Shown here piece after piece: positions 1 to 64,000 of a DNA stretch of 64,000 bases; position 1 is the stretch's first letter, and each line of letters begins with the position of its first letter. The position numbers were made by a program, and so were the translations under genes. This DNA is from Topomyia yanbarensis (Eukaryota; Arthropoda; Insecta; Diptera; Culicidae): NCBI RefSeq assembly GCF_030247195.1, contig NC_080671.1:97513845-97577844 (forward strand), in the 5' to 3' direction. The notes beneath the pieces were generated by a model. That model saw only the letters and a list, made by a program, of their open reading frames with translations. It ran no database searches and was not told where the DNA came from.

Positions 1-1
1 C

Positions 2-478
2 GATAATTTTTACGCACTAAAAGCAATTTACTGTGCCCTGATCAGAAGTGTTCTGTAGTATGCTGTGCAAGTATGGGCACCACACCATGCCGTTCATAGT
101 GACCGACTAGAACATATACAAAGATGTTTTGTGCGATTCGCCCTCAGGAAACTTCCATGGAATGTTCCAGTTGTATTGCATGTATGCTACTTGGTCGTCA
201 GATTCTGGTGACTCGCAGTATGTTCCTGCAAAGAGTTTTTGTTTTCGACATGCTGTCAGGTAATATCGACAGTCCTGATCTTCTCTCGGGCGTTAACTTG
301 TATGCGTCTCCTCGAATTCTTCGTAACTTCACTCTGTTGTCTGTTGTCCCTAGACACCGTACTTCATATGAAAAAATAATCCACAGGAAAGATGTTGCCG
401 CAGATTTAACGAAGCTTCTTCTGTGTTTGATTTTAACATTTTCAAGCATAGATATAAGTTATTAATAAGAAATATATA
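2..478 (+). pseudogene. 3' end of a jockey-type non-LTR retrotransposon (RT C-terminus), degraded
   Basis: Read in the frame starting at base 2, this encodes the typical C-terminal part of a jockey-clade reverse transcriptase: a RSVL-x-YA-VQVWAPHHAVHSDR block (a stop interrupts it at about 56-58) followed by RLEHIQRCFVRFALRKLPW. After about base 210 the reading moves to another frame with FLQRVFVFDMLSGNIDSPDLLS, and near 385 it shifts again to a RRFNEASSVFDFNI block ending in a stop near 477. One stop and at least two frameshifts show a dead copy. The element is truncated by the window start, so its 5' extent is unknown. Clade assignment is by motif recognition only. Confidence 0.75.
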
Positions 479-481
479 GTC

Positions 482-706
482 TGATTGGATTCCGATGGAG
501 CAGTGCTGCCAGGGACAGTCTAGGTTGACGACGAAAAAGGAAATTTTGGTACATCTTCGTTATTTTACTATATTATAGCAAATTGATAAAATCTATCAAT
601 TTCCACGCAATTGGACTACTGTGAAATTTCTAGAAAAATTGTATTGAGCATCAAAATATAAAAATTGAGCAGCTTCTAGTACTGCGAGGGATTCATCTAT
701 CTTTGT
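482..706 (+). repeat. Dispersed repeat D1, copy 1
   Basis: This stretch directly follows the LINE relic. It shares many short blocks in the same order and orientation with 61315-61590: gattccgaYggagcagt, gccagggacagt, atcttcgttattttRc, tgataaaatctatcaattt, ccacgcaattggactactg and ctgcgaggga. Copy 1 lacks about 20 bases present in copy 2. It could be a LINE 3' UTR or an unrelated non-coding repeat. No coding signal is visible. Confidence 0.65.
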
Positions 707-804
707 GAAAAAGGGTTTTTAGTGTTACTTGACACCACCATTTTCAAGAAAAAATAGTTATATACACGAGAAAAAAGTTGGGCACGAGAGGGTTAATGGA
801 AATA

Positions 805-864
805 GCGTCGTTCTGGTGGTCAAGTTGGTCTGCCAGATACTGATGAAACGAAGTCAGAACGCAA
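805..864 (+). repeat. Decayed hammerhead-ribozyme motif, copy 1
   Basis: The order gcGTC, a self-complementary stretch (tctgg with ccaga), CTGATGA, a short stem-loop (aac-gaa-gtc), then AGAA and cgcaa follows the hammerhead order seen intact at 39182-39256. The GAAA core reads AGAA and stem I starts with a 2x2 mismatch, so this copy should be inactive. The last block, gaagtcRgaacgcaaat, is shared with the copy at 56176-56252. Confidence 0.5.
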
Positions 865-1329
865 ATCCAGGACATACAAAAGAGTATGAGTATTGCGCCC
901 CCTCCTTGTTCAAAAGGGCTGTAATCCAATTTACTTCTTGGGAAGTAATATAGAAAATTGGAGTTATTTTGGTGGCAATTCAGTTTCAATTATCTAAAAA
1001 ATGGCAACATTTTGCAAGTTATTTTCGAAAAATACCTCTTTTTAAAATAACATTTTATTCAAAAATGCGTATTCTCGCGAATATTAATACTTTACAGCAA
1101 AACATGATCCTCTAACACGTTTTTAACTAAATATCATTTTTAACGAATTTTTGCACAATAATTTATAAAAAAAACTAATTTTTTTAAAATCATCTATTTT
1201 CAACGAAACGAAATATCAAAGTGCACCCAAGTCTCATCTTCCTGGCTAGTTAGCTGATCGCATAATTAATAGCACTCTTCAGTGCGTGCAACGTTTATTG
1301 TGATTGATTTAAATATTTATTAAAAGCTC
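865..1329. other. AT-rich stretch, nothing recognised
   Basis: AT-rich DNA without convincing coding potential, tandem structure or TIRs that I can see. Confidence 0.5.
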
Positions 1330-2000
1330 GTAGTGCCCGTATCCCGTCATACCGAATCGATCTTTTGTCCAACCGCTCTGCATGCCGGGTTGTTGACTGG
1401 ACAGTCAGCTCCGCAGCAAAATTTATGAAGACGGATGAATGTTTTGATCGACACCCGGTATGGATCGATGCGGGGGATGTCTCCCAGCAGGGGCGATCGG
1501 TTGCGCTTTACAATTGCAATCTCCGCGACTCTTTATGATTCCTCAGCAACTTGGAAACATATTAGCAAACTTTAACCACCGAAGGTGCATCCCAAACATC
1601 TTCGGCCGGCGATGATGATGATGATGATGATGCTGATGATGGCACGGGACAATAGCTTACCTGATGACTGACTGACTGTCTGGAAGGGACTCCCAATAAT
1701 GTTGTTTGATTTACTGATCGATTTGGTCGCTGAAGCTCGCAGGTACACCAACCATGTACGTGACTACTCGGCGGCTCGGCGGCCTGGCTCGGTGGGGGAG
1801 ATGAAATCGAACAAAGGCACCTCGGATACACCCCTTTGATTGATGATGTACGATAACAAGCCCATATTGGATTGGAATTGGAAGTTGCGCACCGAGTCTA
1901 CGCCGAGTTCCAGCAGTTCGGAGTAGGTGGTTAATAGAAAAAAAGAGTTAATTTCTATCACTTTTGTTGAACCATGTACTCCCATGGGACCGACAATCGA
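1330..2000. other. GC-richer unique island with a (GAT)n microsatellite
   Basis: Base composition rises above the surroundings and I see no relationship to the other repeats in the window. A GAT trinucleotide run lies at 1611-1640. Short ORFs on both strands do not resemble any protein I know. It could be single-copy host DNA, regulatory or part of an intron; that is inference. Confidence 0.35.
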
Positions 2001-3478
2001 AGAAAAACGTTTCTACCAGTATGTTTCGAGGAAGGAATCTCTCGAGTTTGGACGCGCAGTGGAGTTGTTAAAAGGTCAAAGCAACACCTCGAGCAGTGAA
2101 ACTTCTGTTTAAGTGATTAATCAACGCAATCCGTGCTGGTAGGTAGTGTAGAACTGACGTCTTCAAAATTAATGTTTCAAGGGAGAGAGGGGGAACAGTC
2201 GATTGGATTGGTTGATCAACTACAGACACGTTGCTTGTCTTTTGTTTTTGTCTAGTTCTTGTTAACATACCAAGGACGGGTAAATTACTCTGATTGATAC
2301 GTTTCATTGTTAGCATTGGTGTAGGGCTAAAATTTGTCTTGTTTTCATGGTGAGATGATTCGGATTTAATTTAAAATAGTAGAGTAGGAAAAGGTATTGT
2401 TTTTTTCTGAACTACTAAAACATGTGATTAGCAATTCATTTGGAAGATCGTCTCAAAATATATTTTTACAGATGCATATGAGATAAATCGCTAAGAGATA
2501 CACTAGGGTGCACATGACGAATGTACAGTTTAGGGGGAAGCTTCCTAGTTCGTTTACAGTTGTGATCCGTATTCGGCGAGTACCAATTCAAGAATGTCTT
2601 GTTAAAGAGCATTGTGACAGTTTGCTTCGACGCCTTGATCCTTTATTGATTATGTGATTTTGGTCCAATTGAAAATGAGGGTAATTCAAGATAACATTAG
2701 TCATCCGTTCGAATGAGAGAATAAATGAAAAGGATAAGACGAATATTAGAGTGACTTGACATTTGCCATTTCCCAGCACAGAACTTTTTAATTTCCTCTG
2801 TGTAAATTTTGGGGACGATTGGTTGCTCCCCGGATGTGCGCAGTGCGTTTAAAATTTGTATGGAAATTAATATGGGAAACACAACTTTTTTTTTGCATCG
2901 CCGCACGTTCAAATCAGTGTTTCACTCAAATTATAAAACCGACCCTATAAAAAGTTTGTGCAGAATATGGTTGACAACATAGCCGAAGACTGTAACTAGC
3001 TAGAATTTTTTATAAAAATGATATTATGATTTTAAGATAGAAGGGTTAAATTAATCACAGAAATTTATTAATTCTGTCAGCACTGCAAATGTACCTCTAT
3101 CACCTACGTTCCAACCCAAATATTTCAGAATATGTTCATCACAACGACTTGGTGTCGTCGACAGAATTATACAGAATGACCCTCTGAAACGCATGAATTT
3201 AGTTGGGAAGTCAAAAACCGACTCAATTGTCCTAAAAGTTTAGGATTAACCATTGCCATTGACTGATGATCAGGGCCGTAGAGAGAAAATATGGGGTCTG
3301 TGAGAGTCCAACATTAGAGCCCCTAGTTACTATTGATGTTTCGAACAGTAGAAAGTTTAATTTCGATATCTATTGGAAGGAATAGCTCTCTGATACTATG
3401 TATAGAATTGGAGGGAGTTTTTTGCATGGGTTGGTTCTGAGCTTTAAGCTATAGCTGGCTTCATTTAGACACATTCCA
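2001..3478. other. No recognisable gene
   Basis: AT-rich sequence with only short chance ORFs. No repeat partner elsewhere in the window was noticed. Confidence 0.5.
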
Positions 3479-3900
3479 GCGTTAGGGAACAACGTTTGCA
3501 CGCATTATGCAGCTGTTAACAGCTTGTCGTTTGAAAAATCCTACGATGTACGCTCAAAACACTTAATTGAATACTTTAAAAGTCCTAACACAACGTTAAT
3601 GTTATGTTTTCCAGGTTGTCATTTCATTCTGAGAGGTGAAAATGTCGCGTTAGGGGACAACAGAGCAAAATATTGATTTTCCAACCTACACTTGTATTTA
3701 TCAAAAAACCTGCTCTATCTCAAACTTTAGAGCATCCATTTGTTCTGGGAATTTGATTATCGATAGTCACAGAACAATGTTGTATACTTAGATATTCGTG
3801 CTTTCATGAAATTTTTTTCACGACCGTTGCAAACGCTGCGTTAGGGGACAACACCAAGATGAACACAAACGGTCGCATATGAAGTGTTGTCCCCTAACGC
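3479..3900. repeat. Cluster of GCGTTAGGGGACAACAC motifs
   Basis: The 17-mer GCGTTAGGGGACAACAC occurs at 3838-3854 and, as its exact reverse complement, at 3884-3900, giving 17-bp arms around a 29-nt loop. Shorter or mutated copies lie at 3479-3493 (one base changed) and 3647-3662. The same 17-mer recurs exactly at 7777-7793. This suggests a small repeat family whose only conserved part is this motif. Function is unknown. Confidence 0.6.
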
Positions 3901-4996
3901 GACCGAAGCGTTTGTTGAAGCTCAAACAAAGCGAAGTATATTACCTCTAGACATGTGAATAACTCAAAACAACGATTTGAAATGCCAAACTAGATGTATT
4001 TCTAGTTTCACCTTCATGTGTATTTGACAAATGATATTTAGAAATCAAATTAATATGGATTGAGAACAGGCCACACTGCATACCACAGTGTGGCCCGGCA
4101 TAGAAGAGATTGTAGACCACAACCGCCACTTTCTAATGGTTCGAAAAAGGTGGTTTCAAGTAGTTTTGGTAAGTTGAATACATTCTTGACATCGGAAAAT
4201 ATACTAAATAAAATTAAACTAAAAATAAAAATAAACTAAATAAACTGTTTATTAGGGTGACTCAACAAATGTTTATTTTGTTGACCAAATAAGTTTTTTC
4301 AAACAATTTAATGCGGTGACTTTGTTTTTTGATAATATAAAATCTTTAAAATAAAATTGACTGTTGATTAGGGCAGATCAAAAAACGTCATTAGGGTGGT
4401 TCAATATTTATTTTCTTGTTGCGTTAAAAATAAACAAATGTGACACTGAAGCAACTCAGCAAAGGTAAGACTGTCAAACGATTATACTCATTCAAGCAGT
4501 TTTGATATTTTTATATTGTATATAATGTCGCGAAAAACCAGTAATACGGTTGAAGTAAAGATTTCGAAATAGAATATCGCCCTTCTAGTTCAACCTCTGG
4601 CGTTTGTTCAACCGTTTCTGCTCACAAATCTGCAAGAAGACACTTAATAGTTATGATTGCGGAAATTAATCAAAATGCATCCGTTTTACGCGATTTTTGG
4701 AAAAGAAGGGAAAGACGCAGCTTTTTGAAAATTTAGATATATTACAGTATGAAAAAATCTGCATACAATTGCGGTCTTGTCACTGAATTATCTAAAAGAT
4801 AGAAAACTAGAGAATTTCGTGAAATTGTATCTTTTATTTGCGAATCCTGAGAAATGCGCATCCTCGATAAAATTTTGACTTTAACGTGCTATAAAAACAT
4901 TAAAAAGCTGTGTTAAACTACGATGTTTGGTTCATGTAGAAGAAAATCAATTCCGAAAAGACAAACCATAGTTTGTTCCGAGTGGTCAATAATTAT
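3901..4996. other. No gene; three loose 'attaggg-tcaa' repeats at 4250-4405
   Basis: AT-rich. Near 4252, 4366 and 4391 the pattern attagggYRRNtcaa recurs three times, the only local structure I see. No coding signal. Confidence 0.4.
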
Positions 4997-5300
4997 AAAC
5001 TGTGAAGTCCCGTTCCAATTTTTTTCAAAAATTTCTCCACGGTGATTTAGTTGGAACCGTAAATCTCCGCCATCTTTTTATTTGTTCTGCTCCCAAGCCC
5101 AGTACGTTGGAAAAATTACATCAAAAATGTCCATTTTCACTTAAAAGATGCAAATATTTAAAAATTTCACAGAACTTTAGTTTTAAACTGTGAAGGCTCG
5201 TTCCCGTTTTTTTTTTCAAAAATTTCTTCACGGTGATTTAGTTGGAACCCCAAATCCCTGCCATCTTTTTATTTGTGCTGCTACCAAGCCCAGTTCGATG
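4997..5300 (+). repeat. Dispersed repeat D2, tandem pair
   Basis: Two copies begin at 4997 and 5185 with aaactgtgaagKcYcgttcc, followed by ttcaaaaatttcttcacggtgatttagttggaacc-like sequence and a gccatctttttatttg block. A third copy starts at 7276. Short ORFs inside are not conserved between copies. Confidence 0.7.
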
Positions 5301-5533
5301 GTAATTTTTTTTCAATCGTAGGGTATTACAGTAAAATTTTCGATTTTCATTTCATTTTTTCAAAAATTTCCAAGTCCTTGGATCTAAAAAATTTTTTTAA
5401 TTTGTTTTCAGCGGTTTTCGTTTGTTTTGAGACTAGATGCTGATGTTTCATGCTATTTTTAGACATATTTCGGCAATTTTTTTTCGATTTTCAACATTTA
5501 ATGTACCCCTTTGCATTTTTTTTATATGTATTA

Positions 5534-7089
5534 GGGACCGTTCATAAACCACGTAGACCGAAATTTGAGAACTTTTACACCCCCTCCCCCCTAATAGACC
5601 TTAGTAGACTTTTACCAACCCCTCCCCCCCCCCCTCCAAAAGTCTACGCAGACTTTTAATTTTTTTTAGTCGCCGGAAATGTGAAATTAGCAAGAAGCAC
5701 ATTATAATGTTCAATTAAAAATTAGCGTTTAGATTTATTTCAAGCTATTTAAATATTAAAGAAAGGTTTTTCACATTGTATCAAATCAATTAATACCAAT
5801 TCAAGGTGCCTTCCAACGTTTGTGTAGCTGAATACTTCTTTTCAAGGTTAGTCACTCAACTATATGTAAAAATATATATTGCTATAACTAGCTTAAATTT
5901 TGGCCGAAGTGCGAGAATTGCTAAACACTTTTTGAGCCTTACTGGTGCATTCAAAATTGTTAAATTATAAGTAACAATTACAAAATAATACTTTCGATGT
6001 GTACTATTATCTAGGCTAAATTAATAAACCAAACATGCACACAAATTTCACTTTTCGTGAACAAACTTCAATATTTCTGAGATAGTAAGAGAATCTAAAT
6101 TGCCTTATTTGATTAAGGGAATTTTTCTTATGTAATTAATAGCCGTATCACCTAAGAGTATTATTGCAAAGTATCAAAGTTTAACTCCGAATATTTTCGA
6201 AGATAAATATAGTAGAACTGGTTTGCACGGAGTTTCGTAGGGTCAAGACGTAAAATTTAACGTGCTTTTAAAGATTTTTAAATCAGTGTGAATGACTGCA
6301 AGAGAAACTGATTAACTCGAGTAAAAGGGAGTGGGCGTATTGGTAAATCGATTGCCTTGTACGCAGCGCACCTGGGTTCGAATCCTGACACCGCACATTG
6401 GATTATAAATTTTTCCTAGACATTTTTCTAACCCGAAGAGGCCTCTATAATCGAAATTGAAAAAACTCGAGTAAACACTTTGTTGTAGAAGTTTAACTAC
6501 CCTAATGCTTTAACCAACGAAATCAATAAATAAAGAATTAAAAAGTTAATCCACTTATTGTTAAAAATCGGGTGTTTTGTTGTTACAATGCTTAACTTAG
6601 ACCATTTTTTAACTTTTTATGGTTCATGCATTTAATGGTCCATGCATGTCTGCTAACAAGTGGTGTCTCGCATGATTTCACAGCCAAAATCTTCGGTCGA
6701 GAGGAATTTTGGGCGATCGTCTTTGGAACTGTCATTTTGTATTATTCCTAGATCAAAACTATATCAAAATATACGCAAGAAACAACACCGTGTGAGGTTG
6801 TCAAAAAAAAAAAAATCGTGGGTTCTGGGTTGAGTGGTCGCTTAACGAGTAGTGACCTCAATAGTGTATTAGCTTTGAAGTATCTGCATAAATACTGAAT
6901 AGACCGATATTATGAATAAAACTCTCTTTAAATCCCATTTATAATTAGTAATACGAGAATAACAAAAAATAAAAGTCTACGTAGACTTTTTCAAAGACCC
7001 CCCCCCCCCCCTCCCCCTCGTAGACAAACGTAGACTTTTGCCAGACCCCCCGTCCCCCTTATGAGTCTACGTGGTTTATGAACGGCCCC
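5534..7089. mobile_element. GGG(A/G)CCGTTC-ended DNA element, 3-bp TTA target duplication
   Basis: The left end (GGGACCGTTCATAAACCACG) and the right end, read in reverse complement (GGGGCCGTTCATAAACCACG), form terminal inverted repeats, followed on both sides by C-rich or G-rich tracts and repeated gtctacg motifs. TTA flanks it at 5531-5533 and 7090-7092. Other elements with related ends lie at 30403-30701, 32373-33367, 56476-56725 and 63850-64000. A 3-bp TWA duplication with G-rich ends is reminiscent of PIF/Harbinger MITEs; this is inference. No transposase is visible, so it is non-autonomous. A SINE sits inside. Confidence 0.75.
6333..6465 (+). mobile_element. tRNA-related SINE
   Basis: A tRNA-like head reads gggcgtattggtaaatcgat, followed by an intact RNA polymerase III B box (gggttcgaatcct) at about 6371-6384, then ccgcaca. 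The tail contains taacccgaagaggcctcta and ends in tcgaaattgaaaa. This head-plus-tail arrangement fits a mosquito tRNA-derived SINE rather than a functional tRNA, because no complete cloverleaf acceptor stem is apparent. Confidence 0.6.
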
Positions 7090-7275
7090 TTATGAAAACA
7101 ATATTCAAACGGCGCACCCCCTTAATGATGTCCGATTGAGCTAAAAACTTGCATAGATTACTTTTTCGATGTAATAAGCCTTTTTGTAAGACTTTATGCG
7201 AAAATTTAAGATGACCATTTTCATTGATATCTTGTCTCTTGAACACCCCTAGTTCTCCATACAAATTTTGGTTTC

Positions 7276-7375
7276 AAACTGTGAAGCCCGGTTCCAATTT
7301 TTTTCTAAAATTTCTTCGCCAGGGGTTTCCTGGGACCCAAAACTTTCGCCATTTTTTTTCGTTCTGCTCCCCGAT
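7276..7375 (+). repeat. Dispersed repeat D2, third copy
   Basis: Starts aaactgtgaagcccggttcc and continues with ttctaaaatttcttcgccaggggtttcctgggaccc-like sequence and gccatttttttt, matching the two copies near 5 kb in the same orientation. The 1.56 kb element at 5534-7089 separates them. Confidence 0.6.
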
Positions 7376-7776
7376 CGTGTGTTGAACAGTGTTATTCCGT
7401 CAATTTGCAAAAAAAATATTTAAGGAGGACAAGTGAGTGTTATTCCATATTACCAAATTCTTCCATGCGCTCTCATACTTGTTTGGCATATTGCGTTCCA
7501 TTCCATATCTTTGACCCCTGTTCTGAAATTGTTGATTTATTCTTAGATAGTTTATTCATTGATACATGTAATAAAAACTCAATTATTTTGCGATATTATA
7601 AGGTAGGCCTTCCCCTTAATGGCAACCCCCCCTCTCTTTCCGCCCCTTAGGCCACTCATACCACTGCATGGCTGCGTTATTTATAAAATAGGTTGCTTAT
7701 ATCTTTTATGTCTATATCCTGTTCTGTAGGCTCCCAAAGTATCTCTGCAGAAGAATTTACCGTACTGTAACGGAAA

Positions 7777-7960
7777 GCGTTAGGGGACAACACTTCAGTG
7801 CACCCCTATGAAAGAACGATTTCAAAGTTTGTTATAAATAGCACATTTTTAGAAAGGTATTGATGAGTACTAATAGCTTCTGAAAATATTTCATAGATAT
7901 CGTACATTGTTTTCGTGAAAAATTGAAAAAAAAAACATGATTTTAGCGTTCGGGGACAAC
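7777..7960 (+). repeat. Second GCGTTAGGGGACAACAC motif site
   Basis: An exact 17-mer at 7777-7793 and a one-base variant (gcgttcggggacaac) at 7946-7960. Both are in the same orientation as the copies near 3.6-3.85 kb. The remainder of 7376-8412 shows no gene. Confidence 0.6.
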
Positions 7961-8414
7961 GCAAAAATGGTCAATTTTTGCCCCCCTTTTAACCGGCAAT
8001 TCCTTCACTCAAAAAATCTGCATCCAAAGATGAAATCTTTGTACAATATGTATACAATAAAATGGCATTTAAGATTACTCCATATTAATTTTATTTTCGA
8101 ACATACCGGTGTGGTACGGGAAAATCTATTCAATTATTAAAAACGAGTCTTAAATGTATTACTGGTTTTTGAGGTAAGCGATACAAGTGCGTGGAATGTG
8201 TCTTTAGAATATTTCAAAGAACAAAAACACATTCAGTCTGAATGGTCAAAGTGCAACAGTCTCTAGAACGTTGAAAGCCTCTGAAAATACAGAGTCCAAT
8301 TTGTTTCTTACTTTAAATGATTTTTTCTTCCGTTTAGAGGGAGAAACCTGATTCAATTTTTTTTACCAATTATGCATTTATATATCGCTACATTATTATT
8401 TAATAATTAAACTC

Positions 8415-9205
8415 AAAAGGCAAACGTATGAAAAGAATGGATTAGAAAAAAAATAATTAAAAGCAATTGCAGAGGAAGACAAATGAAAAATGGTGAAAAG
8501 ATACATAAATAAATAATATGGTGTGGAGAAAAGAGTAGAATAAAATTAGGATAAAATATCAATTGAAGCGAATAAAATAAAAGGAAATGTGTAAAAAGTA
8601 TATTACTGTTAATAATATAGCAAATTATCAAAATGGAGAAAAATCTAAAAGTGGAAAAGAAAAAAACTAACGAAAAATTGAAAGGTGTAATGGCACAAAA
8701 TGGCAAAAATTAACAAAATCAAGAAAAGATGCACACTAATGTACACAAATTGAATAATTTAGAGAGAAAAAAAAGAAACATAACAATAAGTGGATAAATG
8801 AAACTTCGCAAACTTATTACAAACATTAAATAAATATAAAAAATGATCAAAATACTGAAAAACAACAAAAGTATTTAAACTAAACCAGACAATAAAAATG
8901 AAAAACATCTATAATATAGTAATCAAAAGTTAAAATGTAGAAAATGGGTAAAATTAAAAAAGGTGATGTATCAAGCAAAAAAAGAAGAGAGAAAATTTGA
9001 GACAGGAGAAAAAGTGGCTTAACTGTTAAAAATATGCTAAATTATGCAATGGACAAAAATGAATAAAAATGAAATATATTGGAGAAGTTTAGAATGGGAA
9101 ATTTAAAAATTGAAAGTTATGAAAAATTTAGAAAAATGAGAATGGAATGAGTGCGAAAAAATTTAAAACAAAATAAGATAAAAAATGAAGAAATTCGCAA
9201 ACATA
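8415..9205. repeat. A-rich low-complexity tract, left part
   Basis: About 790 bases of strongly A-rich plus strand made of loose variants such as gaaaaa, aaaatgg and aataaaa, with few C residues. The long phenylalanine- and isoleucine-rich ORF on the minus strand is a by-product of this composition. The same texture resumes at 11179-11307, after the insertions at 9206-11176. Confidence 0.6.
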
Positions 9206-10604
9206 TTTTTGCCTTTCTCAATAGAAAACCGACTTTTTAACGGAGGCCCGGAGGGCCGAGTGACATATACCATTCGATTCAGTTCGTCGAGTTCGGCAAA
9301 TGTCTGTGTGTGTGTATGTATGTGTGTGTGTATGTATGTGTGTGTGTATGTGCGTCTGTGTGTGTGTACGCGAACACAATCTCACTCACTTTTCTCAGAG
9401 ATGGATGAACCGATTTTTACAAACTTAGTCCCAAATGAAAGGTGCAACGTTCCCATAGGCTGCTATTGAATTTCTAATGGATCCGACTTCCGGTTCCGGA
9501 ATTACAGGGTGATGAGTACGATCACGCAGAAAACGTCGATTTTAAGAAATTCTGCAATGAATGTATAATGGTGAAAATTTTTCCAAAATGTGACCACAAC
9601 TGCTTCGATTTGTAGTACTAGGTCATTAACAGCCATTCAAAGTCTCTTTGGTCACATTGGCCACCATCATCGGTTCCGGAAGCCCCGGCGGAAGTATCCA
9701 AATTCAGAGTAACAGTCACATCGGTTTCTCGGAGATGGCTAGACCGATTCGACTAAACTTGACCTCAAATGAAAGGTATTGCGTCCCCGTAAATGGCTAT
9801 TAAATTTTATCCCCAACCGACTTCCGGTTCCGGAGTTACGGGTTGTGGCGTGCGATCACATAGCAAATTGTGATTCAAACCGATACCCCGATGGAAGCAA
9901 AAAAGGTAAAAATTTCGCTAAAATGTCTCTCAAATAACTTAACTTTGCAGTTCTAGGTCACCGACGGCCAAACAAACTTTCGTTGACTACATTGACCACC
10001 ATAGACGGTTCCGGAGGTGCCCGGGAAAAGCGGCCATCTTTCAAAATTTACGAACTCACATCAGTTTCCCGGAAATGGTTGGGCCGATTTTTACAAACTT
10101 AGTCCCAAATGATAGCTATAATATCCCCATAGATGTCTATAAAATTTCGTACTGATCGCTTATATGGGTCCGGAAATATAGACTAAATCGTCCGGTCACA
10201 TATGAAATTCCCATATAAGCCGGAACTCAAATTTTTTTTCAAAGGGGGGACCTCATGAAATTTCAGAAATCGAATTCGTATTTTTGATGCCAAACATCTT
10301 TAAAATGCATGAAACGTCGAGATTTTATGTTATCTCGAAAAATTTTTTTTATAAAAATCGACTTTTTGGGACTTTGCCGATTTCGCACCTTTTTTCAGTT
10401 CAATATTACCGTGGCTGTTTTTTCTTTTTCAAAATTTTAGAACTCGAATAATGATATTTTCCTGTATATAGTTGTCATGTGATGTATAATAATAAAATGT
10501 AATATATGCATTTAAAAGTTTTTAATGAATATAAACAACGCACACATTCTCGTGATTCATGATTGAGAAAGGCACAATTGCACCGCTAGGTGGATTAAAA
10601 TAGG
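9206..10604 (+). mobile_element. CCTTTCTCA-ended repeat with ~320-bp internal units
   Basis: The left end is gcctttctcaatag, and the right end carries attgagaaaggcacaattgcaccgc, so the ends are partly inverted. Inside are at least three degenerate units, each with gagatgg-cgat, aactta-caaatga, cttccggttccgg, ctaggtca and ccaccat-cggttccgg landmarks, spaced about 320 bp. No ORF is conserved. An opposite-orientation relative fills 18491-22361, and ends recur near 63.0 and 63.7 kb. Transposition class is unknown to me. Confidence 0.65.
9302..9372 (+). repeat. (TG)n/(TATG)n microsatellite
   Basis: Runs of tgtgtgtgta and tgtatg units near the left end of the surrounding repeat. The opposite-orientation relative has a matching (CA)n-type run at 21026-21066 and another at 22193-22240, so the microsatellite is part of the element. 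Confidence 0.8.
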
Positions 10605-10818
10605 TTTTTCAGTTCAATATTACCGTGGCTGTTTTTTCTTTTTCAAAATTTTAGAACTCGAATAATGATATTTTCCTGTATATAGTTGTCATGTGATGTA
10701 TAATAATAAAATGTAATATATGCATTTAAAAGTTTTTAATGAATATAAACAACGCACACATTCTCGTGATTCATGATTGAGAAAGGCACAATTGCACCGC
10801 TAGGTGGATTAAAATAGG
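10391..10818 (+). repeat. Perfect 214-bp direct tandem duplication
   Basis: The segment 10391-10604 is repeated immediately at 10605-10818, and I saw no mismatch between them. Each unit starts tttttcagttcaatattacc and ends at the aggtggattaaaatagg terminus of the enclosing repeat. It is either a very recent duplication or an assembly artefact. Confidence 0.85.
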
Positions 10819-10833
10819 TTTTTTTACAGAATA

Positions 10834-11176
10834 CAGTATAGACCCGTTTTTATCAGAACCTTGGTGAATTTTAGGCTGATAAAACGGGGACATTGATGAG
10901 ATCGGGGGACATATATTTTTCTTGCTTTCTAAGAAACCGAAGCTCTTAAAATATTCTTCCTTGGTCACTAGATATAGCCTCATAACCTTTCCCGATTATT
11001 TAGCTTAAACTTGCCTTAAGGGGGTCTGACAGCGCAAAATTAAAAAAAAAATCGAATTCAACTTGGTTTGTCTGCTAAAGCCCGTCAAACTACCAACTAT
11101 CAATTTTCATATGAAGCTGATAAAATCGGGTCAAAAAGCTGATAAAATCGGGGCTGATAAAATCGGGTGTTCACTG
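10834..11176. mobile_element. TA-flanked MITE (pogo/mariner-like)
   Basis: Terminal inverted repeats: CAGTATAGACCCGTTTTTAT on the left and, in reverse complement, CAGTGAACACCCGATTTTAT on the right, each followed by CAG. TA dinucleotides flank both ends (10832-10833 and 11177-11178). The 343-bp element repeats gctgataaaatcggg three times near its right end. CAGT ends with a TA duplication fit the Tc1/mariner/pogo superfamily. No transposase is encoded. Confidence 0.75.
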
Positions 11177-11178
11177 TA

Positions 11179-11307
11179 TAATATAAAAAAGGTAAAGATT
11201 AAAAATGGGAAAATTTGGGAAAATTAACGAAAATCAGTGTATTAAAAAAATAAGAACGTGACAGCGCAGAAGCAAAGAAAGAAAATTGAATAAAAGATTC
11301 AAAAAAG
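11179..11307. repeat. A-rich low-complexity tract, right part
   Basis: Same A- and G-rich texture as 8415-9205, with words such as aaaatggg and aaaattaac. It probably was continuous with that tract before the intervening elements inserted. Confidence 0.5.
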
Positions 11308-11730
11308 TTGGGTGGGTAATGTCAGAGACATAACAGAATTGAAGAAGAATTCACTTTTGGCCGTTAATATGAATGCTACATTTTTGACTATCTTCTGATA
11401 GGTTTTATTAAAACCAGTTATTTCGTTATTTTTAATGAAAATACCAAAATATCGCTACACGTATGTCAAAATCTAAAATATTCGAACATATTTATCCTCA
11501 TGTGGTAACCCTGAAAAGAGCATTTAATGATAGTGAAAAAAAATCATTCGGTAATAGCAGAGAACCGGATATACTTGTACCGTTATTTCGCTATTTCCAT
11601 TAGAAATACTGAAATAACTTATTCAAATAAAACCTTTCAGAAATTAGTAAAAATTGCAGCATTCGTATTAACAGCCTAAAGAGTATGCAACTTCATTTCA
11701 GTAATATCTCTGACTTTACCTACCCATCTT
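11308..11730. mobile_element. Foldback (long inverted repeat) MITE
   Basis: The left arm, ttgggtgggtaatgtcagag onward, is matched by the reverse complement of the right arm (aagatgggtaggtaaagtca onward). Homology continues through a gttaat-gaatgct block, ctga-aggttttatt and gttatttc-gtatttt. Arms are about 150 bp and roughly 75-80% alike, separated by a short centre near 11460-11575. ORFs over it are not transposase-like. Confidence 0.7.
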
Positions 11731-12394
11731 TCTAATCTAAAATTGTTCAGAAAACCTAATAATTGCTTAACCAAAGGCGATTTAAAGCTACACTTTTGTG
11801 AAATCCCAACAGAAAACAAAATTACGTGTTTGTCCAACGATCTTTCTGTCCCTTTGTTGTGGTGAAGTTTACCCTCGCACATGTGCGTTTTGCCCTGCCC
11901 ATTTTTCAAAGTGTAATTTATAATGGTTTTGAAACATTGCATATTTTACAAGTTTTTGAACATTCTGCAAAGTGCTATGATTGTGATTACAGGGGAAAAT
12001 GTTGGTTGAATGATATTTATTAATTGCTCATAGCTAAGCTATGAATATATTTCCTTAGAGGGCGCGTTTTATCCCATCTTTTCCTAAATAATAATATGCT
12101 CAAACCGTAACCAAGCAGGTTTCTTAGAGCGGAATTTTCGCAATGACCCTGCAATTGTCACTCGATCGACAACGAATGCAGTACCAGTACTTTGAATGGA
12201 AATTCTCACTTGTTGAGCCGCTATATTCGCAAACAAAATTAATCAAAGCACATTGTGTCATCTAGCCGCACTTAAACTAAGTCGGTCTAAATGTGGATGT
12301 AAAAACCCCGCCATACATCAACCTGTTGTACAATTAATTTGGTTTTACGGATCCTTATTTAACTGTGTTTAACATTGATGATACGTAAAACTTT
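11731..12394. other. No recognisable gene
   Basis: AT-rich spacer before the RTE relic. Short ORFs only, with no similarity I recognise. Confidence 0.4.
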
Positions 12395-14875
12395 TTCCTA
12401 GTTTGCCACGAGAACCGAGTATTTTAAGTTTCCCGGGTGGTTTACAAAAGCCTAATGACACCAATGATAACAGCCTGAGACTAGTGACCTTCGCTGCAGC
12501 TAGAGGGATGGCTATCAGCAGCACTTACTTTGCACGCAAAGACATCCGTAAGCACGCCTGGATACACCCGAATGGCAAAACTTGCAATCAAATGGACCAT
12601 GTCCTGGTAGACGGCCGACACTTCTCGGATGTTATAGATGTGAGGACCTTCAGAGGACCAAACATCGACTCTGATCACTATCTCGTTGTCAGTAAGATTC
12701 GAGCACGGTTAACAACCGTAGCGAACACAAGAACTCAGCGACCGTTGCGTTTCAATATCCAGCAGAAGATGTGACGGACGAGTACCGCCAGAAGCTTGAT
12801 GAGTAGATAACGGGAATCAACGTAGACGCAACCACTACAATCGGTGGGAGTAAATCCACAAAGCGGTGAGCACAGCAGCGCGAGAAGTAATAGGTACTGC
12901 TCAGAGACGACCGAGAAACGTTTGGTTCGATGAGGAGTGCCAGAGAGTGACGGATGAGAAAAATGCTGCCGGAGAAGCCGGATGTTAGTGTCTGGTAGCC
13001 GGCAGAACAGAGAGCGGTACAAGGAAGCAAGAGGAGCCGAAAAAAAAAAATTCATCGCAGAAAGAAAAAGCAGTATGAGGAGAACTGTCATTACTGAAGC
13101 GCAAAACAGTATGGAACAAAATGATATGCGAAAATTTTATGAAACTGTCAATGGCGTACGGAAAAAAACGGCGCCGTCTCCCGTCATGTGCAATGACCGT
13201 GAAGGTAACTTGCTGAGAGATAAAAATATGGTAGCAGCCAGGTGGAAAGAGCACTTCGAGACATTGTTGAATGGAGAAAATGTTAGCGCGTCAACGAACA
13301 GAATAAGGATAAGTGACGAAGAAGAGGTGAAAAGGCAATCAAAGAGCTGAAAACTGTAAGGCTGCTGGAAAGGACGAGCTCCCGGCCGAACCTGTCATAC
13401 ACGGTAGTGAGCAGCTGCACGAAATACTTCGCCGTACTCTTCTGAAGGTATGGGAAGAAGAAGAACCACCTGCTCACTGGCTAGAGGGCCTCATTTGTCC
13501 ATTATGCAAAAAGGGACACAGACTGGAGTGCGCCAATTATCGAGGAATATCGCTCCCCAATTCGGCGTACAAAATTATGTCACGTGTTCTGTTCAACAGA
13601 TTGAGGCCGTTGGAGGAGTCTTTCGTCGGTTAATACCAAGGTGGTTTTCGTGAAGGCCGAATAACAACGGATCAAATGCTTACCCTACGACAGATCCTAG
13701 ATAAATTCCGGGAACACAACTTGCAGACACACCATCTGTTTATTGATTTCAAAGCAACGTTCGATTCAGTGAAAAGAAACGAGTTATGGCATATAATGGT
13801 AGAACATGGTTTTCCGACGAAACTGATTAGGCTGACTCGTGCAATGCTGGATGGATCGAAATCAAGTGTTCAGGTAGGTTGCGGATGACATTTCAACGTC
13901 CTTCGTAACCTTAGCCGGATTGAAGCAGGGTGATGCGCTGTCGAACTTGCTGTTCAACATTGCTCTTGAAGGTGCCATCAGGAGAGTAGGCATGTAAAGG
14001 AACGGTACCATCGTCACTCGGTCGCATATGCTCTTAGGATTTGCGGACGATATTGATATCATTGGAAGCGACCGCCGAGCCGTGGAAGAGGCATTCGTGC
14101 CTTTTAAAAGGGAGACCGCAAGAATTGGTCTCACAATCAACACCAGCAAGACGAAGTACATGATAGCTGGAAGAATACGTGGGTCCAATAGTGATGTTGG
14201 TGGTGAGGTAGTGTTAGGTGGTGATAAATTTGAAGTAGTGGAAGAATTTGTGTACCTTGGAACTCTAGTGACGTGCGATAATGATGTTACCCGCGAGGTG
14301 AAAAGGCGTCTTGCAGAGCTGCAAATAGTGCTTTTTACAGACTTCGTAGCCAGCTGAAGTCCCGTAGTTTGCAGACGAAGACAAAATTCGGGTTGTACAA
14401 GCTTTTGATAGTTCCGGTTGCCTTGTACGGCCATGAAACGTGGACGTTAAAGGAAGTTGATCGTAGAGCGTTCGGTGTCTTCGAACATAAGGTGCTGCGA
14501 ACAATACTCGGCGGTAAAGAAGAACATGGCATCTGGCGGCGTCGCATGAATCCCGAGTTATACCAAGTATACAAAGGGGTAGATATTGGCAAGCTAATAA
14601 AAAACGGCAGGCTGCGGTGGGCTGGTCATGTGGTACGAATGCCGGAAGAACGACAGGCGAAGATAATATTCAGTAGACAACCAGGAAAAGGCCGACGACT
14701 CCGTGGCAGGCCGCGTACACGATGGCTGTTTGCAGTGGAAGAGTACCTAAAAACACTCAATGTCCAGGGTGACTGGAAGAGATTGGCCCAGGACCGGGTC
14801 CAGTGGAGGAGAATTCTTCACTCGGCGTAGATTCAACGAAGCGAATTGTTGCCCATCAAGTAAGTAAGTATACAA
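12395..14875 (+). pseudogene. RTE-type LINE (endonuclease/reverse transcriptase), 5'-truncated and frameshifted
   Basis: The relic starts inside the APE-type endonuclease domain: ARGMAISSTYFARKDIRKHAW, then DHVLVDGRHFSDVIDVRTF and the terminal SDHYLV motif at about 12670. The linker is at 12982-13350. The RT follows in several frames: CKKGH-NYRGISLPNSAYK (13500-13580), FIDFKATFDSVKR (13740-13780), LKQGDALSNLLFNIAL (13920-13970) and the catalytic FADD at 14040-14051. The C-terminal part is open from 14369 to 14830 with ALYGHETWTL, LRWAGHVVRMPEE and GRPRTRW, as in RTE-type ('craniofacial development protein 2-like') elements. At least five frameshifts or stops make it non-functional. The 3' end is short and finishes in gtaagtaagta, typical of RTE tails. 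Other LINE clades are possible but less likely. Confidence 0.85.
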
Positions 14876-15268
14876 AAGCCCTATAAACTCGTAAATAAGC
14901 TTTGCGTAGTAACTCGTATAAAATCGTCAGCAGAAAATCATAATATCAGCATCCCATAAGCCAACACCATCTCCTTTACACAACAAAACAACCGGTGCTT
15001 ATCTAATCGTCAATCACACCTGCAATACCGCTTGCCAGAGGAAAACAAACCAAAAAGCACACACCAGTTCACACTTCAATGTATACACCGCAGTGCACTC
15101 TGGAACGCACGCCGTGGTGAATTTATTTGTACGCGCACCTGACGCAACATATAATTTAAAGAGCAAGAGAACGCGGCTCTCTCGCACAAAACCGCCCCAT
15201 CGCCAATCCATTTATTCAGCTCCAAAAGAAAGCGCTTTCTGCTGTATCTGTGGTGTGTCATTATTTCG
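14876..15268. other. No recognisable gene
   Basis: Spacer between the RTE relic and a palindromic MITE. It contains cagtgcactctggaac-like sequence at about 15091 that weakly echoes the neighbouring MITE, but no gene. Confidence 0.4.
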
Positions 15269-15432
15269 GATTTTCAATTGATGTACACAGGTGTAGCGGA
15301 GTGCACTGGTTTTGCACTTTCTAGCGAAAGTGTCAATGGAACATACCCAGTTTTCTGCACCACTGCTAGAAAGTGCAAAAATGGTGCAGAATCAGTGCAC
15401 TCCTCTACACCAGTGTCAATCAATCGAAAATC
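15269..15432. mobile_element. Small palindromic MITE
   Basis: The left arm gattttcaattgatgtacac and the right arm, in reverse complement gattttcgattgattgacac, continue into ggtgtagMggagtgcactg and then tgcactttctagc. Total length is 164 bp with a centre near 15345. ORFs on both strands are shadows of the symmetry. Confidence 0.7.
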
Positions 15433-16482
15433 CCAATTGTATCTTCTGTGTATGCATGAAACTGGCACGCCAAAACGCATCATTAGAATGAAATACAAGT
15501 CAGAACATAAACTAACCTATTTTTCTTTTGTTCCCTTTTTATACGTGTAGCAGTTGGTTCGATGACAAAGGGGCAGTCCGAGCAACGCTTGCTATTTGGT
15601 CGAAGTGTACCATAATTATAATCCATGATCCATAATTATGGATCAGATAATTACTGCTTTGATAAAATTCATTATTTTTAGTAATTGTACATCCTACGTA
15701 ATTGGATACAGATTTGTTTTACATATTTCCAATCAGATATCGCAATAATCTTAGTTTTTCATTCAGTACAACGAAAGATATAACCGTTTAAAAAATTAAA
15801 AAAAGAAAAAAGAAGAAAATATGGTCAAATGACACAATAAGAAAACAGACAAAAAGCAAAACAAATCAAATATATAGAGCAATATAAAAATAGAGTAAAG
15901 GTAGAACAGGAATAAATACAGGAAACAAAAAAAATGGGCAAATACTGGTTTAAATGTAAAAGGGAACAAAGGAAAATGAGGGATTTCGCTGAACATGCTA
16001 GAAACGGGAATTAAGTAATAAAACAGACCACTGATAAATTTAAAAACAAGAAAACATGAAACAAAATGCAAAGTGAAAAAAGTAAACAGATGGTTAAAAT
16101 ATAAATATAGTGACAATGAAAACTACAAAAGGAAAATGGAAAAAAAATAATAAAGCATTTAAAATTTTTCACAAAATCACCGGTCTTCATGAAAAATATT
16201 TTTTTTGTATGTTTAATATTTGTACAAAAAGGATTGCTTGTTTGGAATGAGATTGTGAGCGCAAAAAGAGAAAAAATCTGAGTGAACCATTTTGGGGGAA
16301 TGCAATTGATTCTACATATCTGCAATTTCAATTGATTTCCATTAATCACGGGAATCACAAGGACGGCAATTTAAGTTAAACTAAACAAAAAATCACCACG
16401 AAAACGAAACATATTTAAACTTGTATCGTACGGAAACTTTACTCTTACAAATATATCTATACCTATAGCAACATTGTTTGTG
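15433..16482. other. AT-rich stretch with an A-rich tract at 15785-16175
   Basis: The tract 15785-16175 has the same low-complexity A-rich texture as 8415-9205. A short palindrome (ccataattat with ataattatgg) lies near 15611-15645. No coding signal is visible. Confidence 0.4.
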
Positions 16483-16605
16483 ATTTATCGGAAAGCGTAT
16501 GATTCAGTGAAACAAAACCAAATAACTGTCACATAGTTGCAATACAGCTTTCCTTCTAAGCTGATTAAACTGATTCGTTCGCGTTCGGTCACTATAAGTA
16601 AAACA
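16483..16605 (+). pseudogene. Short reverse-transcriptase scrap
   Basis: From 16483 the frame reads IYRKAYDSVKQNQ. After a stop and a frame change it continues as LQYSFPSKLIKLIR. These blocks match the FIDF-x-KAFDSVKR and GFPTKLIRL region of the RTE-type RT seen at 13740-13840. It is only about 40 codons and cannot be functional. Confidence 0.5.
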
Positions 16606-18490
16606 AAGACTCTATTGCTTTCCAGAAGCACATGTGAAGTGACCAGGGGCGGTTACCGGACTCCGCGTGTCAGGAATCACCAAACTGCTGCATTGTCGCT
16701 GTACGGTCTCCAGTGCCTGAGCATTGAACGCTCCCTCAGACAACAACAGTCGCATCGGCATCGCACCGAAGTAGGTTCAAGCTCGAAACTTGACGTTTTG
16801 TACAAAGTACCATTAAATAAGTCGAAAAATTTATCGTCTTTATAGCCGAGATTGTACCGCTCCGTGCAAGATGCGACGAACACCGCCTCATAATGGCAAT
16901 TGGCCTGTCCTGTCGAGTCAAGTCGGGCACGTTTTCGAGGTATGTACCTCGTAGACCGAACCAAACTGTCGACCCCTAAGCGGGTGGCATTGCGGGGGAG
17001 GACACGAGCGAGCTTCCCTTGCCAATCGCATAATTTATGAATCGGTTGAAGCAATTTAATGCAATTTATTTAATAAAATCGATATTTATGCGTGCACAAG
17101 TGAAATATGACCGCTTTGTGCTGGACCGGTATCGAAATGAAAAGGCAGACAGGCACAGCTCTCGAGGTTCGGTTTTTTTAGTTTTCAGTTTTCTCGCACC
17201 GTTCGAGTTGGATTATCTAAACTTTTTACGGAACCCGAGTGATATCCATAATTTAATATTCACGGATTTAATGAATGAAACAGGTTGCTTGATTCACAGT
17301 TTTCAACACCTCGCACAGTTTGCGCGCCGGATGGTAATTTCCATTCCATCCACTGATAAAACAATCGAATACACATGTTTCAATAGCATTCCGGGGTGAT
17401 CTGAAGCCTGAACATACCACTTCGGCCCCGGCCAGAGCGTAGTCGACCGTGAAGCCGAACTTGTAGCTTGTACTTTCCCCCTGGTGGGAACCTCCGCGCA
17501 GCATTCGTCGTTGCATTCCGTCCGTAGCCAGTCTACCGCGCGACCCGCAATGCAAAGTTCCGCTTCAACTCTTTGTCCCCGCATGGCCCATCAACGATCG
17601 TCTTATGTTTTCATCAGATCACACACGGGAACGAAATCGCATAAAGTGCTCGCACATTAAAATTTATTCATATTGTATTTAAATTCTCTTCCCTCGTTCA
17701 CCTGAACCCATCTCGCCCGTGGAGGATCGACGGGTCACGTCCATATGCACCGTACCTACGGCTTGTGTGAGGCTAAAATACGCGAGTTTAAGATTATAAG
17801 AGAAACTTCTTTCCGTTTCAGTCGCAGCACCACCAGGCCAGGATGATCTCCCGGTTCGGTACCTATAGATTGAAGCTGGTGGGTGGAAAGGGGGGAAATA
17901 TCGGAAGAAAAACACGCGGAATCACGCGTGTTGTGAGACATGAAATCGCACATCACACACACGGTGGTGGATGTTTCAGCACAAGATCAAGACAACCAAC
18001 GACGAGGACGGCGACGACGACGACGAGGCGACGGCCACGATGACTTTTGCTAGTCTTTATTCGTTTCGGGTCGAATGGTGGTTGCTTCCTCTTCGTGTTC
18101 TTTTTTTGTTTCTTTTTTTTATTTGTAGTTTCAAGCGATCTGATGATTCCGCAAAGGTGTGGCGTCCGTGTCGAAGTCCCGGTGATGTTCCGATGACACC
18201 TAAAACAAGGATAATCCATTTTGATTGTTTCGTTGAGTGATTAAGTTTTCAGTGTGGTTAGATGCTTCTGCTGAAGAACGGCTCTTTTTCACTTTGAGCA
18301 GAACAATATATGTAAAGTTGGATTTGCTTTTGTTCATGCTCTTAGGGGGTACACTTCGATATACAATGTTCATTTCATAGTTTCGTAAGGAATGTTTTTT
18401 CTTCAATCATGAAAAAGTTACACTTCAAAACTGACCCGTGTGTGACTGGATTATCCGCGGAGATTTCGAAAAATCATCCCGGATAATCGT
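16606..18490. other. GC-richer unique island with (GAC)n run
   Basis: GC content is higher than in neighbours, and there are trinucleotide runs (gacgacgacgacgag near 18011-18026). No transposon hallmark is visible. Several ORFs of 60-125 codons overlap on both strands, none recognisable, and no clear splice-site-bounded exon is evident. Possible host regulatory or intronic DNA (inference). Confidence 0.35.
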
Positions 18491-18602
18491 AAAAAATCTG
18501 TTTTAATGCACCTAGTGGTGCAATTGTGCCTATCTCATTTATCAAAGCTATGGTTTAATAGCTGGTTACGTTCAATATAACATTGTGGAAATATCTATTA
18601 CA

Positions 18603-18839
18603 TCTATCTATCTATCTATCTACATATATAAAAGTCAATGTTTATACATACGATTTATAGACTCCCAAACGGCTTCACCGATTGCCATCAAAATTTGTAC
18701 ATAATAGGCATTTGTTATGCAGCGTGTTTTTGTGCTATTGGTTGGGGATTGTCTGCCCGCCAGATGGCACTTCGGAACAAATAGTGTTTTCCTCCTATTT
18801 CGTTAAAAGTCGTAGCAACGTGCGATGGGTATTAGCTAG
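18603..18839 (+). mobile_element. Helitron-like non-autonomous element
   Basis: Starts with TCTATCTATC and tacatatataaaag, and ends with gtagcaacgtgcgatgggta followed by ttagCTAG and then T. A TC 5' end, a CTAG 3' end before T, and no terminal inverted repeats fit non-autonomous Helitrons. The internal block actcccaaacggcttcaccg is shared with the inverted copy at 19707-19877. No Rep/helicase is encoded. Confidence 0.55.
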
Positions 18840-18999
18840 TTCTTAATATACTTGGTAAGTATATATGGGTGCACGTCTGCGACGAACCTGATGAGCAATA
18901 TTTGGACGCTGACACACTTGAAACAAACAAAAATAAAATATTTAATTAGCTTAATCAGCGTGTGTTCATCTTAGCATATTTTGAAATGTGGTGTGAGGG

Positions 19000-19170
19000 A
19001 GGGGAGCAGGGGTAGGGGGATAATTAGGAGGAGGAGGAGGAGGAGGAAAGGATGCGGTGGGAACAACCTAACATATTTTGGTATATGGGTGGGTAAAGGG
19101 AATGTGGGTGTGAGGTTGGTCTGATATGGGGTGGGGGGGTGAGAGTTTTGTTAATGGGGAGGGATGGATG
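19000..19170 (+). repeat. G-rich tract with (GGA)n
   Basis: Contains a run of GGA units at 19027-19048 and several groups of three or more G (ggggtaggggg, ggggtgggggggtg). The plus strand could form G-quadruplexes. No gene. Confidence 0.6.
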
Positions 19171-19706
19171 CGGGGTGCAACAGACAACTTCATATTATAC
19201 CTTCCATTATAGACTAGGTTAGTGAAAATTGGTTCAGTCATTGCCGAAGTGGCTTTAGTTCTGGAATATGTTCGGAATCAGGAACTTCCGAAATTATAGA
19301 TAGTGGACAATTTATTCAAAGAATCTTTGATTTACCATCAGTGATCTAGGTCAGCGAAGTAATTTGATTTTCATATCAATAGACTTTTATCATATGATGT
19401 AATACAATTGTACTGGTTTAAATGAGAAATTCCCAAGTGACCGTAATAACATCCCTGTAACTCTGGAGCCAAAAGTCAGTACTGAATGAAGTTCAACAGC
19501 AGTCAATGAAAGTATTATATCTTTCATTTGAAATCCAGATTTGTGAAAAATCGGTTAAGAGTTCACTGGAAAATAGGTGTGACATTAGCTTAGGAACTTG
19601 GCGAGTTTCTCGGGGGCTTCAAGAACCGTCATAGGCGCCCAATGTGATCAAAGCTAGCTTGATTAGTCATTAGAGATCTAGACCCGCAAATTCAAGTAAT
19701 GTTGAA

Positions 19707-19877
19707 CGAAATAGAAGGAAAACACAATTTGTTCCGAAGCGCCATCTGGCGGGCAGACAATCCCCAACCAATTCCAAACAAACACGCCCCATCACAAATG
19801 CCTACTATGTATAAATTTTTATGATAATCGGTTAAGCCGTTTGGGAGTCCATAAATCATATACATACAAACATTGAC
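19707..19877 (-). mobile_element. Truncated Helitron-like copy, inverted
   Basis: The reverse complement reproduces the interior of 18603-18839: aatgtttgtatgt, actcccaaacggcttaaccg, gcatttgtgatg, ggttggggattgtctgcccg, ccagatggcgcttcggaaca. It lacks the CTAG terminus. It interrupts one ~320-bp unit of the surrounding repeat, stretching that spacing to about 440 bp. Confidence 0.6.
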
Positions 19878-21064
19878 TGTGTGACCTTACTTTTCAACCC
19901 GTAACTCCGGAACCGGAAGTCAAATCAACTTAATTCAATAGCAGCTTTCGGGAGCGTTTTACCGTTCATTTGAAACTAAGTTTGTGAAAATCGGCCCAAC
20001 CATCTGCGAGAAACTGATGTGAGTTTTTTAATTTTCCATTTTTCCGGGAACTTCCAGAACCGTCTACGGTGGTCAATGTGGCCAACAAGATTTCGATGGG
20101 CTGCCAATAACATAGAACTGCAAATGCAAGATGCTCCTATTTTAGCAAAAAATGCTTTCATCGTGGTATCGGTTTGAATAGGAGTTTTCTCTGTGACCAC
20201 ACTCCACAACCCGTAACTCTACAACTGAAAGATGGATTGAAATAAAATTTAATAACAGTTGTTAGGAAGCAACACCGTTCATTCGAGGCTAAGTATGGTC
20301 AAATCGGTCCAGACATCACTGAGCAATCGATGTAAGTGTTTTTTTTTTTCTGAATTTGAAAACTTCCGCTGGGGCTCCCAGAACCGTCGATGGTGGCCAA
20401 TGTGGCGCAAGAGACTTTGAATGGCTGTTAGTGACCTAGAACTACAAATCCAAGTAGTTGTGGTGACATTTTGGAAAAAAAAATCACCTTTTTACATTCA
20501 TCACCGTATATGTTGAAATCGGGATGTTCTGCGTGTTCGTACTCATCAACCTGTAACTCCGGAACCAGAACTCGGATCACTTAGAAATTCTATAGCAGAC
20601 AATGGTAATGCTGTAGCTTTCATTTGAGACCAAGTTTGTAAAAATCGGTTAAGAATTCGCTGAGAACTAGTTGTGACATTAACTTAGGGATTTGATAAGT
20701 TCCCCAGCGGCCTCAAAAGCCATCATAGGTGGCCAATTTGGTCAAAGCGACTTCGATGGGCCATTAATGATCTAGATACATAAATCCAAGTAATGTTACA
20801 CATTTTAATATGTATTGCATTATTTAGACATCATGGTGGTACCTAGTTTATATGGGAATTTGCTGTGTGATCGTACTCTTCAACCTGTAACTCGGGAACC
20901 AGAAGTCGGATCAATAAAAAATACAATAGCGACCGATGGGAAGATTGTACCTTTTATTTGAGACTAAGTTTGTGCGAATCGGTCCAGCCATCTCTGAGAA
21001 AAAATTGGTGAGATTGTTTGACACATACACTCATACATACAAACATACATACACACACACAGAC

Positions 21065-21985
21065 AGACCAATCTGTCTGATCGACACGACTGGCAGATTG
21101 CTTGAGAGGATCATCCTCAACAGGCTAACCCCGCACTCAGAAGGTACAGACGGCCTGTCAAGCAACCAGTTTGGCTTTCGGAAGGGTAAGTCCACAGTGG
21201 ACGCTCTCAACTCAGTGATAAATACTGCCGAGATATTGATCCAACGAAAAAGGCGAGGCATTCTGTACTGTGCGTAAGTGACACTTGACGTGAAGAACGC
21301 ATTCAACAGCGCAAGCTGGGATGCCATCGCGCTCTCGTTAGCCTACCGGTGGGTCTGTACCGAATCCTGGAAAGTTACTTCCAGAACCGCGTACTGCTAT
21401 ACGAGACCGATGCCGGTCAGAAAAGGGTTCCTATTACCGCCGGAGTCCCGTAGGGCTCGATCCTAGGCCCGGTGCTATGAAACCTCATGTATGACGGTGT
21501 TCTGAGACTGAAGTTCCCTCCTGGCGTCAAGATCGCCGACGACGTAACCTTGGAGGTCTACGTGGAGTCAATCCCTGAGGTAGAACTAACCGCATAACAC
21601 GCGATCAACACGGCGGAGGAATGGATGAGCGCGAGAGGCCTGGAGCTCGCTCAGCATATGACGGAGGTAGATATCGTCAACAACCGCAAGTCGGCACAAC
21701 ATGCAGTTATCCATGTGGGAGAAGTCGTGATCACCTCACAGCGGAGTCTGAAGTCTCTCGGAGTCATCATAGACGACAAGCTGACCTTCGGCAGCCATGT
21801 CGACTATACGTGCAAGAGAGCTTCGTCTGCTGTTGAGGCATTATCGAGGATGACGTCCAACAGCTCAAAGATGTGCGCCAGTAGACGTAGGCTACTGGCA
21901 GGTGTTGCCGTATCTATCCTCAGGTACGGCGGCCCGTCATGGTCAAGACCACTGAGGGTAACCAGTTACCTACAGAAACTGATTA
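21065..21985 (+). pseudogene. R1-type LINE reverse transcriptase relic
   Basis: Encodes RPICLIDTTGRLLERIILNR, then SSNQFGFRKGKSTVDALNSV (21160-21230), TLDVKNAFNSASWDAIA after a stop, a SYFQNRVLLYETDAGQK block, a GVP-x-GSILGP block (stop at x), and KIADDVTLEVYVES near 21530, where IADD stands for the usual FADD. It continues with WMSARGLELAQHMTEVDIVN (21625 onward), SLKSLGVIIDDKLTFGSHVD and SRRRLLAGVAVSILRYGGPS. These are R1-clade signatures. Several in-frame stops and frameshifts kill it. It lies inside a repeat element, with the junction at the repeat's CA microsatellite on the left and near ttaggttgacgattttcaga on the right. Confidence 0.8.
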
Positions 21986-22359
21986 GGTTGACGATTTTCA
22001 GAGTGATTGCATAACCTTTCTATATGAGAAATTCAAAAATGTGCCAAAATCCATCAAATCTCGTAACTCCGGAACTGGGATTCCGATCGACACAAAATTC
22101 AATAACAGCCGATGGGAAGGTTGTAGCACATTTGAGACTAAGTTTGGTCAAATAAGTCCAGCCAACTCTGAGAAAATTGAGTGACGTTTATGACACATAC
22201 GCACATACGTACACACGCAGCTACACACAGGCACACACATACAGACTTTTTACAATCTCGACGGACTGAGTCGGATGGGATATGATACTCGGCCCTCCGA
22301 CCCGGGATTAGGTTGTCGATTTTCAGAGTGATTGCATAACCTTTCTATATGAGAAAGGC

Positions 22360-23016
22360 AAAACCCAAATTTTTGTGTTGATTGAACCAACCCTCGGGTC
22401 ATGGGAGCACCCCCCGTTTCGACAAATTGCCAAAACTCTTGATTTTCTTTTGATTATATCTTCGGTTCTATTTACTCTAGAATCAAACCGTAAGATGGCT
22501 TTTGAAGAAAATTGTTCAAGGAGAATATAAAAAGTATTAGTTTAGTATTTTGAGTTTCCACATAATTTATCGTGAAGTGGACGAGAAATGATGAAAAACT
22601 ACGTTTTTGGTTTGCTTTTAGAAGACCAGGGTCGATTTATATGACCGTTTGAAGATTTTCTCAATTTTGGTTAACAAAAATGGATTTTTATATGAGAAAA
22701 TGCGAGTTTTTTCCTTCAAAACGGTGCATCTCAGGATAGGCTCAAATTATATTAAGGTTATGTGTTTTTTATGAAAAAATGCCTGAGGAGCACGATGGCA
22801 TAAGAATTTCTAAAATTAAAATATGCGTATTGGGATACGTAAATTTACTTCAAGAAATCGTATAGTTGGTAGCAATGCCGACTAAAATTATTATTTTTAT
22901 AGACTCCTTCATTCTAGAGTAAAAGGAACCGGAGATATAATCAAATGAAAATCAAGGGTTTTGGCAATTTGTCATGGTCCGAGGGGTGAATCAATTGACA
23001 CGAAAATTTGGGTTTT
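22360..23016. mobile_element. Long-TIR MITE (~655 bp)
   Basis: The left arm aaacccaaatttttgtgttg and the reverse-complemented right arm (aaacccaaattttcgtgtca) continue through ccctcgg-ccatg, acaaattgccaaaac, cttgattttc-tttgattata and tactctagaat. Arms are roughly 150 bp around an AT-rich centre. It abuts the end of the preceding repeat directly. No ORF of note. Confidence 0.75.
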
Positions 23017-23133
23017 TATATATTGGCCCTGGATGAACAATTCCTCCAAATTTGGCTCAAATCCGTGACGGTCGATTACACGTGCCTTGATCACTTCGCG
23101 TGGAATGACCCATATGTTATTATCCGTTATTAA

Positions 23134-23352
23134 CCCTAGAACGATTTTGTGGGGTATATTTGTACCCCAGAGTTATTTGCAGTTCATGTTACGGTTTATT
23201 TTAACTGCAAGCAATGATTATCATAAATCAATTTGATTATTAAACATCCATTAAAGCAGGTGCAACTTAGTTGTTTTTACTTAACTAACTTAACAGTGTC
23301 CGCTTAAAATTTTTCTGGGGTACAATTGTATCCCACAAAGCCGTTTACGTTA
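23134..23352. mobile_element. piggyBac-like MITE, right end decayed
   Basis: TTAA at 23130-23133 is followed by CCCTAGAACGattttgtggg and gtatatttgtacccc. On the right, ggggtacaattgtatcccac, aaagccg and tttacg form the decayed inverted counterpart. A TTAA target site and CCCTAGAA ends are characteristic of the piggyBac superfamily. Related to 31138-32147 and 44411-44960. Confidence 0.65.
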
Positions 23353-23999
23353 GTCTTTGGTCATGTCTATATAATTCGGTAAATTTATTTATTATTACTT
23401 TTTAATATTGATACATAGTAAGCGAGACATTGGCGTTAAATTGTGTAAGCTTCAAAACTGTTATTTGATATCATAAAACAAAGTAACTAACGATAAGAAG
23501 CGAAACACATTCGTGAGTATGATTTGTAACATTCAATTCGTCATCTTGTGTAGCACGGGCTCTGGAACATACTTTAAATACACGCACAATGCGCTGGCCT
23601 ATTCCTTCAACGGCTTCCTGTTTAAAATTTGTTACTCCATATTGCTGTGATTTAACTGTTTGTATTTGCGTTTGATGTTCAAAAAAGCCTCGGAATAAAT
23701 ACACTTTTTGACCGGTTCTTAAATTATTTCTATTTATTGAAAAGGCAATTTACTAATCTGCACAACGCCGTGTAGATGGTCTAAATCGATTAGAAATTAC
23801 CGAAGTTGTAGCAACATTAAGGAAAAAGGGAACTTTGACGTGTTCTAAAAATATGAATAATAAAATTTCTAAAGCACGAATATTTTTAAACAGGCTGTTT
23901 TACAAATGTTTTTAGGATAAAACTATTCAATTCAATTAGAAATTCAATAAAAATTATACATATTAGAGCAATTTTAATTATAGGATACGACCCAAGTAA
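23353..23999. other. No recognisable gene
   Basis: AT-rich with short ORFs only. Nothing recognised. Confidence 0.4.
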
Positions 24000-24778
24000 C
24001 CATAAGCATTAAGCCATTGCACTATATTGGCTATATATTTGAACTAATGTTGCATTGGAACTCCATTACAGCATTAACAATGCAATGAAGGTCTATTTTA
24101 GCATCAATAATGCATAACTGCACAGCCAACATATAGCATTATCGCTTGCTCTATATGCGTATATAAAGCTGATATAACGCGTACATGCTTCAAGGATCTT
24201 TAAAGCATGTAAGCTTTACAAGTGCATTTAGTGCCATTATAAAGCAAATAAAAAGCCGATATAATGCTATTGTAATGCTGTGGGTTTATTTGTTATGCAA
24301 CTCTTCTTGAAGATTATATTCGGCATATTTCATTTCAATCGAACATGTGCAATATAGTCTAGTGAGCAAACGCAGCGCACTTACCGTGAAGGACGAGGCA
24401 AGGTACCTCAGTTTGAGACTGACTTAAGGTAATTTTCGTAAAACATTCATATTATGTGAGAACGAAAACCCATTAAGGCTATTCATTACAATGCATTAGA
24501 ATAAAGACAATTACGGTTTTAAACAGAACATCTTATTTTAAAATTTTTCCTTTTTGCTCATCATACCGAAAGAAAACATAAGAAAACATAACCATGGCGG
24601 ACAATGACAGCCAACTAAAACTTTTTTGTAGCATTAGTGTTGCCAATTATGAGGCTTTCAAAATTGACATTTGTGCGCTAGTGCTATATAATAGCATTAG
24701 TACTGCCAGAAACGAGCTGTCAATCTCTGCACAGTAATAGCACCATATTTCACCTTTTCTGGCATAATATCAGCATTA
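24000..24778. repeat. Region rich in iterated 'gcatta' words
   Basis: The words gcatta, gcattag and tagcattat recur more than ten times, beginning after cccaagtaaccataagcatt. The pattern runs into the sequencing gap, so its end is not visible. It probably is a dispersed repeat. Class unknown. Confidence 0.45.
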
Positions 24779-25278
24779 NNNNNNNNNNNNNNNNNNNNNN
24801 NNNNNNNNNNNNNNNNNNNNNNNNNNNNNNNNNNNNNNNNNNNNNNNNNNNNNNNNNNNNNNNNNNNNNNNNNNNNNNNNNNNNNNNNNNNNNNNNNNNN
24901 NNNNNNNNNNNNNNNNNNNNNNNNNNNNNNNNNNNNNNNNNNNNNNNNNNNNNNNNNNNNNNNNNNNNNNNNNNNNNNNNNNNNNNNNNNNNNNNNNNNN
25001 NNNNNNNNNNNNNNNNNNNNNNNNNNNNNNNNNNNNNNNNNNNNNNNNNNNNNNNNNNNNNNNNNNNNNNNNNNNNNNNNNNNNNNNNNNNNNNNNNNNN
25101 NNNNNNNNNNNNNNNNNNNNNNNNNNNNNNNNNNNNNNNNNNNNNNNNNNNNNNNNNNNNNNNNNNNNNNNNNNNNNNNNNNNNNNNNNNNNNNNNNNNN
25201 NNNNNNNNNNNNNNNNNNNNNNNNNNNNNNNNNNNNNNNNNNNNNNNNNNNNNNNNNNNNNNNNNNNNNNNNNNNNNN
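24779..25278. other. Assembly gap (500 N)
   Basis: Exactly 500 N. The round number suggests a gap of estimated or unknown size. Any ORF drawn across it is meaningless. Confidence 0.99.
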
Positions 25279-27325
25279 TGTTGGTTTAAGTAAGATAGTA
25301 TGTTTACAGCCGAAAAAAAATTATGTCTAGCTAATGACAGCATTCAACGGGATTTGTAAACTAAACAAACCGCTACCACTACAGTAAATTTCCAAAAAAA
25401 TAGATTTTTAAAAGATGCTCTCCTAACCAATCATTAAAACTTAATAAAACGTTACCTTAGTTTGGAGACCTCTAGCTTACCAACTGTACATCACCCTCCG
25501 GAAACGAAATCGATTTCCTGTCCTTCCAATGTCTACAGTTTCTCCAATCAACCCAAAAAACCCACCCAGTACGACCCATCTGAACTACCTGCAAACAAGC
25601 AGGCAGTGGGCAAATTATACGTCATCGTAGCGTCCTCCCATCGGTCATAAAACTACCGCACCAGGTTCCCGATCGGCTTCCGCAGTAGATAATCACGGAG
25701 TTCAGCCCGGCAATTTTTCATAACCCAAAAACAAAAAATCGTCAACCCATCGACCCATAGCGGTCTATCAGTGGTGGTTCAACCTGTACTTAAATCTCTC
25801 TCCGATAACTGACCCCGAAGGCGGTCCGAAAATGACACATATCTCTGCCTAATCGGCGTAAAAATCTCCCACACTGGCACCGATACGATTGCATCGGAAG
25901 AAGGAGGATGCGGGTTGGGAAACGAAAAAGAGAAAAAAACGTCCCGTACTACCAATGCGGCCTTTCATTAGAGCTGCCGCTAATATATATTTTTGCCATG
26001 CCGTCAGTCCCCGTAGCCGGATTGTCCTCTTTCATCTGCCCCGGTTCGATGGATTGATGTTTTTCTCAACCTTTTCAAGTTTTTGTGGGCAAACGCAAAT
26101 CGATAATTCATCTTCTGGCTTTCGATTTGCTCTCTCACACGATTTGTTATTGTCCATTCTAAATTGGTGAAATGTGACATCGGCTTGGGGGATGCTAACG
26201 AGAAGTTCCGATCGGAGATGAAGCTTAATTTCTTGATTATTAGAAACTATACTTTTAAGTGGGACTAGTACAAACCACTTATGGCGGTAAGCTTGAAATT
26301 AGTTGGTACCGCCACACGGTACTATCTTTGATTTTAGGCCTGAGTTTAGTCCGGCCTAAGACGTTAGTACCTGTCACAGCAGAAATGGCTGCATCCTGAA
26401 ACCAAACGAAAACAGTGTAAAAGGACGCCATGTTCCTCTTGCATACATCTCAATAATTTGAATCAACTTTTTGACCTTCATTTGCATTATCATGGCCCAT
26501 GTTGCACACAAACCATATGAGGGCAAGTAAGCAAGTTTTATCCCGTACGAAAAACATGTGTAATCGAATTTTAAATGCAATTTTTTTAATATTCTTTTTC
26601 GTCCTATATCTAGAAGGTGCTACACGCTCATTTCAAAACGCCACATCGAAGAGTTATATTGCAGGTTAGCAGAAGTCGAATCATTTTGAAACAAACCGTC
26701 GAACGACATTTTATAATTGGATTCAGAGATGAAAATTGTTTTCAATTGTTAGTTTACCTATGGCTATCAAAATGAGTGAAGTTTAATTTGCTCACATTTT
26801 TTTAGTTTAGTAAAAGAAAAGAATATATAATCACAATTTGTACCCTTTTCTAGTTATATCTTCTCACAAGAAACACAATAAGCAAGTGGAAGTTTATTTA
26901 TCTTTTTACTGCTTTCGAAGGAGCTCAAAACTAAGATTGAATAAAAAATTGTAAATGAAGCCATGCCATATAGCCTAAGTAACACTTTTAAATGTGACGG
27001 CAAACAAGCTGCTACAAATATTCTCATTTTGATCGTTATTTAAATATTATCGGAGCTTGCTTATATTGTTTCGTAATCTATACTTTTCTAGCATATCTTG
27101 AACGATTCGCATTTCCGCTGAAGTACAAATTTTGATTTAATTCTTAATGATAGAACAGCAAAAAGTTGAATACGGAAAAATCGCCTAAATCGTGTCGGAA
27201 CTTAAGGGGGGTTGTGTAAAATATTATCGGCAGGTATTTTCGATACAAAGATTGTTTGTCTTTTCAGTCAGGCGCCACATCGAAAACTTGTTTTGCGGTA
27301 TACACTATAATTCAAAATCTACTAG
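25279..27325. other. No recognisable gene; GC-richer part at 25450-26220
   Basis: 25450-26220 has higher GC and no repeat partner in the window. Short ORFs there are not recognisable. From 26220 onward the sequence is AT-rich and featureless to my reading. Confidence 0.35.
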
Positions 27326-27331
27326 ACCAAA

Positions 27332-27804
27332 CCTAAGACAAGACGTGACAATCGGTTTCTTGTTTTTCATTCGACATTCTTCTTTTCGCAGATTTCCACC
27401 CTGTCGAAATCTACCGAACAGTGTTGCTATTTTTTAAAATGAAAATGGATTCTTGTTAATTTATTTTATGCCTGCAATATTTTGTATCTTGAATCCATTA
27501 TATTAATAAAGGGCACCGTTTTTCAATATCATGGGTGTTTAGTAAGGTTTGATGAAACCATTTTCTGACAAATTTTAGATTCATTTATTCATTTTTACTC
27601 TTTTAACGATAATAATATTATTTGTCAAAAGTAATTACATTATTTTTCTATAAATATAGCACCACTGCCAAACATCATTTAGCTATCCCTGCAGTAACAT
27701 TGCGTACGGTGCAAAAAGTCAGAATCAACCAATCAGGAGATGGAACATTCTGACGTAAAATTGGAACAAAAACGACCCCCTCTATTGTCATGTCTTGTCT
27801 TAGG
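27332..27804. mobile_element. TIR element with 6-bp ACCAAA direct flanks
   Basis: Terminal inverted repeats CCTAAGACAAGAC(G/A)TGACA (19 bp, one mismatch) at 27332-27350 and 27786-27804. ACCAAA flanks it at 27326-27331 and 27805-27810, a candidate target duplication. The 473-bp interior is AT-rich and non-coding. Superfamily unknown. Confidence 0.7.
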
Positions 27805-27810
27805 ACCAAA

Positions 27811-29138
27811 CGTTGAGACATTTGCACAGTTGTTTTTCACAGCATTTCACAAGTAATTAAGGGAGCATTTATTTTTTGGTCGATTTTCGATTTTTTCGTA
27901 GCACTTTAAAATTAAAGTCCGATTATTGCTAAAACAACGATTAACATGTTATTGTAAAATAATAATATTAAGCAGTTTGCAAAAAGCTCTTGTAGCCTGG
28001 GCAATGATGTGAAGAAGAGAAACTGTGCAAAATTCAAAACGATTGGTCCAAGAAATTTTGAGATATGATTTACACCGGATTTCGTCGAGATCGTGAAGAT
28101 TCACTGTCTGCATCCAGTATCAGATTCAATTTGTAATGGACAATTCATTATCAGACTGATCGCAGCCTATAGAAAGTAACTAATTGTAATTTTTATTAAT
28201 TAAAATTACTGGACTTTTGGTATTTCAGGCTTGATTGGGTAATCGTGCTGATAATTTGGATTACTTCATTTTCAGCAAAGTAGGTCTTCCATTTGCATGG
28301 TTAGTAGAGAAGGTGGGTAGGATGGTATAATAAGCCCCACCAGGCTAAAAAGTCAGATTTCTATTCCATGGACGACTGATACGAATATTTCAAAAGATTT
28401 ATGACATTTTCGACGTTTTTTCACTCAAAAGCCATTCCCCGTAAAATTAAAATATCGAAAAAAATCCTACGAACGCTATTGACATAAGGAATCAGAAAAA
28501 CTTTAGTTTTTGGCACTAGGTTAAAAATCACGACCGTGGACCCCTTTTAAAAAAACGCGCATAAGGTAAAAAAGCTACAGAGTCGCCATCTTGTGATGAA
28601 ATTGCTCAAAAAATTATTTTGTGTGATTCAATACTTATGTTATAAATCCCATTCAACAAGCTGTCGATTGACCTTTTTATTGAGTACGAAAAAATTCTCG
28701 AAATAAGCCTGTTTTTTCAGGCTCTACAGTGGTGTAACCCCTTAAGCTAAATCGAGAATTTCAAAATCGTTTTAATAACATAAATACATAGACTAATAAA
28801 TGGCATAAACAGTGAATTTTAAATTAACTTCACTGTACAGTTTTTTAACATTGTCGTGTATTGCTGACCAGAACGCAGCAATGCAAATGGCAGCATCATG
28901 TTACCGGAAGAAGACAAAAATATGCAAAAATTTGTCATGCTTCTCTTGCATACATTTCGTTATTTTCAATCCTCTCTTCGGTTTTCTTCTGGATAAATAT
29001 GGCTCTCTTTGCTCGCAATAAAGATGGCAATAAATAAGCCAGTTTATGAGGCAGGAAAGACAAGCACTGACGAACTTCACTGATAAAATAAAGTACTAAT
29101 TAATGCATTTTCAATAAAAGTGGAATAGCCCATTAACT
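27811..29138. other. No recognisable gene
   Basis: AT-rich. No coding or repeat structure I can support. Confidence 0.4.
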
Positions 29139-29690
29139 GGGTAAAGAGTCCGTACCCATAAATGAATACAGATCTTGTACGTCAACCTGGGTATGTTTTA
29201 CCCATTATTTTTCGTAGAATTGTTACAACAAAATGCGTAAAAAATATCCATTAACATTATTGTCTCCTTAACTACTTAACAAAATAAAATCGCCAACTGG
29301 ATATATTTTTGATGGCTGGATCTTTTGGCTGCTCTAAAAATGCCGAACTGGCGCATATTTGCAACATCCTCAGTAGTCTAAACAGCCGTTGTTTTATGAG
29401 CGTTGCCGAAATGTTCCGTTTCCGCCACGGATTCAGATGCAAGCCGACAATTTTCAGGTTCCACTACGAACCTTAGTTTGCAGGTTAACTCGCTTAAAAT
29501 AATTCTTAATGATTTTTCACTCATTATTAAGATTAAAATGTCAATTGACATTACCTCATCGAGTAATTGTGAAATGGATTAAAAGCACTCATTGTTAGTA
29601 GCAAAAAATACCCATTTTTTGACAGCTCGAATAATTTCGGAGAATGGGCAATTTGAATACAATGGGTAAATTTTTTTCCGTGTATATTTA
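29139..29690. repeat. Possible dispersed repeat with tgggta motifs
   Basis: Words such as tgggtaaa, cctgggtatg-ttttaccca (a small hairpin near 29189), tacccattttttgacagctc and aatgggtaaa recur across about 550 bp. The boundaries are uncertain and the call rests on internal repetition only. Confidence 0.3.
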
Positions 29691-30399
29691 TCCGCATTAC
29701 ACAGAAAACTTGCATTTCCTAGTAGTAGGTAATCTTAAATCTGTACATCCTACTTCCTCCAACGAAAAACGTAAGAGAGGAAGTCCAAATTTACCCAAAA
29801 ATAATGAGATATTCCCCAAAGCCGACTAAACTTCATCCCATTAATTTTGAGTAAAAACATCCTTCCCTCTCCCTTGTTTTCCGGCCGTGAAATAAGGATA
29901 GCAAATTAAAATTACCTACTGGTAGGTAATAGGTTTTAAGTGTGTAACTGCTATGAACTGTGTTTATCCAGTAACGGTTTGTCCGGAATTTCCTCTCAAA
30001 GAGAATTTTGACAGTTGGCTTTTAACCCGTAATCATATGTTTGTCGAGAAATAACTATCATGGCACCAATTACAACCACTCCTTTAACTCGACGAGCGCC
30101 TATTCAAAACTGAATAAAAACATGCAACAATTGTATGTATATGCAAAAAAGGCGATTTCACATCCACTGCATTTATAATGGCGCCATGTTGTCATTGCAT
30201 CGAAATAAAAGAGATAGGTATAAACTGCCAAAGAGCAAGTTGTAAAGAATGTTAAGAATGTTGTTAATAAGTAATTAGGCAAATTACCAAATTCCTCAAA
30301 AAACACTAATTTTGAATTGCTTTACTAGTAAAACGTCACTGAGTATAGTTAACTAAAATATATTTGTACCTAATGTGGTAGAAAATTTTTACAGCTATC
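29691..30399. other. No recognisable gene
   Basis: AT-rich with a small palindrome attacctactggtaggtaat near 29913-29931. No gene. Confidence 0.4.
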
Positions 30400-30402
30400 T
30401 TG

Positions 30403-30701
30403 GGGATCATCCATAAATGACGTAGCATTTTATGAGCGATTTTTAGCACCCCCCCCTCCCCCATCGTAGTATTTTGTCACAAACTGCTAAATACCCCCCA
30501 TGGTAATTACGTAGCTTGACGGTAACTCTACCCCCCCCCCTTGTCCCGCGCAATTTTTTTTAAAAAAATCAAAAACGATGTTAGTTATTTCCCTTTAAAA
30601 AAGCTACGTAGCATGACATGACCCCCTGTCGTCACACATCATCACAAAATACAAAACTCCCCCCTCCTCCATATAATGCTACGTCATTTATGGATGGTCC
30701 C
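30403..30701. mobile_element. GGGA-ended MITE, 299 bp, TTG flanks
   Basis: The left end GGGATCATCCATAAATGACG and the right end in reverse complement (GGGACCATCCATAAATGACG) continue into tagcatt, followed by C-rich tracts and ttttgt-acaaa. TTG lies on both sides (30400-30402 and 30702-30704). Same design as 5534-7089, 32373-33367 and 56476-56725. Non-coding. Confidence 0.8.
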
Positions 30702-30704
30702 TTG

Positions 30705-31133
30705 ATAAAAATCTGTTGAGCTTGAATAAAAGTAATCCATGACAGATTGGTTTTAGGCAAGATCGACATAAATCAAGTCCATTCAACAACAATAACATTG
30801 AAAATGACAATTTTGAAATGAAAACGCCTATGATTATTTGTAATGGTAATCACAATTTCATCCAGATTTTAATGCTTTATTTCAAACAACGTATATTAAA
30901 TAGAGCTATACAAACAACTAACAGCATCTCGCTATACGTACAGATCTCACAGATTTGGAAAGTTAAATGATTCAATTGAAATCGTCGAACATGCTGTTTA
31001 TTCAAGATCGAGTTGCATTTCACGTCTTCTCCCCTGGGACATTTCACATACCCCGACAGTCGCAATAGTTTGTTTGTTTATAATAGAATGCTCTTATACA
31101 AGAGAGTTTTCACTTCGTTAAATCTGTTCAATT
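30705..31133. other. No recognisable gene
   Basis: Spacer between two transposons. An ORF crossing into the next element from 31013 is not conserved in the element's second copy. Confidence 0.4.
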
Positions 31134-31137
31134 TTAA

Positions 31138-32147
31138 CCCTAGAACGTTGCACTGGGGTACAAATGTACCCCCCACCTTCTTTGGAGCCGTGGAAGGACG
31201 AGAATTCGTCATTTACCGACCTGGGACCCTAGCCATAATTCAATTTAGAGTTCCTAGTAAGAGTAGGAAAATGTTGTATAGCCAGTTTGCTTACAGCCTT
31301 CGTGGAGGCAGTTGTCAAAGTTTCGTGCTGTCAGTGGAAATGTTATTCGTGACAATACCAGTTTACATACTGGTTGTTTTACTACGTAAGTAACAATTAG
31401 TATTATATAATCGTTTTTATTCATTTATTCAATCTATTTAAATTAATTTTGAAGCGGAACAAAAAATCGTTCTCATTTTTGTTGATTTTTATTGTTTTAT
31501 TGTTTATTTTTTATAGTTTTTCAAAGCAATCGCTCGCAAGTATAATTTGCGCACAATAACTGCTAAAACAGTATCGTTGCGTGTTACCAATGTATTACTG
31601 GTCAGAAATATTTTTTCATTTCAATTTTCACCCCATATCGTGGTATTTTAGAAAACCCGATTTTAAAACTTCCACTCTTCCAAATAATTGCCATTTTTCA
31701 AAAATGTCGAAATTCCATTTTATGCTGTTTCAAGACCATTCTTTAAACTTTTAGAATCATTTGATTTTTTTTTCAAATCGATTGAAAATTCGCAAAGTTA
31801 TAGTAATGTTTGCGAAAAAAATCAAAACCGCGATTTTTCACTTTTTATTTTGTTTCAACCAATTTATGTATCATTGATTCATTAAATTCCGTACTTTCAC
31901 TTACACAGCTGTTTTCGCAATTAAAAAACGAAGAAAATGATATTATATTATATTATACATTTCCCTTGTTCGCAATTTTTCTTGCGAAAATTGCGATCAA
32001 ATTCGTGGGAACATTTGTACTAGTAATTAGTGTAGTGTAATTAGTGTATTGCCCCTTACCTGCAAAACTTGCGATCAAATTCGTGGGGTACATTTTTACC
32101 CCAGTGCAACGTTCTAGGGTGGAAAACGCAAGTGCAACGTTCTAGGG
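31138..32147. mobile_element. piggyBac-like element, 1010 bp, TTAA-flanked
   Basis: CCCTAGAACG on the left and CGTTCTAGGG on the right are flanked exactly by TTAA (31134-31137 and 32148-32151). Subterminal ggggtacaaatgtacccc-type palindromes follow. About 450 bp of the left part is shared with 44411-44960, including a possible intron: gtaagt at 31386 and ttatag at 31511-31516. Downstream of this, the second copy has an ATG where this copy has atc. No transposase DDD domain is present. It is a deletion derivative or MITE. Confidence 0.8.
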
Positions 32148-32391
32148 TTAAGAGTGCTTTCAGAAAACTTGAAACATCCATAAAACTCCATTTTTCATAA
32201 AAGTAATTATTCTTAGGAGCAGTTTTAAAACACTTTTGAACCCCTTCTTGAGACATCGTTTTCCACCCTCCAAACGTTAAATTTCCAACTTTGCACTTGC
32301 GTTTTCCACCCTAGAACGTTGCACTGGGGTAAAAATGTACCCCACGAATTTGATCGCAAGTTTTGCAGGTAAGGGGCAATACACTAATTAC
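32037..32391. repeat. 101-bp perfect inverted duplication
   Basis: 32037-32137 is, by eye, the exact reverse complement of 32291-32391 (101 of 101), separated by 153 bp. The right copy contains the left terminus of the next element (32373 on) and a piggyBac-like end. The left copy puts the same sequences inside the previous element. So part of the next element's TIR occurs a second time, inverted, inside a different transposon. Confidence 0.85.
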
Positions 32392-33367
32392 GTAAGGGCA
32401 TATGGGGGAGGGGGAGTTTCAAAATATCTTGCAAATTCTTATCTGAGGGGGAGGAAGGGTTTGTTATTTCTTACGTAATATGAAAAGTATGAAAATGAAA
32501 TCAATAAGAAAAATATTCTTTACACAAGAATTATTTATTATTTGTGTAATGAACATTTTCTATATCAAACAAAATTAGCATATGTTGTACATCATGGCCA
32601 AGAAAGGCTGGACCTGGAATTGAAGTGTTTTGCAACAGCAGGATATGATTGTTAAATTAATTATGTAATTTTGTTTATTGTTGCCATCTTGAGGAGCGTC
32701 TTAATTGTCGATGGTGTTAGAGCAGTTACATCAATTTCTTGACGCTTGGTGGCACATTGTTCTGTTCAGGAACTGGGGTCACAGTATGCCTTACAAGTTA
32801 AGAAGTGCTGACACTCTTCGTGTTGATGGTCCAATATCCTTCTATTCATACTTTTTGTTCAAACCGCAAGGTATTCGGAAAATGTCCTGTCATGCGATTG
32901 TCACAGATCTTGTGGGCCGAATATTTCCAGAGTGTGAACTGTATTTTACTTCAAGAAAATTCGAAGATGTCGGAGCTATGCGTACGATAATCATCGCAGT
33001 TGGAGCTCAGAATAAATTCATGCCAGAACAGGTTATAAATTGTTTTGAGCTCTGCATCATAGCGAAGCAGATTATATGGACCAGATTGGCTTTTCTAAAT
33101 ATCACCCAATAGTTGTTGTACTAGGATGGAAATAAAATTACTACAGATGATTGCAGTTAAATTTTGTCATGAATTTTCTTACAATAATTTTATAAGTATC
33201 GTTTTCGCTATCTTATAATGAATTAACAATATGATTTTTAATTACGAAAATCATGATTCTTATGTAGGGGGGAGGGGGACTTCGTCAAAATCTTACGAAT
33301 TCTTATCTGGGGGGAGGGGAACGTTGGAATGTTCTAAAAATGCCTTACGTAATTAGTGTACGGTCCC
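32373..33367. mobile_element. GGG-ended DNA element, 995 bp, containing an ORF
   Basis: The left end GGGGCAATACACTAATTACG and the right end in reverse complement (GGGACCGTACACTAATTACG) continue with taagg and a second block of ggggga and cttatctg. The right flank is TTA and the left flank TAA. It differs from its relatives in holding a 136-codon ORF and a possible AATAAA polyadenylation signal at about 33130. Confidence 0.75.
32705..33112 (+). CDS. Unrecognised ORF inside a TIR element (135 aa)
   Basis: An open frame, probably starting at the ATG at 32711 because the first codon at 32705 is not ATG. It contains FRNWGHSMPYKLRSADTLRV, FPECELYFTSRKFEDVGAMR and QVINCFELCIIAKQIIWTRL. There is no signal peptide, no transposase motif and no zinc-binding pattern that I recognise. 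It lies between the TIRs of the 995-bp element and is followed by AATAAA about 20 bases past the stop. It could be a captured host gene fragment, a remnant of a transposase, or chance. I cannot assign a function. Confidence 0.3.
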   Translation: MSMVLEQLHQFLDAWWHIVLFRNWGHSMPYKLRSADTLRVDGPISFYSYFLFKPQGIRKMSCHAIVTDLVGRIFPECELYFTSRKFEDVGAMRTIIIAVGAQNKFMPEQVINCFELCIIAKQIIWTRLAFLNITQ

Positions 33368-33370
33368 TTA

Positions 33371-33698
33371 TATGCTCACAATCATAACCAGTTGACGAAG
33401 CAAGAATGGACCTTTGAATTATATAACGAGTATCGTGTAATGGTTTTCGAGAAAATATCAAGATTATTATAAATTTGTAATCCAATTGACAACCACTAGT
33501 ACCAAATAATGATCAAGATGTGATAAATCATGAACCAGTTAATATCGTATATTCGGTCCATAGACTATGTTCCTAGATTTGTGGATAAAATTATGAGTCA
33601 ACAATTTTGGAGTTCGCGAATTGTCGGCGCGGGAAAAATGCAACGGCGGCGCGCCGCCGATCTACCGTTCGGCGTCAGCGTACGTTAAAAATTACCGG
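33371..33698. other. Spacer with a GC-rich palindrome
   Basis: Mostly AT-rich, with a compact GC-rich palindrome cggcggcgcgccgccg at about 33643-33658, just outside the large foldback element. No gene. Confidence 0.45.
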
Positions 33699-35347
33699 CG
33701 CACAGTGGGATGGAATCAAAAAAGCCGGACATTGATATTTGCGACGAAACTATTGGCTACGGTACTTTGATGTCTTCAGAAAGTTTTCTTTATTTTTTAA
33801 GTAGTTTAATATAATGTTGAAAAATTTTGACTTTGACGCAGATAAAAAAAAATAACTTTGCAAGTTGTTGCCAAAATTGAAAGTCATGTATGGAAAGTTT
33901 GGAGACGAAATGATTTTATGAAACTTTGTTGAAGTAGCGAAATAGCTATCTGTTAAGCAAAAAAAGTTATTGGGTGAAATTGAAGCACAGGTCGGAATAC
34001 CCCCTTAAAAAGTGTTTTTATTATTGTAACTTTTTATTTGATTTTTTACAGTTTTGCGATGTTCTAGAAAGTTGTAGATGCTTGCAAAACACACCTTTTT
34101 GCGGAATAGACTAACTAGCTATCTCTTCTTTTTTTATTTTTATGCCTGTTTTTTTGTTATTTTTTGTTAGCAACTTTAAGGGGCTATGGTATGTAGAGTA
34201 GCAGGTAGTAGCAGCTAAATTTATTGTTTTGTTGCGCAGAAAGAAATACCCTATTGATATATAGCGGGATCTAATGGGATCCTTTGAGTAATGTGGGTAA
34301 AATAGACTACTGTTTCAATAATTTATTTGTATTATGAAGCATGAAAAATAAACTATTATGCGAAATTAATAAACATTTGAAAAATTATAGTTCATTCCAT
34401 ATATTCCGATAATCGAAGTTATTTTTTTTTTTTAAAATTAACATGCTCATAAGTCATCAGTTTCCTGCCAAATCTTCTTCGTCATTGGATGAACAAGGTA
34501 TTAATATAACCGAGGATTCAAAGCAACGAAATACCTTGTTCATCCAATGACGAAGAAGATGATATGCAAGACACTGATGACTTATGAGCATGTTAATAAC
34601 AAAAAAAATTAACTTTGAATGTCGGAATATATGGAATGAACTATAATATTTCACATGTTTACTAATTTCGCAAAATAGTTGATTTTTCATGCTTCATAAA
34701 CAAATAATTTATTGAAATGCTAGTTTATTTTACCCCACATTATTCCAAGGATCCCAGTAGATCCCCCTATGATTTATATATGTATCAATAGGGTATTTCT
34801 TGATGAATAACAAATAAATAAATTTAGCTGCTACTACCGGCTACTCTATATACCATAGCCCCTTAAAGTTAGCCCAAAAATACAAAAAAAAAACAGGCAT
34901 GCATCCTAAAAACGAGGAGATAGCGAGTTGGTCTATTCCGAAAAATGGTGTGTTTTGAAAGCATCTACAACTTTCTAGAACATCGCAAAACTGTGAAAAA
35001 TCAAATAAAATACAATAAAAACATTTTTAAGGAGGTATTCCGATCTGTGCTTCAATTTCACCCAATAACTTTTTTCGCTTAACAGATTGATATTTCGCTA
35101 CTTCAACAAACTTTCATAAAATCATTTCGTCTCCAAACTTTCCATACATGACTTTCAATTTTGGCAACAACTTGCAAAGTTATTTTTATTATCTGCGTAT
35201 ATACCCCCTTAAGTCAAAAATTTTCAACATTATATAAAACGACTTAAAAAATAAAGAAACCTTTCCAAAGACATCAAAGTGCCATAGCCAATAGTTTCGT
35301 CGCAAATATCAATGTCCGGCTTTTTTTTGATTCCGTCACACTGTGCG
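33699..35347. mobile_element. Large foldback element (1.65 kb palindrome)
   Basis: Nearly the whole segment is one inverted repeat. Left-arm blocks such as gccggacattgatatttgcg, gaaactattggcta, ggagacgaaatgattttatg, gttctagaaagttgtagatg and ttaaggggctatggta all return in reverse complement and reverse order in 34520-35345. The innermost part has perfect 31-bp arms at 34472-34502 and 34530-34560 around a 27-nt loop. The outer ends are cgcacagtg-like. Arms look about 85-90% alike, with small indels. No transposase ORF and no clear target duplication found. Confidence 0.85.
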
Positions 35348-35566
35348 GTGGTCGCGGCGCACAGGTCTATTTGGCAGCAGCTTACCATTTGGTCTGTATC
35401 TGCTTCGACAAACGCCCTGACAGTGGGTTTTCCTGCTCCGTGTGCTTGGCATCTTGAACAATTTTTATTTCTTGGGAGAATTTTAAATGTATCGATTAAT
35501 CTAATTGTTTTGTTTTGTATTCAGTTAACTCACATTGGTCACCTGAACTATATCACCTTTTCCACC

Positions 35567-35863
35567 CAGGGTGGCCAGACCTACCGATACCGATTTTGGT
35601 CTTCCCTACCGATTCACAGACGACCAAGGTAAAACTACCGATATTTTCTTATCCCTACCGAAAACTACCGATTTTTATTGATTTTGGACATGTCCTACTC
35701 AACATTAATTTTTGAGTTGGATTTGGTTTGAGATCTGTATTTTCAGTATTTTACAATTCTATGTCAACACTATGTTTTTGGGACAATAACCCGGCCTACC
35801 GATAACTACCGATAAACTTTTAATGACCCTACCGATACTAAGGAATTCTATCTGGCCACCCTG
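35567..35863. mobile_element. hAT-like MITE, 297 bp
   Basis: Ends CAGGGTGGCCAGA on the left and, inverted, TCTGGCCACCCTG on the right. The 8-bp flanks TTTCCACC (35559-35566) and TGTCCACC (35864-35871) agree at 7 of 8 positions. Inside, ctaccgat recurs at least seven times in one orientation. An 8-bp duplication with CAGGG ends fits the hAT superfamily. Non-coding. Confidence 0.8.
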
Positions 35864-36321
35864 TGTCCACCAATCTTCCGACCGTCAGTTATCTGACCAA
35901 AACACACAACTGTAAATATAATTTCATAATTAATCTTCCTTCTACTTACAATATTTCTCGTTGCTTATACTACATATTTACCCCGGTTTTGATGGAAAAT
36001 GTGAATTCCGTGTTGGTCCATAATTTAAATTCACTTCAAATTATTAAAATTCATTATTACGTACTTCACAAATCTGTCAAATCTTCTTTTGACAATTCTT
36101 CTTTTCATCCTACCGTCATAATCCGTCCGAGAGCTCGTGTCAGTCCTGCATTCGACGCACCACGCTCTCCAGCGACCGGGGGGGTACTCGAGTAACTGGT
36201 GCAATCCTTCGTAACACTCGTATTCCCTAGTGTGGTTTCAAACAATGTTCTCTTAAGTGCAGAGAAATAGTTTTTATCTGAATTTTTCTCCACTAAGTAG
36301 AAATATAGCATAGTGCATATT

Positions 36322-37212
36322 AGAGTGGGACACGGTTATATGAGAAAAATTAAATTTTTGCTCCGAGTAACTTTTTAGGCCCGATTTAGCTCCAAGAACA
36401 ACTCTGCAAATTTTAAGCTCGATTGGTGAAACTATATTTTTGCGCCCACTGTTTAAAGTTTACATGGGATTTCACATGGGGAAATCGTCTTTTGCAAAAT
36501 TATTCGTCCAAGAGTCGCCCGTTACCTTCTAAAAATAAATAAATGTCTAATTTTAAATAGAAAATTTGTTAAGGAAACAAAGTGTAGAAGACTGCGAAAC
36601 CATCTGATGCTTGTGGAAAAAGTTATTAAGAAAAAACCGATTGATGCCCTGAAGAACGATGAAAATTTCACTTTGCATAGCATCACTGCTGCTGACAATA
36701 AAATTATATGCAAAATTTTTAACTTTTTCTAATTATGTACAAAAGAGCCTTGATTTATCCATCAAACCTCTTGTAAAGTGGCCAAACAGTACAGATAATT
36801 GATGTAGACATATTTGGAGAACATCTAAACAAAATTTCAAATAATTTTGACAACCAACAGCAGTGGTGCTAGAAAAAATGAATATTTTATCAATAGTCAG
36901 AGCATCAATCGGTTTCAGTCTAATAACTTTTTCTCAAGCGTCAGATTGTTTCGTGGTTTTAGAGACTTTGTTTCTTTGTTAAATTTCCTATAAAAGCCAC
37001 ATAACGATTTATTTTTAGGAAGCAATGGGCGACTACTGAAGGAATTGTTTTGTGAAAGTTCATTTTCCCATACAAAATCCAATGTAAACTTTAAACAGCG
37101 AGCGCAAAAATATAGTTTCAGAGATCAAGCTAAGAATTTGCACAGTTGTTCTAGGACCCAAATGGTACCTAAAAAGTTGCTCGGAGCTGAAATGTATTTT
37201 TTGTCCCACCCT
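36322..37212. mobile_element. Foldback element in the LINE 5' UTR, 10-bp target duplication
   Basis: AGTGCATATT is perfectly duplicated at 36312-36321 and 37213-37222. Ends are AGAGTGGGAC and GTCCCACCCT. Long arms match across tgctccgagtaactttttag, ttgcgc-cactgtttaaagtt, ctaaaaataaat, aaggaaacaaagt and accgattgatgc. Its 891 bp are therefore one imperfect palindrome with an AT-rich centre near 36750-36850. A 10-bp duplication would suit a Mutator-like element, but this is inference. No ORF of note. Confidence 0.85.
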
Positions 37213-37384
37213 AGTGCATATTGCATTGAGCTTTTTTTTCGCTCGAACAGTCAACGAGTGCGGACGCCTCTTCAAGCGCTCCGCAAGTAATTTATTAATT
37301 AGTATTTTTTTACCTACGTAAACAAACATCGCGCGCGTGCCTCGTAAGTTACAGTGCTATTGAATTTCAAGTAATAGTAAAATA

Positions 37385-38929
37385 ATGCAGTGCGGTGTAA
37401 AAACTTGCAACATAAACGACGACCGCTTCCTCTGGAAGTGTGAATTTTGCAGCAGATCGTACCATGCTGCCTGTGTAGGTGTGCAGCGTAATCAGGAAAA
37501 TTTTATCCGGGCATTTATGGTGCCTGTGTGTGCGGACTGCCAGCACATTATTAGGACAGAGGTCGACACACGCAAAATGATCTATCTACAAGATCAGCTG
37601 CTAAAAATGATGAAGTCGCATACGGACACACAACATCGAACCACAGCTGACCTAAAGAGCCACAGTCTTGAATTGTTCGGTAGCATCGAACAATTACTTA
37701 ACGACGTAAAGCAGTCAATGCAAGTCGTCCATAAAAAGAACGAAAACATATGCAGTAAACTAGGTCAGCATTTTCATTCTTGTGACAATTTGTTGCAAAA
37801 TTCGATCGACGCCATCAGCAAATCGACCAAAACAATATCGGACAATATGAATCATAAAATTGACGAACGGCTATCACACCTCGAGAACGAACTGCTTTCC
37901 ACTAAATGTTCTGAGCCGTACCCTCTCGTCAATTCCGACCTATTGGAGGAATTGAAGGAAGAAGTGAAAGCTATTTCCATTGCAATCTCCAACATGACAA
38001 TACCAGAAAATGGCATGAATCAATCAAAATCGCTGGCTGAAGAATTAGCGGAAAAATCACACGCTACAGTAATCCAACAGAAATTAGATCATACGTCTCC
38101 AGGCTGGCGATTTTTGGGCGATAAATGGCAATGGAAGCAGGATTGGACAAAATATGACGCCAAACAACGCATTCGACGGCTTCAGGAGAAAGCTGCTGAT
38201 AAGGCAAGGCGCAACCGAAAACGTCGTAAGCAGTCAAGTCAACGTGACAACGATCGCGCTAACAATCATCATCATAACGACAGTGGTAAGACGTCAGACA
38301 AATTACTACTTGCCACGGCGAAAAAACAATTTTGCGTTCCTCCCACAACCACCGAACATCCGATTGCTGGTCTTGCAATACCAGCAGTAAAAACAAATTT
38401 CATAAACTTTAAAAAAGGTGACACCATCAACCCGTACCGTTCAGCTAACGAAAACATTCAACCCAAACAAATGAAAGTGACTCCTACCAGCGGCGAAAAT
38501 AGTTCAAACACATTGGCAACCACATCTCAACATTCGAACACAGACAGCCAATTTGAACTGGACCCCTTGCACCCTCCAATCGCACGCCTCACGTCACAAT
38601 CAACGAATGGCGACGGTCGCTTTTTAAAGGCCAGACTTCGCGAACCAAAAATAATGAACATTGTACGCCTATACCTGGCATATATGAAGGACCAACACCC
38701 ATCTATTTGCGTGGAAGGAATGACGCCGACTAGCATCAAAATGACGCTCGCATCCGAAGGACTACCGACCACTCCTGACCATCTCCTGCGCATTTTCATC
38801 GAAGTCTATCAGGAATATGGGCTAAACCCAGACGAAGCAGCAGCAGACCTTGTACTATGTTGCGTTTCGGCTTCGCCTCATCAGAAACCGACACTAACAC
38901 ATTGTCGGAATAGATTAGCGCCGGCTTGA
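37385..38929 (+). CDS. LINE ORF1 protein with PHD-like zinc finger (3' end replaced by an insertion)
   Basis: 514 codons from ATG at 37385. The N-terminus carries a C4HC3 pattern: C3, C8, C19, C22, H27, C30, C49, C52, spaced as in a PHD finger. PHD-like ORF1 fingers occur in CR1-group LINEs, whereas classical jockey ORF1 has CCHC knuckles. A helical, probably coiled-coil region spans roughly residues 100-215. A tryptophan-rich patch and a strongly basic stretch (residues ~255-290) follow, and a folded C-terminal part lies at about 415-490. ORF1 proteins bind the element's RNA. The last 24 codons and the stop at 38927 lie in a 411-bp palindromic insertion beginning at 38853. An open frame resumes at 39265-39528, so the present C-terminus is probably not the ancestral one. 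Confidence 0.85.
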   Translation: MQCGVKTCNINDDRFLWKCEFCSRSYHAACVGVQRNQENFIRAFMVPVCADCQHIIRTEVDTRKMIYLQDQLLKMMKSHTDTQHRTTADLKSHSLELFGSIEQLLNDVKQSMQVVHKKNENICSKLGQHFHSCDNLLQNSIDAISKSTKTISDNMNHKIDERLSHLENELLSTKCSEPYPLVNSDLLEELKEEVKAISIAISNMTIPENGMNQSKSLAEELAEKSHATVIQQKLDHTSPGWRFLGDKWQWKQDWTKYDAKQRIRRLQEKAADKARRNRKRRKQSSQRDNDRANNHHHNDSGKTSDKLLLATAKKQFCVPPTTTEHPIAGLAIPAVKTNFINFKKGDTINPYRSANENIQPKQMKVTPTSGENSSNTLATTSQHSNTDSQFELDPLHPPIARLTSQSTNGDGRFLKARLREPKIMNIVRLYLAYMKDQHPSICVEGMTPTSIKMTLASEGLPTTPDHLLRIFIEVYQEYGLNPDEAAADLVLCCVSASPHQKPTLTHCRNRLAPA

Positions 38930-38934
38930 CGCAA
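38860..38934 (-). ncRNA. Hammerhead ribozyme (left arm, minus strand)
   Basis: Inverted copy of the ribozyme at 39182-39256. On the minus strand it keeps CTGATGA, stem II ggc-gaa-gcc, GAAA and the ttgcg/cgcaa stem III with GTC at the cleavage site. It differs from the right-arm copy at one stem II loop base and one stem I loop base, neither in the catalytic core. It is antisense to the last codons of the present ORF1. Confidence 0.8.
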
Positions 38935-39181
38935 ATCCCTTAAAACTAAAACACACTATGTGTTTCAATCAAACGACTGATCAAACGTGATGTCCCGTTC
39001 GAGCAGAAGTTCTGTTTATGCCGATGAGACACAAGTGAAGCCGAAACTTGTCTTGGCTTAGCAGACAAGTTTCGGCTTCACTTGTGTCTCATCGGCATAA
39101 ACAGAACTTCTGCTCGAACGGGACATCACGTTTGATCAGTCGTTTGATTGAAACACATAGTGTGTTTTAGTTTTAAGGGAT

Positions 39182-39256
39182 TTGCGTCAAGCCGGCGCTA
39201 ATCTGTTCCGACAATGTGTTAGTGTCGGTTTCTGATGAGGCAAAGCCGAAACGCAA
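39182..39256 (+). ncRNA. Hammerhead ribozyme, type III, intact core
   Basis: Stem III 5' strand ttgcg (39182-39186) pairs with cgcaa (39252-39256). The cleavage triplet GTC ends at 39188. Stem I aagccggcgct (39189-39199) pairs over 11 positions, four of them G-U, with agtgtcggttt (39221-39231). The core CTGATGA is at 39232-39238. Stem II ggc-aaa-gcc is at 39239-39247 and GAAA at 39248-39251. All conserved core bases and the A15.1-U16.1 pair are present. Hammerheads in animal repeats (Penelope-like elements, retrozymes) self-cleave their transcripts. Activity here is predicted, not shown. Confidence 0.85.
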
Positions 39257-39264
39257 CATAGTAT

Positions 39265-39528
39265 GAAATAAGGATTTGTGCCCTCCTGTACAAAGACTGG
39301 TTTTTACCAACAAATTTTCACCCTAGTGAGAAATTTTGGTTTTACCAAATTTTCCTCCTTAGGGTGAAATATAGCATAGAGCAGACCTTGACTCTTATGG
39401 AAAATTTTTATCAAGCGAAAGAACCAGGCGCCTTCAACAACTCCGCGAAGCTACGCATAAATTTGGAACGTCGAATTTTCGGAAGTAACGACGCCCTCTA
39501 TAGAGGAAGAAAATATAACTGTAAGTAA
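39265..39528 (+). pseudogene. Probable severed 3' end of LINE ORF1
   Basis: Directly after the palindrome an open frame of 87 codons runs to TAA at 39526-39528. It contains ICALLYKDWFLPTNFHPSEK, LMENFYQAKEPGAFNNSAKL and RRIFGSNDALYRGRKYN. If the insertion duplicated two bases (TG), this frame would continue that of ORF1 at 38850. If the duplication is TA, ORF1 would end there instead and this frame would be separate. The length of the open frame favours the first reading (inference). It overlaps the open frame of ORF2 from 39461. Confidence 0.5.
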
Positions 39529-39580
39529 TTTAAATATTCCAAAAACTTCTTCGCATCCACAACAGAATTCGACTGAAATT

Positions 39581-42457
39581 TTGGTCTATTGCCAAAATTT
39601 TAATCGAATGAAAAGCCCAGCCAAAATGAAAGAAATCCAACAAAAACTAATCTCATCTTCTTTTAATATAATTCTTGGAACAGAAAGTAGCTGGGATGAA
39701 AGCGTAAGAAGCGAAGAAATTTTTGGAAATCAATTTAATGTATTTCGGCATGACCGTAATTTGTCTCTTTGTAATAAAAAGTCTGGAGGAGGAGTCATTA
39801 TAGCCATAAACGCAGACTTTTCTTCAGAAGAAATAGAAACCATTAAACATATAGAATTTGAACATATATGGGCAAAAGCAGTAATATCAGGAGAAGTGCA
39901 CATATTCTCCTCTGTGTACTTTCCACCTGAATATGCTCACAAAAAATCATTTGAACTATTTTTTCAAACTGTAGAATCTATCATGTCAAACATGGAACCT
40001 GAAGTAAAACTGCATATTTATGGCGACTTTAATCAACGTAACACCAACTTCATCGTAGACATTGAAAACGAATCTATCTTACTCCCTGTCGTAGGCGAAA
40101 ATGAAACACTTCAATTCTTCTTTGACAAAATATCTGAATTTGGCCTGCACCAAATCAACCATGTAAAAAATAAACAAAATTCATATTTAGACCTCTTATT
40201 CACGAACTGCACTGAAGACTTTTGTGTTAATGCATCTTTAACTCCCTTATGGAAAAATGAAGTATTTCACACAGCAATCGAATATTCAATTTTCATTCAT
40301 CAAAACTCTTCCCCGAACGACTTGGAGTATGAGGAAGTGCCGGAATACTATAAAACTGACTTCGAAGAAGTCAAACGTAGACTATGTAGAATAAATTGGC
40401 AAACTGTATTGAGTATAGAAGGAAATGTCAACGAAGCAGTGACTAAATTCTATTTAATTGTAACGAATTTAATCTCTGGAACAGTACCAGTAAAAAGAAG
40501 AAGAAGAACTCATGGCGGCCAGCAGCCTGTATGGTTCAACCAACATCTGAAAAATTTAAAAAATAGAAAGCAAAAGGCACATAAAATTTACAAGAAAGAA
40601 CATAGCATTACAAATCGGCAAAACTATCTGGATATTTGTTCCCAACTCGACATAGCCATCAACACTGCACATGAAGAATATAATCGTAAAATCGAGACTG
40701 AAATCAAGACCTATCCAAAGAATTTCTTCAATTACGTGAAAACGAAATTGAAAAGTAGCAACTTTCCATCCCAAATGCATTTTGACGGACATGTAGGAAA
40801 TAACAATACTGAAATTTGCAATTTATTTGGAAAATTCTTTCAAGAAGTCTATATTTCATATTCCGAAACAGACCGCGACCGCGACTACTTTTCATTTATA
40901 CCTGAATTTTCAAATGACATTGCCGTCCACGAACTATCTGAACACGAAATTACCACTGCACTAAAAAACTTGGACGCATCAAAAGGACCTGGACCGGACG
41001 AAATAGCACCAATATTTTTAAAAAATCTAGCAGAAGAATTCACTCTACCACTACTACATATTTTCAACATGTCACTGAAAAATGGAACATTCCCAGAAAT
41101 TTGGAAATCATCCTTTTTAGTGCCAATTTTTAAATCAGGCGCTAAATCGGACATCCGAAACCATCGTGGGATTGTCATTATATCATGCATTCCAAAATTA
41201 TTCGAAAAACTAGTAAATGACAAAATATTTCAGCAAATAAAAAATCAAATAACAAGCAAGCAGCATGGCTTTTATAAAGGCCGCTCAACAACATCAAACC
41301 TTTTAGAATTTGTAACATTTACTGTAAATGCAATGGACAATGGCAACCATGTGGAAACACTCTACACTGACTTTAGTAAAGCATTCGACCGTATTGACAT
41401 ACCTTTATTACTCTTCAAACTGCAAAAATATGGCATAGAAAATAAACTATTGAAATGGCTCGAATCATATTTAACGAACCGTCAACAAACAGTTCGCTTT
41501 CAGAATATACTCCCGGAACCAATTTCTGTCACCTCTGGCGTACCCCAGGGTTCCCACTTAGGCCCTCTTCTTTTTATTTTGTACGTTAATGACATTGCCT
41601 TTATACTCAAACATCTTAAAGTGCTTATATATGCAGATGACATGAAACTTTTCATGGAAATAAGAAATGTCAAAGACACTGAAATATTCCAAAACGAAAT
41701 AAATATATTCCACACGTGGTGTAGCAAAAGTCTACTCCAACTTAATGTAAAGAAATGCAACTCAATAACCTTCAGCAGAAAAATTTCAAATGTTCCCATA
41801 GGCATACACTTAGGCAACCAACTTGTAGAAAAATGCAAAATTGTACGAGATTTAGGCGTAATCTTAGACGCCAAGCTCACATTTGTTGAACATTATAATA
41901 CAATAATAAATAAAGCAAATAGTATGCTGGGCTTTATTAAACGTTTCACCTACAATTTTGAAGACCCTTACACAATAAAATCATTATACAACACATATGT
42001 CAGGCCAATTTTGGAATATTGCAGCATAGTATGGAACCCATACACTGTCCTGTACGAAGAACGCATCGAATCAGTCCAAAAACAATTTATTTTGTACGCG
42101 CTTCGTAAACTAAACTGGACGACATTTCCTCTTCCATCGTATAAAGCACGTTGCATGCTCATTAATATACAAACACTCAAAGAACGCCGCGAATTTGCCA
42201 TGCTTTACTTTATCAACGACATTATTTCTCAACGTGTTCAATCCGCATCATTACTTTCGCAAATAAAATTTTATGTACCTATCCGACAACTAAGAACTCG
42301 TAATTTATTCGAAGAACAATCTTTTAGGACAAACTATGCTAAAAATAGCCCCATCAATAGAATGATGCGTCATTATAATGAAAATTGTGTAATAATTGAC
42401 CTTTCCATGTCTAGAAAACAAATCAAATCTGAACTAAACCGTAGAAATAATGTATAG
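39581..42457 (+). CDS. LINE ORF2: APE-type endonuclease and reverse transcriptase
   Basis: 958 uninterrupted codons counted from 39581, where the codon is TTG. The frame is open from 39461 and the first ATG is at 39608. The endonuclease includes N6 in YCQNFNRMKS, E35 in GTESSW, GDFN at 148-151, DLLFTN and a final FHTAI motif. The RT includes KGPGPDEIAP, NHRGIVIISC, TDFSKAFDRID, SGVPQGSHLGPLLFILYVND and catalytic YADD at 684-687 (41630-41641), then LGVILDAKLTF. The C-terminal part has RPILEYCSIVWNPY and RIESVQKQF. Because the presumed catalytic N6 precedes the first ATG, translation must start upstream or by frameshift or reinitiation from ORF1. It makes the first-strand nick and cDNA during target-primed reverse transcription. 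All key residues look intact. Clade: jockey/CR1 group. Confidence 0.93.
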   Translation: MVYCQNFNRMKSPAKMKEIQQKLISSSFNIILGTESSWDESVRSEEIFGNQFNVFRHDRNLSLCNKKSGGGVIIAINADFSSEEIETIKHIEFEHIWAKAVISGEVHIFSSVYFPPEYAHKKSFELFFQTVESIMSNMEPEVKLHIYGDFNQRNTNFIVDIENESILLPVVGENETLQFFFDKISEFGLHQINHVKNKQNSYLDLLFTNCTEDFCVNASLTPLWKNEVFHTAIEYSIFIHQNSSPNDLEYEEVPEYYKTDFEEVKRRLCRINWQTVLSIEGNVNEAVTKFYLIVTNLISGTVPVKRRRRTHGGQQPVWFNQHLKNLKNRKQKAHKIYKKEHSITNRQNYLDICSQLDIAINTAHEEYNRKIETEIKTYPKNFFNYVKTKLKSSNFPSQMHFDGHVGNNNTEICNLFGKFFQEVYISYSETDRDRDYFSFIPEFSNDIAVHELSEHEITTALKNLDASKGPGPDEIAPIFLKNLAEEFTLPLLHIFNMSLKNGTFPEIWKSSFLVPIFKSGAKSDIRNHRGIVIISCIPKLFEKLVNDKIFQQIKNQITSKQHGFYKGRSTTSNLLEFVTFTVNAMDNGNHVETLYTDFSKAFDRIDIPLLLFKLQKYGIENKLLKWLESYLTNRQQTVRFQNILPEPISVTSGVPQGSHLGPLLFILYVNDIAFILKHLKVLIYADDMKLFMEIRNVKDTEIFQNEINIFHTWCSKSLLQLNVKKCNSITFSRKISNVPIGIHLGNQLVEKCKIVRDLGVILDAKLTFVEHYNTIINKANSMLGFIKRFTYNFEDPYTIKSLYNTYVRPILEYCSIVWNPYTVLYEERIESVQKQFILYALRKLNWTTFPLPSYKARCMLINIQTLKERREFAMLYFINDIISQRVQSASLLSQIKFYVPIRQLRTRNLFEEQSFRTNYAKNSPINRMMRHYNENCVIIDLSMSRKQIKSELNRRNNV

Positions 42458-42510
42458 TATATAAGTAGATATTGTAAATCCATTCTATGTAGTCTACATA
42501 TGCTTGACGA

Positions 42511-42539
42511 AATAAATAAATAAATAAATAAATAAATAA
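42511..42539 (+). repeat. (AAATA)n LINE 3' tail
   Basis: Seven aaata/aata units follow a 53-bp 3' UTR after the ORF2 stop and mark the LINE's 3' end. Juan- and CR1-like LINEs end in such short repeats. Confidence 0.8.
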
Positions 42540-42651
42540 GCCAAACCAAGCATAGATTTCATTAATTCTCATCAGCTTAATCAGAACTGATTTTCTTGTG
42601 GGACTAGGGGTTTGCTCAGAAACACAAATTATGTCCCCGTTTTTTGGAGCT

Positions 42652-42713
42652 AGTGTCAATCCGGCGCTAGCTTAGTACTATCACTAAGTTAGTGTCGGTT
42701 TCTGATGAGACGA
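42652..42713 (+). repeat. Truncated hammerhead-ribozyme copy
   Basis: GTC (42655-42657) is followed by aatccggcgctagc, which pairs with ttagtgtcggttt, then CTGATGA at 42702-42708 and gacga. The sequence then departs from the family, so the GAAA core and stem III are missing. It lies 110 bp past the LINE tail. Confidence 0.6.
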
Positions 42714-42719
42714 ATATTC

Positions 42720-44406
42720 CATACTATTTTACAATTGATTGGGTCATTTTATTTCCAATGCAGTATTAAAGGTTTGCGATTGTCAAAACCCATTCAAGAT
42801 TGCCCACAGCCAAGTTCGAAACGATTTCGCGCTGACAAACAATAAATTTCTCACATCACCCAGAAAAGTCGAACAGCGTTCGTACAATTATCAGTTGATA
42901 AATCTCCGGCGCACCGTTTCCAGAGATTTGCATTTTTCCAGTGATCATGCTTCAAGCTCCCCGAAACAATGCCGAATCGAATCAACTCGACTGCCGCAGT
43001 CCTCCAATCATTACACGGGCAGGGATACAATGAGCAGGGGATTGCGTGGCGGTGGTGGTTTTTGAACCAAGGAACTGGCGGAAATGTGTTGTGTTTGGCG
43101 GTTCGGGCACAACGAAACACTTGGCGAACATTTCCCATCGATTTTGATTAAAATCTAAACAAATGTGTGTACATAAAACACGACCGATGGCAATATTTTA
43201 TGCCGTTGCGGTGCGATATCGTACACCGCATCGTTGTTGTTGTTGTTGGTTGTTGTCTTGGGACGACGAACGTGAACGGCTTCGACGGTCTTAAACATGT
43301 GAATAATCGAATCCGCGCGCCGTGCAGTGACTCCGCAGTGATGATGACGACAGCTTGGAAATCGGGTCCCCCGCCCGAAGGGGTCATCCGCTGAGGAAGT
43401 CCGAGAGCTGCTTCTATCTTGTTTGAAATCATAGAAATGGTTTAGCTCTGCCGCGCGCGCCTCCATCTGTCGTCGGGTTGCGAACATGGCTTCTATTGTT
43501 GGTCCGTGAAGATTTGGAACGTCGTTGATTGCCATCGCCTAGAGATGACCGGCTCGCATCAGCAACGGAAAGCTTCGTCGATGAAGACTTCTTCTGTAAA
43601 CATTGTTTTGTTTCTTTTCCCTTTGCTGTGAATGAAGATTTATCACCAGAAATCGATCAAAGCGTCACATGTTGGGTCATTTTTTATTCCATCGGGGCGA
43701 TGTTTTTGGTTTTCGGTTTTTGGTCATGTGTCGATAGAGCTTGTTAACTTTCGCATGTGGGAGGTGAACGAATTGAATAGTCAAACGGATTGTGGTGATT
43801 TATGGTATTTGTGGAATGGGATTTGCAGCGAGAGATTGAATTAATTTTTAGTTGCATAATACTTTTATTGAAATGTTTTGAAAAAAAAATTGCATATTTT
43901 ATTTGCGAAACATGCATTTTCAGTTTGCTCAGAGGCGGAATGCTTGCGAGTGTTTTAATGCGATGGAGCTTGGTAACCAACTAATTTTTCAAAGTTGATA
44001 CGCATAACAGTGATTATAATATGAGAATTAACAGCCAAACCGTGTGTCGGAAATCCAAAATTATTAAGTTTCCCGTCCTTGATTCCTTAACCTTCCTTAG
44101 GTACTAACTGTTTGTTGCGAATTAGTTGTTGGCCGGTCATTTTAACCCAGCGTTAAAACCCAGTTTTTAGAGGTATTTTTCAACTAAACCTATATATTTC
44201 GGTGCCGAATCGGATCACGTTCGACCTCCATAGATCTATGCAAATCCGTTTTCATAAATCACTTATTCATCGATTCCCAAGCAACAATCCAAATGCTAAA
44301 TTGTATAATATAAGTTTTATATTAGTTTTATGAAAGCATGGCTGCATAAATCCAGTTTTATGACTGCTTTTGACAAGAGCCTCTAGTTTTATGTGATTTG
44401 CGAATA
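42720..44406. other. GC-richer unique island with (TTG)n run
   Basis: 42950-43560 is GC-richer and shows no transposon relation. A (TTG)n run is at 43232-43256. On the minus strand an ATG at 43535 opens a 126-codon frame beginning MAINDVPNLHGPTIEAMFAT, with codon use that looks somewhat protein-like and an asparagine run from the microsatellite. I do not recognise it and see no clear splice sites, so I leave it as a possible exon only. 43560-44406 is AT-rich and featureless. Confidence 0.3.
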
Positions 44407-44410
44407 TTAA

Positions 44411-44960
44411 CCCTAGAACGTTGCACTGGGGTACAAATGAACCCCACGCATTCTTTGGAGCCATGGGAAGATGAGGATTCGGCATTTACCGACCTGGTAC
44501 CCTAACTATAATTCAACTTATAGTTCCTAGTAAGAGTAGAAAAAAGTTGTATAGCCAGTTTGCTTACAGCTTTCGTGGAGGCAGTTGTCAAAGTTGGCGT
44601 GGGGTACATTTGTACCCCAGTGTACGGTTGCCGTTAGTGTTTCGTCAGGTTTCGTGCTGTCAGTGGAAATGTGATTCGTGACATTACCAGTTTAAATACT
44701 AGTTGTTTTACTACGTAAGTAACAATTAGTATTATATAATCGTTTTTATTCATTTATTCAATTAATTTAAATTAATTTTGAAACTGAACAAAAAATCGTT
44801 CTCATTTTTGTTGGTTTTTATTGTTTTATTGTTTATTTTTTATAGTTTTTCAAAGCAATGGCTCGCAAGTATAATATGCGCACAATAGCTGCTGTAACAG
44901 TAACGTTGCGTGTTACCAATGTATTAGAGGTCAGAAAAAAAATTTCATTTCAATTTTAAA
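44411..44960 (+). mobile_element. piggyBac-like element, second copy, right end not found
   Basis: TTAA at 44407-44410, then CCCTAGAACGttgcactggg, then the same ~450-bp sequence as 31138-31600. It has an extra ~55-bp block at 44596-44650 containing ggggtacatttgtacccc. The possible intron (gtaagt at 44715, tatag at 44841-44845) is conserved. The downstream ATG at 44858 opens 33 codons (MARKYNMRTIAAVTVTLRVT onward) before a stop at 44957, perhaps the N-terminus of a former transposase. The right terminus is missing. Confidence 0.7.
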
Positions 44961-45689
44961 CAATTTTCCTCGCAGATGGAAAAATAGATTTTTGTCAATT
45001 CGTTCTCCACCATGGAGAAATGTAACATATTGCATCAATTGTATTTACAGTGTTTTAGTTAATCGCTGAACCACTGGAACCATTTGCTTCTACTTTTTCT
45101 CTTGCCCTATTGTCATAAAAGACTCTGAAATCTAGATTGAGATACTTTAAGGGCCGATTTCTTCCAGGGCCGGCGGAACACCTTTTTCCAGAGTGGGTAG
45201 TAAGATTCGAAGTGATTTCTTCCCGTATTGACGAAAGTTCAGATATGGCGTGTGTAAGTGAAAATGAAAATTCCATGATAATATCTGGTGGCTATTTGGA
45301 GACACTCTTTGTTAACAGGGCTGTTTGTCCGACGGCTCAGAGAAAATGTGTTTGTTGAATACAGAGACTACAAATGTTTCACAGCTTAGTACCAACTACC
45401 AACTCCAGTATTTTATATTTCATTGCAGTTATTTTTCGTTCCCTGCTATAAAACCTTCTTTCGCGGGTACTGAAGCCCGCTTGGTAGTGTTGACTAATGG
45501 GAAGGTATCTCTGACGACCGACATCCTTTCAGACTTAGAGGAGGTCGATTTGAATATTTCTCCGATGGCAAAGATAATGATGATAAGTCTTATTTTCGAT
45601 ACAAATTATATCCAATGCAACCGGCCCCTGGATGGCCCACATCCACACCAAAGACAAGCCATTTAATATAATCGATATAACGCGTGATC
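44961..45689. other. No gene recognised
   Basis: ORFs at 45137-45358 and 45325-45666 do not resemble known proteins. The second (with GTEARLVVLTNGKVSLTTDI) may be upstream ORF1 sequence of the adjacent LOA-type relic, but I cannot support that. Confidence 0.3.
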
Positions 45690-48480
45690 TAACTAAACAA
45701 CACTCGACCGGGTACGAAGAAGAATTTTGTCTGTGTACCCGCCCGGAAGGTAGAGATTGATGGTGTGGTGCCCGAGAAGGGTCTTAATTGCGAAATAGGT
45801 AGTGGCTCCTTCTAGATCCCTGTGCTTCAGTCAATGAAAATTATGGCATGCAAGCAATTGGGTTCAGCAAAAATCGAGGAGTATAAGAAAACTTATTTTC
45901 CATCAGTCTCATTTCGAGCCTTTCGCCGGATTTGTTCCTCTAAAATTTGTTCTTTGAACGGGGTTCGTCTACTTGTTCGCCTTTTTATGCCGTGGGGCAT
46001 CAACTGCCGTCGTTGCAAACAATGGGCCCATCGTAGAAACAAGGCACGGTGTAGAAGATGCGGAGAGCATCAAGAATTTTTTTTTCATCCGTGGGAACAC
46101 TCCGAATTAACTGGCGACATATCCCACACATAAATTATACGGGGAAAACTGAAGCATTCTTTTGAGAAACGCTGGAAAGAAATAGTAAAGAAAGTTCCGG
46201 CAACGACTAATTTCTCCGCTTCCTTGTTCTCTAAAGAGCTATATTCAGATAATTTCGAATAATGAGAATCCTTTCCTCCCCTAAGTTTCCTCCCTTCCTC
46301 CCAATGAGCAAATTTTTTGGCAGAGACTGCTCTGCTAGATTTCTGTAAGTCTTGGTTTGGCAGCCCTGTCAGATTTCTGCGCGTATCCTGTCGAGTTAGT
46401 TGAGCTAGGGCGAACTCGGTTTCGCTCGCGTTTTCTGGCAAATTTTGACAGGAACCCAGTAAAACCCTGGCATAACTCGGACATAAACTGTGCAAAGATC
46501 CTGGCAATTCCTACCTGTTAGAATTTAGCACGAATCGAGCAAAATATCTGACAAAGATGTGGCAGGAAGCGTGCAGAGATCTTGGACGTATATTTCTGGC
46601 TGGATTCTGGATAAAAGTGAGCAGCATCGGTTGGTTTAACCGCTTCTGTCAGAAACGGTTGTTGCATTTGAGCGAATTCGTTGCCAGAATTCTCGCACAA
46701 ATCGCGCAAAATGCTCGCAGAAACTCTGCCAGCATAAATTTCGCTTTGCTCAACTTTTGCTAACTTTCTGCTTGCCACGCTGGTCTCTGAAAGTCCACAT
46801 GAGACATCCAAAACTCACAGTGTCTCTATATTTCAGTCCTATTATTTTCCTAGGTTTTCACAATCTGGTTTACTTCCGACGAAGATCTTTCACAATTTTA
46901 ACATTTTTTGCCTTGGTCGAGAAAATATTATTGAGGAGCGTTTTGGGGATAAAACCGTGCTATTATTTCAATCGAATTAGCCTTTGCTCGGTACCAGATG
47001 TATTGAAGTTGTCGCTTGTTAAATCCGAATCATAGGCAAAGATTTATTGATATTGTTTCCATATACATCGCACCTCAGCTGGTTCTAGAACACTTCAACT
47101 TCCACGGTATGTCATGGGGTTGTCTTCATTCTGATAACCGATCTATCTTACTGCATGATATTCCCGACAATTTCATTATGACCATCTTGAATACAGTGGA
47201 AATGACACGAATGCCTACCAGCGTGGCCGAGCGCGTTAGACTTGTTGTTGTATCCTACCACGCTAAAATTAGTGTGGCCATTGATTGAAAGAGCTACGCG
47301 TCCACTATATCCGAAACAATCAAATCAAAATAAGGAATAGCTCCGATGGAAGTGTTCAACGTTTGGACTGGCTTGTTTTTCTACACTGCGATTAAAGGTC
47401 AGACTAAACAGATACCCGGCGCGAACAACCGTGGACGGTTTCCCACTCTTTTGTGGGTAGAGGGTGCTCAGAATTGTATGCGAAAAGGTCCTATTAGGAC
47501 TTTTTGAACGTCGGATCGCCCAAATTTTGCCGAATATATGCGACGTTAGAAACGCAAATGAAAATCTTGATGAAAACTGAAAAAACGCGGTTATTGACAC
47601 CGGTTCGTCAACGGATTAACAAGAGAAACAATATTTCATCTGGTAGCTGGGCCCTACGTTGTGTACACGATTCAACCTTTGATCGGAATACACGGAACTA
47701 AGAATTCTTTATCGGCGATAACTCCACGATAATTCCACGTAGATTCACATTCAAATGATAGACGTTCCCTATGAAATTATAATAAAATATAAACGTAATA
47801 ATTGTTCTTCAAACACACAAATTTAGATACTCGCGCTAATTCTCCACACAAAACGTATGGTTTTATATTTATCTACGACCATATCCACATCGTAACAGTT
47901 CCAAGTGGGCGCTTCGATCGATGGAGCACGGAAAGCACCCCTTGTTTTTCTTGGAATAAATATGGGAGTTCCCAGATTCATTATGTTAAAATCATTCCCG
48001 ATTACCTGATACAAATATTAGTTTGAGTTCTTTCACATTGCTTTAGTCCAGGTAATGAGAAAAGTGGCACTTAGATTAGAATGGTAATGAGAAGGCGGAC
48101 ACATTAAGACATTGGAAGGCATTAATGAAAAATCACGCAGCTTAAACGAATTTTCAGTATTTATTGTCAGATGACGCTCGAAAATTGGCAAATTTCGTGG
48201 GATAATGGAAGTTTAAGAATCCCAAATGCATCAACTAACCTTGGTTAAAAAGGAAGGAGGAAGGTCGTGACTTCCTTCGGGTGGTATCTCGGGTCATGTC
48301 CAATCATTATACGTTAAATGCGAACGTATTGGGGTCATAGAGAGTATTCTCTGCGCTTGCGGTAACGGCTATCGCGACATTAAACATGTTGTCTGGTCAT
48401 ACGCCTAGTGTTCTAGCGCCAAATCTCCATCCCTTCGGCCTGGTTCTAATCAGAGATATGCTGGCTACCCTCCAAATTTA
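45690..48480 (+). pseudogene. LOA-type LINE relic: ORF1, endonuclease and RNase H pieces; RT core missing
   Basis: Pieces in order. ORF1: PARKVEIDGVVPEKGLNCE (about 45740), then MACKQLGSAKIEEYKKTYFP, FRAFR and VRLFMPWGINCRRCKQWAHR with a degraded CCHC knuckle and CRRCGEHQ (45840-46075). Endonuclease: FNFHGMSWGCLHSDNRSILL (about 47095), MTILNTVEMTRMPT, and in another frame PSALDLLLYP. Linker: RIYATLETQMKILMKTEK (47525-47585). RNase H: GNEKADTL (about 48090), GRDFLRVVSRVMSNHYTLNA, then in a new frame ERIGVIESILCACGNGYRDI and KHVVWSYA (48200-48410). An RNase H domain after RT and these motifs point to LOA-superfamily elements. The RT domain is deleted, and there are many frameshifts. Confidence 0.7.
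46150..46770. repeat. Iterated 'tctggcaga' words in the LINE relic
   Basis: Variants of ctggca/tgccag with attct recur about ten times (tttggcagagactgc, tctggcaaattttgac, cctggcaattcc, tgccagaattctcgca and others) between the ORF1 and endonuclease pieces. It appears to be an insertion of a degenerate minisatellite-like repeat into the LOA relic. Confidence 0.4.
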
Positions 48481-48482
48481 TT

Positions 48483-49504
48483 ATATCGTCGCTGTTGTGC
48501 TACCTTATGACAAACGCCATTTTGGGATGAACTGAGTTAGATATGCTATGTTACTAATTTTTAAAATCTCCATAAAGTCGCGTTTTCAGAATTTTGAAAT
48601 TCTGCTGGGTTACTGAGATATAGCGAAACACGATTATGACAAGCGCCAATTTCTCGAGTGATGGAGTTGTGCTATCTTATGACAAAGAAAAAAGAGACAA
48701 CATTCTTAAATTGTTGGCTTGCTATAAGCCGAAAAGCTTATAGCAAGCCAACAGATGTCTCTGATGACATAGCTAATTCCTATGCAGATCAACCAAAAGC
48801 ATTAGCTAGGTTCTTGTATCGGGAGCAAAACTTTTCCTACTATAATTTTTTTTCTGGGAATGGTTGGTTTATATATTTATGATTTTTGAACAAATTTCCT
48901 TTTGAGATTTCCACTTGTTTTGGAAAGTATACCGAAATGTAGTGATGGATTATGCAAGAAGAATATTTGTTTCGTCTAGTCACCTGTCAACAATAACATT
49001 GTTTGATACACATTGTCTCTAAATTGTCAATGAAACCAATTTTTGTTCATTGTTTTTCCTGAATAAAGGAGGAAAATTGGAAAAACTTTGTGTTCTGATA
49101 CCATCATTTTGTAACCTGATATTGCTGCTATCGCATGGAAAAGTATAATATTGGACATAGTGATCTATAGCGCATAATTTTACGAATCAGTTATAATTCA
49201 TTTTTATATGAAATCTTCTGTACACATTTGTGACACGTCATACATATTTTATCATCAATACACACTTATGACACGTATGTGAGCGACTTTGGTTTACATT
49301 TTAAGCAAAAACTGTAAATATAGTCAACCGATCTTCGCACAAATCGAGAGATTACTTCAGAAAAGATAGAAGCATCGAATGCCTTCTCCGAAGAGCTTCT
49401 AAAATTTATAAATTTTAAGATATTCAATCTCAAACTTTAAAAATCGTTTTTCTCGAAAAGTGCTAAATGGCGCTTGTCATAAGATAGCACAACAGCGACG
49501 ATAT
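48483..49504. mobile_element. TIR element (~1.02 kb) with internal hairpin
   Basis: Left end ATATCGTCGCTGTTGTGCTA and right end inverted are the same over the first 20 bases, then cttatgacaa-cgccattt follows on both sides, giving roughly 40-bp TIRs. tgacaagcgccaatttctcg at 48637 and gctatcttatgacaaag at 48671 are further internal copies of the subterminal sequence. TA-rich ends would allow a TA target duplication. No transposase is visible. Inserted near the 3' end of the LOA relic. Confidence 0.7.
48712..48753. repeat. 18-bp perfect hairpin, 6-nt loop
   Basis: Arms at 48712-48729 and 48736-48753 (tgttggcttgctataagc and its complement) are perfect around the loop cgaaaa. Inside the TIR element. 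Confidence 0.85.
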
Positions 49505-50064
49505 CTTCTCTATTGGATGACTTGCTAACAGCTACCTACAAGTGTGATCCCAACAGTTCTCAGCCGATCTAAGGAGGCCAGTCGGCGCTCCGGTTCATGA
49601 TGTCCTGATAATAATTTTCCGTTTGCCACAAAGCTACAAGTTTAATTACTTTTTTCGCTGTCATTTTTGTCCGCTTTCTCCTTACTTTCTCCGATACGGT
49701 CTCTGCTTCTGATGTTGAAATCAATAATTTCACCTTATTTCAATTTTTAATCAAATGATGGTTCATGTTAAAAATTACAAACTGTATATCTTTTCCTTAA
49801 AAATATTTCTAACTACCTCCCATAGTCTGGATAAAATTGTATTAATATCTCTTGTTTACCGATCTAAGCAAAAACTACCGATCTGAGCTCTTTTTATAAG
49901 ATGTGGATGTATCAAATGTAATCTCATGAGTATAAATAAAAAAAATAATACCAAATTTCAAAGAAATCCTAATTATTATCCCATATTTTCAAGAAATTTA
50001 AATTGTAAAGCGAAGAAATTTCTGTATCTGAATAAAAGTATGAAATTGCTTTACATCGAGAATT
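49505..50064. other. No recognisable gene
   Basis: Spacer between the TIR element and the hAT-type element. The first ~120 bp may be the last part of the LOA relic; the rest is AT-rich and featureless. Confidence 0.4.
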
Positions 50065-50284
50065 TAAGACGCCAGTGGCGTAGTAAGAATTTTTTTCGGG
50101 GGGGGATATGAAATTTTTTTATATATTTGAAAAAATGTTCAAAAATATTCTGAGCAGGAGAAAAAAATGTTCAAAAACCAACAATTCAGGGAACGGGTTT
50201 GGGTAGTCAAGGTAGGAAAGCTAGCTGTTGGTATAGAATAAATGCTCTTCCTCTACGAGGACAATCTGGGCGGCAAACTTCAGA

Positions 50285-51290
50285 CTGTCTAATTTACTGA
50301 GCCCTTCAGTTCCCTTGTGCCATTCAGTACCACTTCCTCGTTGAGCTTCCGACTGGTTCGCGAACTACTCGGTCTAGTTTTCGACGTTAGATCTAGCCTA
50401 CTCCGACGAAAAGTTCCCCGGCGAGAGAAGTTCGAGCCAACCAGCCAGGTGCTGCGGTCAGTTCGGCGATTCCGGTAGAGTAGGGCATCCGGTTTGCTGG
50501 ATCCCCGGCGCGACTGGTGGTGTATCGTCGCGGTCCACGCGGTCTCGTTCCCGGCGGTGAATCTGACTGTAAGCTGACGGAGAGGTCCCAGACGAAAGAA
50601 GTTCTCCCGATACCGATTCTTATTTGGTTTCAGTACCACAACTTTTTGATCCCTTTGACTCCGTAACCGGTGCCATTTAGCACCGCAACTCCTTTAAGCC
50701 ATTTAGTTCTCTTCTTGGGCCATTTAGCACTACTTCCTTGATGGTCCATTCAGTCCTCGACTTGTTCGCGAACAACTCGGTCTAGTCCCCGACGATGGAC
50801 CTGACCTACTCCGACAGAGAATTCCCCGGCGAGAGAAGTTCTCCCGAGATCGAGCTAATCAGCTAGATGCCGAGGTCAGTTCGGCGATTCTGGTGAAGCA
50901 GGGTATCTGATGCACTGGTGCGCCGATGACCCGCGACTAGTGGTGTCTCGTCGCTGTCTACTCAGTCTAGTCCCCAGCGGTGAATCTAGCTTACGCTAAC
51001 GGAGAGTTCCCTGGCGAAAAAAGTTTTCCCAATATCGATTCTTCTTTGGTTTTCGCTATTTTTCTATCGGAACAACCGGTGGGGTGCCGTGGTCGGTCGG
51101 GCGAATCCGCATGGAGCGTGACGTCCGGTTCGCTGGCGTTTCGACGACTCATACTCGCTGCTCTGTTGCAGTCTATTCGACTAGTCCTCGGCGGTGGATC
51201 TAGCTTATACCTGCGGAGAGTTCCCTGGCGGTGATTGCTCTCCCGAAACCGTTGTTCGATGTCCATTCCGCTGTAAGACGGTGTCGATCT
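50285..51290 (-). repeat. Degenerate tandem units, probably the R1-type LINE 3' UTR
   Basis: The landmarks cggtctagtc, cggtgaatctagc, ggagagttccctggcg and gaagttctcccga recur about five times at intervals of roughly 185-250 bp (near 50360, 50555, 50775, 50960 and 51175). A related unit (gtcctcggcggttgagctag) lies at the far end near 54650. The position just downstream, in minus orientation, of the LINE C-terminus suggests iterated 3' UTR sequence. Confidence 0.55.
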
Positions 51291-51294
51291 ACAT

Positions 51295-51528
51295 CAGCGG
51301 TTCTCAACCTTTTTCTTACCACGGACCCCTTAGATATCACACTGGGTTGCTGTGGACCCCCACAGATAAACATAAATTTTGTATGCTATTTTTATGTTAT
51401 TTTCAATTTGTTAGGAAACAAGATTTGAAATTCAATATGCACTCGGAAAATATATTTCTCTTCGCGGACTCCCAGCAATGACTTCGCGGCCCCCTAGGGG
51501 CCCGCGGACCCCAGGTTGAGAATCACTG
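51295..51528. mobile_element. hAT MITE, 234 bp, perfect 8-bp duplication
   Basis: Ends CAGCGGTTCTCAACCTttttc and, inverted, CAGTGATTCTCAACCTggggt. The target duplication ATCTACAT is perfect at 51287-51294 and 51529-51536. Internal ggacccc and ccgcggacccc blocks are typical of the widespread hAT MITE type with these ends. Inserted into the R1-type LINE relic. Confidence 0.9.
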
Positions 51529-51539
51529 ATCTACATCAT

Positions 51540-54500
51540 ATCTCTGTTTACTGCGTTCCACGTCCCTACGTCGCTTGTAATTCTGTAGGCTACATTATCC
51601 GGGTTGATGTCCGGTCCTCCCGTTTTAAGTAGCTCCCTGCACGTCCCTTCAAACCTCGGACATTCAAAGACTCTGCTCGGACATTCAAAGACTTCAAACC
51701 TCGGACATTCAAAGACGCTCCGGTGTCTCCTCGACGTTCTCACACTCCCGGCACAGTGTTGACGTTGCGTACCCACACCGATGAAGATACTCCTTAAGCA
51801 TCTGTGGCTCGGTAGGAGCTGTTTCAGGTGGAAGGTTATCTCTCCGTGCTTTCTATTGACCCACGTCGACAGGATTGGATGAGCCGGTTGGTCCACTTTC
51901 CTTTCTCCGTATTATCCCATTCCTGTTGCTACGTCACCATCGAATCGACTCTCATCATCTTCCTCACGTTTTTGACGTTTCATCGATTGTAGCACTTGAT
52001 ATCCTCCGTCAGGGTAATGCAGATGGGAATCATCTCGGCGTCAAGGCATACTGCCTCCGGTACGCAATCGCAACTCGTACGACCAGCAGTCGAAGAGTCC
52101 TGTTCAGCTTTTCGCGGTTTCACTTGGTTTTCAGCGCCGCACCCCAAGCAGGAGCCCCATATCGCAGTATCGATGACGAGACACTCGATAAAGACCCGAC
52201 ATTTCGCATGTGTAATCAACGTGATTGTTAAAGCTCAATCAGTCGTCGAATATCACTCCCAATTGCTTCAGTGCACGCTTCGATGCATTCACAAGCCCTT
52301 CGATGGTGATCTGTATCCGCTGAACCGCTTTGCAGTTGCTGTGCAACAACAAATCCGTCTTGTAGTGAGCTATTTGCAGCTTGACCCATTCATCCAGCTC
52401 TCGATCGCATCTATTGTCTCCGTCACCGACACCTCTATTTCTTCAAGTGTCTCACCGTTAGTGACACATCGTTCACGAAACCAACGATTTTCACTTTCCT
52501 GGGCAGCCGCAGTGTTAAGACCCCACACTGATAGAATATATTCGTAAATCGCTAGGAATTAATTTCGTACAAACAACTTTCATAAAATATACGAATTTTT
52601 CGTACATATGATGAATCGTTCGTAGTTCTATCGAAACACTTATTTTTTATTACGAGTTTTTCGTGAAAACCACGAAATGACTTTCGTTAGCTTATTACGA
52701 AACAGCTTCATTCAGCAAACGAGTCGTTCGCTGTTATATACGAATATCTTTATAATATTTACGAGCACCATTCAACAGTCCACGTCAAAAGAGCAATATG
52801 GAGCCATTGTTAATATTCGTCAGATAATTGTTGTTGTCTGACTATTTAGTAGTCGTATCTGTGTCCGCCGGTTGCAGAAAAATTCCTTGAACCTCTTTCG
52901 CTTCCAGTTGATTCAGAATCTGGAGCAGTACATAATCGATTGAGCCGTCGCGAACTGCTCGTTGATTTTGTATGAACAATTTTGAGTTTTTCTCTGCCGG
53001 AGCAATATCGGTGCTGTCAAACATCGATCCTAAAAGATCGAATGTGACCAACGAAATCGTTTGTAATATACATAAACGTTTATTAAAATAAACGAAACAT
53101 TTCGTTTCTTTCACGAAAAATAATGTCGATAACTTTCGTGCAATGTAAACTAAATAAGTAAAATTTACGAAAACTTTCGTTCATCAAGCGGCCATTTCTT
53201 CGTACCACAATAAAATCGATTTGGCAACATCGATTTTTTTAAATAAAAAAACGATTTTGTCAAACATCGATCCCAAAAGAACAATAAGAGGCTAATAAAT
53301 ACGAAAACTTCTAAGATAAACGAAAAAATTTCGTGCGACCAACGAAATCGTTCGTAATATACACAAACGTTTATTAAAATAAAAAAAACATTTCATTTCA
53401 TTCACGAAAAATAATGTCCTTATCAACGATAACATTCGTGCAGTGTACATACATTAAATGTGTAAAATTTACGAAAGCTTTCGTTCACCATACGGCCATT
53501 CTTATTCATAAAATGAACGAAACTTACTATTTACAGGGCACGAGAATACTTCGTTGCAGAAAACGACGCATGAATTCGTGCATTACATGATTCATTATAT
53601 TCACGAATTTATATTATCAGTGCATCCCATTCCAAAGTGTTGGACAGAGAATGGAGCCCTGAGTAACGCCCGCTGCGACTCGCATCGCCTTCTGCCCTTT
53701 TGTTCGTCTGGTATAGCAGTGCTCTACTCTGGAAGTAGCTCTTCAGGATGCCACATTCTTTTATGCCACGCTGCGCATTGGTCTATTCGAGGCTGAATGG
53801 CCCGGTGACTTCCGCCATGGTTGGTATTCCATCCGGACCGGGGGTTTTCTTTGATTTTAGTCACATCGACGTGTCTTTGAGCTCGTCGTTAGTCACTTGC
53901 CACTCGACTGTGTTACCTCCTTCTTCTTCGCCGTACGGTGTCGGTGACCAGGTATTTGTATCGTGATTCGGGAAGAGACCCTCAACGATTATCTTTAGCT
54001 TACCCGGGCATGTTTCAACTGGTGTCGACGAACCCTCGTCTTCGTCATGACGACTCAGTACGCGTCCCCCAGGGATTGACGTTTATTTCTCAGCACAGAT
54101 ACTTATGGCAATTGGCTTGCTAAGCTTGATCTCCCGTTTTAAAGAGTCCCTACCTTCTAGATGCGCTCCTATCTCAGTCTCCGATCTTGCGCTCTGAGCC
54201 CGCCTTCTGGCTCTAAGACAAGCAGCGTGTAGCGTACTGAGTTACTCATTTAACCAGTAAGCTGCACGCCGTCTACTGCATGGCACTAGTTTTTGTGACA
54301 TTGTAACGTCACAAACCGTCGCAATCCTTCTTGTTAGCCGTCAGCCGTATCAACGTACTTGATTCCGTTGTTCGCCGAAGTAACTCAACAAAGAGGTTTT
54401 CGTTAAAGGTGTTCGTCTTCCACTTTAGCTTGCCGCCCGTCTTTCTTCGTGCTGCAGCAGGGTTCCATTGGCCGATGCGGTAGCGAATCGCCTGGGGGTC

Positions 54501-54720
54501 TCTATGGGGATACTCCTCTCACACTCTCCAGTCCATGTTCGCCGTCAGTCAAGGACTACAGAATGTGGCGAAATTTCTCTCGGTACCGATATCCGTTTCG
54601 TGAACTATTAAGCTCCTAGATCCTCGCTTCGCCGCGATCTACTCGTTATAGTCCTCGGCGGTTGAGCTAGCCTCCACAACGTGCCGAAAGGAAGTTATCG
54701 AGTCTGCAGCCAATTTTCAC
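51540..54720 (-). pseudogene. R1-type LINE relic, antisense, interrupted
   Basis: Read on the minus strand from right to left. RT block KKTPGPDGIPTMAEVTG lies near 53825-53850, then LKSYFQSRALLYQTN, then CPTLWN at 53628-53645. A 1.1 kb element interrupts here. The RT resumes with VLTLRLP and KVKIVGFVNDVSLT (about 52465-52490), where FVND replaces catalytic FADD, then IESWM, YGAPAWG-type sequence and MIPICITLTEDIKCY near 52000. It ends with WVNRKHGEITFHLKQLL, the ECPRFE motif (present three times by local triplication at 51650-51715), and DINPDNVAYRITSDVGTWNA. These are R1-clade signatures. Stops, frameshifts and the lost catalytic residue show it is dead. Confidence 0.75.
52526..53622. mobile_element. 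TIR element (~1.1 kb) rich in ttcgt/acgaa, with internal duplication
   Basis: Ends CACTGATAGAATATATTCGT and, inverted, CACTGATAATATAAATTCGT. ACGAA and TTCGT words recur dozens of times. A ~245-290 bp internal stretch is duplicated (gtcaaacatcgatccYaaaa at 53016 and 53259; gaccaacgaaatcgttYgta at 53046 and 53337). A minus-strand frame at 52842-53114 has a protein-like segment with LLQILNQLEAKEVQGIFLQP. It splits the R1-type RT between CPTLWN and VLTLRLP, so it is younger than that LINE copy. Confidence 0.7.
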
Positions 54721-54897
54721 TACAAGGAAATATTTTCACAAGATAACTTTTGCAAATGAAACTTTGAGAATTTCATTTAAAATATTAGGCATTTTTTTGT
54801 TCAACATATTCAATTTTCTCAAATTTCTCCAAAATATTTCAGGGGGGGTTTCGTCCCCAAACCCCCCCCCCCCCGCTACTACGCCACTGTAAGACGC

Positions 54898-55110
54898 AAG
54901 AATTTTGTAAAGAAAGACACATACGCGTGGTTAATCTCAGGTTTTGGTTTGTTCCAGACTTTCGAGTGGGTAATTCCCTTTTCGAGTGGGTAGTACTACC
55001 CATACTACCCACGCTTTTCGCCGGCCCTGATACGTACCAACCCTTCAAAAGCTGCAGTAAGATATTGAATTTTAATCAACTGGCCGACTGAGAAACAACG
55101 CTGACCTTTT
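54898..55110. other. Spacer
   Basis: Unique spacer right of the hAT-type element. A cgagtgggta motif occurs twice (54962 and 54982). No gene. Confidence 0.4.
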
Positions 55111-55170
55111 TCAACAGGCTGACCTTTAATGAATGTATTTAACCACATTCATTAAAGGTCAGCCTGTTGA
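55111..55170. repeat. 26-bp perfect hairpin, 8-nt loop
   Basis: Arms 55111-55136 and 55145-55170 are exact inverted copies (tcaacaggctgacctttaat then gaatgt) around atttaacc. A further half-copy ctgaccttt-tcaacaggctg lies at 55101-55120. It has the shape of a short-hairpin RNA precursor, but no transcription evidence is available. Confidence 0.85.
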
Positions 55171-56175
55171 ATGATGTTCAATGATTTTCCTGAAATACTG
55201 ATTCCAATATGGAGGCTAGGACGACCTTGGATGAGCTCCATTTGTATAAATTTTAAGGAAATCTGCTTTTCGTAGCAAAATTGATTTACCTAAATCAGTC
55301 AAAGGCAAAAAATGGCACTTTAAAAGTGAATTTCGGCCGAATAGACGTCTACTGACTGACTGCCATGTTATATGTCCGGCAAAATTATATCTAGATCTTA
55401 ACGTTTTTTCTCAGTATAGAAATAAATCAGAAGTCACACAAGGAAGTAATATGAGTACATTACTGTACACGTTGTTCTTCAAGGAAGCAGAATTTATGTG
55501 TGGTGTTGGGCCAGGAAAATTGACCCATGATATCAAATAGAATTTCTATTAGTACAGTCAGTGGAAGTAAATTCAAAATTAATTTAGTTGTTGAACTTAC
55601 TTGATAATAACAAACTAATTCTTCATTTTATGCTTGAAATAAACAAACTAATAAGCAAAATGAGAACAAACTTTGATGTTTTATTCGGCAATCACAACGT
55701 GAAATCAAATTAACATTTGAATGAGAAGCAAATATCAAAATGTTACTTAGTTTTGCTGTAATTTTGATGTTTGACTTCGCACGAGAAATAACACGATTGC
55801 GTATTGACACTACTGAAAATGCTTTTTGGATTTGTATCGGTAACAGATCTGCTATAATAAAACCCTTTAGATTGACCGATAGGAACAATACAAAAAGAAT
55901 AACCACGAACTGCTTGCAGTAAAAAGAGGATCAATGGCGAAATGGACTTTCTGCACGTTAGTAGAGAAACAAAATAGTGATTGCATTCCATGATGGTGTG
56001 ATTTGTCCAACTATTCGCCAAACTCTAAATACGAAACATATTTAAAAAAAATGAGAGTCCAAAATTCGACACTGCCAAGAAGGTGTGCCCCCCATTGTCA
56101 ACCGGCTGGAGCCGTCTATGGCATTATTTCTCGACTAGGGAGAAAAATGTTTAAAACCACATTAGGAAATAGTGT
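55171..56175. other. No recognisable gene
   Basis: AT-rich. ORFs of 60-92 codons on both strands at 55628-56200 overlap each other and resemble nothing I know. Confidence 0.4.
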
Positions 56176-56252
56176 TGTCGTCAATTTGGCGCTGGTTTAG
56201 TGCAGTCACTAAGTTCCTGTCGGATTTAGATGAGATGAAGTCGGAACGCAAA
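56176..56252 (+). repeat. Decayed hammerhead-ribozyme copy
   Basis: The same order as the intact copy: gtcGTC, aatttggcgctggtttagtg, cctgtcggattt, then TAGATGA for CTGATGA, gatgaagtc, GGAA for GAAA, and cgcaaat. Changes at core positions should abolish cleavage. The stem II sequence gaagtcggaacgcaaat matches the copy near 850. Confidence 0.6.
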
Positions 56253-56475
56253 TTCTATAACTAATAGTTCTAGGTTTTTAGCCCTTCATGCGCATATGTG
56301 GTTTTTAATCCCTTTTACGGCCCATGTTGTTTCGGAACAACGACGTTTTCAAACAGCTATAACTTTTGGATTACGTAAGATTCGCTCACAAAAACAAGCA
56401 AGGTGAAAAAATGTGATAATTACCTTTGAAAGTATTAGCTCAAGAACTGAAGTTATTGCAATCAGAGCCGTCTTA

Positions 56476-56725
56476 GGGACCATTTAACGCAAAAATTACC
56501 CAAAATTGACTCCCCCTCTCCCCATGTAACAAATTGTCATAAATTTCTTCATCCCCCGCCCCCCCTGTTACGTAACAAATTCCTAGAAATTTTTTTTTTT
56601 CGGTGAAAACATGTTACGTAACGATCTAGTTAACTCCCCCTCCCCCCTATGTCACAACATGTCACAACTTGTTGTACCCCTCCCCCCCCCCCCCTAAAAG
56701 CGTTACGTAGTTTATTAATGGTCCC
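56476..56725. mobile_element. GGGACC-ended MITE, 250 bp, TTA duplication
   Basis: Left end GGGACCATTTAACGC and right end inverted GGGACCATTAATAAACTACG, flanked by TTA at 56473-56475 and 56726-56728. C-rich tracts and gttacgtaac words fill the interior. Same family design as 30403-30701. Confidence 0.75.
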
Positions 56726-57224
56726 TTAAGACCACTCGGGGCCCCTGGGCACAACTGAACTGAGGGGCCCCTATAATTCAACATGTATAAATTGCTGTAG
56801 AGTAGGATGATCTAAAAATGATCCCCAGCATCAGGGAACCATCTCCACCACTTTGAGATTTATTTAACTATGTGAAAGTATTAAAAATACTGTAGAAATC
56901 AAAATATATGGATTATTTTTTATGTTTCCATCATTGTACTTGTCCAGGTACCATCGAAAAACGGAAGATAATTTGATAGATCTTAAAAAGATATTAGCAT
57001 TTCTGACCAATTAGACCGAAATTGACAAAAGGCCCAACACACTATATGCGGTTGTGGGAGTTCGAACTCAGGTGAGCTTCGTATAGAGTTGCGTTGTTTG
57101 TTCCCCATATGATATAATCTGACCTTCATTGATCTAAGTCAAAGACGATGTTTGAGGCTGAAGAAAGCCTCCGTCAATAATGAGAGATGATGGAGTAAGG
57201 CGGGTTAAACGTCAACACTACAAT

Positions 57225-57644
57225 CACAGAGAACAGACATCCATGATCCAACGAAAATATTTAAAAAAACGTGTGTAAACATTTGAATTCATATACGATA
57301 AACACTAGCACCGCCACACTAACCTAACCCAACTATCCGTCAAATCCATTCCGGAACCGGTTCGAAATCCTGAATGGATTCAGTATGGAATCTTGCTCAA
57401 AAAAAACAACCGATTTCGACTCTATCCGTTGATACATTTGAGTTGAAATTAATGCTGGAAGTCCGAACCGGTTCCGGACTAGTTTGACTGGGTAGAGGAA
57501 TAACCGCTATCAATTCCGTCGAACTCAGCCACAAAAAAAAACGTGACGACCGTAGCACACCTGGTTTGGATATCCCAACTACCTTCGAAACCGTTAAAGA
57601 TTTTCCACAAGTTGAATGCTGAAGATGGACGTCTGTTCTCTGTG
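57225..57644. mobile_element. TIR element, 420 bp, 7-bp duplication
   Basis: Ends CACAGAGAACAGACATCCAT and, inverted, CACAGAGAACAGACGTCCAT. The direct flank CTACAAT is at 57218-57224 and 57645-57651. The inner part also has inverted ccggaaccggttcg blocks at about 57351 and 57464. Non-coding. The superfamily cannot be fixed from a 7-bp duplication. Confidence 0.8.
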
Positions 57645-57651
57645 CTACAAT

Positions 57652-59329
57652 GTCGACGATTCATTCAATAATTGTCCTTACACTATGACAATCTAGGAAA
57701 AATATTTAGCAATATGCAAATAAAATCCTATTTGTTAATAGATGACGACTACGTGATTTACAAAAGTTACATTGATTTGTATAATGTTGTTCTCAATTTC
57801 TTACTGCTCCTAATATGATGAAGCTGGATAAAGTCAATTGCTAGCTTTATAAAAAGCCACATTTTTTTCAATAATGATTCAACTACATTTACAGATATTG
57901 AATATTGCAGCCATTGAAACCAATATTCGCATATTTCGCCGCAGAAATAGAACGATTCTTTGAAATAGTGTCTCTTCCTGCAAAAATTGTTGATGAAGTA
58001 GAATTTTTGCTACATATTCTGACAGAAGTTTTGTGCTTTCTTTTGTAGTAAACAGTTCTGAGAGGCGACGATAGCAAACAAGTACATTATAAGTAATATT
58101 AATATTTTCATATTTAACGAATTAGTATCTCAAAGACGGCGCTAGTAGTTAAGTGGCAAGTCTCTGGTGTCGGTGATAGGCACTCAGTACAGAAAGAGAC
58201 CAAAGGGAAAAAAATAATAACAATAATTAGCCCTTTCACCTTTCGAAAGTAAAAATATTCAATACCTTCATTGTTACTTAAACAAATAAACATAGCAAAA
58301 CATCGAAATTACTCGAACCTATTGATATGAGCAACACAATTCATTTCAATAATTCACTACCACAACTTTTAGGAGTTCATTCATAATCAGAGATGCAACC
58401 ATCTACCAACGAAGCTCATCAAAGACGACAATTATATGCTATATTACTTAGACCGCAATATTATACAAAATGTAAATGTAATTTCAATACCAGTCGAAAT
58501 AGGAAACACATCGAATGCATGCTGCACAAATCCGCGACTACCTACTGAATACGTTCCATTTGAGCCAGTATATTCTGATTCCTGATTCCGATGGCCCAAA
58601 ATATTTTTGATAGAGCAGATTGTCGTACAAAAATAACATAATTAGTACTGTACCAGATTACGACGGCACACAGTGGCACGACGAGTGACAAAACTCCAAA
58701 AATCAATGTCTTGTAATTCTTTTGAAAATATTTATTTTCTTTTTCTCTCAGTTTGAAGAAAATTATCTCAAAATTTTATGATAATTGGATGAAAAATGAA
58801 TTTTTAACATGTCGTTGAAGCTAGTGATGTCGAGGATTTTTCTTCAATTTAATTCATGAAAATTGTTCGTACCGTCGAACTTCAAATGGCAATATCTCAA
58901 GAACTACATGGCCAATTGTAGTAGTTTTAAGTTCTTGGGAAAGAAGAATGAATATGCCAAACTATAGATGTGATTTTTTGTGCAGATATATTTTACGTTT
59001 GTTCTGCATCAAGAAAAATCAATTGAGAAATTCAACGTCATATCAGCAATTTATCTTTCTACGTCTCACAATTTTTGAGATGGTCTACCATGGGTCACTT
59101 ATCATGAGTCTGACTTAAAATTGAGTGTTGTTTTAAGATATATAGGCCTGATCTTGCGCTTTTTTGCGCCGAAGTTGTTATATCTATGTTTCTAAAAATA
59201 CCCATATGGAGACATCATGTGGCTCATATATCTTCTTACAAATTGGTTTCCTAAACAACTTCACACTACTGAAAAATTAGTAACTATTACTGCTAACCAA
59301 TGTGATTGGCTACTACTATTAACCATTGT
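57652..59329. other. No recognisable gene
   Basis: AT-rich DNA with no repeat partner noticed in the window and only short ORFs. Confidence 0.4.
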
Positions 59330-59516
59330 GTGTCCGACGCGGTACCCGGGTACCTTTTTATGTTTCAATTAATTAAATTCCTATGTTTTATCCATAGCTG
59401 GAAATTGAAACTTTGTGACATCTTAGAACTTCACTAAGTCAAGCTTTTGGGTTAATAATATTGTTGATATAGTAAGGGTGGGAGTGAGGAGGGGCTCCTG
59501 AATTTTTTACTACGTA

Positions 59517-60187
59517 ATAGGCCGACGGGGTACCCGGGTACCCACAAAACTAAAATGCCCGTAACTAAGGTAATATCCAACCGATTTCGATACTTTTGAC
59601 TGGTTTGGATTCAGAAACTCACCCACTTTTGGACTTGGTAAAAATGCATCGGGTTACTTCGTTCGGTTCCCGGGAATCCGGGTTTCCGGAAGCAGGTTCC
59701 AGTGCTGGGGTACTATTTGCGAACTTCAATGGAATACTAGCAATATGGGTATCAAAATTCTTGGAATTGCATCAGTAGGCTGTATCTCGTGGTTTTGGAA
59801 CCATATGGTGATTTCACTCCGGAACGGACATTCCGGATCAGGTTCCCGTAGGGCCGTGAGTGGCCACTCCAATCCAATTCCATTTTTCAAATTGCCATAG
59901 GGTCCCGTAACAATAAAAAACAGATTTCCGAGACAATTAGAAGAGCTTTGATACTCATATTGCTAGTACATTATTAAAATTTACAAATCATATCCTAGTA
60001 CTGGAACATTACTCCGGAAAATCCGGATTACCAAAAACCAGATCCATTATTCCGGTTCTATTGTACAGAATCAAAAAGTAGACGAGTTCCTGAATCCAAA
60101 ATATCTAAAAGCGTCCAAATCGGTTAAAGGAAGCCATTGTTATGAGCATTTCAATTTGTGGGTACCCGGGAACCCTCGTTGGCCTGT
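59517..60187. mobile_element. Foldback element with ggtacccgggtaccc ends
   Basis: The left arm taggccgacggggtacccgg matches the reverse complement of the right arm (caggccaacgagggttcccg). Homology continues through gggtacccacaaa, aatgc, aaccgattt and ttggattcaggaactc. Interior ccggaa and cgggaa words are also mirrored, so the ~670 bp is one imperfect palindrome. A partial extra terminus with gacgcggtacccgggtacc lies upstream at 59336-59354. No ORF of note. Confidence 0.75.
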
Positions 60188-60539
60188 TAAAGGTGTTTTT
60201 TTTGTTGGACACATAACTGTTAACGTGTATAATAACCCTTTAACGACCAACGCCTTCAAATGGGTTTACATAAAAGTAGCCGAAAAAAGGATTATGGAAT
60301 TTCAAAACTGATAGCAGCAATAGATTCAGCGACCCAAAATTAGTTAAAAACCCAGTTTTTAGCCACATAAACCAATTTTCATAATTTTGTCACAACTTTG
60401 TATGAAGAGGTGCCACTGTGCGGCATAGCGAAAAATGCCTAATCTGGCCGCGAAAGTATATTGAGACCTAAAGAAGTCCAGGATTCATTTTTAGAGGTTT
60501 TCATGTAGATTTGTCCATTCACACACAATGAATTCGCAT

Positions 60540-60765
60540 TGGCAATTTTCCAACAGCTGTGTAGTCAGCAAATTTAGAAACTGAAATCTCAGCAAAATGA
60601 GGTTTTTTTGCTGATTTTCGGTGAAATATTTTGAGAGTATCAGCTATCAAACGTCACTTTTACTGAGAGCTCAGCAAAAAAATTGTTTACTGAGATCTCA
60701 GCTGTTGAGATTTCGGCAAAAAATGCGAAAAAAGCTGAGATGCGACAGAAAAAAATTAAGTGTGC
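60540..60765. repeat. Iterated 'gagatctcagc' words
   Basis: Variants of gaaatctcagcaaaa, gagagctcagcaaaa, gagatctcagctgttgagat and gctgagatgcg recur in about 200 bp on both strands. It may be the remnant of a palindromic repeat. Confidence 0.45.
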
Positions 60766-61314
60766 AATCCCTGATGTAATGAATAAATGAAAATTTGCAA
60801 CATGCGCGGATCGCTTGCCAAACAAGGATTGTGTACCGAATTTCGACATCTTCCTCTTCCACTTTCTGTACAGCTTTCTTGTACAAATTTTGCCACCTTA
60901 TTGGTTGCCGCTCCTGGTTGGTGCCTTTCGAGCTTTCTATATGTTGTAGAAAACATTTGATTGTTTTTGCTCAAAATGAATTGAAACTTGAATCGAAATG
61001 TTAGGCTGACGTTTGAATTGGTCCAATACCATCTTAGTCATGCAGTACCTCGTTTCTTGCCGCTACCATCACTTCGCTGATTTTGTCTGATGCTCTTAAA
61101 ATGTCACATGGGTTAAGGTGCAATGTGCGAATACGAGCAACTGATCCACTATTAACCACACGCTATAGAGTTGCAAACAATTGCGTGCTACTATTTTTTT
61201 GGAAAAAGGCCTTCAGAATGATTCTAATTCACCCTAAGCTGGGGGCTCCTAAAAGCCTGGGGCCCCTGGCCCAGTGTGCCCATGCGTAAAGACGGTACTG
61301 AAATTGCAATTAAT
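60766..61314. other. No recognisable gene
   Basis: Short unremarkable ORFs. gggggctcct/ggggccctgg words near 61242-61268 are the only notable composition. Confidence 0.4.
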
Positions 61315-61590
61315 CCAATCGGATTCCGACGGAGCAGTTCTGCCAGGGACAGTTTACGTTGAAAACAAAAAACAAAATTTTGAGATATCTTCGTTATTTT
61401 GCAATATTATTGAAAACTGATAAAATCTATCAATTTAAAATCAATCTTCGACTACAATCTCCACGCAATTGGACTATTGTAAATATACTAGGAGAATTGT
61501 ATTGCTCATTGAAAGGTCAATATAATTCTCCGCAACACTGCGAGGGAAGCGCATTTACATTTTTTCTTACCCTGTTGTCACAAAACACGG
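61315..61590 (+). repeat. Dispersed repeat D1, copy 2
   Basis: Collinear with 482-706 (same orientation). It is slightly longer and contains a second tcaattt-aaatcaatcttcgac block missing from copy 1. No adjacent RT relic is visible here, so the repeat can occur without the LINE end found next to copy 1. Confidence 0.65.
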
Positions 61591-63025
61591 ACTATGAAAT
61601 TTAACGTGAGATATTTTTGGCCTATCAAAGCTTTTTTTTCAAAAACATGAAATACATAAAGTAGTGTCTCGACTCCAAACAACCTAATACTAAACACTTC
61701 CGATAAGCCATCTGTCACGAACAAATTGATCTCAACAGTTCCAATTCTACGTACTACTTTTTCTGATCTACTCATTGACCCTTAGTCGGAAAATGATTAC
61801 GTCAAATGGTTACAATCTAATCACGCATTTTCTTTCACTGCCCGGCTTGTGTCAACCGCAATCGAACTCACAATTTACGACGTCGATGTACTGAGCTCAT
61901 TGTTTTATATCATTGATTAGACGGTGTTACTTCCTATGTTCTCTCTCGGCACTCGGCAGCAAAGCGTAGTACTCACTATTACCCGTTCTAATTAGTGATA
62001 ATTTATGAATGTACACTTATCAGCTGTCGGCAGCCCATTAGTTTGCTTTGATGCCCGAATGAGTGTGGGAAATTCTCGTTCTTGGAAATCTACTTCCAGC
62101 GATTAGGTGATAATCACACCAACACGTACCATTTCTTTCCCCATTGGTAATTACATCTTCATTACACAACGCAGCTGAAGAAGCCCACTCCGTCAGCCAG
62201 CCGTCGGATCCCCGCAGAGACAAAGGCAAATTAAATTACATTTTTTTTTCAATTGACCTTCCCCCGGGGGGAAAACCCCATGAGGCGGAATGCAGTTAAT
62301 ACCTCGTTCGCAACGCTGCGGTAACCGAGTCGTGAACTTGTGCATCATCGCAGTCCCTAGTCGCTGCATAGTTCCACAATGTGCACTAAACCTACATCTT
62401 ACCGTATGCCAACATATCATCGATGTGAGCTTTTATAAAACAATATCAATAAATTTTCGCTGCCATTAGGAATGCATTTCCCACCCGATCCCCCGGTTCG
62501 GAGGCTTCGATTCGATCGCGTTTTGCTGCTGGTGACTTTCTGTGCTCTGGCTGCTCGTGGTTTCGGATCGTATGGCTAGGCCAGAGAACGATGCATTCCG
62601 GATAAGCAGACGATATCAACCGTGGCACCTAAATGGTGAGGTGAGGTAGGTAATGCATTTTCTTGCGCGCCATGTGCAGTTTGTTGGTGAGGCCGAAATG
62701 CGATCCCATACCGAGCGCATTAACTTCGAATAAGTCCAAATAGACAAATCATTGTCATAACTCATATATCGAAAGGTTGAAGAAGAGAAGAGAGATAGGC
62801 AAAACTATAGCAATGTGACGTGCGCATGAATTACAAGGTAAACTTCGATCGTGTTGGTAATCGGAACGAAGCTTTGTGGAATGAATTCGTTCGATCGGTT
62901 TAGAATTGGCACCACATGCAAAAACGAATAATATTCGTTACATGAAGTCTACTTCAGCAGCACAGTATCATCTATTAGGGGGTGAGGTATTAAGTGAACG
63001 AAATATTGTATTGTTAGTGTTTTGC
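61591..63025. other. Unique region, GC-richer at 61850-62700
   Basis: No transposon relation noticed. It contains cttcccccggggggaaaa at about 62259-62276 (a small palindrome) and several GATA/TTATC words near 61998-62022 and 62105. It could be host regulatory DNA; that is speculation. ORFs are short and unrecognised. Confidence 0.3.
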
Positions 63026-63085
63026 CTTTCTCATATAGAAAGGTTATGCAATCGCTCTAAAAATCGTCAACCTAATCCCTAATTT
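63026..63085 (+). repeat. Left end of the CCTTTCTCA repeat family
   Basis: Contains gcctttctcatatagaaagg, ttatgcaatcgctct and atcgtcaacctaatccc, the reverse complement of the terminus at 22300-22361. Only this end is present before the sequence departs. Confidence 0.7.
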
Positions 63086-63719
63086 TTTGGTTTGTATAGG
63101 TTTAGATAGGAGTGTGCAGTAAGGGGTTGTTACTTTAAAATTATAACTAGTTTAAAATTTCTTAACGGAGCCTCCTCCTTGATTCGCCGCTGGTTTCAAG
63201 CGATGTTTCAGTGTCGACACATAGTATCTCAAAATCGTGGCTGTCGATCCATTGCACAGTGGCACGAGCCCGGACTTAAGTCCAGATATGAAGGTCACGC
63301 GATATGTTCATCAATATTTTTCTTGTGTTGGCTTATGTATCGGAGACAATTTGACAAGAATTTTGGCTATTTGGTTGAAAAATGAACGTTTGACAGCTAT
63401 TAGAAGGGCGTAACTCCAGGGTTGTTGGCATAATTTACTCACAGGGATTTTATCCGGTTATTTTAGTTTTTTGAAGAAACAGTTGTTCGTATGGCATAGG
63501 TTGCTTCAGCAAAATTATTCGTTTGATTAAATTACATCGTAAAAATACCACAAATGATGTTTTGCGTGATAACTAACAAAGTACGAATTTCCAATGCCAT
63601 AACAACTACGACGCCCACGAATGTCCGCTGTCGCACTATACTCATTCGAAAGCTTTTAATTTTCTCTTTCGTATGAGTCCATGGTAGTTTTGCGAAAATT
63701 TGCGATAAGCAATCAAAAT
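63086..63719. other. No recognisable gene
   Basis: Spacer between two repeat ends, with one unremarkable 68-codon ORF. Confidence 0.4.
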
Positions 63720-63846
63720 TTAAAAAACCTGTTTTAATCCACCTAGAGGTGCAATTGTGCCTTTCTCATTTCTCCAAACTATGATTTAATAGCTGGTTCG
63801 TACAATATAACATCATGGAAATGTTTTTCATTCTTATTACACTTGG
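63720..63846 (-). repeat. Other end of the CCTTTCTCA repeat family
   Basis: cctgttttaatccacctaga, ggtgcaattgtgcctttctc and tttaatagctggtt match 18491-18600 in the same orientation. It is cut off by the element starting at 63850. Confidence 0.7.
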
Positions 63847-63849
63847 TAA

Positions 63850-64000
63850 GGGGCCGTTCATAAACCACGTAGACTCATAGGGGGGACGGGGGGGTCTGGC
63901 AAAAGTCTACGTTTGTCTACGAGGGGGGAGGGGGGGTCTTTGAAAAAGTCTACGTGGACTTTTATTTTTTTGTTATTCTCGTATTACTAATTATGAATGG
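63850..64000 (-). mobile_element. End of a GGGGCCGTTC-ended element, truncated by the window
   Basis: GGGGCCGTTCATAAACCACG onward is close to the reverse complement of 6940-7089 along its whole visible length, through tagactcatagggggg, ggcaaaagtctacgtttgtc and tattctcgtattactaatta. TAA precedes it. A member of the 5534-7089 family in opposite orientation. Confidence 0.85.

Follow-up and report, generated by a model that had tools for sequence, protein, structure and literature searches.

The 527-bp insertion at 38853..39379 of the window (the whole stretch of 64,000 nt analysed here, from the sabethine mosquito Topomyia yanbarensis) is best read as a copy of an animal retrozyme, that is, of a non-autonomous and non-coding retroelement whose RNA would carry a hammerhead ribozyme and would probably be circular. 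The unit of this element, its tandem arrays, the conserved hammerhead fold, the target duplications, the two fixed end sites with opposite roles and the variable head-to-head junctions are all established from the sequences of the copies.

The insertion in a LINE and its hammerhead motif

In the plus strand of the window, the part of the LINE ORF1 that precedes the insertion occupies 37385..38852, the C-terminal part past the insertion (ending ..GTSNFRK*) occupies 39391..39488, and ORF2 with its reverse transcriptase domain, which is still open over 958 amino acids, follows at 39581..42457. The search for relatives of ORF1 gave 24 matches, 10 of which were aligned with the ORF1 of the window, 9 of these reaching the end. 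The C-terminus common to the relatives resumes in the window after 39390; thus the insert comprises 38853-39379 and has an 11-bp target-site duplication, AGCAGACCTTG, on either side (38842..38852 and 39380..39390). When the flanks are joined, a 521-aa ORF1 ending like its relatives is restored, which bears out the sequence-only reading that the insertion lies within the coding region of a LINE. The LINE served only as the landing site, and the hammerhead does not have its home in the palindrome either. The LINE as a whole (37385-42540) has a cysteine-rich ORF1 start, an ORF2 with reverse transcriptase and an (AAAT)n tail. Its named relatives come from Culex (ORF2) and from Uranotaenia and Topomyia (ORF1), and Brugia timori entries among the ORF2 matches may be mosquito contamination; a scan of viral contigs with ORF2 gave 7 pattern matches and no relatives.

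The insert had been described from its letters as a mobile palindrome. It is both a palindrome and a mobile insertion, but the mobile unit is a unit of 343 bp, and the palindrome marks where two arms of it meet head to head. With the unit numbered from the first base past the GTC cleavage triplet (u1 = 39189), the left arm (38853..39053, minus strand) is a part-unit that runs from u75, its outer end of type H, back to about u207, and a 9-nt spacer at the inversion junction (39054..39062) separates it from the plus-oriented arm (39063..39379), a nearly whole 343-nt unit that runs from about u218 round to u191, its outer end of type T. The stretches 38853-39053 and 39063-39263 (201 nt, 9 nt apart) are 99% complementary, and the palindromic look arises because both arms here cover the same part of the unit. 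The part of the unit between the end sites H and T lies at 39257..39379 of the plus strand and has at its end a hairpin and then AAATATAGCATAG. A TA-flanked MITE was our first idea for the insert and was dropped on finding the 11-bp duplication. The idea that the hammerhead belongs to the 3' end of the LINE was also given up, the related piece at 42541 being, like that at 36235-37232, part of an older copy split by the LINE.

This older copy, a member of the family here called B, lies on the plus strand in three parts (36235..36323, 37214..37232 and 42541..42726), split by a foldback element and the LINE, and the third part contains a hammerhead region damaged on its 3' side. The stretches flanking the LINE, once joined, align across both joints with each of the 12 family-B loci retained (the comparison was set to retain no more than 12 of 39), and this alignment indicates that the LINE itself is inserted into an older copy of the same retrozyme superfamily. 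A profile of both arms and the related stretch at 42541 was searched against the window and matched at 56174-56254 (E 2.9e-10) and, marginally, at 796-865 (E 0.16). The former is the decayed hammerhead of a further copy (56172..56251, plus strand), with the core TAGATGA..GGAA and the stems largely kept; the latter is a decayed and the most diverged hammerhead-like copy (799..864, plus strand). The covariance model R1, whose alignment includes the 56 kb copy and excludes the 799-864 and 42647 copies, scored these three at 74.7, 33 and 61.6 bits, respectively. Stem II reads GGC/GCC in the window arms versus GAT/GTC in the 56 kb copy, where the core is broken. Three other repeats were observed in the window. 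The foldback element (36324-37213), inside the older copy and directly upstream of the LINE, has arms about 76% alike and, by eye, an apparent 11-bp duplication, TAGTGCATATT; a further large inverted repeat of about 1.65 kb in total, with arms 86% alike, lies at 33699-35347; and 10391-10823 holds two identical 219-bp stretches 214 bp apart, a short tandem duplication.

The hammerhead motif under study was located by motif scan in the right arm (39182..39256, plus strand), and the left arm contains the same sequence bar 2 bases (38860..38934, minus strand), the two facing outward in the palindrome. Every hammerhead part that had been claimed from the letters was found in its place. Stem III is formed by TTGCG (39182-39186) and CGCAA (39252-39256), the GTC triplet lies at 39186..39188 with the predicted cut after 39188, the catalytic core consists of CTGATGA (39232-39238) and GAAA (39248-39251), and stem II pairs GGC (39239-39241) with GCC (39245-39247). 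The 5 bp given for stem III and the 3 bp given for stem II are correct, but stem I, given as 11 positions, is made of 14 consecutive standard pairs, G-U included, between 39189-39202 and 39218-39231. The assignment to type III holds, the helices being arranged around CUGAUGA, GAAA and the NUH triplet and the motif being open at helix III. A descriptor requiring an NUH triplet, a stem I of at least 5 pairs, CTGANGA, a stem II of at least 3, GAAA and a stem III of at least 4 had exactly 2 matches in the 64 kb, both strands taken together, namely the two arm hammerheads, and none in 300 first-order Markov windows. No loop-loop contact was identified for this hammerhead with its 3-bp, triloop stem II, and isolated 86-nt pieces, when folded, had a minimum-energy fold other than the hammerhead.

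The search against Rfam, also proposed with the sequence-only reading, gave nothing at the gathering threshold for the window motif. At loose settings, a scan of 701 bp with RF00008 gave 19.4 and 18.7 bits (E 0.26 and 0.4), where 48.5 is the threshold, and these matches omit the GTC and the 5' strand of the long helix I. The score is likely to be below the threshold because the match, which begins at 39219, past the GTC, skips the long stem I. By the Rfam test alone the motif would be rejected; we judge that the comparative evidence outweighs the Rfam score. The hammerhead motif itself is real. The matches to microRNA families of Rfam in the window are taken to be the palindrome itself. Searches of viral contigs with exact and gapped patterns of the motif found 0, 0, 2 and 0 stretches, and the 2 stretches have an 18-letter word in common with the motif, the remaining motif being absent.

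The 343-bp unit and the conservation of its fold

The T. yanbarensis assembly (1.168 Gb) was searched with three queries. The arm query gave 46 matches (the best 40 of 94 candidates were scored), from which 39 loci were taken, together with 9 longer stretches of these loci; the query 42541-42730 gave 4,274 first-look candidates, the best 40 of which were scored, and 42 matches, from which 39 loci outside the window were taken; and the tail query gave 269 candidates, the best 40 of which were scored and 6 loci taken. In L011 the units follow each other head to tail, one per 343 bp. The number of units in an arm ranges from about 0.1 (L022) to about 7 (L050), L098 having about 5 in each direction, and the genome also holds part-units besides the head-to-tail arrays. 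The unit has 42% GC and is non-coding (longest ORF 28 aa), and no LTR structure was seen in the parsed loci. Its fold is far stronger than that of shuffled sequences (z -5.5). The 25-letter core-plus-stem pattern CTGATGAGRCRAAGYCGAAACGCAA has 4,734 exact matches genome-wide and the reversed pattern has 0; among these thousands of hammerhead cores in the mosquito genome, many copies are nearly identical.

When one family-A unit is folded as a circle, its core (u44-64) is predicted to be paired with u224-250 at a probability of 0.80-0.96, and a similar mask of the core was found in two of three family-B units. In L089 the core is masked as in family A, mostly above 0.9; in L079 CTGATGAG is masked (0.96-0.98) and the GAAA side is unmasked; and in L077 the mask is weak and shifted in register (0.36-0.51). 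Viroid-like circles are known to hide their ribozymes by such pairing. In some family-B units (window 42541-42600, L089) the masking stretch itself reads CTGATGAG..GAAA on the minus strand, because it is complementary to the core.

The GTC triplet and CTGATGA..GAAA are intact in 60 of 77 full-length regions. This set counts the window arms twice and includes duplicated loci, 4 rows of diverged families and a few copies that begin at u1 and hence have no GTC. In the 42 diverged rows of alignment A7, which are family B and the 56 kb copy, the expected base is the majority base at every core position, the unpaired positions included. Stem I has 14 pairs in family A and up to 19 in family B; helix III is weak in family B, where it is 72.7% paired and one of the six pairs is open in 40 of 44 rows. 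Stem II covaries between families, reading GGC/GCC, GAC/GTC or, in L088 and L095, GAG/CTC. In a 7-row cross-family alignment, 89.3% of the cells are paired versus 30-42% when the alignment is slid, and 3 of 500 shuffles reach 89.3%. The first 100 core matches along contig C1 have GGC/GCC in 45 cases, GAC/GTC in 53 and mixed letters in 2; the 98 matching stem II pairs represent mainly two families and not 98 events. In the 44-row alignment, pairs in which both bases changed are not in excess (5 versus a shuffled mean of 4.9), so single copies resemble neutral decay. Across the families, the fold is preserved by compensatory changes in the helices. The hammerhead would cleave after GTC to yield 343-nt monomers.

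Insertion ends and the route of insertion

We tabulated 46 family-A loci and found a target duplication in 28 of them and none in the other 18. The loci had been chosen by similarity to part of the unit, so that certain shapes could be favoured; L014 duplicates L052 in part, L044 duplicates L045 and L048 duplicates L057, and some sequences may be truncated where the fetched stretch stops. From the 24 outermost letters on each side, we distinguished two classes of ends, H (u68-82), just 3' of the hammerhead, and T (u185-193), about 115 nt further along the unit. One H end and one T end, both outward, were found in 26 of the 28 insertions with a target duplication, one T end among them (L045) being a weak call that rests on a short AT-rich stretch, and neither H/H nor T/T occurs among the 28. 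Under independent drawing of ends, 26 mixed insertions out of 26 have a chance of 1.5e-8. The two exceptions are L016, with T and u52, and L036, a single plus arm ending at H. A count independent of the similarity-based choice of loci was made on the first 100 core matches along C1: of 16 neighbour pairs less than 2 kb apart, 13 are minus-then-plus, 0 plus-then-minus and 3 same-strand at 342-344 bp. Three family-B loci (L073, L086 and L087) have the same H and T pair of ends.

The target duplications of the 28 loci are 8-14 bp long, and 17 of the 26 insertions with H and T ends have 11 or 12 bp. The 26 target sites, oriented alike, show a weak, roughly two-fold symmetric preference with A.C before and GTT after the duplication: A is present at -3 in 17, T at +2 in 16 and T at +3 in 17 (binomial 3e-4 to 1.3e-3, without correction for the columns inspected); the way in which the duplication is delimited partly forces the C at -1 and the G at +1. 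Both ends read CATAG near the tip in many family-A copies, and poly-A was absent from the insertion ends inspected.

The arms join head to head at variable points, and their inner ends usually differ. Among 73 inner ends listed by hand from the 46-locus table, 6 breakpoints fall on the base of stem I (u41-43), a clustering that is equalled, at whatever position, in 13 of 1000 random sets, and 4 lie at u342-u3, the cut site, versus 1.06 expected (P 0.022), a weak enrichment; a cluster at about u204-223 is non-significant, being reached in 70 of 1000 random sets. The breakpoints at u41-43 and u342-u3 are suggestive of a reverse transcriptase that stops at the helix and at the cut end. Two breakpoints at exactly u1 lie in short A-runs and u41-43 lies in a T-run; such runs could alternatively have guided the joining.

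In the mosquito copies, two outward ends of the RNA-3' type, together with the target duplication and the head-to-head join, fit priming from both target strands, and several units per arm point to a circular or multimeric template. The two putative reverse transcription start sites and the priming from both strands are read from the insertion ends. We consider it quite probable that a retrozyme cycle with double priming from both target strands explains the insert. Head-to-tail units would be transcribed and cut by the hammerhead after each GTC into monomers, which a ligase would close into circles, the core being hidden in a long helix of the predicted fold. An endonuclease-reverse transcriptase, most likely Penelope-like, would then cut the target strands about 11-12 bp apart, and the 3' end of each target strand would prime cDNA synthesis from the RNA, at site H (u68-82) for one strand and at site T (u185-193) for the other. 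Each cDNA would run inward, sometimes for several laps of the circle, and the two cDNA ends would be joined at a variable point to give the head-to-head arms. Cleavage, circularisation, the RNA template and the enzyme are the parts of this cycle that we infer; the Penelope-like enzyme as its driver is a reasoned guess, and the double priming rests on the copies themselves. A more specific form, to which we give an even chance, is a concerted reaction in which a dimeric Penelope-type enzyme would cut a roughly two-fold symmetric site with a stagger of 11-12 bp and carry out target-primed reverse transcription from both strands, with a single folded and circular hammerhead RNA as template, a different start site (H or T) for each strand, and a type III viroid-like ribozyme that has a masked inactive form.

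A search of the T. yanbarensis genome for GIY-YIG gave 5 matches above the cut-off, with reverse transcriptase-like reading frames around them. Of the three proteins scanned, that of L108 has both domains in a single frame, and those of L104 and L105 have one domain each; L106 is partly inverted. Compared with L104-L108, the retrozyme unit matches in L106 only, and R1 matches L106 and one end of L110 (63.7 bits). We read these as retrozyme copies lying close by, which is unsurprising given how densely such copies lie in the window. In the loci examined, the Penelope-like repeats and the retrozyme showed no homology to each other, and the assignment of the enzyme is therefore an analogy. In the Penelope-like sequence of L109/L105 a 113-bp direct repeat (97%) flanks the coding part, and positions 1889-1951 of L109 gave a weak hammerhead-like match to R1 (13.3 bits, E 0.021); Rfam had zero matches on L105, L108, L109 and L110.

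Other explanations share part of this evidence. The two fixed ends, the narrow length range of the target duplications and the CATAG near both tips in many family-A copies would be expected of a foldback DNA transposon (MITE) whose transposase recognises H and T; however, only a few bases of H recur in inverted form in T, the interior varies by copy (arms of about 0.1 to 7 units, differing junctions) in a way that does not fit a transposon with terminal inverted repeats, and the spacerless head-to-tail units of 343 bp point to a circular or multimeric template, so that we regard a MITE as very unlikely. It is also quite unlikely, in our opinion, that satellite-like transcripts were retroposed by a LINE with frequent twin priming, without any special enzyme or circle. 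Twin priming is known to yield head-to-head inversions with target duplications, and the LINE of the window keeps an ORF2 open over 958 aa with its reverse transcriptase domain, but 26 of 28 insertions are double-ended and always combine H with T, both priming sites are fixed in the unit, and the insertion ends inspected have no poly-A.

The near-perfect palindrome and its short spacer could have arisen by self-priming, in which a single cDNA folds back and copies itself, as proposed for rotifer Penelope elements in the accessible part of PMC3846280. Under self-priming, the part common to both arms should stop at one unit position and the inner ends should meet, yet the outer ends differ (H versus T) in 26 of 28 insertions and the inner ends usually differ; this origin is already disfavoured and we hold it to be extremely unlikely. 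An unlikely alternative of another kind concerns the ribozyme, whose fold may have been kept as a non-catalytic binding or start site of the reverse transcriptase. One putative start of reverse transcription indeed lies directly 3' of the hammerhead, and ribozyme mutants of the Anolis Penelope-like element still insert (PMC11167929, accessible part); but all core bases, the unpaired ones too, are the majority in the 42 diverged rows, and GTC with CTGATGA..GAAA is kept in 60 of 77 regions.

Comparison with known hammerhead elements

The statements on other systems given here refer to those parts of the cited papers that were accessible. The metazoan non-LTR retrozymes (Cervera and de la Pena 2020, PMC7229834) are like the mosquito element in being non-coding head-to-tail repeats of 150-450 bp with one hammerhead each, in their low GC (<50%), target duplications >4 bp and absence of LTRs, and in a predicted highly paired circle. 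Their hammerheads are described as type I (PMC7229834, PMC7761336). That of the mosquito element is of type III; its helix I ranges from 14 pairs in family A to 19 in family B, and its helix II is 3 bp long. The mosquito insertions, unlike theirs, are double-ended and head-to-head; the word 'inverted' is absent from the main text of PMC7229834. The type III hammerhead is of a sort mostly met in plants. The plant LTR retrozymes share it with the mosquito element, as they do the circular RNA intermediate, the mosquito circle being a prediction, but have LTRs, a primer-binding site and a polypurine tract, ribozymes spaced by about 700 bp, and 4-bp duplications (PMC7229834, PMC7761336), whereas the mosquito element has a 343-bp unit and 8-14-bp duplications, and LTRs were not seen in it.

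Penelope-like elements resemble the mosquito element in their tandem or inverted copies, their 8-10-bp duplications and the hammerhead in the template; their two reverse transcription starts, which define an optional tail, and their both-strand priming may be a further likeness (PMC11167929, PMC3846280). They differ in encoding a reverse transcriptase and a GIY-YIG endonuclease, the mosquito unit being non-coding, and in having minimal type I hammerheads (PMC7761336) instead of type III. The purified Anolis Penelope-like protein cuts and extends both strands and has two internal template starts; the sequence between the two start sites is the tail of the genomic copies, and the locus has a hammerhead (PMC11167929). 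In vitro, the start sites used by this enzyme did not differ between strands and ribozyme cleavage was not needed (PMC11167929); thus a rule of one site per strand is unsupported by the Anolis work as far as the accessible text goes. In rotifers, Penelope copies carry inverted pseudo-LTRs and a one-sided tail and come with 8-10-bp duplications (PMC3846280). The retrozyme unit would work like a Penelope-like element without being a member of that group.

Type III hammerheads with an unusually long helix I, like the mosquito motif, are described from termite and dipteran genomes and from toad and termite HDV-like RNAs (PMC7936874). In those of toad and termite, unlike in that of the mosquito, helix I is interrupted by an internal loop, helix II has 6 bp and a loop-loop pseudoknot is present; the motifs of Diptera are described as similar in structure to these, and the termite genomic ones are isolated motifs for which the accessible text of PMC7936874 describes no mobile element. 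Unpublished work on insect or dipteran type III hammerheads is cited in PMC7936874 and PMC7761336. The hammerheads of Aedes aegypti (Perreault et al. 2011, PMC3088659) likewise come from a mosquito and from interspersed repeats, but are drawn with a loop III, which makes the topology a different one; dimers were suspected to be necessary for them, and the insertion structure is not given in the accessible part. Our literature search, with few subscription papers within reach, found no paper joining retrozyme and mosquito, and in the accessible retrozyme literature searched 'twin priming' is never mentioned.

As the mosquito copies show, a hammerhead family can be abundant and yet, with a long helix I, escape the Rfam models. 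These copies constitute a readable record of insertion, with two fixed ends read as cDNA starts, one per target strand, and arms that may span several laps, and they would link hammerhead circles to the two-strand priming seen in vitro with a Penelope-like enzyme. If the concerted reading is true, a new copy would as a rule be a head-to-head pair of rolling-circle cDNAs, and the element would be an animal retrozyme with a type III ribozyme and a defined mechanism of integration.
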